A stretch of DNA of 64,000 bases from an uncultured Gemmiger sp. (GTDB lineage Bacteria > Bacillota > Clostridia > Oscillospirales > Ruminococcaceae), in the NCBI GenBank assembly GCA_944386225.1, contig CALXAH010000005.1, forward strand, positions 86,198-150,197, written 5' to 3'. The notes under the pieces are model-generated. The model was given only the letters and a program-made list of their open reading frames with translations, did no database searches and was not told where the DNA came from. Below, in pieces: positions 1-64,000 of this stretch. Both the position numbers and the translations under genes were made by a program. How positions within the stretch are numbered: the stretch's first letter is position 1; every line of letters begins with the position of its first letter.

Positions 1-2
1 AC

Positions 3-554
3 ACTCACAGCGCGGTAACGCTGGAGATGACCGACGAGGGCGGCGGGGTGTTCGCCGTGTCCGGCCGGGTGCCCACCGCTGATGAGCTGACCGCCACTTT
101 CCAGCTGGAAAGCCCGGATGGCACGGTACAGAACCAGCAGCTGTGGAGTGATTACGCCCCTCACGGGCAGTTTGAACCGATCATGGAGCTGGGCAGCGGC
201 ATTGACGGCCAGCTTATCCGGTTTGAAACACAAAACGGCCAGATCCGGTTTAGCGGCGATGTGGGGCTGAGCCTGGGGGCCACCGAGTATGCCTGGCCGG
301 TAGAAGCCGAAATGCGGCTGGAGATTGGCGGGCAGGTGGTGGAGACCTATCCTCTGACGGATCTGGAAGAGGACTTCCAAGTCGCCCAGAATCCAGACGA
401 CGGACGATCCGAACTTGCCATCGGTGCAACCATCACCTTTTTCTGGACACCCCAGGCCCACCCCTGGGAAGCGGATCAGTCGGTAATCATCACCGCCCGG
501 GTAGTGGACAGCCAGGGCAACGTGTATGAACGACAGATGGATCTGATCTCGTGA
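3..554 (+). CDS. Hypothetical protein, C-terminal part (gene cut by window start)
   Basis: The frame is open to the left edge of the window, so only the last 183 codons are visible and the true start lies outside. The visible part is acidic, rich in beta-prone residues, and has no membrane segment or motif that I recognise. It reads like an extracellular or periplasm-facing beta-sandwich domain, but this is only an impression. An intrinsic terminator follows 17 bases after the stop, so this is the last gene of its unit. I assign no function. Confidence 0.75.
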   Translation, partial: THSAVTLEMTDEGGGVFAVSGRVPTADELTATFQLESPDGTVQNQQLWSDYAPHGQFEPIMELGSGIDGQLIRFETQNGQIRFSGDVGLSLGATEYAWPVEAEMRLEIGGQVVETYPLTDLEEDFQVAQNPDDGRSELAIGATITFFWTPQAHPWEADQSVIITARVVDSQGNVYERQMDLIS

Positions 555-571
555 TGTTCTTTACAGCAGAT

Positions 572-606
572 GCCCCCGCCGGGAAATCCCGGCGGGGGCG
601 TTTTTC
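572..606 (+). terminator. Intrinsic terminator after the first gene
   Basis: A perfect 12-bp stem (572-583 with 588-599, GC-rich) with a 4-base AAAT loop is followed by TTTTT. It ends the partial plus-strand gene and lies between two convergent genes. Confidence 0.85.
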
Positions 607-614
607 GTTCAGTT

Positions 615-1523
615 TTACCACAAGGCCTCCGCCTGGCGCACGCAGGCCAGAAAACGCCGGGCGTTGTCCGACAGTTCGGCGGCGGCGGGCCAGATGGCGG
701 CGTCCCGGTTCAGGCCCGCTTCGGCGCAGGGTTTCTGCACCAGCTGCTGGCGGGCCAGTTCGGCGGCAGGCAGGGGGCTCACCCACATATAGCTGCCCGG
801 CACCTGCCGCAGCAGGGCAAACTGGCTGCCCCGGTCATACACATAGATGCGGCTCTCCCCCACCCGCAGCTCCGCGGCCCGGGCCCGCTGCTCCGGTTCC
901 AGAACCGGCAGCTGCACATCCCCGTGCAGGATCTGGGGATACTGCCCCAGCAGGTGGTACGGTATATCCGCCAGCCCCGCCAGAGGATGCCGCTCGCTCA
1001 TCAGCAGGCACATCCGGTACTGGCGCAGCACCCGGCTCTGCAGGCCGTTCTGGGCCAGCTGGGTGTCCACCCAGGACTGATAAATGTCCTGATAGCGGAT
1101 GATAGACAGCTCGCTCTCCCCGGAAGCGGCATCCTGCAAGGCGTCCGCCAGGCCCGCCTCCCGGTACTGCACGTTCATGGGGGCCGGGCAGTCCGCCAGC
1201 ATGGCGGCAAACGCGTCGGCGATATAGGTGGCGCGGGGCACCGTAATTCGCAGCCGGAACCCCTCCGGCTGGGGGGCGTACAGGCTTTGCAGCTCCTCCA
1301 TCTGGGTCAGGATACCGGCGGCGTACCGCAGAAACTGGCTGCCCGCGGCGGTGAGTTCCATCCCCCGGGCGGTGCGGCGGAACAGGGGCACGCCCAGTTC
1401 CTTTTCCAGTTCCTTCAGGCTGCGGCTCAGGTTGGGCTGGGCCATCTCCAGCGCCCGGGCGGCCGCGGACAGGCTGTGGGTGGCAGCAATCTGCTGCACC
1501 TGACGAAGCTGCTGCAGGGTCAT
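615..1523 (-). CDS. LysR-family transcriptional regulator
   Basis: The 302-residue protein has the LysR layout. An N-terminal winged helix-turn-helix covers about residues 1-60 and includes a SLSAAARALEMAQPNLSRSL recognition region. An inducer-binding domain covers about residues 90-290. The length is typical of the family. The gene is divergent from nfnAB across a 180-bp gap, the usual arrangement for a LysR protein that controls its neighbour. The target and the inducer cannot be read from sequence. The ATG at 1523 is preceded by a GGAGG-like site. No promoter for this gene was clear. Confidence 0.9.
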   Translation of the reverse strand: MTLQQLRQVQQIAATHSLSAAARALEMAQPNLSRSLKELEKELGVPLFRRTARGMELTAAGSQFLRYAAGILTQMEELQSLYAPQPEGFRLRITVPRATYIADAFAAMLADCPAPMNVQYREAGLADALQDAASGESELSIIRYQDIYQSWVDTQLAQNGLQSRVLRQYRMCLLMSERHPLAGLADIPYHLLGQYPQILHGDVQLPVLEPEQRARAAELRVGESRIYVYDRGSQFALLRQVPGSYMWVSPLPAAELARQQLVQKPCAEAGLNRDAAIWPAAAELSDNARRFLACVRQAEALW

Positions 1524-1623
1524 GGCGGGCCTCCTTTACAGGCAAACGGTTCTTTCTTTTTAAGAGTAGCACATCTGCCGGAAAAATGCCATGGCGCAGC
1601 GCGGATTTTTGCCGGGGTACGCG

Positions 1624-1652
1624 TTGCGCGGCCGTATTTTATGGAGTATAAT
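1624..1652 (+). promoter_or_regulatory. Promoter of nfnAB
   Basis: TTGCGC (1624-1629) and a perfect TATAAT (1647-1652) are separated by 17 bp. The start codon of nfnA is 52 bp downstream. A second TTGACA at 1665-1670 has no matching -10 box. Confidence 0.7.
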
Positions 1653-1704
1653 GGAAAATGCGTATTGACAAATATGCAACATAAACTTTGAGGGGAAGAA
1701 GAGT

Positions 1705-2547
1705 ATGTTCAAGATCGTTCGCAAAGAGGCGCTGAACCCCACCGTCACCCGCATGGTGGTGGATGCGCCGCTGATTGCCCGCAAGGCGATGCCCGGGCAA
1801 TTCGTGATTCTGCGTGCCGGGGCGGACTCGGAACGCATCCCGCTGACCGTGGCCGACTACGACCGGGCCGCCGGTACCGTGACCATCATCTTCCAGGTGG
1901 TGGGCGCGGGCACCATGGAGCTCAACGACCTGCCCGAGGGTGGCTGCATCCACGATTTTGTGGGCCCGCTGGGCACCCCCAGCAAGCTGGACGGGCTGAA
2001 AAAGGTGGCCGTGGTGGGCGGCGGCGTGGGCTGCGCCATTGCCTATCCGGTGGCCAAGCGGCTGCAGGAGCTGGGCGCCGAGGTGCACAGCATCGTGGGC
2101 TTCCGCTCCAAGGATCTGGTGATCCTGGAGGACGAGTTCCGGGCAGTGAGCGACAAGCTGGTCATGATGACCGACGACGGCAGCTACGGCGACAAGGGCG
2201 TGGTGACCGCCCCGCTGGAGCAGCTGATCCAGGCGGGTGAAGCGTACGACGAGGTAATCGCCATCGGGCCGCTGGTGATGATGAAGTTTGTGAGCCTGAC
2301 CACCAAGAAGTACGGGGTCAAGACCACCGTATCCATGAACCCGATCATGATCGACGGCACCGGCATGTGCGGCGGCTGCCGGCTGACGGTGGGCGGCGAA
2401 ATCAAGTTTGCCTGCGTGGACGGCCCGGATTTTGACGGGCATCTGGTGGATTTTGACGAGGCGATGAAGCGGGGCGGCACCTACCGGGACTTTGAAGCCC
2501 ATGCCCGGGAAGAATACTGCAACCTGCTGAACAAGGAGGTGCAGTAA
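1705..2547 (+). CDS. nfnA: NADH-dependent ferredoxin:NADP+ oxidoreductase, alpha subunit (NfnA-like)
   Basis: The 280-residue protein belongs to the DHODB/sulfide-dehydrogenase FAD/NAD-binding family. A ferredoxin-reductase FAD domain comes first (RIPLTVADYD near residue 50). An NAD-binding glycine loop follows (VAVVGGGVGCAIAY, about residues 97-110). The C-terminal [2Fe-2S] site reads GTGMCGGC...FAC. Family knowledge: NfnAB couples NADH and reduced ferredoxin to NADP+ reduction by electron bifurcation. The partner gene follows after one base. An AAGGAGG site lies inside the end of this gene and serves the next start. A DHODB-type role (pyrK) is less likely because the neighbour is NfnB-like and no pyr genes are near. 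Confidence 0.88.
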   Translation: MFKIVRKEALNPTVTRMVVDAPLIARKAMPGQFVILRAGADSERIPLTVADYDRAAGTVTIIFQVVGAGTMELNDLPEGGCIHDFVGPLGTPSKLDGLKKVAVVGGGVGCAIAYPVAKRLQELGAEVHSIVGFRSKDLVILEDEFRAVSDKLVMMTDDGSYGDKGVVTAPLEQLIQAGEAYDEVIAIGPLVMMKFVSLTTKKYGVKTTVSMNPIMIDGTGMCGGCRLTVGGEIKFACVDGPDFDGHLVDFDEAMKRGGTYRDFEAHAREEYCNLLNKEVQ

Positions 2548-2548
2548 G

Positions 2549-3952
2549 ATGGCGTTGCAGCGGAACATGGATCCCCACAAGTGCCCCATGCCCAGCCAGG
2601 ACCCGGCAGTGCGGGCCCACAACTTTGACGAGGTGGCGCTGGGATATACCTATGAGATGGCGGTGAACGAGGCGCGCCGGTGCCTGGGCTGCAAGAACAA
2701 GCCCTGCGTGACCGGCTGCCCGGTGCAGATTGATATTCCCGCTTTTATCGAGCGGGTGGCCAACGAGGACATGGAGGGCGCCTACAGGGTGCTGAGCGCT
2801 TCCAGCGCGCTGCCGGCGGTGTGCGGCCGTGTCTGCCCCCAGGAAAACCAGTGCGAGGGCAAATGTGTGCGCGGCATCAAGGGCGAGAGCGTGGGCATCG
2901 GCCGGCTGGAGCGGTTCGTGGCGGACTGGCACCGGGAGCACAGCACCGAAGCCCCGGAAAAGCCCGCCTCCAACGGGCGCAAGGTAGCGATCATCGGCGC
3001 GGGCCCCTCCGGCCTGACCGCCGCCGGCGACCTGGCCCGGCTGGGATACCAGGTAACGGTGTTTGAGGCGCTGCACCTGGCGGGCGGCGTGCTGGTATAC
3101 GGCATTCCGGAGTTCCGGCTGCCCAAGGCGATTGTGCAGCAGGAGATCGACGGGCTGAAAGCCATGGGCGTGGATATCCAGACCAACATGGTGATCGGCA
3201 AGGTACTGACGGTGGATGAGCTGATGGGCGAGTTCGGCTTCGAAGCGGTGTACATCGGCACCGGCGCGGGCCTGCCCCGGTTCATGGGTATCCCGGGCGA
3301 GAGCCTGAAGGGCGTATACAGCGCCAACGAGTACCTGACCCGCGTGAACCTGATGAAGGCCTATCAGCCGGGCAGCCACACTCCCCTGCTGCACAGCCGC
3401 AAGGTGGCGGTGGTCGGCGGCGGCAACGTGGCCATGGACGCGGCCCGCTGCGCCCTGCGCATGGGGGCGGAGACGGTGTACATCGTGTACCGCCGCAGCA
3501 TGAACGAGCTGCCCGCCCGTGCGGAGGAAGTGGAGCACGCCCAGGAGGAGGGCATTATCTTCAAGACCCTGACCAACCCGGTGGAAGTGCTGGGCGACGA
3601 ACAGGGCGCGGTGCGCGGGATGCGCTGCGTGGAGATGGAACTGGGTGAGCCGGACGCCAGCGGGCGCCGCCGCCCGGTGGTAAAGGAAGGCAGCGAATTT
3701 GAGCTGGAAGTGGATACCATGATCATGGCCATCGGCACCAGCCCGAACCCGCTGATCCGCTCCACCACGCCGGGCCTGGAGACCAACCGGCACGGCTGCA
3801 TCGTGACCGACGGCGACGACGGCCTGACCAGCCGCACCGGCGTGTACGCCGGCGGCGACGCGGTGACCGGCGCGGCCACCGTGATCCTGGCCATGGGCGC
3901 CGGCAAGCAGGCTGCCCGGGCCATCGACGAGTATCTGCGCGGCAAGAACTGA
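2549..3952 (+). CDS. nfnB: NADPH-binding subunit of Nfn (glutamate synthase small-subunit family)
   Basis: The 467-residue protein has the N-terminal two-[4Fe-4S] domain of the GltD family. Its cysteine clusters are CLGCKNKPCVTGCP and CGRVCPQENQCEGKC. Two Rossmann folds follow: FAD at VAIIGAGPSGLTAAG (about residue 147) and NADP at VAVVGGGNVAMDAA (about 286). It is often annotated as homotetrameric NADPH glutamate synthase. The one-base spacing to the NfnA-like subunit and the lack of a GltB large subunit favour NfnB. The product would exchange electrons among NADPH, NADH and ferredoxin in the cytoplasm. Confidence 0.88.
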   Translation: MALQRNMDPHKCPMPSQDPAVRAHNFDEVALGYTYEMAVNEARRCLGCKNKPCVTGCPVQIDIPAFIERVANEDMEGAYRVLSASSALPAVCGRVCPQENQCEGKCVRGIKGESVGIGRLERFVADWHREHSTEAPEKPASNGRKVAIIGAGPSGLTAAGDLARLGYQVTVFEALHLAGGVLVYGIPEFRLPKAIVQQEIDGLKAMGVDIQTNMVIGKVLTVDELMGEFGFEAVYIGTGAGLPRFMGIPGESLKGVYSANEYLTRVNLMKAYQPGSHTPLLHSRKVAVVGGGNVAMDAARCALRMGAETVYIVYRRSMNELPARAEEVEHAQEEGIIFKTLTNPVEVLGDEQGAVRGMRCVEMELGEPDASGRRRPVVKEGSEFELEVDTMIMAIGTSPNPLIRSTTPGLETNRHGCIVTDGDDGLTSRTGVYAGGDAVTGAATVILAMGAGKQAARAIDEYLRGKN

Positions 3953-4250
3953 GCTAATATGGGGGGATACAACCGGGGCTGCGGGCGCAACAACGATGCG
4001 CCCGCCCGGCTGCGCCGACCGCCCTGCCGGTCTGGGTCTCCACCGGAGACCCAGCCGCTTCGCGAACCCGGGCCCCCATCCCCCCGGAAGTCGTGGGCCG
4101 AATCCTCGGCCCACACAAAAAATATAAAATGAACGCCCCTGTCTGACTGGCAGAGGCGTTCATTTCTTTATATCCCTGCGGGCCAAAGATTTGGCCCGCG
4201 ATTTTGGGGGTCTGGGGGGACATTGTCTCCCCAGATCGGCCCATTCGCAC
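3953..4250. other. Gene-free stretch with a row of hairpins
   Basis: I see no coding potential here. Perfect stem-loops follow one another: 3981-4005 (9-bp arms), 4033-4053 (9-bp arms, 3-base loop), 4093-4114 (9-bp arms, 4-base loop), the terminator-like 4127-4165, and 4178-4199 (gcgggccaaa with its complement). A weaker one spans 4212-4234. Only the fourth behaves as an obvious terminator. The rest may be a dispersed intergenic repeat or a structured RNA. Confidence 0.6.
4127..4170. terminator. Bidirectional terminator between nfnB and the oxidoreductase gene
   Basis: The arms AAATGAACGCC-CTG (4127-4141) and CAG-GGCGTTCATTT (4151-4165) pair with one mismatch. T-rich tracts lie on both sides, so it can end both convergent transcripts. 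Confidence 0.75.
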
Positions 4251-5228
4251 TTATTCAAAAGGATACCGCACACCCCAGGCGGCGCGCAGGGAGTCCATCA
4301 TCTCCATGACCCGCACCGATTCCTCATGGGGCATTTCCGGGCAGGACAGCTCCCCGGCTTCCAGCGCCCGCAGGCAGGCCCGCACCTCGTACTCGTAGCC
4401 GGTGATCTGGGCCGGGCGCTCCACCCGGCGCACCAGCCGGTGCTGGCCATCGTAAACCGACAGGCTTTCGTAATTGTTGATGTTCTCGATCCGGATATAC
4501 CCCTTGGTACCGTGGATAACCCCCTGCCGGTCCAGGCAGGCTTCCAGCGAGCTGTTCAGCTGGGCCACCCGTCCGTCGGGGTAATACAGGGTCACGCTGT
4601 TCTGGGCATCCACGCCGGTGGGCAGCTTGGAGCAGTTGCTTTCCACCCGGTCATACCCATGGCCGAACAGCGCCAGCGCAAAGTTCAGCGGATAGACACC
4701 CACATCCAGCAGCGCGCCGCCCGCCAGCTTTGGATCCCGCAAACGGGGGATCTCTGCGATGGAATACCCCAGATTGCCGGTAAGCATCCGCACCTGACCG
4801 ATGCTGCCGCTGTTCATCTCCTCCCGGATGGTGGCCAGCATGGGCATATACCGGGTCCAGATGGCTTCGGTGATAAACACGCCCCGGCGTTCCGCCTCGG
4901 TAAACACCTCCCGGGCCTGTTTGGCGTTGGCGGTAAAGGCCTTTTCGCACAGAACCGGCTTACCCGCCCGGATACACAACAGCGCGTTGGCCCAGTGCTC
5001 CGAATGAGGGGTGGCGATGTACACCAGCTCCACCTGCGGATCGGCTGTCAGCTCCTCATAGCTGCCATAGGCTTTCTCCGCGCCGTATTGTTCAGCAAAG
5101 GCGCGAGCACGGGCTTCATCCCGGGAACCCACCGCATACAGCCGGGCTTCTTCCATGCCGTTCAGGGTATCCGCCATCACCGCGGCAATCGCGCCGGTGC
5201 CCAGAATGGCCACATTCCACTGTTTCAT
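4251..5228 (-). CDS. Gfo/Idh/MocA-family NAD(P)-dependent oxidoreductase
   Basis: The 325-residue protein has an N-terminal Rossmann fold (VAILGTGAIAAVMADTL, residues 6-22). The family's catalytic-lysine motif follows as CEKAFTANAKQARE near residue 95. A C-terminal alpha/beta substrate domain completes it. The layout is closest to the dihydrodiol dehydrogenase-like branch. Such enzymes oxidise or reduce sugars, inositols or similar polyols, but the substrate cannot be read from sequence. It lies 15 bp downstream of the WG-repeat lipoprotein gene and probably shares its promoter. The ATG at 5228 is preceded by GGGGAGGC. Confidence 0.88.
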   Translation of the reverse strand: MKQWNVAILGTGAIAAVMADTLNGMEEARLYAVGSRDEARARAFAEQYGAEKAYGSYEELTADPQVELVYIATPHSEHWANALLCIRAGKPVLCEKAFTANAKQAREVFTEAERRGVFITEAIWTRYMPMLATIREEMNSGSIGQVRMLTGNLGYSIAEIPRLRDPKLAGGALLDVGVYPLNFALALFGHGYDRVESNCSKLPTGVDAQNSVTLYYPDGRVAQLNSSLEACLDRQGVIHGTKGYIRIENINNYESLSVYDGQHRLVRRVERPAQITGYEYEVRACLRALEAGELSCPEMPHEESVRVMEMMDSLRAAWGVRYPFE

Positions 5229-5243
5229 ACCGTTTGCCTCCCC

Positions 5244-6242
5244 TTATGTCTGAATGGCCACGACGCCCCAGCCCTCGGATGTTTTCACCCAGGCCCGGCC
5301 GCCGCTTACCGAGGCCGCCCCCAGATACTGGAACGGCACCTTCACCGTGCCTGCCAGGCTGATATACCCCCACAGACCGTCGGTGTTCTGCACGGCGGCC
5401 AGATTGCTGCAGAAGGGCCGCACCTGCTGGTACTGGCAGGGAATCACCTGGGTGCCCTCGATATCCAGATAGCCCCACAGGCCGTTCTGCTGCACGGCAT
5501 ACAGCCCGTCGGAATACCGGTCGATGGCTTCACACACAGGCCCCACCTGCTTGCCGGTGGAGGGCTGCACCAGCACGTAGCCGCTGCCCCACTCCACCGC
5601 GCGGCCCTCGGTCTGGCCGGTGGCAGGGTTGTTCCACAAAAAGGCGCCGTAATCGTCAGCAGGGGCCGCCTGCAGTGTGCCCACCCGGGCCACGTAGGGC
5701 CGCACACTGGCGCCGTAGTTGGTCAGCGGCACCAGTTCCTCCATCTCCAGCACATAGGCCATGCCCAGCGCGCTGTCGTAGACGATCTCCATATCCGGCA
5801 GGCCGTGGCCGCCGGGTCCCACATCCTCGCCCAGGTCATTGAAGATCTTGCTTTCATCTGCATTGGTCAGCCCGCAGACCGAGCACCAGTGCACATCCTC
5901 CTCGGCGGGAATCACGATCTTGCCGTCGAAATTGATGGCGCCGGTCTTGCCGTTCTGCTCAAACAGGGACAGGTAGGCGTGGTCTTTCAGCACCCCGTTG
6001 TCGGCGGTGGGGTACTCTGCCAGGCTGCAGGTGATTTCCAGATCGGTGCGAGGAGCCACCAGCCAGTCGGTTTTGGTTTCCGGCTCCTGGGTGGGGGCCG
6101 GGGTGGCGGCAGGCGCGGAAGAGCTTACATCCGGTGAAGGCGCCGAACTGCCGGTTGCAGCGGACGAAGGCGCCGCCGCCCGGCCGCATCCGGCCAGCAG
6201 CGCGGCACATAAAGCCAAAGCGGCAAAAGCACGCAGTTTCAT
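5244..6242 (-). CDS. WG-repeat lipoprotein
   Basis: I chose the ATG at 6242 because AAGGAGG lies in front of it and it opens a lipoprotein signal: a positively charged start, a hydrophobic core and lipobox LLAGC with Cys19. An Ala/Ser/Pro-rich linker (residues 20-55) follows. The rest (332 residues in all) contains repeats of the WG type (GLWGYLDIEGTQVIP, GLWGYISLAGTVKVP, EGWGVVAI). Such proteins sit on the outer face of the membrane and probably act in binding; no enzyme activity is known to me. It is transcribed with the downstream oxidoreductase gene. Confidence 0.85.
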   Translation of the reverse strand: MKLRAFAALALCAALLAGCGRAAAPSSAATGSSAPSPDVSSSAPAATPAPTQEPETKTDWLVAPRTDLEITCSLAEYPTADNGVLKDHAYLSLFEQNGKTGAINFDGKIVIPAEEDVHWCSVCGLTNADESKIFNDLGEDVGPGGHGLPDMEIVYDSALGMAYVLEMEELVPLTNYGASVRPYVARVGTLQAAPADDYGAFLWNNPATGQTEGRAVEWGSGYVLVQPSTGKQVGPVCEAIDRYSDGLYAVQQNGLWGYLDIEGTQVIPCQYQQVRPFCSNLAAVQNTDGLWGYISLAGTVKVPFQYLGAASVSGGRAWVKTSEGWGVVAIQT

Positions 6243-6315
6243 AGGGGAACAACCTCCTTGCAGGCGGCCCGGCCGCCTATAACCGGGGCAAAAACCCCGT
6301 TGATTTTGTGCCCCC

Positions 6316-6344
6316 ATTGTACCATATCCTGTGCGAAAAGGCAA
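6316..6344 (-). promoter_or_regulatory. Promoter of the lipoprotein-oxidoreductase unit
   Basis: On the minus strand, TTGCCT (6344-6339) and TACAAT (6321-6316) are 17 bp apart. The leader then carries two short GC-rich hairpins before the ribosome binding site. Confidence 0.65.
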
Positions 6345-6355
6345 AAAAGCCCAAC

Positions 6356-6547
6356 TTATGCGGGGGTGAACAGCTCGTCCACCGTAAGGTGCAGTTCCTT
6401 GGCCAGGCTGAACGCCAGCGCCAGGGTGGGATCGTATTTGTTGTTCTCAATGGCGTTTACCGTCTGGCGGGAAACACCGCATTTCTTTGCCAGTTCTTCC
6501 TGGGACAGGCCCAGTTCCTTGCGGCGTTCGCGAATCTTGTTTTCCAT
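6356..6547 (-). CDS. Small XRE-family helix-turn-helix repressor
   Basis: The 63-residue protein is almost entirely one Cro/CI helix-turn-helix (IRERRKELGLSQEELAKKCGVSRQTVNAIENN, residues 5-36). It has no effector domain. I chose the ATG at 6547, two bases after the stop of the upstream membrane-protein gene. This makes a tightly coupled two-gene unit. Proteins of this size usually repress their own operon. Two palindromes flank the shared promoter, so autoregulation is likely here. Confidence 0.88.
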   Translation of the reverse strand: MENKIRERRKELGLSQEELAKKCGVSRQTVNAIENNKYDPTLALAFSLAKELHLTVDELFTPA

Positions 6548-6549
6548 CC

Positions 6550-6855
6550 TCAGCCCCCCAGCTTCCTGCGGTAATACAGCAGCGCCGCACAATACAGAAC
6601 CGCGGCAACCTGCAGCTGGATGAAGGGGTTGATGGTCATGGGCTGCTTGGTAACATAGTTTGTGATCACATCCAGCACCAGCGCGCCTACCATTGCATTA
6701 AAGGCAAAGGTGCTGGTCTTCCACACGATGATGCGGCTGCGCTCGTCCCCTGTCTTGAGCAGGGAAACCAGCATCGTGATGTCCAATGCCCCAAATCCGA
6801 GCAGCGCACCACCCAGAAACAGCGCGGCCCCCAAAGGCATCCCCATAAATTCCAT
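6550..6855 (-). CDS. Small membrane protein paired with an XRE regulator
   Basis: The 101-residue protein has three predicted membrane segments: about residues 7-32, 48-68 and 78-98. Short charged loops separate them. It has no signal peptide and no catalytic motif that I recognise. The ATG at 6855 follows GAAAGGAG. Pairs of a tiny XRE repressor and a small membrane protein are common in Firmicutes, but their role is mostly unknown. A transport, sensing or immunity function is possible and none is shown by the sequence. Confidence 0.75.
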   Translation of the reverse strand: MEFMGMPLGAALFLGGALLGFGALDITMLVSLLKTGDERSRIIVWKTSTFAFNAMVGALVLDVITNYVTKQPMTINPFIQLQVAAVLYCAALLYYRRKLGG

Positions 6856-6884
6856 ATCACTCTCTCCTTTCTTTTCGGCGGCTT

Positions 6885-6957
6885 AAATGTCAAATCCTTT
6901 TGACATTTTCACAATACCAGACCCACGCCAAAATGTCAAGAGTTTTTGACATTTTGG
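6885..6957 (-). promoter_or_regulatory. Promoter of the XRE pair, flanked by two operator palindromes
   Basis: On the minus strand the -35 TTGACA (6939-6934) and -10 TATTGT (6916-6911) are 17 bp apart. Two inverted repeats share the core AATGTCAA/TTGACATT. The distal one (6928-6957, 12-bp arms around 6 bases) covers the -35. The proximal one (6885-6908, 10-bp arms around 4 bases) lies just past the transcription start. This is the expected layout for tight repression by a dimeric regulator. Confidence 0.8.
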
Positions 6958-6959
6958 CA

Positions 6960-6987
6960 AAAAGAAAAAGCCCGCGCAGGGCGGGCT
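6960..6987 (-). terminator. Terminator of rlmH
   Basis: The stem GCCCGC/GCGGGC (6970-6975 with 6981-6986) is followed on the minus strand by TTTTTCTTT. It directly abuts the operator region of the next unit. Confidence 0.8.
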
Positions 6988-7467
6988 TCATTTATGATAC
7001 TTGATGTTCCGGTTGATGCAGCAGGCCCGGTAGATCTGCTCGGTGAGCACCAGGCGGGCCAGCTGGTGGGGCAGGGTGATGCGTCCCATGGACAGGCGCA
7101 GCGCCGCGGCCTGCTTGACTGCCGGGGCCAGCCCGTGGGAGGAGCCGATCACAAAGGCCACATCCCCCGCGCCGCTTACCGCCCGGTCGTCCAGCCAGGC
7201 GGCCAGTTCTTCGCTGGAGAGGGTTTTACCCTCCACGCAGAGGGCCACAATGGCCGCACCCTTGCGCACGCTGGCCAGGATGGCCTGGGCCTCCTTTTCC
7301 AGCGCCCGCTGCACCAGGGCGGGGCTGTCCTCCCGCAGAGGCTGTTCGGGCAGTTCGATCACCCGGAAATCACACAGGGTACCCAGGCGTTTGCGGTATT
7401 CCGCCACGCCGTCGGCGCACCAGGCGGCGTTCAGCTTGCCGATACAGATCAGATCAATGTGCTGCAT
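6988..7467 (-). CDS. rlmH: 23S rRNA pseudouridine-1915 N3-methyltransferase RlmH
   Basis: The 159-residue protein has the SPOUT fold with a C-terminal knot. The motif FVIGSSHGLAPAV supplies the SAM-binding glycine loop, and the C-terminus INRNIKYHK is family-typical. RlmH methylates pseudouridine 1915 of 23S rRNA on 70S ribosomes. I chose the ATG at 7467, one base after the stop of the upstream walJ-like gene, so the two are co-transcribed. The same pairing near walJ/yycJ is seen in other Firmicutes. Confidence 0.93.
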   Translation of the reverse strand: MQHIDLICIGKLNAAWCADGVAEYRKRLGTLCDFRVIELPEQPLREDSPALVQRALEKEAQAILASVRKGAAIVALCVEGKTLSSEELAAWLDDRAVSGAGDVAFVIGSSHGLAPAVKQAAALRLSMGRITLPHQLARLVLTEQIYRACCINRNIKYHK

Positions 7468-7468
7468 A

Positions 7469-8257
7469 TCAAAACTCCAATACAGGGCTGGGTTCGTTGC
7501 GGCGCTGGGCCTGCACCACCACGTCCGGTTCCGGCACCACGCCCGCGGCCAGCAGGGCATTGCGCACCGCCTGCAGCGCCAGTTCCGGGGTGTTGTTCTC
7601 ACGGCTCAGGTGGCACAGGGCGATCTTTTTGCAGCCCGCCTGCACCAGTTCCAGCACCTTGGCCGCGCATTCCGGGTTGGACAGGTGGCCAAAGGGCGAG
7701 GCAATGCGGGTTTTCAGGTAATAGGGATAGCTGCCGTGCTGCAGGCTGTAGGGATCGTAGTTGGCCTCCAGCGCCACCAGATCCGCCCCGGCCAGGCTGG
7801 TATGTACCGCCTCGGTCAGCTGGCCCAGGTCGGTGGCGATGGCCATGACCTTGCCGTCCGGCGTGGCGATCCGGTACCCGCAGCAGGGCACGTCGTGGGG
7901 GGTGGGAAACGCGGTGACCGTAAACTCCCCGATCTGTTCCGGCCGGCCGCCCACCGCGATCAGCTGGGCCGCCGCGGGCAGATCGCCCCGGTTCGCCAGA
8001 AAGTCCAGGGTTTCGGGCAGGCCGAACACCGGCACGTCGTAGTGTTTCAGGAACACCTTGAGCCCGGCGATATGGTCGGAATGCTCGTGGGTGATGAGGA
8101 TACCCTGCAGATCCCGCACCGACAGGCCCAGATCCTTGAGCGCGCCGGTGGTGATGCGGCAGCTTTTGCCCATATCAACAAGCAGATAGCCCTGGCCGCT
8201 GCGCACCAGGCCGCAGTTGCCGGAGGAACCGGAATACAGGGTAGTAAAACTGGCCAT
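7469..8257 (-). CDS. walJ: WalJ/YycJ-like metallo-beta-lactamase-fold hydrolase
   Basis: The 262-residue protein has the metal-binding signature THEHSDHIAG (about residues 55-64). Further ligands are probably at PHDV near residue 119 and in the CHLS region near the C-terminus. Length and motif order match the YycJ/WalJ branch, linked in Firmicutes to coordination of DNA replication with cell division. Placement directly before rlmH supports this. The enzyme is cytoplasmic, probably a nuclease or phosphodiesterase of the MBL superfamily. The walKR two-component genes are not in the window. Confidence 0.85.
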   Translation of the reverse strand: MASFTTLYSGSSGNCGLVRSGQGYLLVDMGKSCRITTGALKDLGLSVRDLQGILITHEHSDHIAGLKVFLKHYDVPVFGLPETLDFLANRGDLPAAAQLIAVGGRPEQIGEFTVTAFPTPHDVPCCGYRIATPDGKVMAIATDLGQLTEAVHTSLAGADLVALEANYDPYSLQHGSYPYYLKTRIASPFGHLSNPECAAKVLELVQAGCKKIALCHLSRENNTPELALQAVRNALLAAGVVPEPDVVVQAQRRNEPSPVLEF

Positions 8258-8273
8258 TTTTCACCTCATACAT

Positions 8274-8304
8274 AAAAAACCGGGGACGCACACCGCGCCC
8301 CCGG
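8274..8304 (-). terminator. Terminator of murA
   Basis: A stem of CCGGGG-CGC with GCG-CCCCGG (8280-8304, one mismatch) is followed on the minus strand by TTTTTT. It lies between murA and walJ. Confidence 0.75.
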
Positions 8305-8316
8305 ACAAAGACTGGA

Positions 8317-9600
8317 TTACAGCGCCTGCGGCATGGAGGGCGCGGGCACGGAAACCCGGTGCACATTGGCGCCCAGGCCCTGCAGCTTGCCCACCAGATT
8401 CTCATAGCCGCGCTCGATATGGGCGATCTCCTCGATCTCGCTGGTGCCGTTGGCAGCCAGCGCCGCCACCACCAGCGCCGCGCCGGCCCGCAGATCGGAG
8501 GCCCGCAGCGGGGCGGCCAGCAGTTCCGGCACGCCCTCAATCACCGCCACCTGGCCATCCACCTGGATGTTGGCCCCCATGCGCACAAGCTCGTCCACAT
8601 AGCGGAACCGGTTCTCCCAGATGCCCTCGGTGATGATGGAGGTGCCCCGGGCGATGGTAAGCAGCACCGTCATGAGCGGCTGCATATCGGTGGGGAAGCC
8701 CGGATGGGGCATGGTCTTGATCTTGAGGGGCAGCAGATCGCCGTTGCGGTAAACCCGCACCGCGTCGTCAAACTCCTCCACGGTGGCGCCCGCCAGCTCC
8801 AGCTTGGCGGTGATCGGCTCCAGATGCTTGGGGATCACGTTGCGGATCAGCACGTTGCCGCCGGTGATGGCCGCGGCCACCATAAAGCTGCCCGCCTCGA
8901 TCTGGTCGGGAATGATGGAATAGGTGCAGCCGTGCATGGCCTTGACGCCCCGGATCTTGATGCAGTCGGTACCGGCGCCGCGCACGTCCGCGCCCATCAT
9001 ATTCAGGAAGTTGGCCAGGTCCACGATGTGGGGTTCCTTGGCCACGTTCTCCAGCACGGTCTGGCCCTCGGCCAGCACGGCGCTGAGCATGGCGTTCATG
9101 GTAGCGCCCACCGAAACGGTGTCAAAGAACACATGGGCGCCCTGCAGCCGGTCGCTCTCCACATGGATGCGGCCATACTCCACCGAGTCGGACGCGCCCA
9201 GGGCGGTAAAGGCTTTCAGGTGCTGATCGATGGGGCGGGGGCCCAGGTCGCAGCCGCCGGGCATGGCCACCTGCGCCGAGCCGAACCGGCCCAGCAGCGC
9301 CCCCAGGAAGTAGTAGCTGGCGCGCATCTGGCGGGACAGATCGTCCGGCACGGCGGCGCAGCTGATGTGGGTAGTGTCAATTTCGTAGCAGTTTTTATTG
9401 AGCATCCGCACCCGGGCGCCCAGCGCCGACAGGATGCGCAGCGACACCAGCACGTCGCTGATGGCAGGCAGGTTTTCCACCACACAAACATCGGCCGCCA
9501 GAATGGTGGCCGGCAGGATCGCAACGGCGGCGTTCTTGGCCCCGCTGATGGATACTTCGCCCATCAGCGGCGTACCGCCCTGAATCACAAATTTTTCCAA
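8317..9600 (-). CDS. murA: UDP-N-acetylglucosamine 1-carboxyvinyltransferase MurA
   Basis: MurA adds enolpyruvate from PEP to UDP-GlcNAc, the first committed step of peptidoglycan synthesis. From the TTG at 9600 the protein has 427 residues. This start has AAGGGGAG seven bases upstream and begins LEKFVIQGG, as in the family. The active-site cysteine is present in AMPGGCDLGPRPID (Cys117 by this numbering), so the enzyme should be fosfomycin-sensitive. The substrate motif GAKNAAVAILPA is near residue 20. The gene stands alone between its own promoter and a terminator. Confidence 0.95.
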   Translation of the reverse strand: MEKFVIQGGTPLMGEVSISGAKNAAVAILPATILAADVCVVENLPAISDVLVSLRILSALGARVRMLNKNCYEIDTTHISCAAVPDDLSRQMRASYYFLGALLGRFGSAQVAMPGGCDLGPRPIDQHLKAFTALGASDSVEYGRIHVESDRLQGAHVFFDTVSVGATMNAMLSAVLAEGQTVLENVAKEPHIVDLANFLNMMGADVRGAGTDCIKIRGVKAMHGCTYSIIPDQIEAGSFMVAAAITGGNVLIRNVIPKHLEPITAKLELAGATVEEFDDAVRVYRNGDLLPLKIKTMPHPGFPTDMQPLMTVLLTIARGTSIITEGIWENRFRYVDELVRMGANIQVDGQVAVIEGVPELLAAPLRASDLRAGAALVVAALAANGTSEIEEIAHIERGYENLVGKLQGLGANVHRVSVPAPSMPQAL

Positions 9601-9696
9601 AGTGCAAACTCCCCTTTGAGGTTGCCGGACGTGGCCGGTAAAGGCCTGCCGTCCGTGGATTGGGCCGGCGGCAGAAAGCCGCCCGTCAACTGTCTT

Positions 9697-9724
9697 ATTA
9701 TACACCATTTCACACAAGAATCAA
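9697..9724 (-). promoter_or_regulatory. Promoter of murA
   Basis: On the minus strand TTGATT (9724-9719) and TATAAT (9702-9697) are 16 bp apart. The leader is about 90 bases long. Confidence 0.7.
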
Positions 9725-9810
9725 ACCCCTGGGCTTATTCTTTACGAAATTGTTGCTTCTATGCTACGGATTTGCCCCCGCCGGCAATATTTTGGCGGAT
9801 TCAACAATAA

Positions 9811-9850
9811 TCGGGCGCGGATTTGGTAAGATTACCAGACCTGCGCCCGA
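9811..9850 (-). terminator. Nested inverted repeat, probable terminator of the M23 gene
   Basis: The outer arms TCGGGCGC (9811-9818) and GCGCCCGA (9843-9850) enclose an inner pair TGGTAA/TTACCA (9824-9837). On the minus strand the structure is followed by TTATTGTT. The T-run is imperfect. Confidence 0.5.
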
Positions 9851-9867
9851 AGTTTGCCGGATTCTGT

Positions 9868-11397
9868 TTACATGTTGGGGAAGTAATTCCGGGCACTGAC
9901 CCGGACGCCGCCCACATACAACTCAAAATGGCAGTGATTGCCGAAAGAGTTGCCGGTATTGCCCACCGCGCCGATCACGTCGCCCTGGGACACATACTGC
10001 CCGTAACTTACATACAGCTTGCTGCAATGGGCATACAGGGTGCGCAGGCCGTTGCCGTGGTCGATGATGATGTAGTTGCCGTAGCTGTAATGCCAGCCGG
10101 CGGTTACCACACGGCCATCCGCGGATGCCAGAATATCCTGCCCCGCGTTGGCGCAGATATCCGCGCCGGTGTGCCCGGAGCTCATCCAGCGGCTCACGTA
10201 CTTGTAGTTGGGCACCGGCCAGAGCAGGGTGCCGTAGCCCGGCACCTCCGCAAGCGAGCCCGCCGGCATCCGGCTGCCGATCACGATCTGTTCGGTGACC
10301 GGTTCGGTGAGGGTGACGCTTTCCACAATCTCCTCGGTGGTGACCCCGTTTTCGGTGACATAATCCACCGTGACCTGGGCGGAGCCCGCCTGCCCGGCCT
10401 GGACCGCCTGCACCGAGCCCCAGCGGTAATCCTCCGACCGGGTGGTAACCGTCTCGTAGGGGATCTCCCGGATCTCCACCGCCCGGCGGACGGTGCGCAG
10501 ACCGAACAAATCCGCATTGGTGAGGGCCTCCTGCACCGTGGTTTCATCCGAGATATCGCTGGTGAAGTAAATGCCCTCCTGCAGTTCCACGTCCCGGATA
10601 AACTCGGCTTTGCTGCCCTCGCCCGCTGCCTCGGCAGCGGTGGTTTTAAGGGTTTCCAGTGCCTGCCGCAGGCCGGAGGCATCGGCGCTGACCAGCACCA
10701 GATCCCCGTCCACATACAGCGCCGCGCCGGGCTGGATCTCACTGTGGGACATCTCCAGCAGGGTACGGGTCAGGGTTTCCTGATCCAGCAGTTCCTCCGG
10801 GTCCACCGCCAGGGTATAATCGGCGGTGATCTGCCACTGGTCGCTGCGGCTCAGGGACACGATATTCTGCTGCAGGGTGTTTTTGGCGGCCTCCAGCACA
10901 TCTTCGCTCTGCACATAGCCCACCAGCTCACCGTTGACCTCCACCGCCAGCGAAAAGCTGCGGTTCAGGGTATGCTGCACGGTAAACACAAATACCCCCA
11001 GCGCCAGCAGCGGCATAATGTACCGGGCCGCCTGCACCGCCAGATGGCCGTACCGGCGCACCCCGCGATGGAAATACAGCAGCCCGCCGGCCAGGGCCCG
11101 TGGGGTGCCGCTGGCCTGTTTTTCCTCCTGCACATAGGCATGGATGGAACGCATCCCGTGGGCAAACCGGACAAAGGGCGCGGCCAGATCCCGGCCCGCG
11201 CCGGCGATGCCCTCCCATACCGGATGCAGGAACCGGGCGGCAAAGGCCCGGCCCCGGGCCGCTGCCTCCTGCCAGAGGCGGCGGGCGCCGCGGGCCAGAT
11301 TGCAGGCCGTGCGCTCGCCCCAGAAGCCAAGCAGGTACGCCGCCTGCCCCAGCGCCCAGCCCGCCTGGCGGGCCGCTTGTGCCGGTTGGATCCGCAT
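9868..11397 (-). CDS. Membrane-anchored M23 peptidase with G5-type domain
   Basis: The ATG at 11397 follows AAAGGAGGCG; the protein has 509 residues. A cytoplasmic N-terminal part (about 1-130) with short amphipathic stretches precedes one membrane segment (about 131-152). A long extracellular region follows, with a G5-like beta module near residues 300-395. The C-terminus is an M23 (LytM/lysostaphin) domain: Zn ligands in HTGAD and HCHFE. M23 enzymes cut peptidoglycan peptide bridges. It is a paralogue of the gene at 12619-14394 but lacks the LysM repeat. It has its own promoter. Confidence 0.87.
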   Translation of the reverse strand: MRIQPAQAARQAGWALGQAAYLLGFWGERTACNLARGARRLWQEAAARGRAFAARFLHPVWEGIAGAGRDLAAPFVRFAHGMRSIHAYVQEEKQASGTPRALAGGLLYFHRGVRRYGHLAVQAARYIMPLLALGVFVFTVQHTLNRSFSLAVEVNGELVGYVQSEDVLEAAKNTLQQNIVSLSRSDQWQITADYTLAVDPEELLDQETLTRTLLEMSHSEIQPGAALYVDGDLVLVSADASGLRQALETLKTTAAEAAGEGSKAEFIRDVELQEGIYFTSDISDETTVQEALTNADLFGLRTVRRAVEIREIPYETVTTRSEDYRWGSVQAVQAGQAGSAQVTVDYVTENGVTTEEIVESVTLTEPVTEQIVIGSRMPAGSLAEVPGYGTLLWPVPNYKYVSRWMSSGHTGADICANAGQDILASADGRVVTAGWHYSYGNYIIIDHGNGLRTLYAHCSKLYVSYGQYVSQGDVIGAVGNTGNSFGNHCHFELYVGGVRVSARNYFPNM

Positions 11398-11480
11398 ACC
11401 GTTTTCGCCTCCTTTGTACTGCACAAACAGACAGCCGGGCTGTGGAGCCCGGCCGCCGGTCAGGATAATCTGATGGTATC

Positions 11481-11509
11481 AGTATAACAGGTTTTCACCG
11501 CCGCGCCAA
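11481..11509 (-). promoter_or_regulatory. Promoter of the M23 gene
   Basis: On the minus strand TTGGCG (11509-11504) and TATACT (11486-11481) are 17 bp apart. The leader contains a GCCGGGC hairpin (about 11434-11454). Confidence 0.7.
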
Positions 11510-11565
11510 CCCGCAGGGCGAAAAATCGCCGGTTTTTCACCAAGGATTCACCGTTGGTTCACAAA

Positions 11566-12462
11566 TCAGGCCGCCGAAGAAGAGGCGGAAGAAGCCTCCG
11601 CCGAGGGATCCGGTGTGGGCTCGGGCGTGGGCTCCTTCGGGGTAATGACCACCGCCCGGCTGCCCATGGCGGTGAAGATTTCCATGAATTTCTGCTGGCG
11701 CACACTCTCGTAGGTTTCCAGCGGATCGGACAGGTAGAACTGGTTGTCCTCGTAACCGGTCAGCACCAGACAGTGCACATCCACCAGCGGGGTGTATTCC
11801 TCGCCGGAGGCGGTGGTCCAGGTCCATTTGGTGCTCTCCCGCACCTCCTTGAAGTCGATGGTGGCCCACACCAGCACCGGGTTGCCGGCGGCCAGCTGCT
11901 CGGCCAGGCCTGCCGCGTCCACGCCGGTGATGTCGGTCACCTCCCAGGCATCCGCCTGGCCCTGGGCGGCCAGATACTTCTCGGCCGCCTGGATGATCGG
12001 GCCCTGGAAACAGTAGAAGCCGCAGCTTTCGCCGCTGCTCTGGGCCGGGTCGCCCATAAACTCCAGCTCCGGGTCGGCGCCGTAGAACTTCTCGGAGCGG
12101 GGCAGGTAGTCCTCGGCCATGGTCATCTTGTCCACATCAAAGCCCAGATACTGCAGCAGCATGGTCAGGCTGGTGATCTCGCAGCCGTTGGGCAGCTCCG
12201 GGTTCTGGCCGATGACCGGCACATCCAGATGCACCGAGGCAGGCAGCGGCAGCTGCTGGGGGCCGTCGGAGCCGGAGGCGGCCGTCTGGGACTGGCTGGC
12301 GGAACTCTGGCCGGAAACGCCCTCGATCACCGGAGCGTTGTAGGCGCTGTGCTGCCCTGCCAGCAGGGTTCCGATAAAGGTAAGCACCACCGCGCAGGCC
12401 AGCAGCAGGGCCAGTGTGACCAGCAGCCGGGCCGACGAGCGGGAATTGCGGTTGTTCTGCAT
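11566..12462 (-). CDS. C39-like cysteine peptidase, membrane-anchored
   Basis: The protein starts at the ATG at 12462 behind GGGAGGAT and has 298 residues. One N-terminal membrane anchor (about 13-37) is followed by a Ser/Gln-rich linker and a papain-like C39_2 domain. The nucleophile lies in LPNGCEITSLTMLLQYLG and the histidine in VDVHCLVLTGY. The tail is Pro/Glu/Ser-rich (EPTPEPTPDPSAE) and probably unstructured. The active site should face outwards. It lies between two related M23 peptidases, so a role in cell-wall or surface-protein processing is a fair inference. The substrate is unknown. Confidence 0.82.
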   Translation of the reverse strand: MQNNRNSRSSARLLVTLALLLACAVVLTFIGTLLAGQHSAYNAPVIEGVSGQSSASQSQTAASGSDGPQQLPLPASVHLDVPVIGQNPELPNGCEITSLTMLLQYLGFDVDKMTMAEDYLPRSEKFYGADPELEFMGDPAQSSGESCGFYCFQGPIIQAAEKYLAAQGQADAWEVTDITGVDAAGLAEQLAAGNPVLVWATIDFKEVRESTKWTWTTASGEEYTPLVDVHCLVLTGYEDNQFYLSDPLETYESVRQQKFMEIFTAMGSRAVVITPKEPTPEPTPDPSAEASSASSSAA

Positions 12463-12529
12463 AGTTGTATCCTCCCGGCGCACACCGCGCCGCCATCAAA
12501 CAAAGGTCGGCTTACAGGCCGCCCTTTTT

Positions 12530-12558
12530 ATTATACCGGGCCGCACCATCCAGCGCAA
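12530..12558 (-). promoter_or_regulatory. Promoter of the C39-like gene
   Basis: On the minus strand TTGCGC (12558-12553) and TATAAT (12535-12530) are 17 bp apart. It begins directly after the terminator of the upstream gene. Confidence 0.72.
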
Positions 12559-12560
12559 GC

Positions 12561-12596
12561 AGAAAGCCCCGGCCGACCGTTCTGGTCGGCCGGGGC
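12561..12596 (-). terminator. Terminator of the LysM/M23 gene
   Basis: A perfect 13-bp stem GCCCCGGCCGACC/GGTCGGCCGGGGC with a 5-base loop is followed on the minus strand by TTTC. Confidence 0.75.
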
Positions 12597-12618
12597 CTGT
12601 TTACTTTGCGAAAGGCGG

Positions 12619-14394
12619 TCAACCCACATACCCCATGGGATTGACACGCACGCCGTTTACATAAATCTCGAAATGCAGGTGGGTACCGGTGGAACGGCCG
12701 GACGATCCCATAAAGCCGATCAGCTGGCCTTTTTCCACATACTGGCCCCGGCTGACCGCAGTGCCCGACAGATGGGCGTACATGGTCTGGTAACCGTTGC
12801 CGTGGTTGATGCGCACGCAGATACCGTAGCTCCAGTGTTCCTGGCCGCTGCCGGAGGTGGTGACCACACCGCTGTCGGCGGCGTAGATGGGCGCACCGTA
12901 GTAGCTCAGGATATCCAGAGCGTAATGGGTACCGCCGTAGCCGCGGCTCATACGGTAGCTGCTGGGTACCGGCCAGGAGAACGCGCCGGACCCTACATGG
13001 CCCACGCTGCCATCCGGCAGGCGGGTGCCCTTAACAACCTCTTTGTTGACCGCCTCCTGCAGGATAGTCTCATTGAGTACAACTTCCTGCTGGAGCACGC
13101 CATCAATGTAATAAAAGTCGGATTCGATTTGTTTCAGGCCATCCGACCCTTCCTGCACCACCTTCATGGTACCCCAGGAATAATCATTGGATTCGGTAGT
13201 AACGGTCTGGAACGGAATCGTCTCGGTATAAACCCTGTGCTCTACAACCTGCACCGGCAGATAGTCGCGGGACTGGGTGACCAGCACCTGATCGCCCACA
13301 AACAGGCTGTCCAGAATACCGGGGTTCAGCGCCACCAGCTCGTTCAGAGTAATGTCGTTCTTCTTGGCGATGCCGCTGGGGGTATCCCCCTTGACCACGG
13401 TGTAGTAGACGTCCGCCTGCTCCTCGCCGTGGATCAGGGTATCGATCTCGCTGTAGTCCACGATGGAATCGGTGAAATAGATACCGTCCACCAGTTCCAC
13501 ATCCTTGACGAACTCCACCCGGATATTTTCATTGTCCGGCTGTTCGTAGGGGGCTTTGATCTCCTCCAGCGCGGCGGCCAGCCTGTCCCCCTCGGTGGTA
13601 ACGGCCACAATGGCCCCGTCCACATAGAGGGCGGTGGCCTCCTGGATCTCGCTGCCGGAGGCTTTCAGGATCGCGTCGGTCATATGGGTCTCATCCATGA
13701 CCGGGCCGCTGCGCACCGAAAGCGAATAGGCCGGGGTTACGGTCCATTCCCGGCCGGAGGTACTGGTGGCGATACGGGCCTGCAGGTCGGAGCGGGCGGC
13801 GTCAAAGACGGTTTCGCTCTCCACATAGCCCACCACGCTGCCGTCCACCTCCACCGCCAGCACGTACTGGTAATCCAGCACGGTGCGCACGGTGTACACA
13901 AAGACGGCCAGCGCCACCAGCGGCACCACATAGGCCACCGAGCGGCGCACCAGCGGGAAATACAGCCGGGTGCCGCGCCACAGGTAGGCAAAGCCCTCCT
14001 TGGCGGCGCGCGCCTTGCCGAACTGCTGCGCCTGCTCCTTTACATGGGCGCGGATGTTGCGCATGCCGTGAACAAACCGGCGGAAGGGGGCGGTAAACTC
14101 ATCCGCCACGCCCTTGAGGGCGCCGGCTATGTATCCGCCGACAATGCGGCCCACACGGCCCAGCACGCGGCGAAGATCGGCGGCGGTTTCACGGGTCCAC
14201 CGGGCCAGGCACAGGCCGGTGTATTCCCCCCAGTAACCCAGCTGATACAAAGCCCATCCCACCGCGCGTCCGGCGGGGGTGGAGGCGACGCGCTCCAGCA
14301 CAGCCAGAAGCTTAGCGCGCAGCGAGGCGGATCTGTCCGTTTTGGGGCCCGTTTCGGGCCCGCCGCTCCGGGGCGGCGTCATGGTCGGTTCCAT
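12619..14394 (-). CDS. Membrane-anchored M23 peptidase with LysM and G5-type domains
   Basis: The ATG at 14394 follows AAAGGAGTGAGG and gives 591 residues. A cytoplasmic N-terminal part (1-155) resembles the one at 9868-11397, including FVHGMRNIRAHV against FAHGMRSIHAYV. One membrane segment comes next. In the extracellular part a LysM repeat (YYTVVKGDTPSGIAKKN, near residue 355) binds glycan. A G5-like module follows, then an M23 domain with Zn motifs HYALD and HLHFE. It probably remodels peptidoglycan. It lies 23 bp after the rluA-type gene and shares its transcript. Confidence 0.9.
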   Translation of the reverse strand: MEPTMTPPRSGGPETGPKTDRSASLRAKLLAVLERVASTPAGRAVGWALYQLGYWGEYTGLCLARWTRETAADLRRVLGRVGRIVGGYIAGALKGVADEFTAPFRRFVHGMRNIRAHVKEQAQQFGKARAAKEGFAYLWRGTRLYFPLVRRSVAYVVPLVALAVFVYTVRTVLDYQYVLAVEVDGSVVGYVESETVFDAARSDLQARIATSTSGREWTVTPAYSLSVRSGPVMDETHMTDAILKASGSEIQEATALYVDGAIVAVTTEGDRLAAALEEIKAPYEQPDNENIRVEFVKDVELVDGIYFTDSIVDYSEIDTLIHGEEQADVYYTVVKGDTPSGIAKKNDITLNELVALNPGILDSLFVGDQVLVTQSRDYLPVQVVEHRVYTETIPFQTVTTESNDYSWGTMKVVQEGSDGLKQIESDFYYIDGVLQQEVVLNETILQEAVNKEVVKGTRLPDGSVGHVGSGAFSWPVPSSYRMSRGYGGTHYALDILSYYGAPIYAADSGVVTTSGSGQEHWSYGICVRINHGNGYQTMYAHLSGTAVSRGQYVEKGQLIGFMGSSGRSTGTHLHFEIYVNGVRVNPMGYVG

Positions 14395-14417
14395 ATCCGT
14401 TTCCTCACTCCTTTCTG

Positions 14418-15311
14418 TTATTCGCAGTCGGGCCAGGAAAGGCCCAGCGCCCGGCACAGCCCCGCCAGATCGGCGGGCGGCGGGCTGACGGCCCGCGCGG
14501 CCTCGCGGCCGGGCAGGCGCGGAAATGTCATGATCGCACAGTGCAGGGCCTGGCGGCCCAGATACTCCCGGCTGCCGCCGTAGAGATCATCCCCGGCCAG
14601 CGGGTGGCCGATATGGGAAAAATGCACCCGGATCTGGTGGGTGCGGCCGGTCTCCAGCCAGACGCGCACCAGGGCGCAGCCGCCGGAAACGGCCACCGTT
14701 TCGTAATGGGTAACAGCCAGCTGCCCGGCCGGGTCCACCTGGCGCAGCACAATGCTGCCGGGGGCGCGGTCGATGGGCAGGCGGATGGTACCGGCGGCGG
14801 GCTTGGGCTGCCCCTGCACCACCGCGTAGTACACCTTCTGCACCGACGCCGCCAGCAGCGGCGCGGCCCAGGCGTTGCGGGCACAGAGTACCAGACCGCT
14901 GGTGCCCGCGTCCAGCCGGTTTACCGGGCGGAACGCGCCGGTCCGGCCCCGAAGAGCCAGCAGCCCGGCGTACTGGTTGCCCAGGGTGCCGTCGGCATAG
15001 CCCAGGGTGGGATGCACCGCCATACCGGCGGGCTTGTCCAGCACCAGGGCGTGATCGTCCTCATACCGGATGGGGCAGGCAAAGGGTTCCGGCGGCAGCG
15101 CACAGGGCGGTTCCGCCGGCAGCTGCACCGTGACCAGCGCCCCCTCCCCCACCGGCTCAAAGCCCTTGGCGGGGCGGCCGTCCACCCATACACAGGGGTC
15201 GGGCTGCCGTTTGAGGGCGCGGCGCAGGGTGGAGGAAAACCCCTGCTTTTGCAGAAAGCCGTCCAGCCGGATACCCGCCAGAGAAGCGGGCACGGTAAAA
15301 CGCAGCTGCAT
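14418..15311 (-). CDS. RluA-family pseudouridine synthase
   Basis: From the ATG at 15311 (behind AAAGGAGG) the protein has 297 residues. The catalytic motif is NRLDAGTSGLV with Asp134. The other family motifs are present: YEDDHALVLDKPAGMAVHP, and GRTHQIRVHFSHIGHPLAGDDLYGG near the C-terminus. An S4-like segment may cover residues 10-60. It isomerises uridine in rRNA or tRNA; the exact site cannot be assigned among RluA, RluC and RluD types. It is the first gene of a two-gene unit with the LysM/M23 peptidase. Confidence 0.9.
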   Translation of the reverse strand: MQLRFTVPASLAGIRLDGFLQKQGFSSTLRRALKRQPDPCVWVDGRPAKGFEPVGEGALVTVQLPAEPPCALPPEPFACPIRYEDDHALVLDKPAGMAVHPTLGYADGTLGNQYAGLLALRGRTGAFRPVNRLDAGTSGLVLCARNAWAAPLLAASVQKVYYAVVQGQPKPAAGTIRLPIDRAPGSIVLRQVDPAGQLAVTHYETVAVSGGCALVRVWLETGRTHQIRVHFSHIGHPLAGDDLYGGSREYLGRQALHCAIMTFPRLPGREAARAVSPPPADLAGLCRALGLSWPDCE

Positions 15312-15351
15312 ACAGGGCCTCCTTTGCCAAACGCACACGCGATACACAGTC

Positions 15352-15380
15352 AGTATACCATACGGCGGGCTCTTTGGCAA
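15352..15380 (-). promoter_or_regulatory. Promoter of the pseudouridine synthase-peptidase unit
   Basis: On the minus strand TTGCCA (15380-15375) and TATACT (15357-15352) are 17 bp apart, 41 bp before the start codon. Confidence 0.72.
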
Positions 15381-15487
15381 ACCGGCCGTGCTGCCCCGAT
15401 TTTCAGTTTACCATGGTTGCGACAGGTTTGGCAACGAAAATCCTGTGATAATCCTGTGTAAAACGCCGATTGGCTGGATTTGGCACA

Positions 15488-15527
15488 AGGAAACGCCCCG
15501 GCGGGCACGGAAGGCTCGCCGGGGCGG
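15488..15527 (-). terminator. Terminator of gdhA
   Basis: The arms CGCCCCGGCGGGC and GCTCGCCGGGGCG pair nearly perfectly. On the minus strand GTTTCC follows. The T-run is short. Confidence 0.65.
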
Positions 15528-15553
15528 TATACAACAAATTTCCAGGGGAAGGA

Positions 15554-17002
<1,449 letters not shown>

Positions 17003-17027
17003 CTAAAGCGTTCCCATAACAAAAAAT

Positions 17028-17056
17028 TTGCAAATGCGGCGAATTTGTGGTATCAT
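17028..17056 (+). promoter_or_regulatory. Promoter of rnpB
   Basis: TTGCAA (17028-17033) and TATCAT (17051-17056) are 17 bp apart. The predicted transcription start coincides with the first base of the P1 helix of RNase P RNA. Confidence 0.8.
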
Positions 17057-17061
17057 CCAGA

Positions 17062-17410
17062 CGGGAAACGAGTGGAACATACGGTGGCGGGGCGCTTTTG
17101 CGCCCTGAGGAAAGTCCGGGCTTCACAGGGGCATGGTAACTGCTAACGGCAGCCGGGGGCGACCCTAGGGATAGTGCAACAGAAATAGACCGCCCCGCCT
17201 TCGGGCGGAGCAAGGATGGAAAGGCGAGGTAAGAGCTCACCAGCGCACTGGCGACTTTGCGGCTATGTAAACCCTACCAGAAGCAACACCCGTATGGGAC
17301 ATATGCGCTGCCCCGCGCGTCCCGGAGGTGGCACGAGCGATGCGGCAACGCACCGCCTAGACAGATCACCGTTTAATACAGAACCCGGCTTACGGTCCGG
17401 TCGTTTCCCG
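17062..17410 (+). ncRNA. rnpB: RNase P RNA (catalytic subunit)
   Basis: The conserved 5' core GAGGAAAGTCCGGGCT is at about 17110-17125. ACAGAAATAGAC lies in the middle. The conserved 3' core AGACAGATCACCG and ACAGAACCCGGCTTAC comes before the end. P1 closes perfectly: CGGGAAACGA (17062-17071) pairs with TCGTTTCCCG (17401-17410). The length of about 349 nt and the helix order fit a bacterial type A RNA. The RNA with RnpA removes 5' leaders of tRNA precursors. A strong terminator follows directly. Confidence 0.96.
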
Positions 17411-17448
17411 CAGAAAACCCCCTCCCGGTTCGGGAGGGGGCTTTCTGC
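17411..17448. terminator. Terminator of rnpB, shared with yaaL-bofA
   Basis: A perfect 10-bp stem CCCCCTCCCG/CGGGAGGGGG with a 3-base loop is extended by CAGAAA/TTTCTG. It lies between convergent transcripts and can serve both. Confidence 0.8.
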
Positions 17449-17456
17449 GTACCGGA

Positions 17457-17714
17457 TCAGGGGGCAAACAGCCGCTGCAGCACCAGCAGACCCGCCACGC
17501 CGGGCGCCCCCAGCACCACCGAGGCAAAGGCGGACAGGCCGTTCACCGCCACCGACACCCCGGTGAAGGGGGCCAGCAGGTTTACCGCGCCCAGCGCTCC
17601 CACCCCGCACAGGGCCCCGGCCACACAGCGGCGCACCGGGCGGCGGCAGCGGGACGCCGCCCGGCTGACCAGCGCCGTGATCCCCACCGCCGCCGCCAGC
17701 CACAGCCCGGTCAC
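17457..17714 (-). CDS. bofA: BofA-family inhibitor of pro-sigma-K processing
   Basis: Translation from the GTG at 17714 gives 85 residues, the usual BofA length. The protein is hydrophobic with two or three membrane segments. It ends with the family pattern NLLAPFTGVSVAVNGLSA followed by LGAPGVAGLLVLQ. In spore formers BofA sits in the outer forespore membrane and holds the SpoIVFB protease inactive. The start overlaps the stop of yaaL (GTGA), so the two are translationally coupled as in Bacillus. The gene is not next to recR here but next to rnpB. Confidence 0.85.
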   Translation of the reverse strand: MTGLWLAAAVGITALVSRAASRCRRPVRRCVAGALCGVGALGAVNLLAPFTGVSVAVNGLSAFASVVLGAPGVAGLLVLQRLFAP

Positions 17715-17932
17715 AGGGCGGTCTCCTGCTGCCGGGCCTGGCGCAGCAGGTACCGGTAGCGGCACAGCAGCGCGGACCGCTGGTAGATGCAGGCTTCGAT
17801 CAGATCGGGGTCCTGTTCCAGATCGTACTGGCTCTGGTTGTGGCGCAGCTCGTCCAGGCAGTCCCGCAGCGCCGCGCGCAGGGCGGGCTCCGCGCCGGTT
17901 CGGGCAGGGCGTTTTTTCACGGCAAGGCTCAT
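17711..17932 (-). CDS. yaaL: YaaL-like DUF2508 protein
   Basis: The 73-residue protein starts at the ATG at 17932 behind AAAGGATG. It is helical and charged, with the family's C-terminal pattern DLIEACIYQRSALLCRYRYLLRQA. The function of YaaL is unknown. In many sporulating Firmicutes it directly precedes bofA, which is the arrangement seen here, with a GTGA stop/start overlap. This order is the best evidence for both calls. Confidence 0.82.
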   Translation of the reverse strand: MSLAVKKRPARTGAEPALRAALRDCLDELRHNQSQYDLEQDPDLIEACIYQRSALLCRYRYLLRQARQQETAL

Positions 17933-17986
17933 GGGGCAGCATCCTTTCTTTTTGGGGCGGGGCGTGTCCCGCCCGGTTCTGCTATG

Positions 17987-18016
17987 AGGATATGCCCAGA
18001 GCATTGGCAAATATTC
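17987..18016 (-). promoter_or_regulatory. Sigma-E-like promoter of yaaL-bofA
   Basis: On the minus strand GAATATT (18016-18010) matches the sigma-E -35 consensus KMATATT. After 15 bp comes CATATCCT (17994-17987), six of eight to CATACAnT. No sigma-A-type promoter is evident for this pair. Confidence 0.45.
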
Positions 18017-18036
18017 CCATGGATATGCCGCCCGAT

Positions 18037-18065
18037 TTGACATTCCGGAAAGCGGCGGGTATACT
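18037..18065 (+). promoter_or_regulatory. Promoter of the orphan membrane-protein gene
   Basis: A perfect TTGACA (18037-18042) and TATACT (18060-18065) are 17 bp apart, the strongest sigma-A consensus match on the plus strand here. Confidence 0.8.
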
Positions 18066-18114
18066 GGTTGCGAAAGGCCGCCCCGCGCGGCTTTCGGAGA
18101 GGAGCGAGGGACAA

Positions 18115-18420
18115 ATGACGACAAAGGTCGTGCTGATGCTGGCAGCCCTGGTTGTGCTGCTTGTGTTTCATATGTGGGCCGGTGCGCGCCCCCGGCGGCT
18201 GTGGTACCTGGGCGCCATTGCGCCGGTTATCTGGCTGGGCGTGCTGATCTGGATGGCGGTGACCGGCGTGTTCCGGGAGAATCTGCTCGGCCTGCTGTTC
18301 GGCGGTCTGGCGCCGATGGCGGTGCTGCTGGGCATCTGGGCCTACGGCCGGGAAGCCGCCGACGCCCGGGAGGCCGCGGCGGAGACAGCCGGCGATCCCG
18401 CCCCGGCAGGCGCGGAATAA
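18115..18420 (+). CDS. Orphan three-helix membrane protein
   Basis: The ATG at 18115 follows GAGAGGAG and gives 101 residues. Three membrane segments cover about residues 4-22, 29-53 and 57-78. An Ala/Glu/Asp-rich acidic tail follows. I see no motif. It is a single-gene unit with a near-consensus promoter and its own terminator, so it is probably expressed constitutively. I do not recognise the family. Confidence 0.75.
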   Translation: MTTKVVLMLAALVVLLVFHMWAGARPRRLWYLGAIAPVIWLGVLIWMAVTGVFRENLLGLLFGGLAPMAVLLGIWAYGREAADAREAAAETAGDPAPAGAE

Positions 18421-18426
18421 AAGCAA

Positions 18427-18472
18427 AAAGCCCCGGGGCCGTTTCCGTAAGGGAAGCGGCTCCGGGGCTTTG
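18427..18472. terminator. Bidirectional terminator
   Basis: The arms AAAGCCCCGG-GCCG and CGGC-CCGGGGCTTT pair, with T-runs on both sides. It separates the orphan membrane-protein gene from the convergent methyltransferase gene. Confidence 0.75.
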
Positions 18473-18482
18473 TTGTATCCGA

Positions 18483-19616
18483 TCAGCCCTGTTTGGGCGG
18501 GCGGGGCGGGAAGTACATGTACACCTGGCAGGGAATCATGCCGTTGTACAGCTTGCGGCGGCGGACGGCCTTTTTGCCGAAATGGGCTTCAAAATCCGCG
18601 TCGGCGGTGATCACATAGGCGCCGGACACCGGATGAGCGGCCAGGCGCTTGCCCAGCACACCGGCCAGACGGGCGGCCTCGTCCAGGTCGCCCAGGCGCT
18701 CGCCGTAGGGCGGGTTGGTCAGCACGATGGCCTCGGCGGGCGGGGCAAAATCCGCCACATCCGCCTGGGCAAAGACGCACCGCTCCCCTACTCCGGCCAG
18801 CTTGGCGTTCTGGCGGGCCAGTTCCACGGCGGCGGGGTCGATGTCCCAGCCGCGGCCCTCAAAGGCGGCGTCCCGCCGGATTTCCGACAGGGCCTTTTCC
18901 CGGGCGGCGGCCCAGAGGGCGGGCGGGCAGAAGCTGTACCGCTCGGCGGCGAACCGGCGGCGCAGGCCGGGGGCGATGTTCATGGCCTTCTGGGCGGCCT
19001 CGATCACCATGGTGCCGCTGCCGCAGAAGGGGTCGCAGACCAGGCTGTCCCGGCGGACCCGGCCCAGGTCGGCGATGGCCGCGGCCAGGGTTTCCTTGAT
19101 GGGGGCGCCGGTGGCGTTGCGGCGGTAGCCACGCTTGTGCAGGCCGTCGCCGGTGGTGTCCAGCATGAGTTCCACCTGGTTTTTGCGCAGGGAGAACCGC
19201 AGCTTGTAGAGGGGGCCGTCCTCCGGCAGCAGGTTGACCCGGTGGCCCTTTTTGAGCCGTTCCACCACCGCTTTTTTCACGATGCTCTGGCAGGCAGGCA
19301 CGCTGGACAGGATGCTGGACAGGCTGGAGCCCTTGACCGGGAACTGGGCGTTGGCGGGGATCAGCTCCTCCCAGGGCACGCTGTACACCCCGTCGAACAG
19401 CTCGTCAAAGGTGGTGGCGGTGTAGGTTTTGAGCAGCAGCAGGACCCGTTCGGCGCAGCGCAGGTTCAGGTTGGCCTCGGCAATCAGGGAAGCCGGGCCG
19501 GAAAAGGCGATGCGCCCGTCGGTGACCTGCACGTCCTCCGCGCCCAGGCGGCGCACCTCAAAGGCGGCGGTGGACTCGGTGCCGAAATAACAGGGGGCGA
19601 TCAGTCGGTAGTTCAA
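18483..19616 (-). CDS. THUMP-domain class I SAM-dependent RNA methyltransferase (RlmL-N/YpsC-like)
   Basis: I chose the TTG at 19616, because GGAAGGAG lies in front and the product then begins LNYRLIAPCYFGTE, as family members do. The protein has 377 residues. A THUMP RNA-binding domain (about 45-150) precedes the methyltransferase fold, which carries the SAM motif DPFCGSGTMVIEAA and the catalytic NPPYGERL. The family methylates N2 of guanine in 23S rRNA. The exact target in this organism is not certain. It has its own promoter. Confidence 0.88.
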   Translation of the reverse strand: MNYRLIAPCYFGTESTAAFEVRRLGAEDVQVTDGRIAFSGPASLIAEANLNLRCAERVLLLLKTYTATTFDELFDGVYSVPWEELIPANAQFPVKGSSLSSILSSVPACQSIVKKAVVERLKKGHRVNLLPEDGPLYKLRFSLRKNQVELMLDTTGDGLHKRGYRRNATGAPIKETLAAAIADLGRVRRDSLVCDPFCGSGTMVIEAAQKAMNIAPGLRRRFAAERYSFCPPALWAAAREKALSEIRRDAAFEGRGWDIDPAAVELARQNAKLAGVGERCVFAQADVADFAPPAEAIVLTNPPYGERLGDLDEAARLAGVLGKRLAAHPVSGAYVITADADFEAHFGKKAVRRRKLYNGMIPCQVYMYFPPRPPKQG

Positions 19617-19667
19617 AGAAATGCTCCTTCCGGCCACAGGGCCTTGATAATCAGAAGATACGGGGGT

Positions 19668-19696
19668 ATTGTACCACATCCGCCCGGTTTGGGCAA
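19668..19696 (-). promoter_or_regulatory. Promoter of the RNA methyltransferase gene
   Basis: On the minus strand TTGCCC (19696-19691) and TACAAT (19673-19668) are 17 bp apart. Confidence 0.65.
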
Positions 19697-19710
19697 CCGG
19701 CGGGCGGCAT

Positions 19711-19740
19711 GAAAAGAGGGCGCCTGCAGCAGGCGCCCTC
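19711..19740 (-). terminator. Terminator of hpf
   Basis: A perfect stem GAGGGCGCCTG/CAGGCGCCCTC with a short loop is followed on the minus strand by TTTTC. Confidence 0.8.
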
Positions 19741-19752
19741 CGGGCAGTTGGT

Positions 19753-20274
19753 TCAGCGTTCGGGGATCAGCACACCGTAGCTGCCGTCCGCACGGCGGTA
19801 GACCAGCTGGATCTCGTCGCTGGCGGCGTCCCGGAACAGATAGAAGCTGTGACCCAGCAGGTTCATATCCAGGATGGCGTCCTCCACGGTGCAGGGCTTG
19901 ACCGGGAAGTGCTTCTCGCGGATGACCTGATAGGGCTCTTCGTCGGCGGGCTCCTCCGTCGGCACGGTGTCCACCGCGGCGCGGGTGAGCTTGTCGCCCA
20001 GGCGCTTGCGGTTCTTTACCACACGGCGGCTCAGCAGATCCGCCGCATCTTCCAGTGCATCTTCCATACGGGGGGCCTGTTTCTCGGCCCGCAGGATCAG
20101 GCCTTTGTCACGCACCGTGATCTCCACCGTCTGGCCGCTTTTTTCCACCGTTACGGTGACCTGCGCCTGTGCATCGGCGGAGAAGAACTTGTCCAGCTTG
20201 GCAAGCCGTGCCTGCACCTTATCGGTGAAGCTGGGTTTCAAACTGACTTTGCGTCCGGTACATACGATATTCAT
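19753..20274 (-). CDS. hpf: Long-form ribosome hibernation-promoting factor
   Basis: From the ATG at 20274 (behind AAAGGAGG) the protein has 173 residues. The N-terminal S30AE domain (about 1-100) binds the small-subunit decoding region. A linker of about 20 residues leads to the C-terminal dimerisation domain (about 118-173, with GHSFYLFRDAASDEIQLVYRR). Long-form HPF dimerises 70S ribosomes into inactive 100S particles. A perfect TATAAT lies at 20346-20341 on the minus strand, but no good -35 is present. Stress-dependent transcription is therefore possible. Confidence 0.94.
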   Translation of the reverse strand: MNIVCTGRKVSLKPSFTDKVQARLAKLDKFFSADAQAQVTVTVEKSGQTVEITVRDKGLILRAEKQAPRMEDALEDAADLLSRRVVKNRKRLGDKLTRAAVDTVPTEEPADEEPYQVIREKHFPVKPCTVEDAILDMNLLGHSFYLFRDAASDEIQLVYRRADGSYGVLIPER

Positions 20275-20340
20275 GCCTGTGCCTCCTTTATCGGGCGGCG
20301 CTTGGTCGAACAGACCACGCGGCGCCCGTTCGATGGTTAT

Positions 20341-20346
20341 ATTATA
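20341..20346 (-). promoter_or_regulatory. Probable -10 element of hpf
   Basis: There is a perfect TATAAT on the minus strand 67 bp before the start codon. The region 16-18 bp upstream (CTGGTA) is a poor -35, so the promoter is only partly supported. Confidence 0.4.
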
Positions 20347-20419
20347 GCAAAGGTGCACAAAAAATACCAGCCCCCCTAACCGGAACACTTTTATACAAAA
20401 AAGCCAAAAAAGGGCAGTA

Positions 20420-20455
20420 TAAAGCCCCCGGCAGGCTTTGCCGGGGGCCAAAAAA
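20420..20455 (-). terminator. Terminator of the S1-domain gene
   Basis: The stem GCCCCCGGCA/TGCCGGGGGC (about 20424-20448) is followed on the minus strand by TTTATAC and a later T6 run. It ends the mazG-to-S1 cluster before hpf. Confidence 0.7.
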
Positions 20456-20476
20456 ATATTTTTGTGAAAACGCGTT

Positions 20477-20932
20477 TCAGCGCCGGCGGGACCCGCCGCC
20501 ACGATGGGCTTCGGTAACCCGTTTGAGATCGGCGTTCTTTTCCTCGCTCTGGCTCTTCCAGCGGGCCATCATATCCTCAAAGCTCAGATCGCCCTGGGGC
20601 TGCGGCGCCTTGGGCTGCCAGACCCGGCCGGTATCGGCGCGGCCGCCCCGCTGGGCGGGACGGGGACCACGGGGCCCGCGGGCCGGACGCTCCGGCGGGG
20701 GCAGGGTGCGCTTGATGGAAAGCGCGATCTTGCCGTCCTCCGCAATGTTGATAATCTTGACCTTGACCGTCTGGCCCTCGCTCAATACGGCCGACAGGTC
20801 CTGGATAAACTCATTCGATACCTCGGAGATATGTACCATGCCGGTTTTGCCCTCCGGCAGGGTGACGAACGCCCCGAACTTTTTCACGCCGCTGACGGTG
20901 CCCTCTACAATCGTTCCAACCTCTAACTGCAC
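20477..20932 (-). CDS. S1-domain RNA-binding protein (YabR-like)
   Basis: I chose the GTG at 20932, with AAAGGGGA upstream; it gives VQLEVGTIVEGTVSGVKKFGAF, the standard start of an S1 domain. The domain covers about residues 3-72. A Pro/Arg/Gly-rich linker and a basic tail ending in RRR follow (151 residues in all). It lies directly downstream of divIC, as yabR does in Bacillus. It probably binds RNA or ribosomes; the target is unknown. Confidence 0.85.
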   Translation of the reverse strand: MQLEVGTIVEGTVSGVKKFGAFVTLPEGKTGMVHISEVSNEFIQDLSAVLSEGQTVKVKIINIAEDGKIALSIKRTLPPPERPARGPRGPRPAQRGGRADTGRVWQPKAPQPQGDLSFEDMMARWKSQSEEKNADLKRVTEAHRGGGSRRR

Positions 20933-20991
20933 GCAAGAATCCCCTTTTGTTTGATTTACTGGCAGGGACCGCAACGTCCCCTGCCGCCTGT

Positions 20992-21285
20992 TCAGCTGCC
21001 GCTTACGTCCACAAAGACCCGCTCATCCGGGCGGGCATAGCCCAGCCGGTCGCGGGCGACCCGCTCCACGATTTCTTCCTCGCTGCCGCTGGTGAGCACG
21101 CGCTCCAACTCCTCGTTTTCCGCCTGCTGCTGTTCCAGCTGCTGCTGGACCGAGGCCAGCGCCTGCTGCTTGGAGCTGATGGAGACCTGGTTCACCACAA
21201 TGCCTACGATCAGGTAGGTACCTGCGCAGACCGCCGCCGCCCAGAAAAACATCCGGGACATAAAGTGCTTGTTGCGTTTCACCAC
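20992..21285 (-). CDS. divIC: DivIC/FtsB-type septum protein
   Basis: The 97-residue protein has the bitopic layout of the family. A short basic cytoplasmic N-terminus precedes one membrane segment (about 10-33). An extracellular coiled coil follows (SKQQALASVQQQLEQQQAENEELERVL), ending in EEIVERVARDRLGYARPDERVF. It acts with FtsL and DivIB in the divisome. The start is one of two adjacent GTG codons at 21285 or 21282 behind AAGGGGG. It lies between yabQ and the S1 gene, the classical order. Confidence 0.88.
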   Translation of the reverse strand: MVKRNKHFMSRMFFWAAAVCAGTYLIVGIVVNQVSISSKQQALASVQQQLEQQQAENEELERVLTSGSEEEIVERVARDRLGYARPDERVFVDVSGS

Positions 21286-21331
21286 GGGGCCCCCTTCCCT
21301 GGGACGCTGTTGCAGAGAACAGACGTTTCAG

Positions 21332-21742
21332 TTAATTTGAATTATACAACAACCCGGCATTTTTTTGCAACCGTTTTTTCCGTCTTTTCCGGCTTCGGGA
21401 GCGGATTTTGCGCCATTTGTCCCTGGCAAAACCGCCCAGCCGGGCCCCGGCGGGAAGAACGGCCAGCCGTAGCGTCAGCCGGAAGGGCAGCGCCGCCGCC
21501 CAGCGGGCCAGACGGGCGGCATACAGCACCGTGGGCCCCAGGGTCAGCCAGCCCGCCCAGAGCCCGGCGGCCAGGGCCGGCAGCATGTACCAGCGCAGCG
21601 CCCCCGCCGCGCTGCGGGTGGCGGAAAACCCGCACAGCAGCACCGCCGCCAGCGCAAAGCCCGCCACGTCCAGCACAAACCGGGCGGCCTTTGTGCCGCC
21701 CAATGCCGCCTGCCCGGCCAGCAGCATCCCGGCCAGCAGCAC
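21332..21742 (-). CDS. yabQ: YabQ-like spore cortex biosynthesis membrane protein
   Basis: The visible 136 residues hold about three hydrophobic segments, followed by a basic tail (KWRKIRSRSRKRRKKRLQK). This, together with its position between yabP and divIC, is the pattern of YabQ. Sequence identity is low, so the call rests mostly on context. The GTG at 21742 has no good ribosome binding site. The frame stays open upstream to the yabP stop, where a CTG overlaps it (CTGA, 21793-21790), so the true N-terminus may be longer. YabQ is needed for spore cortex formation in Bacillus. Confidence 0.62.
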   Translation of the reverse strand: MLLAGMLLAGQAALGGTKAARFVLDVAGFALAAVLLCGFSATRSAAGALRWYMLPALAAGLWAGWLTLGPTVLYAARLARWAAALPFRLTLRLAVLPAGARLGGFARDKWRKIRSRSRKRRKKRLQKNAGLLYNSN

Positions 21743-21789
21743 CCCCAGCGCCAGGCAGGCGGACAGATCCGCCGCCAGACCCGCCGCGG

Positions 21790-22089
21790 TCAGCGTACCA
21801 GCCGCCGCAGCCAGCCGCCGGCGGCGGGGCGGGGCTCGGTGTACTGCAGATAGTCGATCCGGCCGAAGATCCGCAATTCGCCACTCTGGGCGCTGAGCTC
21901 GCTGACCCGGATCTCCTGGCCGCCTATGGTAAGAACCCCCTGGCTGGTTTCCAGCACCGCGCCGTTTTCGTCACAGCTGACGATGCGGGTCACGCCGGTG
22001 GCGCTGATGGAACCCCGGTTTTCCACGATCAGGGTATGGGGCTGCCGGGCCTGCGCCGGGGCCGCGGGAGCCGGGCTGCGCTGCTGCAT
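21790..22089 (-). CDS. yabP: YabP-family sporulation protein
   Basis: From the ATG at 22089 the protein has 99 residues. An Ala/Pro/Gln-rich N-terminus (1-18) precedes the YabP/YqfC beta domain: HTLIVENRGSISATGVTRIVS, then TSQGVLTIGGQEIRVSEL and GELRIFGRIDYLQYTE. It acts with YabQ in spore cortex formation. A sequence closely resembling a sigma-E promoter lies directly upstream. The position after rqcP matches the cluster in other spore formers. Confidence 0.88.
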   Translation of the reverse strand: MQQRSPAPAAPAQARQPHTLIVENRGSISATGVTRIVSCDENGAVLETSQGVLTIGGQEIRVSELSAQSGELRIFGRIDYLQYTEPRPAAGGWLRRLVR

Positions 22090-22118
22090 ATACGGGCACC
22101 TGCCTTTCTTGTGATACA

Positions 22119-22148
22119 AGTGTATGCGCCCGCGGACAAAAAAATGCC
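22119..22148 (-). promoter_or_regulatory. Sigma-E-like promoter of yabP-yabQ
   Basis: On the minus strand GGCATTTT (22148-22141) and CATACACT (22126-22119) are 14 bp apart. The -10 is an exact match to the sigma-E consensus CATACAnT, and the -35 misses one position of KMATATT. It lies between rqcP and yabP. In Bacillus yabP is known to be controlled by sigma-E. Confidence 0.6.
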
Positions 22149-22156
22149 GGAGGGGC

Positions 22157-22402
22157 TCAGCCCTCCAGCACCTCGTACATCTCCCGGGCCACGTCCTTGC
22201 CGGCGGGCGCATCCACGCTGAGCACCCGCACCTTGACCGGACGATTGCCGAAGGTGATCTCGATCTCATCCCCCACCTTGACCGCATAGCTGGCCTTGGC
22301 GGGCTTGCCGTTGACCAGGATGCGGCCTGCGTCGGCCACCTCGTTGGCCACGGCGCGCCGCTTGATCAGGCGGCTGACCTTAAGATATTTATCAATACGC
22401 AT
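22157..22402 (-). CDS. rqcP: S4-domain ribosome quality-control protein RqcP
   Basis: The 81-residue protein is a single S4 RNA-binding domain (MRIDKYLKVSRLIKRRAVANEVADAGRILVNG at the N-terminus). RqcP (YabO) binds the 50S subunit and helps RqcH add alanine tails to stalled chains. The place between mazG/hup and yabP supports this over other S4 proteins. The start at 22402 follows CAGGAGG. Confidence 0.92.
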   Translation of the reverse strand: MRIDKYLKVSRLIKRRAVANEVADAGRILVNGKPAKASYAVKVGDEIEITFGNRPVKVRVLSVDAPAGKDVAREMYEVLEG

Positions 22403-22423
22403 ACGCTGCCTCCTGTTTTTACA

Positions 22424-22459
22424 GAAAAGGCCCCGCCGCAGCGGTGCGGCAGGGCCCGG
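22424..22459 (-). terminator. Hairpin with T-run between hup and rqcP
   Basis: The arms GGCCC-GCCGCA and TGCGGC-GGGCC pair with one mismatch and a 4-base loop. On the minus strand TTTTC follows. It may lower transcription from the highly expressed hup into rqcP. Confidence 0.6.
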
Positions 22460-22471
22460 AAAACGGATCGC

Positions 22472-22747
22472 TTACTTGGAAACGGCGTCCTTCAGGGCCT
22501 TGCCGGCCTTGAACACGGGAGCCACGGAAGCGGCGATCTCGATGGGCTCCTTGGTGCGGGGATTGATGCCGGAACGGGCGGCACGCTCATGGGTCTCGAA
22601 GGTGCCGAAGCCCACCAGGGAAACCTTGTCACCGGCCTTCAGGGCCTCGGTGATAGCGTCCAGAGCAGCGTTGACAGCCTTCTCGGCATCCTTCTTGGTG
22701 ATTTCAGCTTCGGCGGCAACCTTAGCGATCAGTTCAACTTTGGTCAT
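22472..22747 (-). CDS. hup: HU-family DNA-binding protein
   Basis: The 91-residue protein is a canonical [29 protein letters not shown] at the N-terminus and the DNA-binding arm motif [20 protein letters not shown]. It forms dimers and bends DNA as nucleoid architecture. I prefer the ATG at 22747; another ATG two codons earlier is possible, and both follow GGAGG. HU between mazG and rqcP is a frequent clostridial arrangement. Confidence 0.95.
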
Positions 22748-22785
22748 TATCATTCAACCTCCAAAATTTTATCAGCACAGAGCGA

Positions 22786-23577
22786 TTACTCTGAAGCTTG
22801 CGTTGATTCCTGCCCCCAGCAGGCGGCCAGGGCTTCCGGTGCGGCCCCGGCCAGGGCGGTTCCGGCAGCCAGGGCGGCGTCCTCACAGGCTTCCACCCGG
22901 CGGGTAAAGGCCGTGCCCGCGCGGGTAAGCGCTTCTTCCGGCTCCTGCCCCAGGGCACGGGCCAGCGCCACCGTATCAAACAGCAGCCCGCCCACACCGG
23001 CGGTTTCGCCGGCGGCCAGGGCCCGGCGCATATTGTCCAGCCCGGCCTGCAGCCGGTCCAGCGCGGCGGCGGCGTCCGGCGCGGGAACGCCCCGCCCGGC
23101 AGCCCGCTTCTGCAGCTTGGCCGCCCGCATCAGGGCGGGCAGGGCGGCGGGCACGCTTTCCAGATCATCCCGGGCGCTGTTGCGGCCTTTTTCGGTATTC
23201 TTGCGCTCGTTCCAGTTGGCCAGGGCCTGTTCGCCGCCGGCGGCCTGCGCCTCCCCGAACACATGGGGATGCCGGTAAACCAGCTTCTGGCACAGCTCGT
23301 TGCACACATCGTCAAAGGTGAACCGGTCCTGTTCGGTCTCCATCTGGCAATGCAGCACTACCTGCATGAGCACATCGCCCAGTTCTTCCCGCAGCAGGCC
23401 GGCGTCCTTCAGGTCGATGGCGTCCACCGCCTCGTAGGTCTCCTCCAGGAAGTTGGCCCGGATGCTCTCGTGGGTCTGGGCCCGGTCCCAGGGGCAGCCG
23501 CCGGGCGCGCGCAGCAGGCGCACGATCTCCAGCAGGTCCCGGATATCATACCGGGTTTTGGGCGTAAACTCCACCAT
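22786..23577 (-). CDS. mazG: Nucleoside triphosphate pyrophosphohydrolase MazG
   Basis: I chose the ATG at 23577 behind GGGAGG; the product has 263 residues. The first MazG domain shows CPWDRAQTHESIRANFLEETYEAVDAI and EELGDVLMQVVLHCQME, which carry the Mg-binding acidic residues. The second, more diverged half covers about 150-263. MazG hydrolyses NTPs to NMP and pyrophosphate and may limit aberrant nucleotides or (p)ppGpp effects. It opens the hup-rqcP-yabP-yabQ-divIC-S1 cluster. Confidence 0.92.
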   Translation of the reverse strand: MVEFTPKTRYDIRDLLEIVRLLRAPGGCPWDRAQTHESIRANFLEETYEAVDAIDLKDAGLLREELGDVLMQVVLHCQMETEQDRFTFDDVCNELCQKLVYRHPHVFGEAQAAGGEQALANWNERKNTEKGRNSARDDLESVPAALPALMRAAKLQKRAAGRGVPAPDAAAALDRLQAGLDNMRRALAAGETAGVGGLLFDTVALARALGQEPEEALTRAGTAFTRRVEACEDAALAAGTALAGAAPEALAACWGQESTQASE

Positions 23578-23643
23578 GGCGGGCACCTCCCGGCGGCGAG
23601 GCTTTGCGGCCTGCCGCCTGCAAACGAAAAATCGGCTTTTACC

Positions 23644-23672
23644 ATTTTACAGTACACTTTGCCGGTTTGCAA
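23644..23672 (-). promoter_or_regulatory. Promoter of mazG and following genes
   Basis: On the minus strand TTGCAA (23672-23667) and TAAAAT (23649-23644) are 17 bp apart. Confidence 0.68.
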
Positions 23673-23790
23673 GTATTTTATACGGAAAGTCACAGTATTT
23701 GAACAGTTGTTAAGCATTTCCAGCACACCGACCGCCGCAAAGCCCGCCAAAGCGGCATGAGCAGGCGGTTTTAGGGCCGGCCGCGGACGC

Positions 23791-23820
23791 AAAAAGCCCC
23801 CCGGCGAGCGCCGGGGAGCC
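23791..23820 (-). terminator. Terminator of the zinc-ribbon gene
   Basis: A CCCCGGCG/CGCCGGGG stem with a tiny loop is followed on the minus strand by GGCTTTTT. Confidence 0.8.
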
Positions 23821-23882
23821 TGCCTTATTCAGGACGTTTCGGGCGGATGCGCCGGATCACCAGCGCACCGCCCAGCGCGGGC

Positions 23883-24263
23883 TTAGAGCTGTGCCCCGCA
23901 CCGATGACAAAAGAGGGCATCCTCTTCCACCTCGGCGCCGCACTGGGGACAATGACGCTCCGCCTTTTCGGCGGGGGCAGCGGCGGGGGTGAACTCCGGC
24001 TGGGCCTTGATGCGGTCGATCTCCGCCTCGATGGCGGCGATGGCCTGGACGTACTTGTCCACCAGTTCGCGGTTTTCTTCCCCGCTGCGGATCAGGCTGT
24101 AGACCAGCGCGCCCAGCTGACGCTGCGCACGGGCCAGCTTGTTCTGGGCGTTGAGCAGCTCCACCTGCTTCTTGCCCTTGTCGGCTAGGTCCACGGCGGC
24201 TGCCTTTACGCTCTGGGCCACCTCAACACCGGCGTCCAGAATACGGTTCAGATCCAGATTCAT
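23883..24263 (-). CDS. Zinc-ribbon protein with long helical N-terminus
   Basis: The ATG at 24263 gives 126 residues. Residues 1-85 are helical with coiled-coil character (ADKGKKQVELLNAQNKLARAQRQLGALVYSLIRSGEEN). An Ala/Pro linker leads to a C-terminal zinc ribbon CPQC...CHRC. Such proteins are widespread in Firmicutes and of unknown function. It has its own promoter and terminator. It may act as a scaffold or an RNA/protein-binding adaptor. Confidence 0.82.
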   Translation of the reverse strand: MNLDLNRILDAGVEVAQSVKAAAVDLADKGKKQVELLNAQNKLARAQRQLGALVYSLIRSGEENRELVDKYVQAIAAIEAEIDRIKAQPEFTPAAAPAEKAERHCPQCGAEVEEDALFCHRCGAQL

Positions 24264-24321
24264 GCGAAAGCACCTCTCATTCCCGGGCTGTGTGCCCGTT
24301 GTTTGGTTTGGAATTACCTGT

Positions 24322-24350
24322 ATTATACCGCCCCGGCCCTCAGGACGCAA
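24322..24350 (-). promoter_or_regulatory. Promoter of the zinc-ribbon gene
   Basis: On the minus strand TTGCGT (24350-24345) and TATAAT (24327-24322) are 17 bp apart, directly after the nucleoside kinase gene. Confidence 0.7.
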
Positions 24351-24360
24351 GCGGCAGGTT

Positions 24361-25287
24361 TCAGCCCAGGAATTCCCGCAGCATACTGTCGGCGGGCACC
24401 AGATCCAGGCTCAGCGGGTCGCACAGGGCAAACCGCCCGGCCAGGCTGTTGAGCATCTCGGCCAGGGGGCTGTCGTCTGGCAGGCGGCCCGCCAGCGGCG
24501 CGATCTCCCCGGCCAGCAGGCAGGGCTCGTAGCTGAAGGAGGTATCCAGCAGCAGGTCGGCCTCCACCTTGAAGGGCTTGATGAACCGGTCCTCGCCGGC
24601 GCAGACGCTGCCCCACATGCCCAGGGTCTTTTCCAGGCTGTGGCCCCGGTACTTGTAATCCCGCACCATGCGGCGGGCCAGGCGGATATCCCGGGTGGGC
24701 AGTACTCGCTGGCCCTTGTGGGAGTATTCCTCCCGCAGGCCCGCGTAGATCTTGTAGACCTTGTCCCGGGGCAGGGTTTCGGTCAGGATGGGGTTCAGCG
24801 CGTGGATACCCTCCACCACGCAGACGCCCCCGTTCAGGTTGATATGCTCGGTTTCGGGCTTGCGGTACTCGGTGGTGAAATCAAACACCGGCAGGTCGGC
24901 CTCGCCCCGGGTCAGCAGCTGGCTGAGCACCGTGTGGATGGCGGGGATATCCAGGGCGGTGATGTTTTCGTAATCCTTGCTGCCGTCCGGCAGGCGGGGG
25001 TAGTCGTTCAGATTCAGATAGAAGTTGTCCAGGCTGACCACCTGGGCCGGGCAGCCCCGGCGCTCCAGGGCGGCGGCCAGCTTATGGGCGCTGGTGGTCT
25101 TGCCGGAGGCGGAGGGGCCGGTGAGCATCACCACATGGCAGCCGCTGGCCAGCACCTCGCCCGCCGCGGCGTATACCCGGCTTTCATACTCGATCTCGCA
25201 GTGGGAGACGAAACTTTTGGCGCTTTCGGCGGCGGTGTTGATCAGGCTGGTTTCAACCAGTCGTTTCGGGATCCAGATAGCGGGCAT
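24361..25287 (-). CDS. Uridine kinase-family nucleoside kinase
   Basis: The 308-residue protein has a P-loop GPSASGKTTSAHKLA near residue 57. The uridine-kinase/phosphoribulokinase pattern SLDNFYLNLNDYP follows, with CVVEGIHALNP in the middle. It probably phosphorylates a nucleoside; the N-terminal 45 residues are an addition typical of a clostridial subgroup. The start overlaps the end of hemZ by 35 bp and has an AAAAAAGGAG site inside it. It is the last gene of the long cdaA-to-kinase operon. Confidence 0.85.
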   Translation of the reverse strand: MPAIWIPKRLVETSLINTAAESAKSFVSHCEIEYESRVYAAAGEVLASGCHVVMLTGPSASGKTTSAHKLAAALERRGCPAQVVSLDNFYLNLNDYPRLPDGSKDYENITALDIPAIHTVLSQLLTRGEADLPVFDFTTEYRKPETEHINLNGGVCVVEGIHALNPILTETLPRDKVYKIYAGLREEYSHKGQRVLPTRDIRLARRMVRDYKYRGHSLEKTLGMWGSVCAGEDRFIKPFKVEADLLLDTSFSYEPCLLAGEIAPLAGRLPDDSPLAEMLNSLAGRFALCDPLSLDLVPADSMLREFLG

Positions 25288-26701
25288 AGAACTGACTCAC
25301 TCCTTTTTTGCGGTCCATCACGGTATCAAAGCCGTTGATGTAGTCCGCGGGGTATTTATAGTTGAAGATGCGCTGGATGTGGTCGCCGCCGGGCTGCACC
25401 AGCTTGGTGGAGCCGCCCGCGCCGGCCGACAGGATCGTATGCACCTCTTCCATGATATAGATGTTGTACAGCCCCTCAAAGCCCGGTTTGCACCAGCCGG
25501 TGTTTTCCAGGTTCTGCAGAGTGCCCTTCTGCCGGTAGAGGTAGTAGGGCCGGTAGCCCGCGTCCGCCAGGGCGGAACAGGCGTGCAGCATTTCGGCCAC
25601 GTCGCCATACTCGTCCCGGGCCTTGTCGATCACCAGATTGGAGGCCCGTTTGAGGGTCAGGGTATGCACGGTGATGTTTTCCGGGTTCAGCTCGATGGCC
25701 CGGCGCAGGCTGGCGGTGAAGCCCTCCACCGTCTCCCCGGGCAGGCCGGCGATCAGGTCCATGTTGATGTTGGTATGGCCCGCGGCCCGGGCTTCGGCGT
25801 AGCATCGCTCGATGTCGGCAGCGGTATGGCGGCGGCCGATGCCCGCCAGCACCTCGTCCGAGAAGGTCTGGGGATTGATGGAGATGCGGGTGGCGCCGTA
25901 TTCCTTGAGCACCGCCAGCTTTTCCGCGTCGGTGCAGTCGGGGCGGCCCGCTTCCACCGTATATTCCTCCAGGCCGGACAGGTCAAACAGCTCCCGCACC
26001 CTGCCCATGAGCTGGCGCAGCTGGTCAGCGGACAGGCTGGTGGGGGTGCCGCCGCCGATGTAGATGGTTTTGAGGGTCAGGCCGCAGGCGTCGATCTGGC
26101 GGCGCATCTCCTCGATTTCCCGGCACAAAGCGTCCACATAGGGCTGCACCAGTTTATGCTCCCGCTCGATGGTGCGGGACACAAAGCTGCAGTAGCTGCA
26201 CCGGGAGGGGCAGAACGGGATGCCGATATACAGGCTGCAGTCCCGGGGCCGGGCGGCGGCCATCACCGGCCGCTGCAGGTCGGCGATGGAGAGGGCCAGC
26301 CGGTATTTTTCCTCGGTGCAGTGGTAGCGATCCACAAAGCGGGCGCGGATCTCCTCCTCGGAAAGGCCGCGGGCCCGGCTGTCGTGGATGATGCGCACCG
26401 GGCGCACCCCGGTCATGGAGCCCCAGGGCGGGCGCACCCCGGTAAAGCCCACCAGCAGCTGGTAGACCAGATCGGTGAGGGCATACTCCGGATCCTGGCC
26501 GGGGGCCAGCGGACGGCGCAGCCAGGCGCAGCGGCCGTTTTCCCGCACGGCGGCCAGCAGGTGGCGGCGGCCCGCCCGGGCCAGCACCAGGTCGTCCCGG
26601 CCGGCGGGACGGGCAGCCAGCAGCCGCCCCTGGGGATAGAACAGCCGGGCCACGTTTTCCGGTTCGTAAACCGAGGCCAGGCCGGTGATGACGATGTTCA
26701 T
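25253..26701 (-). CDS. hemZ: HemZ-type radical SAM coproporphyrinogen dehydrogenase
   Basis: The 482-residue protein has the radical-SAM cluster motif CPSRCSYCSF near residue 174. HemN/HemZ motifs follow: YIGGGTPTSLSADQL, EAGRPDCTDAEKL and RISINPQTFSDEVLAGIGRRHTA. The N-terminal extension of 150 residues is characteristic of HemZ. The annotated activity is oxygen-independent oxidation of coproporphyrinogen III. No other heme gene is in the window, so the actual substrate may differ. It is four bases behind the MBL-fold gene. Confidence 0.88.
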   Translation of the reverse strand: MNIVITGLASVYEPENVARLFYPQGRLLAARPAGRDDLVLARAGRRHLLAAVRENGRCAWLRRPLAPGQDPEYALTDLVYQLLVGFTGVRPPWGSMTGVRPVRIIHDSRARGLSEEEIRARFVDRYHCTEEKYRLALSIADLQRPVMAAARPRDCSLYIGIPFCPSRCSYCSFVSRTIEREHKLVQPYVDALCREIEEMRRQIDACGLTLKTIYIGGGTPTSLSADQLRQLMGRVRELFDLSGLEEYTVEAGRPDCTDAEKLAVLKEYGATRISINPQTFSDEVLAGIGRRHTAADIERCYAEARAAGHTNINMDLIAGLPGETVEGFTASLRRAIELNPENITVHTLTLKRASNLVIDKARDEYGDVAEMLHACSALADAGYRPYYLYRQKGTLQNLENTGWCKPGFEGLYNIYIMEEVHTILSAGAGGSTKLVQPGGDHIQRIFNYKYPADYINGFDTVMDRKKGVSQFYARYLDPETTG

Positions 26702-26705
26702 AGTG

Positions 26706-27305
26706 TCAGCCTTTCATGTAGGGATTCTGGGCCCGTTCCAGCCCCAGGGTGGTAAAGTCCCCGTGGCCGGGCAGCACCCGCAGCGCATCCGGCAGGGCCG
26801 GGTCGCCGGCCAGGCGGCGCAGGCTGCGCATCAGGGTCTCCCAGTCACCGCCGGGCAGGTCGGTGCGTCCGGCGCTGCCGGCAAACAGGGTATCTCCCGA
26901 CATCAGCACCCCTTCGCACAGCCAGCAGCAGGAGCCGGGGGTGTGGCCGGGGGTGTGCAGCACGGTGAGTTCTGCCTGCCCCACCGTGATAGTCTGGCCG
27001 TCGGTGAGCCAGAGGATCTCCGGGCTTTCTTTCACCGGCCGGTCCTCGGTGCCGGCGGCGTCGGCCCGGAACAGGCACAGGCGGGCGGCGGGCCAGGCGG
27101 CGCGCACGCTGTCCAGCCCGTACACATGGTCAAAGTGCCCGTGGGTGAGCAGGATATGGGTGAGCCGGGCATTCTCCTTTTCCAGCAGCGGAGCAAAACG
27201 GGCGGCGTCCGGCGCCGGGTCGATGATGGCGGCCTCGCCCCTGCTCACCAGCAGAAAGCTGTTGGTAAAATAGGGGGCGGGCCCGGTGAGATGAAGCAGT
27301 TTCAC
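26706..27305 (-). CDS. Glyoxalase II-like metallo-beta-lactamase-fold hydrolase
   Basis: The 199-residue protein has the metal motif THGHFDHVYG near residue 55. The other ligands are in HTPGHTPGS, GDTLF and LPGHGDF. Size and order match the small YcbL/YqgX glyoxalase II branch, which hydrolyses glutathione-like or bacillithiol-like thioesters or persulfides. The substrate is unknown. It lies between dtd and hemZ with short gaps, in the same operon. Confidence 0.87.
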   Translation of the reverse strand: MKLLHLTGPAPYFTNSFLLVSRGEAAIIDPAPDAARFAPLLEKENARLTHILLTHGHFDHVYGLDSVRAAWPAARLCLFRADAAGTEDRPVKESPEILWLTDGQTITVGQAELTVLHTPGHTPGSCCWLCEGVLMSGDTLFAGSAGRTDLPGGDWETLMRSLRRLAGDPALPDALRVLPGHGDFTTLGLERAQNPYMKG

Positions 27306-27333
27306 AGGCGTTCCTCCTTGCTCTGGGGCCGGT

Positions 27334-27783
27334 TTACCACTGGTCGGTGTCGATCAGGATGGTGACCGGGCCGTCGTTGGTGAGGGTAAGCTGCATATCC
27401 GCGCCGAACTCCCCGTGCTGCACCTGGGCCAGACCCTGCTTGTTCATCTCGGCCAGGAACAGCTCGTAGGCGTCCACCGAAAGGGGCGGTTTGGCGGCGG
27501 CGGAAAAGCTGGGGCGCTTGCCCTTGCGGGCGTCCCCGTAAAGGGTGAAGTTGCTGACCACCAGGGCGGAATACCCCAGCTGCACGGCGCTCAGGTTCAG
27601 TTTGTCGTTCTCGTCGGTAAAGATGCGCAGGTGGGCGCATTTTTCCGCCAGCTTGGGCACCACGTCCAGGGTGTCCTGCTCGCCCACCCCCAGCAGGATC
27701 ACCAGGCCGGGGCCGATGGAACGGGGTTCGCCCCCGTCCACCACCACCGAGGCACCGCTGACCCGTTGGATCACAGCACGCAT
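27334..27783 (-). CDS. dtd: D-aminoacyl-tRNA deacylase
   Basis: The 149-residue protein has both family signatures: VVSNFTLYGDARKGKRPSF around residue 75 and the C-terminal NDGPVTILIDT with the GP dipeptide that excludes L-amino acids. Dtd removes D-amino acids (and glycine from tRNA-Ala) from charged tRNAs. It follows the rsh gene by 19 bp, a pairing found in many Firmicutes. Confidence 0.96.
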   Translation of the reverse strand: MRAVIQRVSGASVVVDGGEPRSIGPGLVILLGVGEQDTLDVVPKLAEKCAHLRIFTDENDKLNLSAVQLGYSALVVSNFTLYGDARKGKRPSFSAAAKPPLSVDAYELFLAEMNKQGLAQVQHGEFGADMQLTLTNDGPVTILIDTDQW

Positions 27784-27802
27784 GGGCAGTTCCTTTCTCC
27801 GC

Positions 27803-29971
27803 TTACACGCGGGTCACGGCCAGCACGTCCCGGATCTTGCGCAGCTTGGCCAGTACGTTGTTCAGATGTTCGGTGTTGGTGATGCCCAGGGTCACCGACA
27901 TGGAAGCCCGGCCGTTGTCGGCCTGGCGGGCGTTCAGGGCGTAGATGGGCACCCGCAGCTCGCCCAGGGCCACCGCGATATCCCCCAGCAGGCCGTCGCG
28001 GTCGGTGGCAAAGATCTCCAGGGTGGCCTTGAAGTTCTCCTGTACATTGTCCTCCCAGTAGGCGCGCACCCAGCGGCCCTCGTTGGAGGGATCGGTCAGG
28101 CTGGCCTGCACGTTGCTGCAGTCCCGCTTGTGGATGGACACGCCGAAGCCCCGGGTGATGAAGCCGATGATCTCGTCGCCGGGCAGGGGGCTGCAGCACT
28201 TGGCAAACTTGATCAGGCAGTTGTCGATGCCTTCCACCACCACGCCGTCGCTGCCGCGGGTCTTTTTGATGGGGATATCCTCCAGCATCATCTTGGGCGG
28301 CTCGGCAGAGCGCAGTTTCTGGTATTCGTCCTTGACCTTGCCCATCAGGCGGCTGAGCTGGATGCCGCCGTAGCCGATGGCGGCGTAGAGTTCCTCCACG
28401 CTGTTGACCCGCTGGCGGCGGGCGATCTCGGCCATGAAGTCGTCCCACTTGTCGGCGGGCACGGTGATCAGGTTGCGGCGCATCTCCTTTTCCAGCGCAT
28501 CCCGGCCGGTGGCGATGTTTTCTTCCCGCCGCTCCTTTTTGAACCAGTTGCGGATCTTGTTCTTGGCCTCGCTGGTGCGCACGATCTTGAGCCAGTCCCG
28601 GCTGGGGCCCTTGTCGGCGGGGCCGGTGATGATCTCGATGATCTCGCCGGTGTTGACCTTATGGTCGATGGGCACAATGCGGTTGTTCACCTTGGCGCCC
28701 ACCATCCGGTTGCCCACCGCCGAGTGGATCGCATAGGCAAAGTCGATGGCGGTGGCCCCGGCGGGCAGATTGATCACGTCGCCCCGGGGGGTGAAGGCAA
28801 AGACCTCCTCCGGCAGCAGATCGCTCTTGATATCCTGCAGGATGCTGCTGGCGTCGTCGCTTTCCCGCTGGCTTTCCAGCAGCTGACGCACCCAGGCCAG
28901 GCGTTCCTCCAGCTTGTCGCTGCCCTGGATGCCGGCCTTGTATTTCCAGTGGGCCGCCACGCCGTACTCGGCCATCTGGTCCATCTCCCAGGTGCGGATC
29001 TGCACCTCGAAGGGGATGCCCTCGTGCCCGATGACGGTGGTGTGCAGGGACTGGTACATATTGGGTTTGGGGGTGGAGATATAGTCCTTGAACCGGTTGG
29101 GCAGCGGATGGAACATATCGTGGATCACGCCCAGCGCGTTGTAGCACTCGGCCACCGTGTCCAGAATGATCCGCACGGCGTACACGTCGTAGATTTCCTC
29201 AAAGCTGTTGCCCCGGATGAACATTTTCCGGTAGATGCCGTAGACGCTCTTGACCCGGCTTTTCATGGTGGCGTTGGGCATGCCGTTTTCGGCCAGGCGC
29301 TCCTTGATGACCCCGGCCACGTTCTTGACGAATTCCTCGCCGCCGCTGCCGGAGAGCAGACGCTTGATCTCGTCGTAGCCCACCGGATCCAGGTAATGCA
29401 GGCTCAGGTCTTCCAGTTCTTCCTTGATGTTGCTGATGCCCAGCCGGTGGGCGATGGGGGCGTAGACCTCCATGGTTTCCAGTGCCTTGTCCCGGCGCTT
29501 CTGCTCGGGCCAGGCGTCGCCGGTGCGCATGTTGTGCAGCCGGTCACACAGCTTGATCAGCATGACCCGCACATCCTGGCTCATGGCCAGCAGCATCTTG
29601 CGCAGGTTTTCGGCCTGCTGCTCCTCCACCGAGGAGAACTGGATCTTGGTCAGCTTGGTGACGCCGTCCACCAGGCGGGCCACGTCCGCCCCGAACTGGC
29701 TTTCGATCTCGGCCAGGGTAACGCTGGTGTCCTCCACCACGTCGTGCAGCAGCGCGCCGCACAGGCTTTCGGTATCCAGGCCCAGGTCGATCAGGATGCG
29801 GGCCACATGAAGCGGATGGCAGATATAGGGCTCACCGCTGCGGCGCTTCTGCCCGTTGTGGGCCTTTTCGGCCAGGGCATAGGCTTTGTCCAACATGGCC
29901 ATGTCGTAGGAGCGGCCGGACTCCACCGCTGCCTGTTTCAGATCTTCATAGGTGATATAGCGTTGTTCCAT
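27803..29971 (-). CDS. relA: Bifunctional (p)ppGpp synthetase/hydrolase (RelA/SpoT, Rsh)
   Basis: The 722-residue protein has the full long-RSH layout. The HD hydrolase domain (HPLHVARILIDLG...GALLHDVVEDT) covers about residues 25-190. The synthetase domain (NRFKDYISTPKPNMYQSLHTTV and PFEVQIRTWEMD) covers about 230-340. TGS (ATAIDFAYAIHSAVG) is near 400, and a C-terminal ACT domain covers about 645-722. Hydrolase and synthetase motifs are both intact, so both activities are expected. The enzyme makes and degrades the stringent-response alarmone. It lies 6 bp after recJ. Confidence 0.96.
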   Translation of the reverse strand: MEQRYITYEDLKQAAVESGRSYDMAMLDKAYALAEKAHNGQKRRSGEPYICHPLHVARILIDLGLDTESLCGALLHDVVEDTSVTLAEIESQFGADVARLVDGVTKLTKIQFSSVEEQQAENLRKMLLAMSQDVRVMLIKLCDRLHNMRTGDAWPEQKRRDKALETMEVYAPIAHRLGISNIKEELEDLSLHYLDPVGYDEIKRLLSGSGGEEFVKNVAGVIKERLAENGMPNATMKSRVKSVYGIYRKMFIRGNSFEEIYDVYAVRIILDTVAECYNALGVIHDMFHPLPNRFKDYISTPKPNMYQSLHTTVIGHEGIPFEVQIRTWEMDQMAEYGVAAHWKYKAGIQGSDKLEERLAWVRQLLESQRESDDASSILQDIKSDLLPEEVFAFTPRGDVINLPAGATAIDFAYAIHSAVGNRMVGAKVNNRIVPIDHKVNTGEIIEIITGPADKGPSRDWLKIVRTSEAKNKIRNWFKKERREENIATGRDALEKEMRRNLITVPADKWDDFMAEIARRQRVNSVEELYAAIGYGGIQLSRLMGKVKDEYQKLRSAEPPKMMLEDIPIKKTRGSDGVVVEGIDNCLIKFAKCCSPLPGDEIIGFITRGFGVSIHKRDCSNVQASLTDPSNEGRWVRAYWEDNVQENFKATLEIFATDRDGLLGDIAVALGELRVPIYALNARQADNGRASMSVTLGITNTEHLNNVLAKLRKIRDVLAVTRV

Positions 29972-29977
29972 AACCTC

Positions 29978-32014
29978 TCACTCCTCCAGTTGCCGCAGGA
30001 CCGGCGCGCTGGCCAGATCCTGCTTTTGTGCCGCGGGCACCGGCGCCCAGCGGCGGGTGCCGTCCGGCAGGGCGCGGGCCTCCACCAGGCCCAGCTGCCG
30101 CAGCGCCTCCAGGCTGACCAGCGCCTTGCCTGCCTTGCCGCCCCCCACCGCGGCAAACAGGCCCAGCGGATCGTCGGCGCTTACCGCGCCGCTTTGTACC
30201 ATACGATAGACCGCCACCGTATCGGCCCGCTCGGGGCGCAGGGCGGCTTTCTGCTGCCCGGTCAGCGGCGCGCCCCCCTGCAGCGCCTCAAACCAGGAAG
30301 CCTGTTCCACAAAGGCCTCATCCAGCCCGGCCGGGCGCAGTTCCCGGATGCGGCCGGACAGCTGCGGGCCGTTTTTTCCGTCGTAGACGCTCAGGGACAG
30401 GGCCGCGTCTATCCGGTCACCCGCGCGGCAGGGCAGCTGGGCGGGTGAATAGCCGAAATACACCGCATAGAGCGCGCCGGTTCCCTGCCGCAGGCGCAGC
30501 CGGCTGTGGCGGCCGTCCCCTACCGGGTAGACCGCTTCCACCTGGGCGCCCCGCACCAGGAACAGCGGGGCCGGGTTGCCCGCCCCGCAGGGGGCCAGCC
30601 AGGAAAGGCTTTCCACATCCTCCACCGTGATCTCGTCCAGCCGCACGGTCAGATCCAGCGGCAGGGTGGGCGCGGGCGGCACCGGGCAGCGGGCCCGGGC
30701 CCAGTCGTTCAGGCGGCGGCGCAGTTCCGGCAGATGGGCCGGGTCCACCGACAGGCCCGCCGCCAGGGCATGCCCGCCGTACCGGATCAGGATATCCCCG
30801 CAGGCGGAGATGGCCGCGTGCAGGTTGAAGCCCGCCACGCTGCGGCCGGAGCCCCGGCCTTCCCCATTCTGGATGCTGACAAGAACGGCGGGGCGGCCGT
30901 ATTTTTCCACCAGGCGGCTGGCCACAATACCGATCACGCCTGGGTGGTAGTCCTCACCCCAGAGCAGCAGCACCGGATCCCGCAACAGGGAGGGGTCGGC
31001 GGCCAGCTGGGCCTGCACCTCCTCCAGAATTTTCTGTTCGGCGGCCTGCCGGTCCTGGTTGCAATGGTTCAGATCTTCCGCCAGGGCCTGGGCCTGTTCC
31101 CAGTCCTCGCACAGCAGCAGCTGCAGCGCCCGGGCGGGGCTGCCCATCCGGCCCGCCGCGTTGATGCGCGGGGCCAGGGCATAGCTGATGTTTTCGGCGG
31201 TCAGGGGTTTGTCGCCCAGGCCGGCGCTCTCGATCAGGGCCAGCAGACCGGGGCGGTCGGGGTTCTGCAGAACCTGCAGCCCGGCCTGCACCAGGGTGCG
31301 GTTCTCCCCCACCAGCGGCATCACGTCCGCCACCGTGCCGATGGCGGCCAGATCGCCGCAGAAATCCAGCAGTTCTTCCGGCGCACAGCCGTCCAGCGCG
31401 GCGCAGAGCTTGAAGGCCACCCCTGCCCCGCAGAGGGTTTTATAGGGGCTGTCGTCGTCCGGGCGGGCCGGGTCCACCACCGCCACCGCCTGGGGCAGGG
31501 TTTCCGGCGGCAGATGGTGGTCGGTAATGACCAGATCCACCCCCAGCCGGGCGGCCAGGGCGGCTTCCTCCACGGCGCTGATTCCGTTGTCCACCGTGAC
31601 GATCAGTTTATAGCCCTTGGCGGCCAGCTTTTCCACCGCGGCGGCGGACAGGCCGTAGCCGTCCCCTTCCCGGCTGGGCAGCATGCACCGCACCTTGGCG
31701 CCCATGTTGCGCAGGTGCTGGTAGAGCAGGGCGGTGGCGGTGACCCCGTCCACGTCGTAGTCCCCGAACACCACCATGGGCTCTTCCTCATCGATGGCCC
31801 GCAGGATGCGCGCCACCGCCTTGTCCATATCCTTGAGCCGGAACGGGTCGGACAGCGGGGCGTTCTGCCCCAGCAGGGCCATGGCCTTTTCGGGGGTGTC
31901 CAGCCCGCGGGCTACCAGCACCCGGGCCAGCAGGCCGGGCGCGCCGATCGCCGCGGCCAGCGAGGCCGTGCGGCGGGGGTCCGCCTGTTGTACTTGCCAT
32001 ACCGAATATCCCAT
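29978..32014 (-). CDS. recJ: Single-stranded-DNA exonuclease RecJ
   Basis: From the ATG at 32014 the protein has 678 residues. The DHH phosphoesterase motifs are present: VFGDYDVDGVTATALLYQHL (about 75-94), TVDNGIS and ITDHHLPP. The DHHA1 motif GGHALAAGLSV follows, then an OB-fold region. RecJ degrades 5' ends of ssDNA in recombination and repair. A C-terminal extension of about 120 residues goes beyond the OB fold, as in other Firmicutes. It is in the operon between xpaC and relA. Confidence 0.94.
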   Translation of the reverse strand: MGYSVWQVQQADPRRTASLAAAIGAPGLLARVLVARGLDTPEKAMALLGQNAPLSDPFRLKDMDKAVARILRAIDEEEPMVVFGDYDVDGVTATALLYQHLRNMGAKVRCMLPSREGDGYGLSAAAVEKLAAKGYKLIVTVDNGISAVEEAALAARLGVDLVITDHHLPPETLPQAVAVVDPARPDDDSPYKTLCGAGVAFKLCAALDGCAPEELLDFCGDLAAIGTVADVMPLVGENRTLVQAGLQVLQNPDRPGLLALIESAGLGDKPLTAENISYALAPRINAAGRMGSPARALQLLLCEDWEQAQALAEDLNHCNQDRQAAEQKILEEVQAQLAADPSLLRDPVLLLWGEDYHPGVIGIVASRLVEKYGRPAVLVSIQNGEGRGSGRSVAGFNLHAAISACGDILIRYGGHALAAGLSVDPAHLPELRRRLNDWARARCPVPPAPTLPLDLTVRLDEITVEDVESLSWLAPCGAGNPAPLFLVRGAQVEAVYPVGDGRHSRLRLRQGTGALYAVYFGYSPAQLPCRAGDRIDAALSLSVYDGKNGPQLSGRIRELRPAGLDEAFVEQASWFEALQGGAPLTGQQKAALRPERADTVAVYRMVQSGAVSADDPLGLFAAVGGGKAGKALVSLEALRQLGLVEARALPDGTRRWAPVPAAQKQDLASAPVLRQLEE

Positions 32015-32057
32015 GGATCCTGTTATCTCCCGTTTCTCCAGATTCTTGCGCCGGCCG

Positions 32058-33269
32058 TTACAGCCGGCCGTCGTTGCCCTTGACCCCGGGCACATAGGGG
32101 GCGGAGGCCGCCATATCCAGGCTGGGCCCGGTCAGGCCCTCCTGGGCCAGCATGGACTCCAGCGCGCTGATCTCGGCGGACACGTCCAGGGCGGTGTCCT
32201 CCAGCAGGGTATCCTGCAGCTGGAGCAGCGCCTGGTTCACCGTGTCCAGAATGCGGTCGATCTCCTGGCAGATCTGCCGGGCCTTTTCGCCCGGGTTGTC
32301 GTCCACCGAGGTATAGGTGCGCAGCAGCTTGAGGGTGGTGGGCAGATAGTACCGGGTCAGGCGCCGCAGCTTGGACGCCCCGCCCGGATTCTCCTGCACC
32401 CAGTCCAGCAGGTTCTGCACGATCTGCTCCATCTGCACCACCCGGGCGTGCACCTGCACATCCTCGATCATGGTGCGCAGCTGGGCAGTCTGGCGCAGGA
32501 AGCTGCGGCCCTGGGCCAGCACCGCCTCGGCGGATTCGTCCGCGGGGGCGGCCTTTTCGTCCTGCTTGGCGGCAGACCGGCGCTGGGCCAGATACTCCTG
32601 GTAGGCGCTGGCGTCGGTGAACAGAATCTCGCCGTCCAGATCCAGCCAGACCCCGGTGAGAACCCGGTGCTTGATCAGCCAGGACAGATCCTCGGCCAGC
32701 CGGCTGACCGGCAGACGGGTATGCTGGCTCAGTTCGGCCAGGGTGCAGCCCACCCAGCCGTCCATGAATTTCAGATAGCTTTCCGCCCGGCGCATCCCGC
32801 TGGACATCCGGATCAGGTGAATGCCCAGCAGCAGCGCGGCCCCGGCCATTACGCCGCCGATCACCGCGCTTACCAGTTCCAGCATCAGCAGAGAGCCCAG
32901 CGCGCTTATCCCCAGGCTCATGGCGATAAAGCAGGCAAAGGCGCCGGTCACGCCGTAGACCAGCTGCCGGCCCACAAAGCTGTTGTGCCGGGCGGCCAGA
33001 CGGCGCTGCTCGGCGGCTTTGGCCTGCCGGGCGGCGATCTGTTCGGCCATGGCGGCCCGCTGACGCTCCCGTTCCGCCTGCCGCTGGGCGTTTTGCGCCT
33101 GCTGCTGGGCCGAGATATCCCGGGCGGTCTTTTCAATGACGCTGCCCACCTCGCGGCCCGCCTGCGCCAGGGCCGGGGCTACCGACTCCTTGAACACATG
33201 GGCCGCGTCGTTCAGGATCGCGCCCAGGTCGTCCTGGTTGAAATTTTTGCCGCTGTTTTTTCCACTCAT
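32058..33269 (-). CDS. xpaC: XpaC-like membrane protein
   Basis: The 403-residue protein starts with a hydrophilic region and a long coiled coil rich in Gln, Ala, Arg and Glu (about residues 45-92). Two membrane segments (about 105-150) follow. The C-terminal two thirds are soluble and helical and resemble the XpaC (5-bromo-4-chloroindolyl phosphate hydrolysis) family, whose real role is unknown. The ATG at 33269 overlaps the stop of the flavoprotein gene (ATGA). Family members often sit next to TelA-like genes; none is seen here. Confidence 0.72.
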   Translation of the reverse strand: MSGKNSGKNFNQDDLGAILNDAAHVFKESVAPALAQAGREVGSVIEKTARDISAQQQAQNAQRQAERERQRAAMAEQIAARQAKAAEQRRLAARHNSFVGRQLVYGVTGAFACFIAMSLGISALGSLLMLELVSAVIGGVMAGAALLLGIHLIRMSSGMRRAESYLKFMDGWVGCTLAELSQHTRLPVSRLAEDLSWLIKHRVLTGVWLDLDGEILFTDASAYQEYLAQRRSAAKQDEKAAPADESAEAVLAQGRSFLRQTAQLRTMIEDVQVHARVVQMEQIVQNLLDWVQENPGGASKLRRLTRYYLPTTLKLLRTYTSVDDNPGEKARQICQEIDRILDTVNQALLQLQDTLLEDTALDVSAEISALESMLAQEGLTGPSLDMAASAPYVPGVKGNDGRL

Positions 33270-34882
33270 TCCTTATACTCTCCCTCCACCGCCGGTTCGG
33301 GCGGCGCGTACTCCTCACAGAGGGCGCGGGCTACCCGCACCCCGTCCACGGCGGCGCTCACGATGCCGCCCGCGTAGCCGGCCCCCTCGCCGCAGGGATA
33401 CAGCCCCGGCAGGCCGGTACACATAAAGTCCTCACCCCGCAGCAGCCGCACCGGGCTGGAGGTGCGGGTTTCCAGGCCGGTAAGCACCGTATCCGGCGCG
33501 GTATAGCCTTTCAGCTTCCGGTCAAAGCCCGCCAGACCCTGGCGCAGGGCCGCGGCCAGTTCCTCCGGCAGCAGCCGGTTCAGGTCCGCTGCCGTTACAC
33601 CCCGGTCGTAGGTGGGCTGCACCCGTTTCAGATCCAGCGCCGCCTTCCGGGCCAGGAATCCGTTCATGGTCTGGGCCGGGGCCGCGTAGCCGCCGCCCCC
33701 GGCGGCAAAGGCCGCCTGTTCCAGACCCCGCTGGAAAGCGATGGCCTGCCGCGGGTCCTCATGAAAATCCGCCCCGTCCACGCTGACCACCACCGCCGCG
33801 TTGGCGTTGGCCCCGGCGCGTGCGTGGTAGCTCATGCCGTTGGTGACCACGCCGCCCTCCTCACTGGCGGCGGCCACCACCTGACCGCCGGGGCACATGC
33901 AGAAGCTGTACACGCACCGGCTGCCCACATGGACGCTGAGCTGGTATTCCCCCACCGGCAGGGCGGGATGGCCCGCCGCCTCGTGGTAGAGGGCCCGGTC
34001 GATGACGGTCTGGGGGTGTTCGGCCCGCATGCCCACCGAAAAGGGTTTGCAGACCAGCGGCAGGTTCTGGGCCATGAGCATATCAAAGGTATCCCGGGCG
34101 GAGTGCCCCACCGCCAGCACCAGCGCCTCGCAGGGGATGGGCCCGGCGGTGGTCTCAATGCCCCGCAGCCGCCCGGCCGGGTCCCGGCAAAGGCCGGTGA
34201 GCCGGGTGTTGAACAGCACCTGGCCGCCCCGGGCCTCGATCTCGCCCCGGATGGAGCGGATGACCCCCCGCAGCAGATCGGTGCCCACATGGGGCTTCTG
34301 CCGCCAGGCCACGTCGGCGGGGGCGCCGTGTTCCAGCAGGGTTTCGGTGACAAAACCGCAGAGCGCGTCCCCGATGCGGGTGGTCAGCTTGCCGTCCGAA
34401 AAGGTACCCGCGCCGCCCTCGCCGAACTGGATATTGGCGTTGGGGTTCAGGATGCCGGTGGCGCTGAACTGTTCCACCGCCCGCACCCGGTCGTCCAGGG
34501 CGGGGCCCCGTTCCAGCACCAGGGGCTGATAGCCCTGCCGGGCCAGCACCAGGGCGCAGAACAGCCCGGCGGGGCCCAGGCCGCAGACCACCGGCCGGTG
34601 CGGCAGGGGTTTTGTACCCCGGCCCAGCACCAGCGGCTGCCGGGGGGCGATAGCAACGCAGGGCGCGGAGCCGGCCAAGGCCGGTTCCGCACCCTCGTCT
34701 TTGAGTGTGACCGCGATGGTATATACCAGCACGGGATGGCCGCGGCGCGCGTCTACCGACAGGCGCGCCACCTCGCACCGGGCGGCCTGCGACGCGCTGA
34801 TCCCCAGCGTGCGCAGGGCCCGGGCCTGCGCCTGCGCGACCGGCGCGGTCAGCGGCAGGCGGATGTTGCGTACATAGAGCAT
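33266..34882 (-). CDS. FAD-dependent dehydrogenase of the COG2509 type
   Basis: The 538-residue protein carries an N-terminal extension (1-95). An FAD loop follows, VVCGLGPAGLFCALVLARQGYQPLVLERG. The middle has family patterns such as FGEGGAGTFSDGKLTTR, and the end has GLYPCGEGAGYAGGIVSAAVDG. The family is widespread and its substrate is unknown. It is 7 bp behind cdaR and overlaps xpaC by 4 bp. Two GxGxxG-like features suggest a pyridine-nucleotide-independent flavoprotein, but this is inference. Confidence 0.85.
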   Translation of the reverse strand: MLYVRNIRLPLTAPVAQAQARALRTLGISASQAARCEVARLSVDARRGHPVLVYTIAVTLKDEGAEPALAGSAPCVAIAPRQPLVLGRGTKPLPHRPVVCGLGPAGLFCALVLARQGYQPLVLERGPALDDRVRAVEQFSATGILNPNANIQFGEGGAGTFSDGKLTTRIGDALCGFVTETLLEHGAPADVAWRQKPHVGTDLLRGVIRSIRGEIEARGGQVLFNTRLTGLCRDPAGRLRGIETTAGPIPCEALVLAVGHSARDTFDMLMAQNLPLVCKPFSVGMRAEHPQTVIDRALYHEAAGHPALPVGEYQLSVHVGSRCVYSFCMCPGGQVVAAASEEGGVVTNGMSYHARAGANANAAVVVSVDGADFHEDPRQAIAFQRGLEQAAFAAGGGGYAAPAQTMNGFLARKAALDLKRVQPTYDRGVTAADLNRLLPEELAAALRQGLAGFDRKLKGYTAPDTVLTGLETRTSSPVRLLRGEDFMCTGLPGLYPCGEGAGYAGGIVSAAVDGVRVARALCEEYAPPEPAVEGEYKE

Positions 34883-34889
34883 GGATCCC

Positions 34890-36155
34890 TCATCGTGATG
34901 TGATGTTGCAGGTAACGGTATAGGTGCCGATGGCGAACACCCGCGGATTGGACGGTACCTGGATCTGCACGGCCACCGTCTGGGTGCCCACCGCCACCTG
35001 CAGATCCTCGGCGTTGATGCGGGCTTCGATGCTGCCGGCGGAGAGCTGTTCCAGATCCTCCTCCGGGCCTACCAGCACCACGTTGTTGATCCGCTTGGTG
35101 GTAACCTCCACCTGGTAGTTGGCGGGCACGTTGATCACGTTGATCTGGCTGACATTGAAGCTGCGCTCGTTCATGCCGGTGGTGTCAAAGCTCAGGGTGA
35201 CGCTGCTGATGTTCTCGTTGCTGACGATGCCTTCCGGCAGCTCCACATTCATCTGGTAGTCTTTATCCAGCGAGAAGGTGGACAGATCGAAGGAACCCAC
35301 CGACAGCTCGGTCAGGTTGTTGACCACCCGTTCCGGCCCGGATACCAGCAGGGTTTCCTGGCTGAGGCTGTACTGCAGGGTGTTCACGTCAAAGTAGCTG
35401 GGCACGTTGATGAAGTTGACCACCAGCGGCAGCTCCACCTGTTTGTAGACCGACACCGTCACGTCCACGATGTCGTCTTCCATGGTGGTGTAGGACAGAT
35501 CCAGCGTTTTGCCGTTGGCATCCCGCATTTCCAGCGGTACCTGCACCAGCTGGGATTCGCTGAGTTCGCCTTCCATCGAGAGCGATGCCACCACGGCGGT
35601 CACCTGGGACACCTCGGTGGAGGGGCCGGTGATGGTGATTTCCGAGGGCGAACTGCTGACCCGGTTGAGGGAGTAGCCCTCCGCGATGTGCAGGCCGCCG
35701 GTTTCCACCGTGACCGGCAGGGTCTTGGTGAGGATGGTGTCGAACACCACGTCCACCGTGCGGCGGCCCCGGTCAATGGTGGCGGTGACCCGGCTTTCCA
35801 GATCCGGGTTGACGATCTTCACGTTCAGGTTCAGGGTCTGGCTGCCCGCGCCCTTGACCGAGGAGTAGTCCGGATAGACCACAAAATCGGAGGCCCGGGC
35901 CGCGCCCAGCACCGAACCGTCGCCGGAAAGGCTCAGATCCACGGTATAGGAGGGCTCGTTCACAATATCCAGGCCCAGGGTGGTGTACTTGGCGGAATCG
36001 TAGTCAAAATCCACCGGCACGCCGCTCAGGGTGGTGCTGGTATTGGGCATGACCGACATGGTCACGTACAGCCAAAGCAGCACCGCAATGCCCAGGCTGA
36101 GCAGCAGCAGAAAGCGCCGGTCGCCCCACAGTTTCTCCCACTTAAACTTTTTCAT
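34890..36155 (-). CDS. cdaR: CdaA regulatory protein CdaR (YbbR-domain protein)
   Basis: The 421-residue protein has one N-terminal membrane segment (RFLLLLSLGIAVLLWLYVTM, about 13-32). The rest is extracellular with about four YbbR repeats, for example around DFDYDSAKYTTLGLDIVNEP and LPLVVNFINVPSYFDV. CdaR binds CdaA at the membrane and adjusts c-di-AMP synthesis. The start overlaps the end of cdaA by 14 bp, so the two are coupled. No glmM is next to them here, unlike the usual cdaA-cdaR-glmM order. Confidence 0.92.
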   Translation of the reverse strand: MKKFKWEKLWGDRRFLLLLSLGIAVLLWLYVTMSVMPNTSTTLSGVPVDFDYDSAKYTTLGLDIVNEPSYTVDLSLSGDGSVLGAARASDFVVYPDYSSVKGAGSQTLNLNVKIVNPDLESRVTATIDRGRRTVDVVFDTILTKTLPVTVETGGLHIAEGYSLNRVSSSPSEITITGPSTEVSQVTAVVASLSMEGELSESQLVQVPLEMRDANGKTLDLSYTTMEDDIVDVTVSVYKQVELPLVVNFINVPSYFDVNTLQYSLSQETLLVSGPERVVNNLTELSVGSFDLSTFSLDKDYQMNVELPEGIVSNENISSVTLSFDTTGMNERSFNVSQINVINVPANYQVEVTTKRINNVVLVGPEEDLEQLSAGSIEARINAEDLQVAVGTQTVAVQIQVPSNPRVFAIGTYTVTCNITSR

Positions 36156-37026
36156 GTTTCTTTCTCCAGAAAGGTTGTTTCTTTGTCTTTTTCTCCGTTT
36201 CGGGCGGCACGATCTCTTCCATCAGCAGGTTGAACAGGTTCTGCCGGTCCAGACGGCGGATCAGAACGCCGTTCTTTGCCAGAGAAATGATGCCGGTCTC
36301 CTCGCTGACCACCACGATCACCGCGTCGGAGTTTTCGCTCATGCCCAAAGCGGCCCGGTGCCGGGTGCCCATATCCTTGCTGATCTCCAGGTTATTGGAG
36401 AGCGGCAGCACGCAGCCGGCGGCTTTGAGCACGCCGTCCCGGATGACCACCGCGCCGTCGTGAAGGGGGGTACCCTCATAAAAGACGGTGCCCAGCAGTT
36501 CCAGCGTTACGTCGGCGTTGATCAGGGTGCCGGTGCGGATGATCTCGGAGAGGTTGGTGCCCCGTTCCATAACGATCAGGCCGCCGGTACGCTCCTCACT
36601 GAGCTGCTCGGCCGAATCGCACACCGCCACAATGGCGTTTTTCCATTTGGCCCGCACGGCGTCGTCGTTGCTGCGGTGCATCTTGAACAGGTTGCCCGCC
36701 CACTGGTCGGTGCGACCCACCTGTTCCAGCGCCCGGCGGATTTCCGGCTGAAAGACCACCACAAGGCTCAGCAGGCCGATCTGCAGCACGTTCTGCAGCA
36801 GGTAGGCCACCGTGCGGAACCGGAAGGTATCCGCCACCGCGTAGACCACCAGCAGCAGCAAAGCGCCCCGGGCCAGCTGGCCCGACCGGGTCTTGCGCAC
36901 CAGGTTCAGAATGCCGTAGACCACCAGCGCCACGATCAGGATATCCAGTACATCCCGCAAATCGCTGGCTTTCAGGTTGTAGATGAAATCCGAAATAAAC
37001 TCGTTCTGCAATATCTGGCTGAACAA
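36142..37026 (-). CDS. cdaA: Membrane diadenylate cyclase CdaA
   Basis: I chose the TTG at 37026 because CAGGAGGAAG lies upstream; the product has 294 residues. Three N-terminal membrane helices (about 15-95) precede the DAC domain. The DAC motifs are intact: HDGAVVIRDG and GTRHRAALGMSE. The enzyme makes c-di-AMP from two ATP and controls osmotic balance and wall homeostasis. It starts the long operon to the nucleoside kinase. Confidence 0.94.
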   Translation of the reverse strand: MFSQILQNEFISDFIYNLKASDLRDVLDILIVALVVYGILNLVRKTRSGQLARGALLLLVVYAVADTFRFRTVAYLLQNVLQIGLLSLVVVFQPEIRRALEQVGRTDQWAGNLFKMHRSNDDAVRAKWKNAIVAVCDSAEQLSEERTGGLIVMERGTNLSEIIRTGTLINADVTLELLGTVFYEGTPLHDGAVVIRDGVLKAAGCVLPLSNNLEISKDMGTRHRAALGMSENSDAVIVVVSEETGIISLAKNGVLIRRLDRQNLFNLLMEEIVPPETEKKTKKQPFWRKKHEKV

Positions 37027-37079
37027 ATCCGCTTCCTCCTGTCCGGGGCTTGGCCCCCGCGGGGCCACACTTAAACTTT

Positions 37080-37107
37080 AGTATAGCACACTGCCCTGTG
37101 CTTGAAA
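37080..37107 (-). promoter_or_regulatory. Promoter of the cdaA operon
   Basis: On the minus strand TTTCAA (37107-37102) and TATACT (37085-37080) are 16 bp apart. No clear terminator separates ispDF from it, so read-through is possible. Confidence 0.55.
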
Positions 37108-37124
37108 ATGCCTTTGCCGCAATT

Positions 37125-38243
37125 TTACCGGGTCAGCAGTGCCACCGCGTGGGCCGCGATCCCCTGCCCCGCGCCGGTAAAGCCCAGTTTTTCCTCGGTG
37201 GTGGCCTTCACATGCACCCGGCCCTCCGGCAAGTTCAGCGCCGCGGCCAGATTGGCCATCATGGTGGGGATATGGGGCGCCAGCTTGGGCGCCTGGCACA
37301 GAATGGTGGCGTCCACGTTCTGCACCGTCCAGCCCTCGTTGGCCAGCAGCGCCGCTACGTGGGAGGCCAGCTTCAGGCTGTCCGCCCCCTTATAGGCCGG
37401 GTCGGAATCCGGGAAATGGCGGCCGATGTCCCCCAGCCCGGCCGCGCCCAGCAGCGCGTCCATGATCGCATGGGCCAGCACATCCGCATCGGAATGGCCC
37501 AGCAGACCTTTTTCATAGGGGATATCCACCCCGCCCAGGATCAGGCGGCGGCCCTCCACCAGCTTATGTACGTCGTATCCGTGTCCCACACGCATATCCA
37601 TCGCGGTATCCTCCTTGGGCAGATCTTCCCGGGTGGTAATCTTGTAATTGGCGTAGTCCCCGGTGGTAAGCAGCACCGGGCAGCCGGCCTGTTCCATCAC
37701 CTGGCAGTCGTCGGTCAGGGCGGCGTAGTCCACCGTTTCCAGCGCGGCCAGGTAACGGGCCCTGTCCACGCACTGGGGGGTCTGCACCGCGAACAGCGCC
37801 GCCCGGTCGGGGGTGGACTGCACCCGGCCGTCCCGGGCCACCTTGACCGTGTCCTTGACCGGTACGGCAGGGGCGGCGGCCCCGCAGCGGGCGGCCCCCT
37901 CCAGCGCGGCGGTGATGACCGTTTCGCTCACAAAGGGGCGGGCCGCGTCATGGATGGCCAGCAGCTGCCCGGAGGCAGCCTGCGCGCCCCGGCGCACGCT
38001 CTCGGCCCGGGTGGCGCCCCCCTCCACCACCCTGGCGGGCAGGCGGCAGGCAGCGGCGATGGCCTCGGCCCGTTCCCGGTTGCCCGGCCCCGCCACCAGC
38101 ACCAGTTCACTGACCAAGGGATGCCGGTCAAAGGCCTGCACACTGCGCTCCAGTACGCTGCGGCCCTGCCAGGTATAGGCCAGCTTGTCAAAACCCATCC
38201 GGGTGGACGAGCCGGCGGCCACGATCACGGCGGTAACGGTCAT
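37125..38243 (-). CDS. ispDF: Bifunctional IspD-IspF enzyme of the MEP pathway
   Basis: The 372-residue protein is a fusion. IspD (1-210) has the CTP loop AAGSSTRMG with Lys20, and transfers CMP to methylerythritol phosphate. IspF (217-372) begins [12 protein letters not shown] with the Zn ligands Asp and His, and cyclises the diphosphocytidyl product. The order D-F in one chain occurs in several bacteria. IspE is absent from the window. The gene lies between spo0A and cdaA on the same strand. A TATAAT lies at 38297-38292 on the minus strand with a weak -35. Confidence 0.95.
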
Positions 38244-38340
38244 AGGGCACCTCTTTCCGCGGCAAAAACACCGCTATCCAGTATGTGTATTATTATATAG
38301 GTATCCGGCAAAAAAATCCAGACTGCGCCCCGCAACACAA

Positions 38341-38374
38341 AACGGGAGAGGACGAAAAAATCCTCTCCCGTTTT
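38341..38374 (-). terminator. Terminator of spo0A
   Basis: A perfect 10-bp stem CGGGAGAGGA/TCCTCTCCCG with an 8-base loop is followed on the minus strand by TTTTGTG. T-runs on both sides make it potentially bidirectional. Confidence 0.8.
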
Positions 38375-38414
38375 CCACAAGCGCGGCATTTCCGGTGGAA
38401 AACCCACCGCCTTT

Positions 38415-39164
38415 TCAGCCGATCCGCTGCTTTTTGTCCAGCCGCATCCGGTCGGCGATCATGGCAATGAACTCCGAGTTGGTGGGCTTGCCCCGCAGGT
38501 TGTGGATGGTGTAGCCGAAATACATGTTCAGCGTGTCCACATCGCCCCGGTCCCAGGCCACCTCGATGGCGTGGCGGATGGCCCGCTCCACCCGGCTGGC
38601 GGTGGTGCCGTTCATCTTGCCGATCTCCGGGTAAAGCCGTTTGGTCACGGCGTTGATGTACTCCGGATCGGCCATGGTCAGCAGGATGGCGTCCCGCAGG
38701 AACTTGTAGCCCTTGATATGGGCGGGCACCCCGATCTGGTGCAGAATCTCGGTGACCGCCGCCTCGTCGTTGTCCACCGCGATGCGGGGCCGGGGCGGCA
38801 TCCCCGCCGCCCGCATGACCCGGGCCGCCAGCACCGTTTCATCAAAGGGTTTGACGAAATAGAAAGAAAATCCGCTTTCCAGCAGTTCCTGCTCCAGATC
38901 CTCGTTGCGGAAGTTGCCGGTGACGAAGAACACGGTATTGCCGCCGCCCGCCGCCGCGTACCGCTGCTTGACCGCCAGCGCGTCCAGCCCCGGCATGAAG
39001 GCTTCCAGCAGCACCGCCCGGGGCCGCTGTTCCAGCAGGCAGCGCAGCGCCGCCTCCCCGTCCCGCTCGCATACCGATACTTCCACACCTTTTTGCTCCA
39101 GCGCGCCGCGGCAGGCCTCGGTGGCCGCGCCGATGTCCGTCATCAAAAATCGAATCTTTTCCAT
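38415..39164 (-). CDS. spo0A: Spo0A sporulation regulator with non-canonical receiver domain
   Basis: I chose the ATG at 39164 behind GGAGGAG; the protein has 249 residues. The C-terminal Spo0A DNA-binding domain is highly conserved (IGVPAHIKGY, NGTTASRVERAIRHAIEVAW, KPTNSEFIAM). The receiver domain keeps Asp10, Thr82 and Lys105. The phospho-acceptor position reads LLEAFMPGLD with Glu54 instead of Asp, and the second acidic-pocket residue is Ile11. Phosphorylation by a classical relay therefore seems impossible or altered. The gene follows spoIVB on the same strand, as in Bacillus, but has its own promoter. Confidence 0.95.
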   Translation of the reverse strand: MEKIRFLMTDIGAATEACRGALEQKGVEVSVCERDGEAALRCLLEQRPRAVLLEAFMPGLDALAVKQRYAAAGGGNTVFFVTGNFRNEDLEQELLESGFSFYFVKPFDETVLAARVMRAAGMPPRPRIAVDNDEAAVTEILHQIGVPAHIKGYKFLRDAILLTMADPEYINAVTKRLYPEIGKMNGTTASRVERAIRHAIEVAWDRGDVDTLNMYFGYTIHNLRGKPTNSEFIAMIADRMRLDKKQRIG

Positions 39165-39217
39165 TGTCTTCTCCTCCATTAGTTCTCCGTTGCGGCGGAT
39201 TTCCTTGTCTGGAGTAG

Positions 39218-39246
39218 ATTTTACCAGTTATTTCCAATTTGTGCAA
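39218..39246 (-). promoter_or_regulatory. Promoter of spo0A
   Basis: On the minus strand TTGCAC (39246-39241) and TAAAAT (39223-39218) are 17 bp apart, 54 bp before the start codon. An imperfect 0A-like box, TGTCGAG, lies upstream at 39282-39276. Confidence 0.65.
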
Positions 39247-39376
39247 TAGATTCCAAATTTTTCTTTGGATTTTTTCTCGACAGAAAATCACCCGGCAGCA
39301 GCGGGTTTCGCCCCCTCTCGCCCGCCAGCCGTCGAAGCGGCGGGGAACGGGGCGGAGGATTTATAGGGCTACATGC

Positions 39377-39424
39377 AAAAAGCCGGGCCTGGGGCAAGAA
39401 AAATCTTGCTCCAGGCCCGGCTTT
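39377..39424 (-). terminator. Terminator of spoIVB
   Basis: A stem of about 19 bp (AGCCGGGCCTG-GCAAGA with its complement, one mismatch) is followed on the minus strand by TTTTTGCATG. Confidence 0.85.
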
Positions 39425-39431
39425 GGAATCT

Positions 39432-40658
39432 TTAGCCCGCCATATCAGTAGGAATCAGGCTGTCCGCCGTTTCCAGCATATTCTCGGCAAAAATGCCGTA
39501 GCCGCGGGTGGGATCGTTGACCAGCACATGGGTCACCGCCCCCACCAGGCGGCCGTTCTGGATAATGGGGCTGCCGCTCATTCCCTGCACGATGCCCCCG
39601 GTGGTGGCCAGCAGATCCGGGTCGGTCACTCGCAGCACCAGGTTCCGGTTGGGATCCTGGCGGGACAGGGTGACCTGCTCGATCTCCACCTCGTACAGCC
39701 TGGGTTCGGTGCCCTCGATGGTGGTCAGGATCTGGGCCGGGCCCTCCTCCACCTCCTGGGACTGGGCCACCGTCATGTCCTGGCCGCCCAGCAGGGTGCG
39801 CACGGTGCCGTACACGCCGGTGGCGTCGTTGCCCAGCACGGTGCCCACCGCGATCTGGCTGGCAAACCGCCCTTTCAGCTGGCCCGGATCCCCCACCCGG
39901 CCGGGCTCGTAGCCGATGATCTCCACCGGCACGATCTCACCGCTGCGCAGCACGATGCTCTCCCCGGTGTCGGTATCGCTGATGGAATGCCCCAGCCCGC
40001 CGAACATGCCGGTGGTGTTGTCCACAAAGGTCAGGGTGCCCACCCCGGCGGAGGAGTCCCGCACCCACACACCGGCGCGGAAGTTGCCGTCCGACAGATC
40101 CACCGCCGGGGTCAGGTTGGTCACCGCCTGCACCCCGTCCCGCTCATACACCACGGTGCAGGGGTCGGAGCCCGCCGCCTGGATGGCGGCCCGCAGATCG
40201 TCGTTGCCGGTGATGCGGCTGCCGTTCACCGAGAGGATCCAGTCCCCCATTTCCAGGCCCGCGTCCCGGGCCGGGTTGCAGTAGCCGGAAGCGGAGCGTA
40301 TATCGCTGAACCCCACCACCAGCGCCCCGTCGGAAAACATCTTGACCCCGAACGGGCTGCCGCAGACGGTGACCACCCGCCGGTCCACCACCACGGTGCG
40401 CACGGTTTTGACCGGCACCACCCCCCACAGGGTCAAGGTGGTGTTGTAGCTGCCGCCCACCGGCACAGCGGACGCCTGCAGCACCTGATCGCCGGTATCG
40501 GCGGTGCGTACCCAGGGCATGGGCGCGATGGTCAGGGTCTGCCCCTGCGCCACCAGAAAGGTATCCGGCAAACGGCTGAAGGTATACCCCACCACCCCCA
40601 GAAACGCCACACACAGCACAATCAGCAGCATTACCAGCCGCCGCAGAAAGGTTCGCAT
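39432..40658 (-). CDS. spoIVB: SpoIVB serine peptidase (S55)
   Basis: From the ATG at 40658 (behind GAGGAGGG) the protein has 408 residues. One membrane anchor (about 8-28) is followed by a PDZ domain (about 95-185, with ARDAGLEMGDWILSVNGSRIT). The S55 peptidase domain comes last. The catalytic histidine is probably in GLGHSISD and the serine in GMSGSPIIQNG (361-363). SpoIVB is made in the forespore and cuts SpoIVFA to free the pro-sigma-K protease. BofA, the other regulator of that step, is also encoded in this window. Confidence 0.94.
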   Translation of the reverse strand: MRTFLRRLVMLLIVLCVAFLGVVGYTFSRLPDTFLVAQGQTLTIAPMPWVRTADTGDQVLQASAVPVGGSYNTTLTLWGVVPVKTVRTVVVDRRVVTVCGSPFGVKMFSDGALVVGFSDIRSASGYCNPARDAGLEMGDWILSVNGSRITGNDDLRAAIQAAGSDPCTVVYERDGVQAVTNLTPAVDLSDGNFRAGVWVRDSSAGVGTLTFVDNTTGMFGGLGHSISDTDTGESIVLRSGEIVPVEIIGYEPGRVGDPGQLKGRFASQIAVGTVLGNDATGVYGTVRTLLGGQDMTVAQSQEVEEGPAQILTTIEGTEPRLYEVEIEQVTLSRQDPNRNLVLRVTDPDLLATTGGIVQGMSGSPIIQNGRLVGAVTHVLVNDPTRGYGIFAENMLETADSLIPTDMAG

Positions 40659-40739
40659 TGGTTTTGCCCTCCTCGGCCCGCCGGGCGGCGGGCGGAATTT
40701 TGGGGGCGGCACACCCGCGCCGCCCCTGTCCTGCCAAAA

Positions 40740-40769
40740 CAGTATGTGCCGGCGCGGGAGAATTTATGA
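40740..40769 (-). promoter_or_regulatory. Sigma-G-like promoter of spoIVB
   Basis: On the minus strand TCATA (40769-40765) and CATACTG (40746-40740) are 18 bp apart. This is close to a sigma-G consensus (about GHATR-18-CATnnTA). No sigma-A promoter is obvious here. In Bacillus spoIVB is a forespore gene. Confidence 0.4.
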
Positions 40770-40779
40770 GCGGGGGGCC

Positions 40780-40839
40780 TTGTAAATCTCAGTCAATCCG
40801 GTAGAATGAGGGCATACGGATTGACCGGCCGGTCAATCC
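40780..40839 (+). promoter_or_regulatory. Promoter and TetR operator of the ABC transporter unit
   Basis: TTGTAA (40780-40785) and TAGAAT (40802-40807) are 16 bp apart. A perfect 22-bp palindrome (40818-40839), with half site GGATTGACCGG, lies just downstream and ends 19 bp before the start codon. A partial copy, AGTCAATCCG, lies at 40791-40800. Confidence 0.8.
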
Positions 40840-40858
40840 CGCAGGAGGAGGAACGCCC

Positions 40859-41479
40859 ATGGACACGCCGTTTTCCCGGCTGCCCGCCGCCCGCCGGGCC
40901 GCCATCACCCGGGCCGGGCTGGAAGTATTCGGCAGCAGCGACTACAAACGGGCCAGCACCGACGAGATCGCCGCCCGGGCGGGCATCTCCAAAGGGCTGC
41001 TGTTCTACTATTTCCGCAACAAGCGCAGCCTGTATCTGTATCTGCTGCGGTACATGTACCACCTGATCGAACAGCATATGCGCAGCAACAAGGTGGAAGA
41101 GATCCACGATTTTTTCGAGATCATGGACACCGGGGTGGAGCAGAAGCTGGCCCTGTTTGAGGCCACCCCCTGGGTGCTGGAGTTCGCGGTGCGGGCCTGG
41201 TACTGTTCCGACCGGGAGGTGGCCCCGGCGGTGCGCAGCTGGATGAACCGGGTACGGGACGGCCTGTACGACACTTGGTTTTCCGGCATTGATACCGGCA
41301 AGTTCCGCCCCGGGGTGGACCCGCGGCAGGTGCTGGATATGCTGATCTGGATGACCGACGGCTATCTGCACGGGCAGCTGATGGCAGGCCGCCCGCTGGA
41401 ACTGGCCGATATACTGAAGGAATACCGGGTCTGGTGCGACGCGCTGCGCCGCTGGGCCTATAAGGAGGAATACCTGTGA
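40859..41479 (+). CDS. TetR/AcrR-family transcriptional regulator
   Basis: The 206-residue protein has the N-terminal TetR helix-turn-helix (STDEIAARAGISKGLLFYYFRNKRSLYLYLL, about residues 32-62) and a helical ligand domain of normal length. It is the first gene of a three-gene unit with an ABC ATPase (GTGA overlap) and permease (ATGA overlap). The 22-bp palindrome over its promoter is probably its operator. It should repress the exporter until a ligand binds. The ligand is unknown. Confidence 0.9.
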   Translation: MDTPFSRLPAARRAAITRAGLEVFGSSDYKRASTDEIAARAGISKGLLFYYFRNKRSLYLYLLRYMYHLIEQHMRSNKVEEIHDFFEIMDTGVEQKLALFEATPWVLEFAVRAWYCSDREVAPAVRSWMNRVRDGLYDTWFSGIDTGKFRPGVDPRQVLDMLIWMTDGYLHGQLMAGRPLELADILKEYRVWCDALRRWAYKEEYL

Positions 41480-42375
41480 GCAATCCGGTGATCGAGATTC
41501 AGAACCTGACCCGGGACTACGGCCAGGGCCGGGGCGTATTTGACCTGAGCTTTTCGGTGGAAGCCGGGGAGGTGTTCGGCTTTCTCGGGCCCAACGGCGC
41601 GGGCAAAACCACCACCATCCGCCATCTGATGGGATTCATCAAGCCCCGGGCGGGCCGGGTGCGGCTGTTCGGCCAGGACTGCTTTGCCCATGCGGGCGAG
41701 CTGCACCGGCAGGTGGGCTATCTGCCCGGTGAGCTGGCGCTGCCGGAGGAACTGACCGGCGCGGGGATGATCCGGTTCACCGCCGGGCTGCGGGGCTGGA
41801 AGGACACCCGGGACGCGGACGAACTGGCCCGGCTGCTGGAGCTGGATCCCCGGCAGCCCATCCGGCGGATGAGCAAGGGCACCAAACAGAAGGTGGGGCT
41901 GGTCTGCGCCCTGATGGGGGAACCGCGGCTGCTGATCCTGGACGAGCCTACCAGCGGTCTGGATCCGCTGATGCAGAGCCGGTTTGTGGAACTGATCGGC
42001 CGGGCGCGGGCCCGGGGGGCCACGGTGCTGCTGTCCAGCCATCTGTTTGAGGAGGTGGAGCGCACCTGCACCCGGGCGGCGGTGCTGCGGGCCGGGCGGC
42101 TGGCGGCGGTGCAGCCGATGGAACAGCTGCGCCGCAGCAAGAGCCGCCGGTATGTGTTCACCTTTGCCGACCCGGAAACGGCGGCGGCCGCGGCGGCCCG
42201 CTGGCCGGACGCCCGGGCGGAGGGGGTACGGCTGACCGCCCGGGTGCAGGGCGGCGAAAGCCTGCCCGCCCTGCTGGCGCTGGGCGCCGAGTACGGGGCG
42301 CGGGATCTGGAGACCCACGGCCTGACCCTGGAAGAGAGCTTTCATCAATACTATGAAAAGGAGGCACGGCAATGA
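41476..42375 (+). CDS. ABC transporter ATP-binding protein
   Basis: The 299-residue protein has Walker A GPNGAGKTTTIRH, signature MSKGTKQKVGL, Walker B LLILDEPTSGLDPL and the switch His in LLSSHLFEEVE. The C-terminal 80 residues are typical of the DrrA/CcmA-type drug or lipid exporters. The GTG start at 41476 overlaps the tetR stop (GTGA). The partner permease follows with an ATGA overlap. The substrate is unknown; a hydrophobic drug or lipid is the usual case. Confidence 0.92.
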   Translation: MSNPVIEIQNLTRDYGQGRGVFDLSFSVEAGEVFGFLGPNGAGKTTTIRHLMGFIKPRAGRVRLFGQDCFAHAGELHRQVGYLPGELALPEELTGAGMIRFTAGLRGWKDTRDADELARLLELDPRQPIRRMSKGTKQKVGLVCALMGEPRLLILDEPTSGLDPLMQSRFVELIGRARARGATVLLSSHLFEEVERTCTRAAVLRAGRLAAVQPMEQLRRSKSRRYVFTFADPETAAAAAARWPDARAEGVRLTARVQGGESLPALLALGAEYGARDLETHGLTLEESFHQYYEKEARQ

Positions 42376-43166
42376 GCGGGACCCTTTTGCGGCGGGATGC
42401 CGCCACGGCCTGGCGGCCTTTTGTGATCGTCGGGGCGGTGCTGGCCATGTATGCCGGTGTGGTGACCAGCATGTTTGACCCGGAACTGGGCGAAAGCCTG
42501 CAGATGATGATGGAGGCCATGCCCCAGATGTTTGCGGCCTTCGGCATGGCCAATGCGGGCAGCACCCTGGCCGCGTTCCTGGCCAACTATCTGTACGGCT
42601 TTTTGTATCTGGCGTTGCCGCTGGTTCTGATCCTGCTGCTGAACAGCCGGTTTCTGGTACGGTGGATCGACCGGGGCTCGATGGCCTGGCTGCTGGCCGC
42701 TCCCCTTCCCCGGCGCAGGCTGGCGGCCACCCAGGCGGCGGCGCTTTCCGCCGCGGTGACCTTGCTGTGCCTGTGGATCTACGGGCTGGGGCTGGCCATG
42801 GCGGAAGGGATGTTCCCCGGCGAGCTGGAGATGGAGCGGTTTTTCTGGATGAATCTGGGGCTGTGGGCGCTTTTGCAGCTGCTGGCCGCCATCTGCTTTT
42901 TGGCCGGCTGCGCCGTGCCGGACAGCCGGCTGGCCACCGGCACGGGCGGCGGGCTCTGCGTGCTGTTCCTGCTGCTGGACATGCTGGCCGGTATGGACGA
43001 GGCCTGGGAGGCGCTGCGGTTTTTCACCCCGCTGACCCTGTATGATCCGATGGCCCTGAGCGAGGGCACCGCCCACCTTTGGATGGTGGCGGCGCTGGCC
43101 GGGGCAGCGCTGGTTTTCTACGGGTTGGGAACCGTGATATTCTGCCGCCGGGATCTGAGCCTGTGA
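42372..43166 (+). CDS. ABC-2-type transporter permease
   Basis: The 264-residue protein has about six membrane helices and the layout of ABC-2 permeases. The first helix (FVIVGAVLAMYAGVVTSMF) is near residue 20. A cytoplasmic-coupling region follows (RWIDRGSMAWLLAAPLPRRRLAATQ, about 97-121). It forms the channel for the preceding ATPase. The ATG at 42372 overlaps the ATPase stop. A strong bidirectional terminator follows. Confidence 0.88.
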   Translation: MSGTLLRRDAATAWRPFVIVGAVLAMYAGVVTSMFDPELGESLQMMMEAMPQMFAAFGMANAGSTLAAFLANYLYGFLYLALPLVLILLLNSRFLVRWIDRGSMAWLLAAPLPRRRLAATQAAALSAAVTLLCLWIYGLGLAMAEGMFPGELEMERFFWMNLGLWALLQLLAAICFLAGCAVPDSRLATGTGGGLCVLFLLLDMLAGMDEAWEALRFFTPLTLYDPMALSEGTAHLWMVAALAGAALVFYGLGTVIFCRRDLSL

Positions 43167-43168
43167 CA

Positions 43169-43210
43169 AACAAAAGAGCGGCCCCCATGCGGGGGCCGCT
43201 CTTTTGTTTA
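43169..43210. terminator. Bidirectional terminator after the ABC permease
   Basis: The arms AAACAAAAGAGCGGCCCC and GGGGCCGCTCTTTTGTTT pair perfectly around a short loop. It separates two convergent units. Confidence 0.88.
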
Positions 43211-43221
43211 TATCCTGCGTG

Positions 43222-43542
43222 TTACGCGATGACCACGGCGGTACCGGATGCGCTGACCATGAGCATTCCGTTATCGCTGCCCAGCACCTCATAGTCCACA
43301 TCCACCGCCACCACGGCGTTGGCGCCCAGCGCGGCAGCCCGCTGCTTCATCTCTTCCAGCGCGGCCTCCCGAGCCTGGATCAGCTCTTCCTCATAGGTGC
43401 CGGAACGACCGCCGAAAAAGTTGCTGAAGCCGGCCATCATGTCCTTGACAAAGTTGACGCCGGCGATGACCTCGCCGAACACAACACCCTTGTATTCCTG
43501 AATGGGATGGCCCTCCACCCCGGGGGTCGTGGTAACGATCAT
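43222..43542 (-). CDS. YbjQ-family protein
   Basis: The ATG at 43542 follows AAGGAGGT and gives 106 residues. The YbjQ/UPF0145 pattern is clear: [20 protein letters not shown], then [21 protein letters not shown] and [16 protein letters not shown]. The family forms pentamers and is annotated as heavy-metal-binding, but its role is unknown. It lies 43 bp after the YitT gene on the same strand and probably shares its promoter. Confidence 0.92.
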
Positions 43543-43585
43543 ACTTGTACCTCCTTGCGGGTCAATGGTCGGATGCGCGGCCGGT

Positions 43586-44197
43586 TCATTCCCGCACACG
43601 CCGGGGCAGACGCACCCGCTGCACCCAGCCGATCAGCTGCCCGGAGATCAGCACCGTGAGCAGCGAATAGCCGATGCGGCTCAGCGGAATGTAGCTGATC
43701 GACAGCCCCAGTACCAGCAGATCAAACAGCAGGTAGGCCCATTGCAGCGGAACGCCGGTTACCTGGGAGGTAGCCATCGCCAGCGCATCGTCGCCGCTGG
43801 GGGCGCCGCCGGACCGGACCGCCAGGCCCACGCCTATACCCACGAACAGGGCCCCTGCCACCGCCGCCGCAATAGGCATCTCCGCCAGCTGCGGCCAGAG
43901 GGGGTCGAACTGTTCAAACAGGGCGTAGAACACCGAGAATCCGCCGCCTGCCACCGCCGAATACAGGATGAAGCGGCGGCCCAGCAGCCGCCAGCCCAGC
44001 AGATAGCAGGCAAGGTTCATCACCAGGCCGCTGACCGCGGGCGAAAGCCCGAACCAGTACTCCAGCAGCAGGGTGAGGCCCAGCACACCGCCTTCGGTGA
44101 CGCCGGAAAGGGAATGAACATTATACAGGCCGAATGCAAGGATCGCACTGCCAAGCAGGGCGACCGCACAGTTTTTCGGCCTCAGCCGGGTAATCAA
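43586..44197 (-). CDS. YitT-family membrane protein
   Basis: The TTG at 44197 behind GAAAGGATG gives 203 residues. Five or so membrane helices are visible. The YitT pattern includes [31 protein letters not shown] and the [13 protein letters not shown] loop. The usual C-terminal DUF2179 domain is absent, so this is the short form. The function of the family is unknown. The gene shares a palindromic divergent promoter region with the MATE gene. Confidence 0.82.
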
Positions 44198-44221
44198 ACT
44201 AACACATCCTTTCTTACCGAT

Positions 44222-44295
44222 ATTATAGCATATCCCCCGCATACCGGGCAAGCCCCGGCCCGGGGGTTGCCCGGTATGCGAAGGTATGGTATATT
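44222..44295. promoter_or_regulatory. Divergent promoters built on one palindrome (yitT and MATE genes)
   Basis: Perfect 14-bp arms CGCATACCGGGCAA (44238-44251) and TTGCCCGGTATGCG (44267-44280) face each other. The minus-strand promoter uses TTGCCC (44251-44246) and TATAAT (44227-44222), 18 bp apart. The plus-strand promoter uses TTGCCC (44267-44272) and TATATT (44290-44295), 17 bp apart. Both -35 boxes are inside the arms. Confidence 0.72.
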
Positions 44296-44358
44296 TACAT
44301 AATATGCCCGCACCCGGCAGCGGTGCGGAGATCCTACGGCAAAACAGGAGGAATCGCA

Positions 44359-45723
44359 ATGGCACGGCAGGTGGAACTGCTGGAAGGCAGCATACCCGGC
44401 ACCCTTACCCGGCTGGCGGCCCCGATCATGGGCTCACAGCTGATTCAGATGGCCTACAATCTGGTGGATATGCTCTGGATCGGCTGGATCGGCGCCGGGG
44501 CGGTGGCGGCGGTGGGCGCCGCCGGTATGTACGTGTGGCTGGCCAACGGTCTGGTAGTGCTGGCCCGGATGGGCGGCCAGGTGCTGGTGGCCCAGAGCCT
44601 GGGCGCGGGCGACCGTCCCCTGGCCGGGCGCTGCGCGGCGGAAGCCATCCGGCTGGGCGGCACGCTGGCCGCCCTGACCACCCTGGCGGCGGTGGGGCTG
44701 AACGGCCCGCTGATCCGGCTGCTGGGCCTGAACGGGGCGGACGTGATCACCCAGGGCCGCACCTATCTGGTGATCGTGGGCCTGGGGATGGTGTTCACCT
44801 TTCTGAACCCGCTGCTCACCGCCCTGATCACCGCCACCGGCAACAGCCGCACCCCCTTTGCGGCCATGTGCGCCGGTCTGGGCATCAACTTTATCCTGGA
44901 CCCGGCGCTGATCTTCGGCTGGGGGCCGCTGCCCGCCTGGGGTGTGGGCGGCGCGGCCGCAGCCACGGTGCTGGCCCAGGCGGTGGTGTTTGTCTTTCTG
45001 CTGGCCTACGCCCGGAACGATGAGACCCTGTTCCGGTATGTACGCCTGCGGGAAAAGCCCGACCGGCAGCTGCTGGCCCGGCTGTGCCGCATCAGCGCCC
45101 CGGCCACGGTGCAGAACGTGCTGTTTCCGCTGATTGCCATGGTGATCAGCCGGATGGTAGCCGGCTGGGGTGACGACGCAGTGGCCGTGCAGAAGGTGGG
45201 CAGCCAGGTGGAATCCATCAGCTGGATGGTGGCGGACGGCTTTGCCATGGCGCTGAACAGCTTTATCGGCCAGAACTACGGGGCGGGCAACACCCTGCGC
45301 GCCCGGCAGGGCTACCGGGTGGCCATGCGGCTGATGACCCTGTGGGGCCTTTTGTGCACCGGGCTGCTGATCGGGCTGGCCCGGCCGATCTTTTCGCTGT
45401 TCATCCACGAGCCCGCCGTGCAGACGATGGGCCAGAGTTACCTGGTGATCCTGGGCTTTTCCGAACTGTTCATGTGCTGGGAGATCCTGGTGGCCGGGGC
45501 CTTTGCGGGCTTTGGCAGCACCCTGATCCCCAGCCTGGTAAGCACCGTTCTCACCGCCGCCCGCATCCCGCTGGCACTGGCGCTGAGCCGCACCGCCCTG
45601 GGGCTGAACGGCGTGTGGTGGAGCATCTCGCTGAGCAGCGTCGGCAAGGGCATTCTGCTGGTGATTGCCTTTGCCTGGTTCCAGCGGCGTATCCCGGAAC
45701 GGACCCCTTCCGCGGGCACTTGA
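44359..45723 (+). CDS. MATE-family efflux transporter
   Basis: From the ATG at 44359 (behind ACAGGAGG) the protein has 454 residues and about 12 membrane helices in two halves. The first half starts IPGTLTRLAAPIMGSQLIQMAYNLVDMLWIG and the second RISAPATVQNVLFPLIAMVISRM. MATE proteins export cationic drugs or metabolites in exchange for Na+ or H+. The substrate is unknown. It is a single-gene unit divergent from yitT. Confidence 0.92.
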   Translation: MARQVELLEGSIPGTLTRLAAPIMGSQLIQMAYNLVDMLWIGWIGAGAVAAVGAAGMYVWLANGLVVLARMGGQVLVAQSLGAGDRPLAGRCAAEAIRLGGTLAALTTLAAVGLNGPLIRLLGLNGADVITQGRTYLVIVGLGMVFTFLNPLLTALITATGNSRTPFAAMCAGLGINFILDPALIFGWGPLPAWGVGGAAAATVLAQAVVFVFLLAYARNDETLFRYVRLREKPDRQLLARLCRISAPATVQNVLFPLIAMVISRMVAGWGDDAVAVQKVGSQVESISWMVADGFAMALNSFIGQNYGAGNTLRARQGYRVAMRLMTLWGLLCTGLLIGLARPIFSLFIHEPAVQTMGQSYLVILGFSELFMCWEILVAGAFAGFGSTLIPSLVSTVLTAARIPLALALSRTALGLNGVWWSISLSSVGKGILLVIAFAWFQRRIPERTPSAGT

Positions 45724-45743
45724 ACGATTTAGAGAAAAAAAGT

Positions 45744-45772
45744 TTGCTATTACGGAAGAAATCCGCTACAAT
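45744..45772 (+). promoter_or_regulatory. Promoter of the putP-like gene
   Basis: TTGCTA (45744-45749) and TACAAT (45767-45772) are 17 bp apart. Confidence 0.7.
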
Positions 45773-45825
45773 AGGCCATATACGGTTCGCACGGTAAAAA
45801 GTCGCGCGCAATGGAGGGATTTGTA

Positions 45826-47394
45826 GTGGATGGGAACACGTTAAAAACCTTGATCGCCATGTGCTGCTACATGGCCTGCGTGGTGGGCATCGGGCTGTTT
45901 TTTGCCCGCCGTGCCAACCAGAGCACCGAGAACTATTTTCTCGGCGGACGCAGCCTGGGGCCCTGGATCGCGGCCATGAGCGCCGAGGCTTCGGACATGA
46001 GCGGCTGGCTGCTGATGGGGCTGCCCGGCGTGGCCTACTGGTACGGCGTGTCCGACGCGGCCTGGACCGCCATCGGCCTGGCGGTGGGCACCTACCTGAA
46101 CTGGCTGCTGGTGGCCCGGCGGCTGCGCTGTTACTCGGTGGTGGCGGGTGACGCCATCACCATTCCGGAGTTCTTCTCCGCCCGCTTCAAGGAGAAGAAA
46201 AAGGTGCTGCTGACCATCTCGGCGGTGTTTATCCTGGTGTTCTTCACGGTGTACGCGGCCAGCTGCTTTGTGACCTGCGGCAAGCTGTTCAGCACCCTGT
46301 TCGGCTTCTCCTACCAGAGCATGATGATCGCCGGGGCGGTGTTTGTGATCTTCTATACCGTGGTGGGCGGCTTTCTGGCAGAAAGCGCCTCCGACTTCAT
46401 GCAGGCTGTGGTGATGATCCTGGCGCTGGCCCTGATCCTGGGCACCGGCGCCGCCGCGGCCGGCGGGCTGGACGCGGTGCTGCAGAATGTATCCGCCATT
46501 CCGGGTTTCCTGGATTTCTTCGGCATTGCCCAGCCGGTGGTGACCGACGGCGTACAGCAGGTGGCAAACGGTGTGCCCCAGTTCGGTGAGGCGGGTTCCT
46601 ACGGGCTGCTTACCGTTCTGAGCACCCTGTCCTGGGGGCTTGGCTACTTCGGCGTGCCCCAGGTTCTGCTGCGATTCATGGCCATCCGCAAAACCAGCGA
46701 ACTGACCAAGTCCCGCCGGATCGCCACCATCTGGTGCGTGATCAGCCTGGGCTGCGCGGTGCTGATCGGTCTGGTGGGCCGTACCCTGTACCCCACCGCC
46801 CTGCTCACCGCCAGCGATGCGGAAAATGTCTTTATTGTGCTGAGCACCAACCTGCTGCCCCCGCTGCTGGCGGGCGTGGTGATGGCCGGTATCCTGGCCG
46901 CCACCATTTCTTCCTCCGACTCCTACCTGCTGATCGCGGCGTCGGCCTTTGCCAAGAATATCTACCAGGGTGTGCTGAAAAAGGACGCCAGCGACAAAAA
47001 GGTACTGTGGGTCAGCCGCATCATGCTGCTGGTGATCTCGGCCGTGGGCATGGTGATCGCGCTGGATGAGAACAGCGTGATCTTTACCCTGGTGGCCTTT
47101 GCCTGGGCGGGCTTTGGCGCTACCTTCGGGCCGATCATGCTCACCAGCCTGTTCTGGAAGCGCACCACCTGGGCGGGCGCGATCGCCGGTATGGTGACCG
47201 GCGCAGCCGGTGTGTTTGTGTGGAAGCTGGCCATCAAGCCTTTGGGCGGTATCTTCGGCATCTACGAACTGCTGCCGGCCTTCCTGCTGAGCCTGGTGGT
47301 GATTGTGGTGGTCTCCCTGCTGGACAAGGAGCCCCCCGCCGACGTGCTGGCCGAGTTCAAGCTGGCCCGGGAAAACGCCCGCAACAACATCTGA
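45826..47394 (+). CDS. putP: Sodium/proline symporter (PutP-type, SSS family)
   Basis: I chose the GTG at 45826 because GGAGGG is spaced well before it; an ATG 15 bp earlier overlaps that site. The 522-residue protein has about 13 membrane helices. SSS motifs are present: ENYFLGGRSLGPWIAAMSAEASDMSGWLLMGLPG in the N-terminal third and AGILAATISSSDSYLLIAASAFAKN later. The second holds the Na+ site serines. PutP imports proline with Na+. It is a single-gene unit. Confidence 0.92.
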   Translation: MDGNTLKTLIAMCCYMACVVGIGLFFARRANQSTENYFLGGRSLGPWIAAMSAEASDMSGWLLMGLPGVAYWYGVSDAAWTAIGLAVGTYLNWLLVARRLRCYSVVAGDAITIPEFFSARFKEKKKVLLTISAVFILVFFTVYAASCFVTCGKLFSTLFGFSYQSMMIAGAVFVIFYTVVGGFLAESASDFMQAVVMILALALILGTGAAAAGGLDAVLQNVSAIPGFLDFFGIAQPVVTDGVQQVANGVPQFGEAGSYGLLTVLSTLSWGLGYFGVPQVLLRFMAIRKTSELTKSRRIATIWCVISLGCAVLIGLVGRTLYPTALLTASDAENVFIVLSTNLLPPLLAGVVMAGILAATISSSDSYLLIAASAFAKNIYQGVLKKDASDKKVLWVSRIMLLVISAVGMVIALDENSVIFTLVAFAWAGFGATFGPIMLTSLFWKRTTWAGAIAGMVTGAAGVFVWKLAIKPLGGIFGIYELLPAFLLSLVVIVVVSLLDKEPPADVLAEFKLARENARNNI

Positions 47395-47402
47395 GTACAT
47401 AG

Positions 47403-47439
47403 AAAAACGGTCTGGCGCCGCGCGGCGTCAGACCGTTTT
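47403..47439. terminator. Bidirectional terminator after putP
   Basis: The arms AAAACGGTCTG-CGCC and GGCG-CAGACCGTTTT pair with one mismatch, with T-runs on both sides. Confidence 0.82.
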
Positions 47440-47452
47440 CTTATACATGTTT

Positions 47453-47995
47453 TTACCAGGCCAGGCTGTCCAGCGCTTCGCCGGTGAGCCGCCGGGTGGT
47501 GAACACCCCGTTTTCAAAGGTCATATAGCTGTGGGTGCCGTCCTTCGGGATGGACACGCTGCCCGGGTTCAGGATCAGGATATCCCCTTTGCGTTCCAGG
47601 TGCTTGACATGCACATGACCGAAGGCAAAGGCGCTGCCCGCCGCCAGCGGGGGCAGATGATCCGGGTCAAAGTGGTGGCCATGGGTGGCAAACAGAACTC
47701 GCCCGTCCGGGAACAGGATATTGGCATAGTCCGCCATCACGGGGAACTCCAGCACCATCTGGTCCACCTCCGCCTCGCAGTTGCCCCGTACGGCGGTGAT
47801 CCGGTCTTTCAGGCTGTTCAGCAGGGGGATCACCTGTTTGGGGGCGTATTCCTCGGGCAGGTCGTTGCGGGGGCCGTGGTAGAGCAGATCCCCCAGCAGC
47901 AGGATCCTGTCGGGGGCAAACTCCTCGATCCGGGCCATCAGCTGCCGGCAGCAGGCAGCCGAGCCGTGAATATCCGACGCGATCAGCAGTTTCAT
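47453..47995 (-). CDS. yfcE: YfcE/MJ0936-family metallophosphodiesterase
   Basis: The 180-residue protein has the calcineurin-like ligands in order: SDIHGS, GDLLYHG, GNCEAE, THGHHFDP and GHVHVKH. The gene is coupled to the upstream fusion enzyme by an ATGA overlap. The family cleaves phosphodiesters such as 2',3'-cAMP or bis-pNPP in vitro; the natural substrate is unknown. Confidence 0.92.
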   Translation of the reverse strand: MKLLIASDIHGSAACCRQLMARIEEFAPDRILLLGDLLYHGPRNDLPEEYAPKQVIPLLNSLKDRITAVRGNCEAEVDQMVLEFPVMADYANILFPDGRVLFATHGHHFDPDHLPPLAAGSAFAFGHVHVKHLERKGDILILNPGSVSIPKDGTHSYMTFENGVFTTRRLTGEALDSLAW

Positions 47996-49632
47996 GCGTT
48001 CTCCTCCTGGCTGTAGCGGGCCACAATGGCCTTCATCTCATCAAAGTGCTGTTCCATCTCGTCCACCAGGCGGAACTGGGTGCGGGCCCGCACCAGGTTG
48101 TGGGTGGGATACTGGGTTTTGAAATACTCATCCCCGCGCAGGTAGTCGGTCAGAAAACGGATGCCGCATTCCAGCGTCAGCAGCCGCGCGCCCCAGGGCA
48201 GATAGGCCTTTTCGGTATCGGTCAGCACCGGGCCGGCGGTTTCCAGATAGCCCTTGGTGTACAGCTCGAACAGATTCAGGTCAAAATGCACCTTGGTCAG
48301 ATCCTTTTCATCCTCCGCGCCGGTGGACGCGCCGAACCGGATCGAATCGCCGAAATCGCTCAGCGCCAGGCCGGGCATGATGGTGTCCAGATCGATGATG
48401 CACAGGCCCTTGCCGGTCTTTTCATCAAACAGGATATTGTTCAGCTTGGTGTCGTTGTGGGTCACCCGCAGCGGCAGCTTTCCCTGGCGCAGCAGCTCCA
48501 TCAGCACGCTGCAGTCCGCCTTGCGGGCCATCACAAACTGGATCTCCTTTTTGCAGGTGCGGGCCCGGTTTTTCACATCCCGGCGCACCGCCTGTTCAAA
48601 ATCCGCCAGGCGGCTCTCGGTGTTGTGGAAGTTGGGGATGGTCTCGTACAGGGTATCGGCGGGATAGCCGCCCAGCTGGCAGAGGAAGTGGCCGAAGCTG
48701 CGGGCGGACTGGTAAAACTGCTCCGGATCCTCCACGCTCTGGTAACAGACCGAATCCGGGATAAAGTTGTAGCAGCGCCAGGGCTGGCCCTTGCCGTCCT
48801 CAAAATAGGGTTCGCCGGATTTGGTCTTGATGTAGCTCAGGGTCTCCCGGTCCGGGTCGCCGCCCGCCTCGCGGATCTGGCGGCGCAGGTACTCGGTCAC
48901 GCCGAAGATGTTCTCCATGACCTGCCGGGGCTGCTTGAACACGTTGGTATTCACCCGCTGCAGCACATAGGCCAGCACGTCGCCGCCCTGGCCGTCCGGC
49001 ATATACACCGCGTAGGTCTCGTTGATGTGCCCGGCGCCGAAGGGCCGCACATAGCTGCACTGGTTGCCGAAACCGAAGGCATAGAGCGCATCCTCCAGTT
49101 CCAGGCTGTCCACCCCGTCGATCCTGCGGCGGGTGGAGAAGATCACCTGCCCCGCCTCCACCTTGACCAGCGGTTCAATGGTGCAGTTGGCCTTGACCAC
49201 GCTGCCCAGGCAGATATGGGCCCCGGCCCCTACCCGGCTGTCGTGATCCACGATGGCGCCCGCGTTGATCAGGCAGCCTTTTTCGATCACGGTGTGGGTG
49301 TTCACCACCGCCCGCTGCATCACAAAGCAGCCGGGTTCCAGCACCGCCGAGGGGCTGACCACCGCGCTGGGGTGCACCAGCGCCGGCACGTCGAAGCCCG
49401 CCGCCAGCAGCTTGTCCACCCAGTGCAGACGCATCTTGTTATTGCCGAACGCGGCCACCGCCTGGGAATACTCCGGCAGGCAGGCCTCGTAATCCACGCA
49501 TTTGCCGATCACCCGGCTGTCCTTGGACGCATCGTCCAGAAAGGCGATTTTTTCATACCGACCGGTAAGCTGCGCGGTCTCGGCCACCATCTGGCCAAAG
49601 CCGCCCGCCCCCAGGATCAGAAGATTGGACAT
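47992..49632 (-). CDS. Fusion of a NeuD/PglD-like acyltransferase and a NahK-like sugar kinase
   Basis: From the ATG at 49632 (behind GGGAGGG) the protein has 546 residues. Residues 1-70 form a Rossmann-like sugar-binding part (NLLILGAGGFGQMVAETAQL). Residues 80-185 are left-handed beta-helix repeats with the PglD/NeuD histidine in AIVDHDSRVG. From about 195 on comes an aminoglycoside-phosphotransferase fold of the NahK type: RPFGAGHINETYAVY, LQRVNTNVFKQPRQVMENI, catalytic VTHNDTKLNNILFD and metal site IIDLDTIMPG. It probably acetylates and phosphorylates an amino sugar. It is co-transcribed with yfcE. Confidence 0.85.
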   Translation of the reverse strand: MSNLLILGAGGFGQMVAETAQLTGRYEKIAFLDDASKDSRVIGKCVDYEACLPEYSQAVAAFGNNKMRLHWVDKLLAAGFDVPALVHPSAVVSPSAVLEPGCFVMQRAVVNTHTVIEKGCLINAGAIVDHDSRVGAGAHICLGSVVKANCTIEPLVKVEAGQVIFSTRRRIDGVDSLELEDALYAFGFGNQCSYVRPFGAGHINETYAVYMPDGQGGDVLAYVLQRVNTNVFKQPRQVMENIFGVTEYLRRQIREAGGDPDRETLSYIKTKSGEPYFEDGKGQPWRCYNFIPDSVCYQSVEDPEQFYQSARSFGHFLCQLGGYPADTLYETIPNFHNTESRLADFEQAVRRDVKNRARTCKKEIQFVMARKADCSVLMELLRQGKLPLRVTHNDTKLNNILFDEKTGKGLCIIDLDTIMPGLALSDFGDSIRFGASTGAEDEKDLTKVHFDLNLFELYTKGYLETAGPVLTDTEKAYLPWGARLLTLECGIRFLTDYLRGDEYFKTQYPTHNLVRARTQFRLVDEMEQHFDEMKAIVARYSQEENA

Positions 49633-49690
49633 GAAGATGCCCTCCCTGTAAAAAATGTGCCGCCCCGCGCGGGGGCGGCCTTGTGGTATC

Positions 49691-49719
49691 AGTGTAGCAT
49701 AAATCCGCCCGGCGGGCAA
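49691..49719 (-). promoter_or_regulatory. Promoter of the fusion enzyme-yfcE unit
   Basis: On the minus strand TTGCCC (49719-49714) and TACACT (49696-49691) are 17 bp apart. The leader carries a GCCGCCCC hairpin. Confidence 0.68.
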
Positions 49720-49770
49720 GGCGAACTGCCCGGTTGCGGATGGTATGGCCGGTTTCGGAGCAGGCTGTGC

Positions 49771-49805
49771 AAAAAAGGGCCGCGTCCCGGAAAGGGACAC
49801 GACCC
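49771..49805 (-). terminator. Terminator of the MarR-ABC exporter unit
   Basis: The arms GGGTCGTGTCCC and GGGACGCGGCCC pair with two wobble or mismatch positions; TTTTTT follows on the minus strand. Confidence 0.75.
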
Positions 49806-49819
49806 TGGGTATACTGTGA

Positions 49820-51736
49820 TTATTCCAGTTCAAACGCGCCGGTGTACAGCTGATAGTATTTGCCTTTTTCGGCAATCAGCTTGTCGTGGCTGCCGCGCTC
49901 GATGATGCGGCCGTGCTCCAGCACCATGATCACGTCCGAGTTCTGCACGGTGGACAGCCGGTGCGCGATGACAAACACGGTGCGGCCGTACATCAGCGCA
50001 TCCATACCGGCCTGCACAATGGCCTCGGTGCGGGTGTCGATGGAGGAGGTGGCCTCGTCCAGGATCATGACCGGCGGATCGGCCACCGCCGCCCGGGCGA
50101 TGCTGAGCAGCTGCCGCTGCCCCTGGGACAGGCCGCTGCCGTCCCCTTCCAGCACCGTCTGGTAGCCGCCCGGCAGCATGCGGATGAAGCTGTCGGCGTT
50201 GGCCAGTCTGGCGGCGGCGATGCATTCCTCATCGGTGGCATCCAGACGGCCGTACCGGATGTTCTCCATGACGGTGCCGGTAAACAGGTTCACGTCCTGC
50301 AGCACCACGCCCAGGGAGCGGCGCAGGTCGGCTTTTTTGATCTTGTTGATGTTGATGCCGTCGTAGCGGATCTTGCCGTCCGCAATGTCATAGAACCGGT
50401 TGATCAGGTTGGTGATGGTGGTCTTGCCCGCGCCGGTGGCGCCCACAAAGGCCAGCTTCTGGCCCGGCTCCGCATACATGCAGATGTCGTGCAGGATGGG
50501 CTTGTCGGGGGTATAGGCGAAGTCCACATGGTCGAACACCACGTTGCCCTGCAGCTTGGTGTAGGTCAGGGTGCCGTCGTGATGGGGATGTTTCCAGGCC
50601 CACATGCCGGTGGATTCCTCGGTCTCTTCCAGCTCACCGTCCTTGTTGTAGCGGGCGTTGACCAGGGTCACATAACCGTGGTCTTCCTCGCTGGGCTCAT
50701 CCATCAGCTCGAAGATACGGGACGCGCCCGCCAGCGCCATGATCACGTTGTTGAACTGCTGGCTGACCTGGGCAATCGGGTTGACGAAGCTGCGGGACAT
50801 GGTCAGGAAGGAGGCGATGGTTCCCAGGGTCAGGGTGCTGACACCGGCCAGGCCGATGTTGCCCACCCCGATGATGGCCATGGCGCCGCCGACCACCGCC
50901 AGCAGCACATACAGCACATAGCCCAGGCTGGCCACCACCGGCATGATGATGTTGCCCATCATGTTGGCGTTGGTGGACGCCTCGCACAGGCGGTCGTTGT
51001 GGAAGTCAAAGGCGTCCCGGGCTTTCTGCTCATGGCAGAACACCTTGACCACCTTCTGGCCGTTGATCATTTCCTCGATATAGCCGTTCACCTCGCCCAG
51101 GGTCTGCTGCTGCTGCACGAAGAAGCGGCCGCTGTGGCCGGCGATATACCGCACCACCCACAGCAGGAACACCGCGAACAGCACCACAAACAGGGTCAGG
51201 GGCACGCTCAGGTAGAGCATCGAGAAGAACACCGCCACGATCGTCACGCAGCTGGAGAACAGCTGGGGCATACTCTGGCTGATCATCTGGCGCAGGGTGT
51301 CGGTATCGTTGGTGTAGTAGCTCATCACATCGCCGTGGGTGTGGGTGTCGAAATAGGCGATGGGCAGGGTCTGCATATGGTTGAACATCTCGTCACGGAT
51401 GCGCTTCAGGGTGCCCTGGGCCACCACCGCCATCAGACGGTTGTAGAACAGGGTGCAGAGCACGCCTGCCGCATAGACGCAGGCCATGGTGGTAATGGCC
51501 TTGGCCAGGCCGGTGAATACGGGGTTGCTTTCCAGCAGCAGAGGGGCGATGTAGTCGTCGATCAGCTGCTGCAGGAACAGGGCCGAAGCCGCGTTGGCAA
51601 AAGCGCTGACCAGGATGCAGATGACCACCAGCACCAGCTGTACCCGGTACTGGGACATATAGCCCAGCAGACGGCGGATGGTGCCGGGCTTGAAGCGCAT
51701 CAGGGGCGCCTCGGGCTTATTGCCGGATTCACGCAT
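49820..51736 (-). CDS. ABC exporter half-transporter, catalytic-site subunit
   Basis: From the ATG at 51736 the protein has 638 residues. Six membrane helices (about 20-330) precede a 50-residue insertion with a tryptophan- and histidine-rich patch (MWAWKHPHHDG). The ATPase domain follows with Walker A GATGAGKTT, signature GLSQGQRQLLS, Walker B MILDEATSSID with the catalytic Glu, and AHRLST with the switch His. It is the fully equipped half of a heterodimeric exporter (BmrCD/LmrCD type). It overlaps its partner by 8 bp. Confidence 0.92.
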   Translation of the reverse strand: MRESGNKPEAPLMRFKPGTIRRLLGYMSQYRVQLVLVVICILVSAFANAASALFLQQLIDDYIAPLLLESNPVFTGLAKAITTMACVYAAGVLCTLFYNRLMAVVAQGTLKRIRDEMFNHMQTLPIAYFDTHTHGDVMSYYTNDTDTLRQMISQSMPQLFSSCVTIVAVFFSMLYLSVPLTLFVVLFAVFLLWVVRYIAGHSGRFFVQQQQTLGEVNGYIEEMINGQKVVKVFCHEQKARDAFDFHNDRLCEASTNANMMGNIIMPVVASLGYVLYVLLAVVGGAMAIIGVGNIGLAGVSTLTLGTIASFLTMSRSFVNPIAQVSQQFNNVIMALAGASRIFELMDEPSEEDHGYVTLVNARYNKDGELEETEESTGMWAWKHPHHDGTLTYTKLQGNVVFDHVDFAYTPDKPILHDICMYAEPGQKLAFVGATGAGKTTITNLINRFYDIADGKIRYDGININKIKKADLRRSLGVVLQDVNLFTGTVMENIRYGRLDATDEECIAAARLANADSFIRMLPGGYQTVLEGDGSGLSQGQRQLLSIARAAVADPPVMILDEATSSIDTRTEAIVQAGMDALMYGRTVFVIAHRLSTVQNSDVIMVLEHGRIIERGSHDKLIAEKGKYYQLYTGAFELE

Positions 51737-53474
51737 TCTGTTCCTCTCCTTTCTTGTTCTGGGATTCGTAGGCTTCCCGGTAGATATCGCAGCTTTGCAG
51801 CAGCTGGGCATGGGTGCCCAGGCCCACAATGCGGCCCGCGTCCAGCACGATGATCTGATCCGCGTCCTGGATGGAGGACACACGCTGGGCAATGATGATC
51901 TTGGTGGTGTCGGGGATCTCCTGGGCAAAGGCGCGGCGGATGCGGGCGTCGGTCTCGGTATCCACGGCGCTGGTGGAGTCATCCAGAATCAGGATCTTAG
52001 GCTTTTTCAGCAGCGCGCGGGCAATGCACAGCCGCTGCTTCTGGCCGCCGGACACATTGGAACCGCCCTGCTCGATGTAGGTATCGTAGCCGTCGGGCAT
52101 CTGGCGGATGAACTCATCCGCGCAGGCCAGCTGGCAGGCATGCACCATCTGCTCATCAGTGGCGTGCTCATCGCCCCAGCGCAGGTTATCCTTGATACTG
52201 CCGGAAAACAGCACGTTCTTCTGCAGCACCATGGCTACCTGGTTGCGCAGGGTTTCCAGATCGTAGTCGCGCACGTCCACGCCGCCCACCTTGACACTAC
52301 CGCCGGTCACATCGTACAGGCGGGGAATCAGCTGCACAAGGCTGGACTTGGAAGAACCGGTGCCGCCCAGGATACCCACCGTCTGGCCGGAGGCAATATG
52401 CAGGTTCACGTGATCCAGCACAGACCGCTCGGACTTGCGGGCGTAGGAGAAGGTCACATCGTCAAAGTCGATGGAACCGTCCTTGACTGTCTCCACCGGG
52501 TTGGGGCCGTTTTTCAGGTCGCTCTCCTCGGTAAGGACTTCCACGATACGCTCGGCAGATGCCCGGGAGATAGTGATCATGACAAACACCATGGACAGGG
52601 CCATCAGGCTCATCAGGATCTGCATGGCGTAGTTGAACAGGCTCATAAGCAGGCCGGTGGTGAGCTCGGTGCCGCCGGACAGCACAATGATCCGCGCGCC
52701 CATCCAGCACAGCAGCAGGGTGCAGATGTACATGGCGGCCTGCATCAGCGGCATGTTGAAGGCCAGGGTCTTTTCCGCCCTGGAGAAGTCTTTATAGATG
52801 CTTTGGGAGATATCCTCGAACTTTTTGTTTTCAAAATCCTCCCGGGTAAAGGACTTGACCACCCGGATGCCCCGCAGATTTTCCTGTACCACCTGGTTCA
52901 GCTTGTCGTAGGTGCGGAACACCCGCTCGAAAACCGGATGGGTGCGGCGCATAATGATGTACAGACCGATGAACAGCAGCGGCGCGGCCCCCAGGAAGAT
53001 CAGGGACAGCTCCCGGTGAATGCTGAAGGAAACCAGCATCGCCACCACCAGCATGACCGGGCAGCGGATGGCCAGACGCACGATCATCTGGTAGGCCATC
53101 TGCACGTTGGTTACGTCGGTGGTCAGACGGGTTACAATGCTGGCCGTGGAGAACCGGTCAATGTTGGAGAAGGAAAAATCCTGCACGCGATAATACATAT
53201 CCTGGCGCAGGTTGCGGGCAAAGCCGCAGGCTGCCCGGGCGGCGTACCGGCCGCCCAGCGCGCCGAAAGCCAGCGCCAGCACCGCGCTGAGCAGCAGCAC
53301 CGCGCCGTATCCCAGCACCACGTTCATGTCCCCCTGATCGATGCCTTTGTCGATCAGGTCCGCCATGACGCGGGGGATCAGAATATCCAGCCCCACCTCC
53401 AGCACGGTAAAAAGTACCGCCAGCGCGGACACCTTTTTGTACTGTCGGATGGAGGCAGCAAGCTTTTTGATCAT
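51729..53474 (-). CDS. ABC exporter half-transporter with degenerate ATPase site
   Basis: The ATG at 53474 follows AAGGAGGA and gives 581 residues: six membrane helices (about 15-320) and an ATPase domain. Walker A reads GGTGSSKSS and the signature is NVSGGQKQRLCIARALL. Walker B ends in LILDDSTSAVD (Asp for Glu) and the switch region is IIAQRVSS (Gln for His). These changes mark the non-hydrolysing site of heterodimeric exporters. It probably exports drugs or peptides together with the next gene, under the MarR regulator. Confidence 0.92.
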   Translation of the reverse strand: MIKKLAASIRQYKKVSALAVLFTVLEVGLDILIPRVMADLIDKGIDQGDMNVVLGYGAVLLLSAVLALAFGALGGRYAARAACGFARNLRQDMYYRVQDFSFSNIDRFSTASIVTRLTTDVTNVQMAYQMIVRLAIRCPVMLVVAMLVSFSIHRELSLIFLGAAPLLFIGLYIIMRRTHPVFERVFRTYDKLNQVVQENLRGIRVVKSFTREDFENKKFEDISQSIYKDFSRAEKTLAFNMPLMQAAMYICTLLLCWMGARIIVLSGGTELTTGLLMSLFNYAMQILMSLMALSMVFVMITISRASAERIVEVLTEESDLKNGPNPVETVKDGSIDFDDVTFSYARKSERSVLDHVNLHIASGQTVGILGGTGSSKSSLVQLIPRLYDVTGGSVKVGGVDVRDYDLETLRNQVAMVLQKNVLFSGSIKDNLRWGDEHATDEQMVHACQLACADEFIRQMPDGYDTYIEQGGSNVSGGQKQRLCIARALLKKPKILILDDSTSAVDTETDARIRRAFAQEIPDTTKIIIAQRVSSIQDADQIIVLDAGRIVGLGTHAQLLQSCDIYREAYESQNKKGEEQNA

Positions 53475-53526
53475 ATGTCGAGTCCTCCTTTTCATACGAA
53501 CCGGCCTCGGCCGGGTTTTGCGGGTG

Positions 53527-53565
53527 AAACTGTTTCCTGAAGAAACAATGTTGTATATTCAACAA
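53527..53565 (-). promoter_or_regulatory. Operator-like palindromes upstream of the ABC exporter genes
   Basis: TGTTTC-5-GAAACA (53531-53547) lies inside a longer element whose minus strand reads ATTGTTTCTT...AAACAGTTT (53549-53527). A second palindrome, TGTTG-6-CAACA, lies at 53549-53564. The first element nearly repeats a sequence beside the marR promoter. Confidence 0.6.
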
Positions 53566-53601
53566 TCTACCGATGCCGACACGCCCCGCAGGGCAGGCCG
53601 G

Positions 53602-54033
53602 TCACTCTTTCAGGTTTTCCTGCAAACGCTGCAGAAAATCGAACAGCTGTTCCAGCTCTTCGGCGGAAAAGCCGTTGGCCAGCCGTGCTTCCATGCGAAC
53701 CATATTGGCGTCCGCCATTTCATGCACCGCCCGCCCCTGCTCAGTAAGCACCAGCTTTTTCAGCCGCGCATCCCCCGGCACCGGAAGCCGCTGGATCAAG
53801 CCCTTTTCTTCCATGAGCTTGACCACCTTGGATACGGTGGACCGGGTAACGGAGAAATGCTCTTCGATATCCTTTTGATACACATCGTGGTCCTCATTCC
53901 GGGCCAGATACTTCAGGATCCACCCGTTTCCTCCGGTAGCCTTGTGCAGCAGTTCACCGTCGGCCTGATTGTCCAGCTCCCGGCGGATCATGGTGGAAAT
54001 CCGGATCAGCTGAATACCGAGAATTTTTTCCAT
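53602..54033 (-). CDS. MarR-family transcriptional regulator
   Basis: The 143-residue protein has the MarR winged helix: DVYQKDIEEHFSVTRSTVSKVVKLMEEKGLIQRLPVPGDARLKKLVLTEQG (about residues 50-100), flanked by dimerisation helices. It lies upstream of the two ABC exporter genes on the same strand. Its own promoter is covered by a 28-bp palindrome. A near-copy of a second element occurs before the exporter genes. Repression of itself and the exporter is therefore likely. Confidence 0.92.
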   Translation of the reverse strand: MEKILGIQLIRISTMIRRELDNQADGELLHKATGGNGWILKYLARNEDHDVYQKDIEEHFSVTRSTVSKVVKLMEEKGLIQRLPVPGDARLKKLVLTEQGRAVHEMADANMVRMEARLANGFSAEELEQLFDFLQRLQENLKE

Positions 54034-54084
54034 CTGGTTGGCCTGCCTTCCTGTGCTTGCGCCGAAGCTTTGCTACGGCATAAG

Positions 54085-54145
54085 ATTGTTTCTTGTCAAA
54101 CAGTTTACTATAGAACAATTATAGCGAACGCGTTATAATTGTCAA
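54085..54145 (-). promoter_or_regulatory. Promoter and operator of marR
   Basis: On the minus strand TTGACA (54145-54140) and TATAAT (54123-54118), both perfect, are 16 bp apart. A palindrome with 12-bp arms ACAATTATAGCG/CGTTATAATTGT (one mismatch, 54115-54142) covers both boxes. Downstream, at 54085-54106 on the plus strand, is ATTGTTTCTT...AAACAGTTT, shared with the exporter operator. Confidence 0.82.
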
Positions 54146-54253
54146 CCACTTTTTCGCAATTTGTTTTGCCAGACAAATTCTTGCGCTTTCCACAGATTTA
54201 TTCTCTGTATTTTGGACAATCCGGTGTTTTTCTTTCGGGGACAAGTGAAGCAA

Positions 54254-54284
54254 CAAAAAGAGAGAGGGCCTTGCGACCCTCTCC
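54254..54284 (-). terminator. Terminator of glpK
   Basis: The stem GAGAGGG/CCCTCTC (54262-54268 with 54277-54283) is followed on the minus strand by TCTTTTTG. Confidence 0.75.
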
Positions 54285-54318
54285 CAGTTGTTTGCCGGCA
54301 AGCAGATATAGGCAATTA

Positions 54319-55809
54319 TCAATCCTCTGCCCAGTCTTTGGCACGCTGCACGGCTTTCTGCCAGCCGGCCTGCAGACGCTGCCGCTCCTCTTCGGGCATG
54401 GCAGGCTCATAGAGCTTATCCAGCGTCCACTGGGCACGGATGTCGTCCAGGCTGCTCCACACGCCGGTGGCAAGGCCGGCCAGATAGGCCGCCCCCAGAG
54501 CAGTAGTTTCCCGGATCATGGGCCGCCGGATGGTACGGCCCACAATGTTGGCCTGGAACTGCATCAGGAAATTATTGGCGGACGCACCACCGTCCACCCG
54601 CAGTTCCCGCAGGCGGATGCCGGTATCCTCCTCCATGGCACGCAGCACGTCGCCGGTCTGGTAGGCGATGGCTTCCAGGCTGGCCCGGATGATATGGTTG
54701 CGGCCCGCACCGCGGGTCAGGCCCAGGATCGCGCCCCGGGCATACATATCCCAATGGGGCGCACCCAATCCGGTAAAGGCGGGCACCACGTAAACCCCCG
54801 CGCTGTCGTTGACCTTTTTGGCAAAGTATTCGGTGTCGGAGGCTTCGGTGATCAGATGCAGCTCGTCCCGCAGCCACTGTACCACCGCACCGCCTACGAA
54901 AACGCTGCCTTCCAGCGCATACTGCACCTTGCCGTCAATCCCGATGGCAATGGTGGTGAGCAGCCCGTTTTTGCTCTGGTACATGGTGTCGCCGGTGTTC
55001 ATCAGCAGGAAGCAGCCGGTTCCGTAGGTATTCTTGGCCTCGCCGGGCTCAAAGCAGGTCTGGCCGAACAGGGCGGCCTGCTGATCGCCCGCAATACCCG
55101 CGATGGGCACTTCCACCCCCTGAATATTCACATAACCGTAGACCTGGCTGCAGCCCCGTACCGGCGGCAGCATATTCATCGGGATGTTCAGCCGGCGGCA
55201 GATGGTTTCGTCCCAGCAAAGGTCCCGGATGTTGTACAGCATGGTGCGGCTGGCGTTGGTGTAGTCGGTCACATGCACCGCGCCGCCGGTCAGTTTCCAG
55301 ATCAGCCAGGTATCCACCGTGCCGAACAGCAGCTGTCCCGCCTCGGCCTTTTCCCGGGCGCCGGGCACGTTGTCCAGAATCCACTGGATCTTGGTGCCGG
55401 AGAAGTAGGCGTCCACCAGCAGGCCGGTGCGCTCCTTGACATACTGGGTAAACGCCGCATCCGCCTTGAGTTCCTCACACAGCGCGGCGGTGCGCCGGCA
55501 CTGCCAGACGATCGCGTTGTATACCGGGCGGCCGGTCTCCTTGTCCCAGACAATGGCCGTTTCCCGCTGGTTGGTAATGCCGATACCGGCAATCTCCTCC
55601 GGCGCCACCCCGCTCTGGGCCAGCACCTCCATCAGCACGCCGTACTGGCTGGAGTAGATTTCCATCGGGTCATGCTCCACCCAGCCGGGGTGGGGGTAGT
55701 GCTGGGTGAACTCTTTCTGCGCCATCTGCACAATGTTCTGGTGTTCGTCGAACAGGATGCAGCGGCTGCTGGTGGTTCCCTGATCCAGGGCGATCACATA
55801 TTTTTTCAC
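54319..55809 (-). CDS. glpK: Glycerol kinase
   Basis: The GTG at 55809 follows AAAGGAGG and gives 496 residues. FGGY motifs are present: [15 protein letters not shown] at the N-terminus, [22 protein letters not shown] and [13 protein letters not shown]. The C-terminal signature is [21 protein letters not shown]. It makes sn-glycerol 3-phosphate from glycerol and ATP. It follows glpP by 65 bp. A TATAAT lies just before its ribosome binding site, but read-through from glpP is also likely. Confidence 0.97.
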
Positions 55810-55874
55810 GGTGGAACGCCTCCTTTTATTATAGATGGCAAGGATATGCGCCGCGCCGGGCGCTGAATCAACAT

Positions 55875-56447
55875 TTACATAGCCCAGACCGCCGGGCAGG
55901 TGGTGGACACTGCCGCCGCTCCCGCCCGCATGGCGGCCATGACCTCCTCCTTGTACTTGATCAGCCCGCCGGCGATCACCGGCGTGGCGGTGGACTGGGT
56001 GATCTCCGCGATCACCCGGGGCATGATGCCGGGCAGAATCTCGATAAAATCCGGTTTGCCCACCCCCAGCTGGGCAGGCAGGTTGGACAGCGCCAGCGAA
56101 TCCAGAATAAAAGCCCGCTGCACCGTGAGCATCCCCAGATGCCGCGCCCGGCGCACCAGCGTGGGTTTGGTGGAAATGATACCGTCCGGCGCGCACATCC
56201 GCGCCAGGCCGTCCACCGCCACCTCCCGCTGGCTAAGACCATCCACAAGGTCGATATGCACGATGGCCAGTTTGCCGGCCGCGCGCACCCGGTTCACCAG
56301 ATCCGCCACGCTCAGCACAGTACCAAACAACAGAAAGATCACGCCGCATTCACTGGCAAGCGCCCCGTCCAGGCCGGCCTCATCCTTGACCGCCGCAATC
56401 ACCGGGCAGTCCAGCAGGCGCTGCTTTTTGGATTGGATTTTCTCCAC
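55875..56447 (-). CDS. glpP: Glycerol-3-phosphate-responsive antiterminator
   Basis: I chose the GTG at 56447 because CAGGGAG is spaced correctly before it; the product has 190 residues, as in Bacillus GlpP. The TIM-barrel-like pattern includes [45 protein letters not shown] and [17 protein letters not shown]. GlpP with glycerol 3-phosphate binds leader mRNAs and prevents termination. A terminator lies in its own leader, so it probably autoregulates and controls glpK and the dehydrogenase unit. Confidence 0.93.
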
Positions 56448-56488
56448 GTTCCACACTCCCTGTCCAGCGAAAAAGATTGATAAAAAAT

Positions 56489-56531
56489 AAACAGTTGAAA
56501 AGAGCGGGGCGAACCGCAGCTCGCCCCGCTC
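56489..56531 (-). promoter_or_regulatory. Leader terminator (attenuator) of glpP-glpK
   Basis: Between the promoter and the glpP start, a perfect 11-bp stem GAGCGGGGCGA/TCGCCCCGCTC (56502-56512 with 56521-56531) is followed on the minus strand by TTTTCAACTGTTT. It is a likely target of GlpP antitermination. Confidence 0.7.
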
Positions 56532-56553
56532 CCACACTCTACCGGACAAGTGT

Positions 56554-56582
56554 ATTATGGCAGATTTTACACAAAAAGTAAA
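56554..56582 (-). promoter_or_regulatory. Promoter of glpP-glpK
   Basis: On the minus strand TTTACT (56582-56577) and CATAAT (56559-56554) are 17 bp apart. Confidence 0.65.
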
Positions 56583-56605
56583 GCACATGAACAAAAAACA
56601 GCTTT

Positions 56606-56614
56606 TTCGACAAA
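56606..56614 (-). promoter_or_regulatory. Exact Spo0A-box sequence upstream of glpP
   Basis: On the minus strand TTTGTCGAA, continuing into AAA, matches the Bacillus 0A box TTTGTCGAAnAA at every defined position. It lies 24 bp upstream of the glpP -35. Confidence 0.5.
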
Positions 56615-56660
56615 TAAGCGTGCCGCTTTTGCACGTGTTTCACAAATTTACTTTTACCTA

Positions 56661-56690
56661 TTGACGTAAAACTAGGCAAGATGGTAGTAT
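56661..56690 (+). promoter_or_regulatory. Promoter of the membrane hydrolase gene
   Basis: TTGACG (56661-56666) and TAGTAT (56685-56690) are 18 bp apart. The leader to the start codon at 56862 is about 165 bases. I recognise no riboswitch in it. Confidence 0.6.
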
Positions 56691-56861
56691 GGAGGCAGCA
56701 AAATGCTCCGGAGATGCGAAAGCGGGCGTGAAGGCAATCAGATGTGTGCCTTTGCGTCTTTTTCATGTTCGGTGCATAAAGATGCAGCCATGTCAGTGCG
56801 CAGGGCATGGCCGGTCTATCGGGATAGGAACGCAATTCACCACAAACACGGGAGGAGAAAC

Positions 56862-58763
56862 ATGAATAGTCGCAAAAAACGCACGGCGGTATTCTGGTTG
56901 TGTATTGCCCTGGTACTTTGCCTGATAAGTGCTGTCGGCGCCAGCTTTGTACAAAGCGGTTTTGGCTCGATTACAGTCAAGGAAATTTCTTGGGAGACAG
57001 AGTCCGGCGTAAAACTCAATGCCCTACTTCTGATTCCCGAAAATGCAACCGCTGAAAATCCGGCTCCCGCCATTGTATGCAGCCATGGCTGGTACAACAA
57101 CAAGGAGATGCAGGATCTGAACTATATCGAATATGCCCGCCGCGGCTTTGTTACCATGTCCATCAACATGTATGGTCACGGCGACTCAGACGATGTAGCG
57201 GAGAATACCTGGTGGAATCCCGAACACAACGCCAACGGTATGTACGACGCGGTGAAACTTCTGGCGGATCTGCCGTATGTAGATGCCAGCCGGATCGGCG
57301 TGACCGGCCATTCCAACGGTGCCCAGGCTTCCCGTGAAGCTGTATTCCTGGACAATGAGGCCGAAACCCAGCTGATTGCTGCTTGTCTGCTGGTTTCCAA
57401 TGACCCCATCTACACCGAAGAAAACACCATGATCGGTGGTACCGGCAAGCGCCGTATTTATGTGACGGCGGACGATACCTATTTCAACATGTTCGGCAGC
57501 CGTGATGCCGGTGTTGTAGCCTGTATGTACGATGAATTCATGCATGGCGCCGGGCTGGAAGACGGAAGCTATTCTTCCCCCCGCGACTATATTCACCAGG
57601 CAACGGCGCAGTCGTTCCTGTATTTCGGTACAGATCCCACCGGCCAGCCTGAGCGTTCCAGCTATACTTTGTATACCCAGGAAATTGACGGTCAGGAAGC
57701 CATCCGTGTAATCTATGATCCGGAAATCATCCATCCCTGGGCGCATTTCTCCAAGAGTGTAGTCGCTTCCAGCGTGGAATTCTTTGACGCTGCTCTTGAC
57801 GCTCCCATCAAACTGGATTCCGGTGATCAGATCTGGCAGATCAAAGCCGTGTTCAATCTTGTAGGTTTGGTCGGCTTCTTCATGTTCATTGTCAACTTTG
57901 CCATCGTTATGCTGCGCGCCCCCTTCTTTGCTTCTCTGAAGGCCAAGGATGACGCGGCCACGATGCTGCCCGCCCCTACCGGAGCCGGCAAAGGCTGGTT
58001 CTGGGGCGGCCTGGCTGCCGGTGCCGTGTTCGCATTCATTACCTATCCGACACTGTACCGGTGGTGCAACAGCAACCGGCCCGCCTTCTTCAACCAGCCT
58101 GCCACCTTCTATATTGCCGTTTGGACCCTGCTGTGCGGCTTGTTCACCATTCTGGTAATGGTTGTATCCTACCATGTATACAATAAGAAACATGGCCTGG
58201 ATCTGGCCGAGCGCGGTGTGAAGATGTCCCTTGCCCAGTTGGGCAAAACCGTTCTTCTGGCGCTTCTGGTCGTTGTTGCTGCTTATGGTCTGGTTTTCCT
58301 GGCCGACTACTTCTTCCAGGTTGACTTCCGCCTGTGGGTCGTTACCATCCGTGCCTTTGAAGCGGTCAAGTTGGGCGTTACCGCCAAATTCCTGCTGTTC
58401 TATCTGGTGTACTACGTGGCACTGTCCGTTTCGGTCAACAGCTTCAACTATTGCAAAATCGGCAAGCATGAATGGGTCAATACACTTATCCAGTGCTGTG
58501 CTGTAGCGCTGGCCCCCATCGTGATGTGCATTATCCAGTACGGTTACTTCTTTGCCACCGGATACCTCATTACCGAGGCTTATGATTTCGGCGGTCCGAT
58601 CATCGGCATCTGGCTGTTCCCGATCATTGTGTACATTCCGCTTGCCGCTCTTATTTCCCGCAAAATCTACAAAGCAACACAGAACCCCTATCTGGGCGGT
58701 CTGATCATGGGTACCATCGTAGCGGTTGCCTCCTGCACCAATACGCTGACCTACCTTATCTGA
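56862..58763 (+). CDS. Alpha/beta hydrolase fused to a polytopic membrane domain
   Basis: The ATG at 56862 follows GGAGGAG; the product has 633 residues. One N-terminal membrane segment (about 8-30) precedes an alpha/beta hydrolase domain (about 35-320). Its oxyanion part is VCSHGWYNNKEM, the nucleophile is in GVTGHSNGAQASRE (GHSNG), and a candidate catalytic His is in IIHPWAHFSKS. Eight further membrane helices fill residues 330-633. An esterase or lipase facing the outside is plausible. T-ending codons (GTT, GGT, CGT, CTT) are more frequent than in neighbours. It sits inside the glycerol locus. Confidence 0.85.
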   Translation: MNSRKKRTAVFWLCIALVLCLISAVGASFVQSGFGSITVKEISWETESGVKLNALLLIPENATAENPAPAIVCSHGWYNNKEMQDLNYIEYARRGFVTMSINMYGHGDSDDVAENTWWNPEHNANGMYDAVKLLADLPYVDASRIGVTGHSNGAQASREAVFLDNEAETQLIAACLLVSNDPIYTEENTMIGGTGKRRIYVTADDTYFNMFGSRDAGVVACMYDEFMHGAGLEDGSYSSPRDYIHQATAQSFLYFGTDPTGQPERSSYTLYTQEIDGQEAIRVIYDPEIIHPWAHFSKSVVASSVEFFDAALDAPIKLDSGDQIWQIKAVFNLVGLVGFFMFIVNFAIVMLRAPFFASLKAKDDAATMLPAPTGAGKGWFWGGLAAGAVFAFITYPTLYRWCNSNRPAFFNQPATFYIAVWTLLCGLFTILVMVVSYHVYNKKHGLDLAERGVKMSLAQLGKTVLLALLVVVAAYGLVFLADYFFQVDFRLWVVTIRAFEAVKLGVTAKFLLFYLVYYVALSVSVNSFNYCKIGKHEWVNTLIQCCAVALAPIVMCIIQYGYFFATGYLITEAYDFGGPIIGIWLFPIIVYIPLAALISRKIYKATQNPYLGGLIMGTIVAVASCTNTLTYLI

Positions 58764-58783
58764 TGCCTTTTGCATTCTGTCCC

Positions 58784-58815
58784 GGCGCGGCAGCCATTGG
58801 CTGCCGCGCCCCCTC
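58784..58815 (+). terminator. Probable terminator of the membrane hydrolase gene
   Basis: A perfect 12-bp stem GGCGCGGCAGCC/GGCTGCCGCGCC with a 3-base loop is followed only by CCCTCTT, so termination may be incomplete. Confidence 0.6.
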
Positions 58816-58844
58816 TTGCGGGATACCGGGAGAAGTGCTATAAT
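58816..58844 (+). promoter_or_regulatory. Promoter of the glycerol-3-phosphate dehydrogenase unit
   Basis: TTGCGG (58816-58821) and a perfect TATAAT (58839-58844) are 17 bp apart. Confidence 0.72.
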
Positions 58845-58883
58845 GAGAAAAAATCGTACAAAACAGATCGCTTGTTGAGTTTG

Positions 58884-58940
58884 AGAGCAAAGCGGACATT
58901 GCCCTTCAGGGCTTTGTTTTGCTTTGCTCTTTTTTATTTT
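58884..58940 (+). promoter_or_regulatory. Leader terminator (attenuator) of the dehydrogenase unit
   Basis: In the 140-base leader, AGAGCAAAGC (58884-58893) pairs perfectly with GCTTTGCTCT (58921-58930). TTTTTATTTTT follows at once. A textbook intrinsic terminator placed 48 bases before the start codon implies conditional read-through, probably by GlpP. Confidence 0.82.
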
Positions 58941-58987
58941 TACGATCCGTTCTGTGCCCGTTTGATACGAATTTGGGAGGTTACTGT

Positions 58988-60436
58988 ATGTATGACGTCA
59001 TCATCATCGGTTGCGGCGTGACAGGCGCGGCCACAGCCTACGAACTGGCCCGCTACAAGCTGCGGGTGGCCGTGCTGGAGGCAGCCAACGATATCGCCGC
59101 CGGCACCACCAAGGCCAACAGCGCCATTATTCACGCCGGCTACGATCCGGAACCGGGCACCCTGATGGCCCGGCTGAATGTGGAGGGCAACCGGCTTACC
59201 GGCGAGATCTGCGAAAAGCTGCATGTTCCCTTCAAGCGGATCGGGTCGCTGGTGGTGGCCTTCACCCCCGAACAGCTGCCCACCCTGCAGACTCTGTACG
59301 ACCGGGGCTGTCAGAACGGCGTGCCCGGGCTGCGGCTGCTGTCCGGCGAGGAAGCCCGCGCCATGGAACCGCAGCTGAGCGAGGAGGTCTGCGGTGCGCT
59401 GCTGGCGCCCAGCGCCGGGGTGATCGATCCCTGGGGTTTTGCCATTGCCATGGCCGAGACCGCGGTGCGCGGCGGGGTGGAACTGCACCGCAGCTGCCCG
59501 GTGACCGGGGTCACGGCAGTTCCCGGCGGGTTTGAGATTCAGACCCCGGAGGGCAAATTTGCCGCCCGGTTTGTGCTGAACGCCGCCGGTGTGGACGCCG
59601 ACCGGGTGCACAACCTGCTGGAGCCTACCGAATGGCACACCCTGCCCAGCCGGGGCGAATACTATCTGCTGGATAAGGCGGAAGGCAGCCGGGTAGGGCA
59701 TGTGGTATTCCAGTGCCCCGGGCCGGAGGGCAAGGGCGTTCTGGTGGCTCCCACAGTGCACGGAAACCTGATCTGCGGCCCCAATGCGGAGAACGTGGAG
59801 GATCGCCAGGATCTGGGCAACAGCGCCGCCGGCATGGCCGAGGTGCGCACCAAGGCGGCCCGCAGCGTGCCCGGGCTGGACTGGCGGCAGAACATCCGCA
59901 ACTTCGCGGGCCTGCGTGCCAACACCACCCGCAGCGACTTTATCATCGAAGAAAGCAAAACCTATCCCGGCTTCATTGACCTGGCCGGTATTAAAAGCCC
60001 GGGCCTGTCCAGCGCACCGGCGATTGCCAGACTGGCCGCGGACATGCTGCGCGACCGGGGGCTGGCCCTGGAGCCGAACCCGGATTTTGCGGACAGCCGG
60101 GAACACATCGTATTCAAGAATCTGAGCGCGGAGGAAAAGAACGCCCTTATTCAGAAGGATCCCCGCTACGGCCGGGTAGTCTGCCGGTGCGAGACCATCA
60201 CCGAGGGTGAAATTGTGGCCGCGCTGCACAGCCCGATCCCGCCCTACAGCATCAACGGCGTCAAGCGCCGCTGCAACGCGGGCATGGGCCGCTGCCAGGG
60301 CGGATTCTGCGGCCCCCGTGTACAGGAGATCATCGCCCGGGAACTGGGGCTGGATCAGGCCGACGTGCTGCTGGACCAGGCTGGCACCTATATCCTGACC
60401 GAAAAGACCAAGATGGGAGGAAAAGCCGATGTATGA
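58988..60436 (+). CDS. FAD-dependent glycerol-3-phosphate dehydrogenase (GlpA/LhgO-like) with BFD domain
   Basis: The ATG at 58988 gives 482 residues. The FAD Rossmann motif IIIGCGVTGAATAYELARY opens a DAO-type domain (1-375). A C-terminal [2Fe-2S] BFD-like domain carries CRCETITEGEI and CNAGMGRCQGGFC. In anaerobic Firmicutes such proteins form a module with an NAD(P)-type flavoprotein and a DUF1667 protein, next to glpK, and oxidise glycerol 3-phosphate. The next two genes complete this module here. Confidence 0.9.
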   Translation: MYDVIIIGCGVTGAATAYELARYKLRVAVLEAANDIAAGTTKANSAIIHAGYDPEPGTLMARLNVEGNRLTGEICEKLHVPFKRIGSLVVAFTPEQLPTLQTLYDRGCQNGVPGLRLLSGEEARAMEPQLSEEVCGALLAPSAGVIDPWGFAIAMAETAVRGGVELHRSCPVTGVTAVPGGFEIQTPEGKFAARFVLNAAGVDADRVHNLLEPTEWHTLPSRGEYYLLDKAEGSRVGHVVFQCPGPEGKGVLVAPTVHGNLICGPNAENVEDRQDLGNSAAGMAEVRTKAARSVPGLDWRQNIRNFAGLRANTTRSDFIIEESKTYPGFIDLAGIKSPGLSSAPAIARLAADMLRDRGLALEPNPDFADSREHIVFKNLSAEEKNALIQKDPRYGRVVCRCETITEGEIVAALHSPIPPYSINGVKRRCNAGMGRCQGGFCGPRVQEIIARELGLDQADVLLDQAGTYILTEKTKMGGKADV

Positions 60437-61694
60437 TCTGATCGTGGTAGGCGGCGGCCCCGCCGGGCTGGCGGCGGCCTGCAAGGCCTGGGAGGAAGGG
60501 GTGCAACGCATTCTGGTTCTGGAGCGTGACAAGGAACTGGGCGGCATCCTGAACCAGTGCATCCACAGCGGCTTCGGCCTGCAGCGCTTCAAGGAAGAAC
60601 TGACCGGCCCGGAATACGCCGGACGCTATATCAAAATGCTCCGGGAAACCGGGGTGGAGGTCAAGCTGGACTCGATGGTACTGCAGATTGTACCGGGGCA
60701 GGACGGCGCCCCCCATCAGGTGCACGCCATCAACGGCAAAGACGGCTATATGGTGCTGGAAACCAAGGCCATCGTGCTGGCCATGGGCTGCCGGGAACGC
60801 ACCCGGGGCGCCATCAGCATCCCGGGCGAGCGGGGTGCCGGCATCTTTACCGCGGGCGCGGCCCAGCGGTATCTGAATATGGAAGGCTACATGGTAGGCC
60901 GCCGGGTGGTAATCCTGGGTTCCGGCGACATCGGCCTGATCATGGCCCGCCGCATGACCCTGGAAGGCGCCAAGGTGCTGGCCTGTGTGGAGCTGATGCC
61001 CTACTCCGGCGGTCTGACCCGGAATATCGTGCAGTGCCTGGAGGACTTCGATATCCCGCTGTACCTGTCCCACACCATCACCGACATCAAGGGTCATGAC
61101 CGGGTGGAGCAGGTCACCGTGAGCCAGGTCGGCCCTGACCGGCGGCCGGTTCCGGGCACCGAGATGGTGTTTGACTGTGATACGGTACTGCTGAGCGTGG
61201 GCCTGATTCCGGAAAACGAACTGACCCGCCAGGCCGGCATCGGAATGGACCGGCGCACCAACGGCGCCGTGGTGTACGAAAACATGGAGACCGGTGTGCC
61301 GGGTATCTTTGCCTGCGGCAACGTGGTGCATGTACACGATCTGGTGGACTATGTATCCGCTGAGAGCGAGCGGGCGGGCGCGGCGGCCGCCGCCTATGTG
61401 AAGGGCGTTCAGGCGGAAGGCCCGGTGCTGGAACTGGCTACGGGTGACGGGGTAAGCTACACGGTGCCCCAGCATCTGCGGGTGGAAGCGCTGTCGAAAG
61501 CGGCGGAGGTGTTCTTCCGGGTAAACCGGGTAACCCACGCGGCCGAGATTCTGGCCACCGACGCGGCGGGCAAAACCATCGCCCGGTTCAAGCGGGAGCA
61601 CATGGCCCCCGGCGAGATGGAACGGGTGGCGTTGCCGCCCCAGCTGCTGAAGCAAGCGCAGGGCCCGCTGACTTTGAGCATTCGGGAGGTGTAA
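60429..61694 (+). CDS. Pyridine-nucleotide-type flavoprotein of the glycerol-3-phosphate dehydrogenase module
   Basis: The 421-residue protein overlaps the preceding gene by 8 bp. It has two nucleotide-binding folds: FAD at LIVVGGGPAGLAAACKA and a second at RVVILGSGDIGLIMARRM (about residue 158). The pattern GGILNQCIHSGFGL near residue 40 and PGIFACGNVVHVHDLVDYVS near 295 are typical of the clostridial branch next to GlpA-like proteins. It probably passes electrons between the dehydrogenase and NAD(P) or another carrier. Confidence 0.88.
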   Translation: MYDLIVVGGGPAGLAAACKAWEEGVQRILVLERDKELGGILNQCIHSGFGLQRFKEELTGPEYAGRYIKMLRETGVEVKLDSMVLQIVPGQDGAPHQVHAINGKDGYMVLETKAIVLAMGCRERTRGAISIPGERGAGIFTAGAAQRYLNMEGYMVGRRVVILGSGDIGLIMARRMTLEGAKVLACVELMPYSGGLTRNIVQCLEDFDIPLYLSHTITDIKGHDRVEQVTVSQVGPDRRPVPGTEMVFDCDTVLLSVGLIPENELTRQAGIGMDRRTNGAVVYENMETGVPGIFACGNVVHVHDLVDYVSAESERAGAAAAAYVKGVQAEGPVLELATGDGVSYTVPQHLRVEALSKAAEVFFRVNRVTHAAEILATDAAGKTIARFKREHMAPGEMERVALPPQLLKQAQGPLTLSIREV

Positions 61695-61698
61695 GGGC

Positions 61699-62055
61699 AT
61701 GAAAGAACTGATCTGCATTGTATGCCCCAAGGGCTGCCATCTGAAGGTGGATGAAGAAAACGGCTATGCCGTGACCGGCAACAGCTGTCCCCGTGGGGCG
61801 GAATACGGCAAAAACGAACTGAGCAATCCCACCCGTATGCTGACCAGCACCGTTTGCATTGAGGGCGGCATCTACCCGCGCCTGCCGGTCAAAACCAGCC
61901 AGGCGATTCCCAAATCGCTGCTGTTTGCGGCCATGGACGAGATCGCCAAGGTGCGGCTGACCGCTCCGGTGACCTGCGGCCAGGTGCTGATTTCCAATCT
62001 GCTGGATACCGGCGCCGATCTGGTGGCCAGCCGGGATATGGACGCCACGAAATAA
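61699..62055 (+). CDS. DUF1667 iron-sulfur-type small subunit
   Basis: The 118-residue protein begins MKELICIVCPKGCHLKVDE, with the CxxxxC pair, and has further cysteines in TGNSCPRGAEYG and a C-terminal VTCGQVLIS. This is the DUF1667 pattern. The cysteines suggest an iron-sulfur cluster, so it may act as the GlpC-like or electron-transfer piece of the module. It lies four bases after the flavoprotein and is closed by a strong terminator. Confidence 0.9.
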   Translation: MKELICIVCPKGCHLKVDEENGYAVTGNSCPRGAEYGKNELSNPTRMLTSTVCIEGGIYPRLPVKTSQAIPKSLLFAAMDEIAKVRLTAPVTCGQVLISNLLDTGADLVASRDMDATK

Positions 62056-62059
62056 TCAT

Positions 62060-62105
62060 AAAAAGCCGGGGCGGGAACGCTTGTGCGTTCCCGCCCCGGC
62101 TTTTT
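62060..62105. terminator. Bidirectional terminator with 21-bp stem
   Basis: A perfect 21-bp stem (62060-62080 with 62085-62105) has a 4-base loop, with A5 at one foot and T5 at the other. It ends the dehydrogenase unit and the convergent phosphorylase gene. Confidence 0.92.
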
Positions 62106-62109
62106 GCGT

Positions 62110-62835
62110 TCAGCCCTGCTCCCGGTCGGCAGCGATCAGGCTGCGCAGCGCGTCGCAGGCGATCCGGATGGTCTTGTCCATATCGCCCCAGTTCATGATG
62201 GCGCCTGCCCGGCAGCCCCGGACTGCGGCCACCACAAACAGGGTGGCGCACTCCATCTCCGAACAGAGCACATTGCCTTTCTGCCAGGCTTCCCACCGGC
62301 GGCGCAGCCGGGCCTCCACCGGCGAACAGGCCGGATCCAGTTCGCCGTAAAACGAGTCCTTGGAATGGGAAAGCCCTTCCACATACGGAAGGCCGGTGCG
62401 GGCCGCCGCCCGGGCGAGCGCCTCCACCACATGCCGGTTTGCCATGGCCGGATAGCCCGCCGGAACATACTGCAGGGTGGTGCCCTCGTCCCGCACCGAT
62501 CCGGTGACGATGACCCCCGCGTACCGCTCGTAATCCTCATCACTTTGAACCGCACCCGCTGTGCCCACCCGGATGAAGGTATCCGCACCGCAGCGGATCA
62601 GTTCTTCCACCGCGATCGCCGTGGAGGGGCCGCCCATACCGGTGGAGGTCACCGCAACGGGCACGCCGTCCAGCTTGCCGACCCAGGTTTTGTGCTCCCG
62701 GTTGTGGGCCACCAGCTTGGGCTCATCAAAACAGCTGGCAATCAGATCGGTACGGAACGGGTCGCCCGGCAGCAGCACATAGCGTCCCACATCCCCTTTG
62801 CCCAGCTGAATATGTTTGCATTTTTCGGTTTCCAT
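62110..62835 (-). CDS. udp: Uridine phosphorylase-type nucleoside phosphorylase
   Basis: From the ATG at 62835 (behind AAGGAGAA) the protein has 241 residues. NP-I family motifs are present: VLLPGDPFRTDLIA at the N-terminus, STGMGGPSTAIAVEEL and IRVGTAGAVQ in the middle, and the family pattern CSEMECATLFVVA. It cleaves nucleosides with phosphate, most likely uridine. The choice between uridine and purine substrates is not decided. It follows the membrane-protein gene by 50 bp. Confidence 0.9.
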   Translation of the reverse strand: METEKCKHIQLGKGDVGRYVLLPGDPFRTDLIASCFDEPKLVAHNREHKTWVGKLDGVPVAVTSTGMGGPSTAIAVEELIRCGADTFIRVGTAGAVQSDEDYERYAGVIVTGSVRDEGTTLQYVPAGYPAMANRHVVEALARAAARTGLPYVEGLSHSKDSFYGELDPACSPVEARLRRRWEAWQKGNVLCSEMECATLFVVAAVRGCRAGAIMNWGDMDKTIRIACDALRSLIAADREQG

Positions 62836-62885
62836 TTTGCCATTCTCCTTCCCGGTTGCTTTGTTTATCTGCTGCACCCCGGCCA

Positions 62886-64000
62886 TCAGGCGGCCGTTTC
62901 CCGGTGCAGAAAGTCATTTTTCAGCGCATATACCACACCGGTTTCCAGGGCTTTTCCTTCGTCGTCGGCGCGGCCTGCGTAGGGCAGCCAGTCCTCGGTG
63001 GCCTGTTCGGCAAAGAACAGATTGTACTGCCGGGCCTCGATGCGGGAACCCAGCGCCCCGCCAAAACCGCCCGGATCATCCTGCGCGTAATCATCCCGGT
63101 ATACCGCATCCACCCGGGCAGGGGCCAGCAGATAGGGCAGGCAGCGCGCCTGGTTGGCGTATTCGCTGCTGTCGGCCGCTACCAGCACAATGGGAGCCTC
63201 CTGGGGATCGTACTGCTGCAGATAGGTTTTAAGGGGTTGGGCCCATTCGCCGGTCTGCCGGTGGGCCTGCTGAAAGCCGCCCCAGAGCTGGCTGTAAACA
63301 CCCGGCAGCAGCCCTGCCGCATGCGTCCAGTTGGCTGTGACCAGCAGCACCAGCAGGCAGGCCGCCGCCAGCCAGCTGCGGCGGGGCAGCCGGACGGAAA
63401 ATCCAGCCCGCACTGCAAGGTATACAAGCCAGAGCGTCCCGGCGGCAAAAAACGGGCTCATATAGCGGGCATAGGCGGAGAAGATCTCCCGCTCCCAGGG
63501 TTCAAACAGGAACAGATAGCTGAAACAGAGCGCCGCCGCAAACAGCACCGCCGAAGCCAGCAGCACGATACCCGTCCGGCGGCCTGCGGCACGCCATTCC
63601 GGCCTGCGGCGGAACACCTGCCAGGCCAGCACCGCCAGCACGGCGGTAAAAGCCAGCGCGCTCAGCCCCAGGCAGCTGCCGTTGATCGGCTCCTGCGCCA
63701 GGGTGCGCAGATACCCGGTCAAAGTGCCGGACCAGGAAAGAGGATCCAGCAGCATCCGGGCCAGATTGTCCAGCGTAAAGGCGGTGTGGGCCTCCTCGGT
63801 CAGGTAGCTGCTCAGGCCCCGTATCCGGCACATAAGCTGCCAGCTGCCCCAGGATGCCGCCGGCGCCAGCCACCACAGCAGGGTCAGACACCAGCGTGTG
63901 CGCCGCATCAGCAGCAGGGTAACACACAGCGCGGTAATAAGCGCAAACAGGGTAGCGGTCTGCTTGCAGAGCGGCAGCGCGAGCAGCACCGCCTGGATCT
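62886..64000 (-). CDS. Polytopic membrane protein, C-terminal part (cut by window end)
   Basis: The frame is open to the right window edge; about 371 codons are visible. Roughly seven hydrophobic segments come first, with a large extracellular loop (SYLTEEAHTAFTLDNLARML). A soluble C-terminal domain of about 130 residues follows (TYLQQYDPQEAPIVLVAADSSEY). The layout resembles GT39/ArnT-like glycosyltransferase membrane proteins, which use lipid-linked sugars. Without the N-terminal catalytic part I cannot confirm this. Confidence 0.7.
   Translation of the reverse strand, partial: IQAVLLALPLCKQTATLFALITALCVTLLLMRRTRWCLTLLWWLAPAASWGSWQLMCRIRGLSSYLTEEAHTAFTLDNLARMLLDPLSWSGTLTGYLRTLAQEPINGSCLGLSALAFTAVLAVLAWQVFRRRPEWRAAGRRTGIVLLASAVLFAAALCFSYLFLFEPWEREIFSAYARYMSPFFAAGTLWLVYLAVRAGFSVRLPRRSWLAAACLLVLLVTANWTHAAGLLPGVYSQLWGGFQQAHRQTGEWAQPLKTYLQQYDPQEAPIVLVAADSSEYANQARCLPYLLAPARVDAVYRDDYAQDDPGGFGGALGSRIEARQYNLFFAEQATEDWLPYAGRADDEGKALETGVVYALKNDFLHRETAA

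Follow-up and report, generated by a model that had tools for sequence, protein, structure and literature searches.

Phosphorylation of Spo0A is generally regarded as the gate to endospore formation. The spo0A gene in the window, the 64,000-nucleotide stretch of DNA from an uncultured Gemmiger sp. that was analyzed here, encodes glutamate at the position of the phospho-acceptor aspartate, and this raises the question of how such a Spo0A is controlled. The initial annotation treated the glutamate as an oddity of this one gene and suggested that the protein may be locked active, or may be controlled by its abundance or another input and not by a phosphorelay. The oddity proved to be real, but it is not a single case, as the pattern is order-wide and recurrent. 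The reading favored here, and considered probable, is that phospho-control has loosened throughout the order and that the window protein is one case of this, a Spo0A whose pseudo-receiver works independently of phosphorylation. In all counts given below, family, order and class are those of the window genome itself (Ruminococcaceae, Oscillospirales and Clostridia).

The gene lies on the minus strand, which had not been stated before, and the interval first assigned to it, 38415-39164, fits a frame that begins at the ATG at 39164 (Table 1). An alternative in-frame ATG at 39179 would extend the frame to 254 aa; the ATG at 39164 appears to be the better start because a GGAGGAG ribosome site was seen by eye 6 nt 5' of it. 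A plus-strand frame over the same interval is also open, but by eye its translation was not Spo0A-like. The protein matched the equivalog model for Spo0A (TIGR02875) over residues 28-250 with 229.4 bits against a cut-off of 200, and its Spo0A_C half shares 57-60% identity with Spo0A DNA-binding domains of solved structure, some of them DNA-bound, in agreement with the conservation of this half that was described initially. An AlphaFold model (mean pLDDT 92.9, pTM 0.65) was confident within domains, and the modelled receiver has the receiver fold and matches Spo0A receivers at 24-29% identity. The neighbourhood of spoIVB and spo0A, together with the sporulation gene set, is that of a Spo0A locus. 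No second match to Spo0A_C (PF08769) was found in the window's own 3.38-Mb genome, rated 99.8% complete; a second Spo0A in this genome was ruled out, the sole match being the window gene. Judged from its sequence, the gene is a true, single Spo0A orthologue with a conserved DNA-binding half. The closest named records were those of Gemmiger sp. An120 and two Gemmiger metagenome assemblies (98-100% identity), followed by Faecalibacterium, Fournierella and Anaerofilum (68-77%); those named for Gemmiger, Fournierella or Anaerofilum derive from genomes G001-G003, G014 and G135 themselves and are not independent evidence. On the other side of spo0A from spoIVB, an IspD-IspF fusion (37125-38243) separates it from genes for the cyclic-di-AMP synthase CdaA (36142-37068, minus) and a YbbR protein (34890-36155, minus), which lie about 1.3-3.5 kb from spo0A.

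Table 1. Positions in the window of spo0A, its domains and key residues, and the features upstream of it.
Feature	Position	Strand	Basis or remark
Spo0A_C DNA-binding domain	38448..38756	minus	PF08769, 149 bits
spo0A, 249 aa	38415..39164	minus	Open frame, start ATG at 39164
Receiver (pseudo-receiver) domain	38817..39137	minus	PF00072, residues 15-121 (254-aa numbering)
Conserved Lys (Lys105), kept	38850..38852	minus	Alignment; codon 38852-38850
Thr-Gly	38916..38921	minus	Gly (38916-38918) in Thr/Ser column, Thr one residue earlier
Phospho-acceptor (Asp56) position, Glu	39003..39005	minus	Sequence and alignment; codon GAA at 39005-39003
Asp10 kept and Ile11, second acidic residue lost	39132..39137	minus	Alignment; codons 39137-39135 (Asp10) and 39134-39132 (Ile11)
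Putative sigma-A-like promoter	39218..39246	minus	TTGCAC-17-TAAAAT by eye; 4/4 genus genomes
0A-box-like TGTCGAG	39276..39282	minus	One mismatch; 4/4 genus genomes
0A-box-like TTCGACG, opposite orientation	39330..39336	minus	One mismatch; TTCGAC core in 4/4 genus genomes
spoIVB (peptidase S55 with PDZ), sporulation gene	39432..40712	minus	Next gene upstream of spo0A

Inspection of the receiver pocket bore out most of what had first been reported, namely the Glu at the acceptor position, the retention of Asp10 and Lys105 and the replacement of Asp11 by Ile. The exception was Thr82, which had been listed as kept. Of 88 outgroup rows, 87 have S or T in the Thr/Ser column, which in the window protein is occupied by Gly88 (Gly83 in the numbering used initially). 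Residues 81-110 (254-aa numbering) are equal in length in all 242 sequences compared (154 from the family and 88 from the outgroup), and in this alignment the column holds Gly, with the neighbouring Thr one residue before it within the same strand. The possibility that the switch Thr is kept was rejected on this register, which is that of the sequence alignment. The same Thr-Gly arrangement is found in 41 of the 154 family rows. The receiver has therefore lost three of its five key residues (to Glu, Ile and Gly), not the two implied by the initial annotation, and only Asp10 and Lys remain. Where a phosphorylatable receiver has an acceptor Asp and two acidic metal ligands, the window protein reads Asp-Ile-Glu, and of the switch Thr/Ser and the Lys only the Lys is present. 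What is left is a fold that PF00072 (Response_reg) still recognizes, if narrowly (33.8 bits against a cut-off of 30.2), with Glu in place of the acceptor Asp, as in a pseudo-receiver. Beside the acceptor loop, at residue 67 (254-aa numbering), the receiver motif MPxxDG reads MPxxDA in 147 of 154 family rows and retains DG in 86 of 88 outgroup rows, so that MPxxDA is a signature of the family.

These residues bear directly on the suggestion that the Glu imitates aspartyl phosphate and keeps Spo0A permanently active. ChxR of Chlamydia, likewise a DNA-binding response regulator, naturally carries Glu at its acceptor site; its output family differs from that of Spo0A. The retention of Asp10 and Lys is in keeping with mimicry, and passages of PMC12632262 state that Glu can partly activate many regulators and that the mimic 'perhaps' acts through binding to the conserved Thr and Lys. 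However, the idea of a lock is weakened because Gly replaces the switch Thr/Ser in the window protein. Passages of PMC4395418 add that an Asp-to-Glu change alone is often insufficient, with Spo0A among the examples (Green et al. 1991 is cited there), and that ChxR, a natural Glu pseudo-receiver with constitutive DNA binding, kept that binding when its Glu was changed to Asp or Ala. A sporulation switch that is always on would also be costly unless control had moved elsewhere. With the Thr absent in register and Glu alone often insufficient, activity locked by Glu mimicry was left unsupported, and we regard it as rather unlikely. A different way to keep the classical logic would be phosphorylation on the Glu or elsewhere in the pocket, for instance on the adjacent Thr, while Asp10 binds the metal. 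Glu is modifiable in principle, Asp10 and Lys are again kept, and the frequency of Thr-Gly in the family suggests a selected new Thr, but the second metal-binding acid is Ile; this point is taken up again with Spo0E below.

The Glu is a stable feature of the window genus. It is present in all four genomes, encoded by GAA in three and GAG in one. A sequencing error is unlikely, as all four assemblies carry Glu and do so with synonymous codons. Across six pairs in this genus (dS about 0.3), dN/dS was 0.027 for the receiver and 0.012 for the DNA-binding domain; the Glu receiver is thus kept by strong purifying selection, and the open frame together with these ratios ruled out a pseudogene or decay in this genus. 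Among the other Glu groups the receiver dN/dS was 0.05 in g25 (6 pairs), 0.22 in L044-L046 (3 pairs), 0.11 in g59 and 0.31 in g29 (one pair each), and in Asp groups (g25, g11, g110 and g58) it was 0.08-0.17, the remaining groups being saturated. Purifying selection on the receiver is therefore unequal, and weaker in the other Glu groups than in the window genus.

The higher of these ratios, up to 0.31 in the g29 pair, could mean that receivers drift under relaxed constraint in lineages heading toward sporulation loss, which is described as common in gut Firmicutes in a passage of PMC8340488. Sporulation markers were mostly retained in the 42 genomes searched: SpoIVA was above its cut-off in 41, including all four of the window genus, SpoIIE was matched in 42 (2 over the cut-off), SpoIIGA in 40 (2 over) and SpoVAD in 42 (19 over, with one match, in G077, probably spurious). 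The window genome itself matched all four, with SpoIVA above the curated cut-off and SpoIIE, SpoIIGA and SpoVAD under theirs. At least one marker was missing or lacked a convincing match in 4 of 22 Glu genomes (G002, G020, G059 and G077), in 0 of 13 Asp genomes and in 0 of 5 with another residue. SpoIIGA was not found in G020 or in G002 (75% complete), and SpoIVA was not found in G059 (83% complete). That these gaps are confined to Glu genomes is mild evidence that some Glu lineages are drifting. As an explanation of the Glu receiver, however, relaxed constraint must be set against the ratios of 0.027 in the window genus and 0.05 in g25, which are below those of the Asp groups, against spoIVB adjoining spo0A and against SpoIVA over its cut-off throughout the window genus. 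It is considered unlikely. Two further observations were made on these markers. In G077 (genus g75, Glu) SpoIIE (C18) gave only fragmentary matches, which is also true of its Asp relative G166. The SpoVAD match, of only 22 bits, is probably spurious, which makes this genome a candidate for sporulation loss. Also, SpoIIE of the window genus and of several near relatives (e.g. L305) matches its profile only from about position 190-310 on, so the front part of this protein is highly diverged in the Gemmiger/Faecalibacterium clade.

The initial annotation proposed that the acceptor residue be scored in related Spo0A proteins. For this, 344 Spo0A loci were read (343 matched, 2 too short), giving 329 distinct rows after identical ones were merged. 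Family rows are the best-scoring matches, a non-random set; of the 396 genomes searched they cover 155, in 69 genera, and two more family genomes (G014 and G135) were merged with identical named rows. From the class draw, 88 of 131 matching genomes were read, and from the order draw 71 of 91; the lower-scoring matches were left out, so the outgroup may look too canonical. The rows dropped were L005 and L006 (no receiver room), L195, L112 and L346 (short) and L260 (masked letters). The first two, both from genome G003, are Spo0A-like DNA-binding frames without room for a full receiver, and short Spo0A_C frames of about 80-160 aa are numerous in the order listing, with several per genome in some species. 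The acceptor was Glu in 26 of 154 distinct family rows (120 Asp, 6 Asn, 1 Ser, 1 Gly) and in 12 of 71 from the rest of the order (54 Asp, 4 Asn, 1 Ser). In the rest of the class it was Glu in 1 of 85 rows (83 Asp, 1 unreadable), and in named loci in 5 of 19 (13 Asp, 1 Asn). Pocket erosion extended well beyond the acceptor. All five receiver residues were kept in 34/154 family rows, 22/71 from the rest of the order, 77/84 from the rest of the class and 8/19 named rows, and the acidic triad in 60/154, 23/71, 78/84 and 8/19, respectively. Glu occurs in 16 of the 69 family genera tallied, seven of which have both Glu and Asp; g12 is an eighth such genus, its Asp genome G014 being one of those merged with a named row. 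Asp and Glu species are thus paired inside single genera, for example g25, g12, g18, g64 and g75. A one-off origin of the Glu acceptor was ruled out by its recurrence across the order.

How often this happened was estimated on a single-gene tree of 328 rows (LG+G4, SH-aLRT support) from which six receiver columns had been removed. Parsimony gave 27 Asp-to-Glu changes, 8 Asp-to-Asn, 1 Asp-to-Ser, 1 Glu-to-Gly and 1 Asn-to-Ser, with no Glu-to-Asp reversals. When weakly supported branches were collapsed, at least 27 changes between Glu and other residues remained at an SH-aLRT threshold of 80 and at least 23 at 95. Glu was the endpoint of 27 of 36 losses of the acceptor Asp on this tree and of 19 of 24 on a 260-row tree, where twelve other Asp-rich columns gave Glu in 94 of 308 losses (Fisher p 3.4e-6 against the acceptor). 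This preference for Glu speaks in favor of phosphomimicry. However, Glu was also favored at the two of the twelve control columns that are other acidic pocket sites (21/29 and 16/30) and at one control site in the DNA-binding half (16/18). Since aspartate-less receivers at large have Glu more often than any other replacement (26%, in a passage of PMC4395418), part of the preference is ordinary chemistry. In tree-aware pairs Glu showed no tie to changes of the second acid, the Thr/Ser or the Lys. The Glu itself may cause nothing, because Asp-bearing members of the family also have eroded pockets.

Spo0E-like proteins (PF09388) remove phosphate from Spo0A in Bacillus. No Spo0E-like match was found in any of 40 family genomes, in which a diverged copy of these very short proteins could escape detection, and matches were present in both of two outgroup genomes. 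Of the 156 genomes in the class draw, 58 had a match, and none was found in the four same-order genomes among those listed in that draw. A comparison over the 87 class-draw rows that could be read, including 3 from the same order, showed that all 52 Spo0A rows from Spo0E-bearing genomes were canonical, compared with 25 of 35 rows without Spo0E, the other 10 being degenerate (p 4.6e-5, uncorrected for kinship). A tree-aware comparison of Spo0E with pocket erosion gave 5 supported pairs, none of them informative; the association is carried by few clade-level changes. Spo0E has been modelled on the Spo0A receiver over Asp56 in a passage of PMC11115286, and a review lists the Ruminococcaceae among groups in which the phosphorelay is absent (in part of PMC11210211). 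For phosphorylation on the Glu or a nearby residue, the absence of a Spo0E-like match from all 40 family genomes is a second difficulty beside the Ile, and we consider such phosphorylation very unlikely.

If phosphate does not set the activity of Spo0A, its amount might. The consensus of the 0A box is TGTCGAA. A promoter scan gave the putative promoter of Table 1 as TGCACA-16-TAAAAT, with a TG before the second hexamer. In the stretch upstream of spo0A in the window genus no exact 0A box was found; the two sites there each carry one mismatch, and a single one-mismatch box is expected by chance. Exact boxes were sought within about 250 bases 5' of spo0A, with expectations from a first-order Markov model, and were present at 9 of 30 Glu loci (0.6 expected) and 42 of 132 Asp loci (3.8 expected) from the family and named sets, and at 37 of 87 outgroup loci (1.6 expected). 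Glu lineages thus keep 0A boxes near spo0A at about the rate of their Asp relatives. Upstream of spoIIE (1/15 Glu, 3/12 other family, 0/2 outgroup) and spoIIGA (3/13, 2/15 and 0/2), where starts are uncertain and about 0.4 exact boxes were expected in each family set, none of the boxes in the loci compared was convincing.

The model that best accommodates these data has the receiver turned into a pseudo-receiver, in which Glu replaces the acceptor Asp, Ile the second metal-binding acid and Gly the switch Thr/Ser. The usual phosphotransfer from a histidine kinase would then be unable to switch the window Spo0A, which is most likely active without phosphate, in a state competent to dimerize. Its output would be set mainly by the amount of protein, through its own promoter and the 0A-box-like sites, by a receiver-binding protein, or by both. 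On this view phospho-control would have been released throughout the order, with the acceptor Glu as one result, and a negative charge at that position may be favored as a support for an active-like or stably folded pocket together with Asp10 and Lys. The part of the initial annotation that suggested control other than by a phosphorelay stands in this form, as we infer from the missing acceptor Asp, second acid and Thr/Ser and from the lack of a Spo0E-like match. A broader version, in which Spo0A was freed from phosphorylation across the order, the phosphatase family went missing, the pocket eroded in most lineages, Glu was selected more than 20 times and entry into sporulation came to be set by amount or by a receiver-binding partner, is offered more tentatively, as a possible history.

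Compared with Spo0A of Bacillus and Clostridioides, the window protein is alike in domain order, DNA-binding domain, adjoining spoIVB and single copy. It differs in having Glu, Ile and Gly for the acceptor Asp, the second acid and the Thr/Ser, and no Spo0E-like match was found in the genomes of its family that were searched. Aspartate-less receivers and laboratory Asp-to-Glu Spo0A are already known. Passages of PMC4395418 and PMC12632262 report that aspartate-less receivers keep the first acid in 65% of cases, have an acidic residue at the second position in only 29% and largely keep the Lys, and the window Spo0A follows the residue tendencies given there. Unlike those cases, here it is the single Spo0A of a genome that is affected, and many times in one order. 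No description of a natural Spo0A as an aspartate-less receiver was found in the available text of PMC12632262, where Spo0A does not occur, or in that of PMC4395418. In the open-licence PMC literature no report of natural Spo0A pseudo-receivers was found, nor any paper that couples 'D56E' with Spo0A or treats D56 of Spo0A together with phosphorylation-independence, and the main text of PMC6136694, on evolution of the Spo0 pathway, mentions neither Ruminococc- nor Oscillospir- nor Faecalibacterium.

The recurrence amounts to about 27 natural repeats of the Asp-to-Glu change made in the laboratory, and the Asp and Glu species pairs within g25, g12, g18, g64 and g75 provide a direct test bed for the phosphomimic question. 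Should Spo0A work without phosphorylation in an order that includes many gut bacteria, the search for sporulation kinases in it would be misdirected and the input signal would be open. Sporulation in these relatives of Faecalibacterium may be switched on by a different route.
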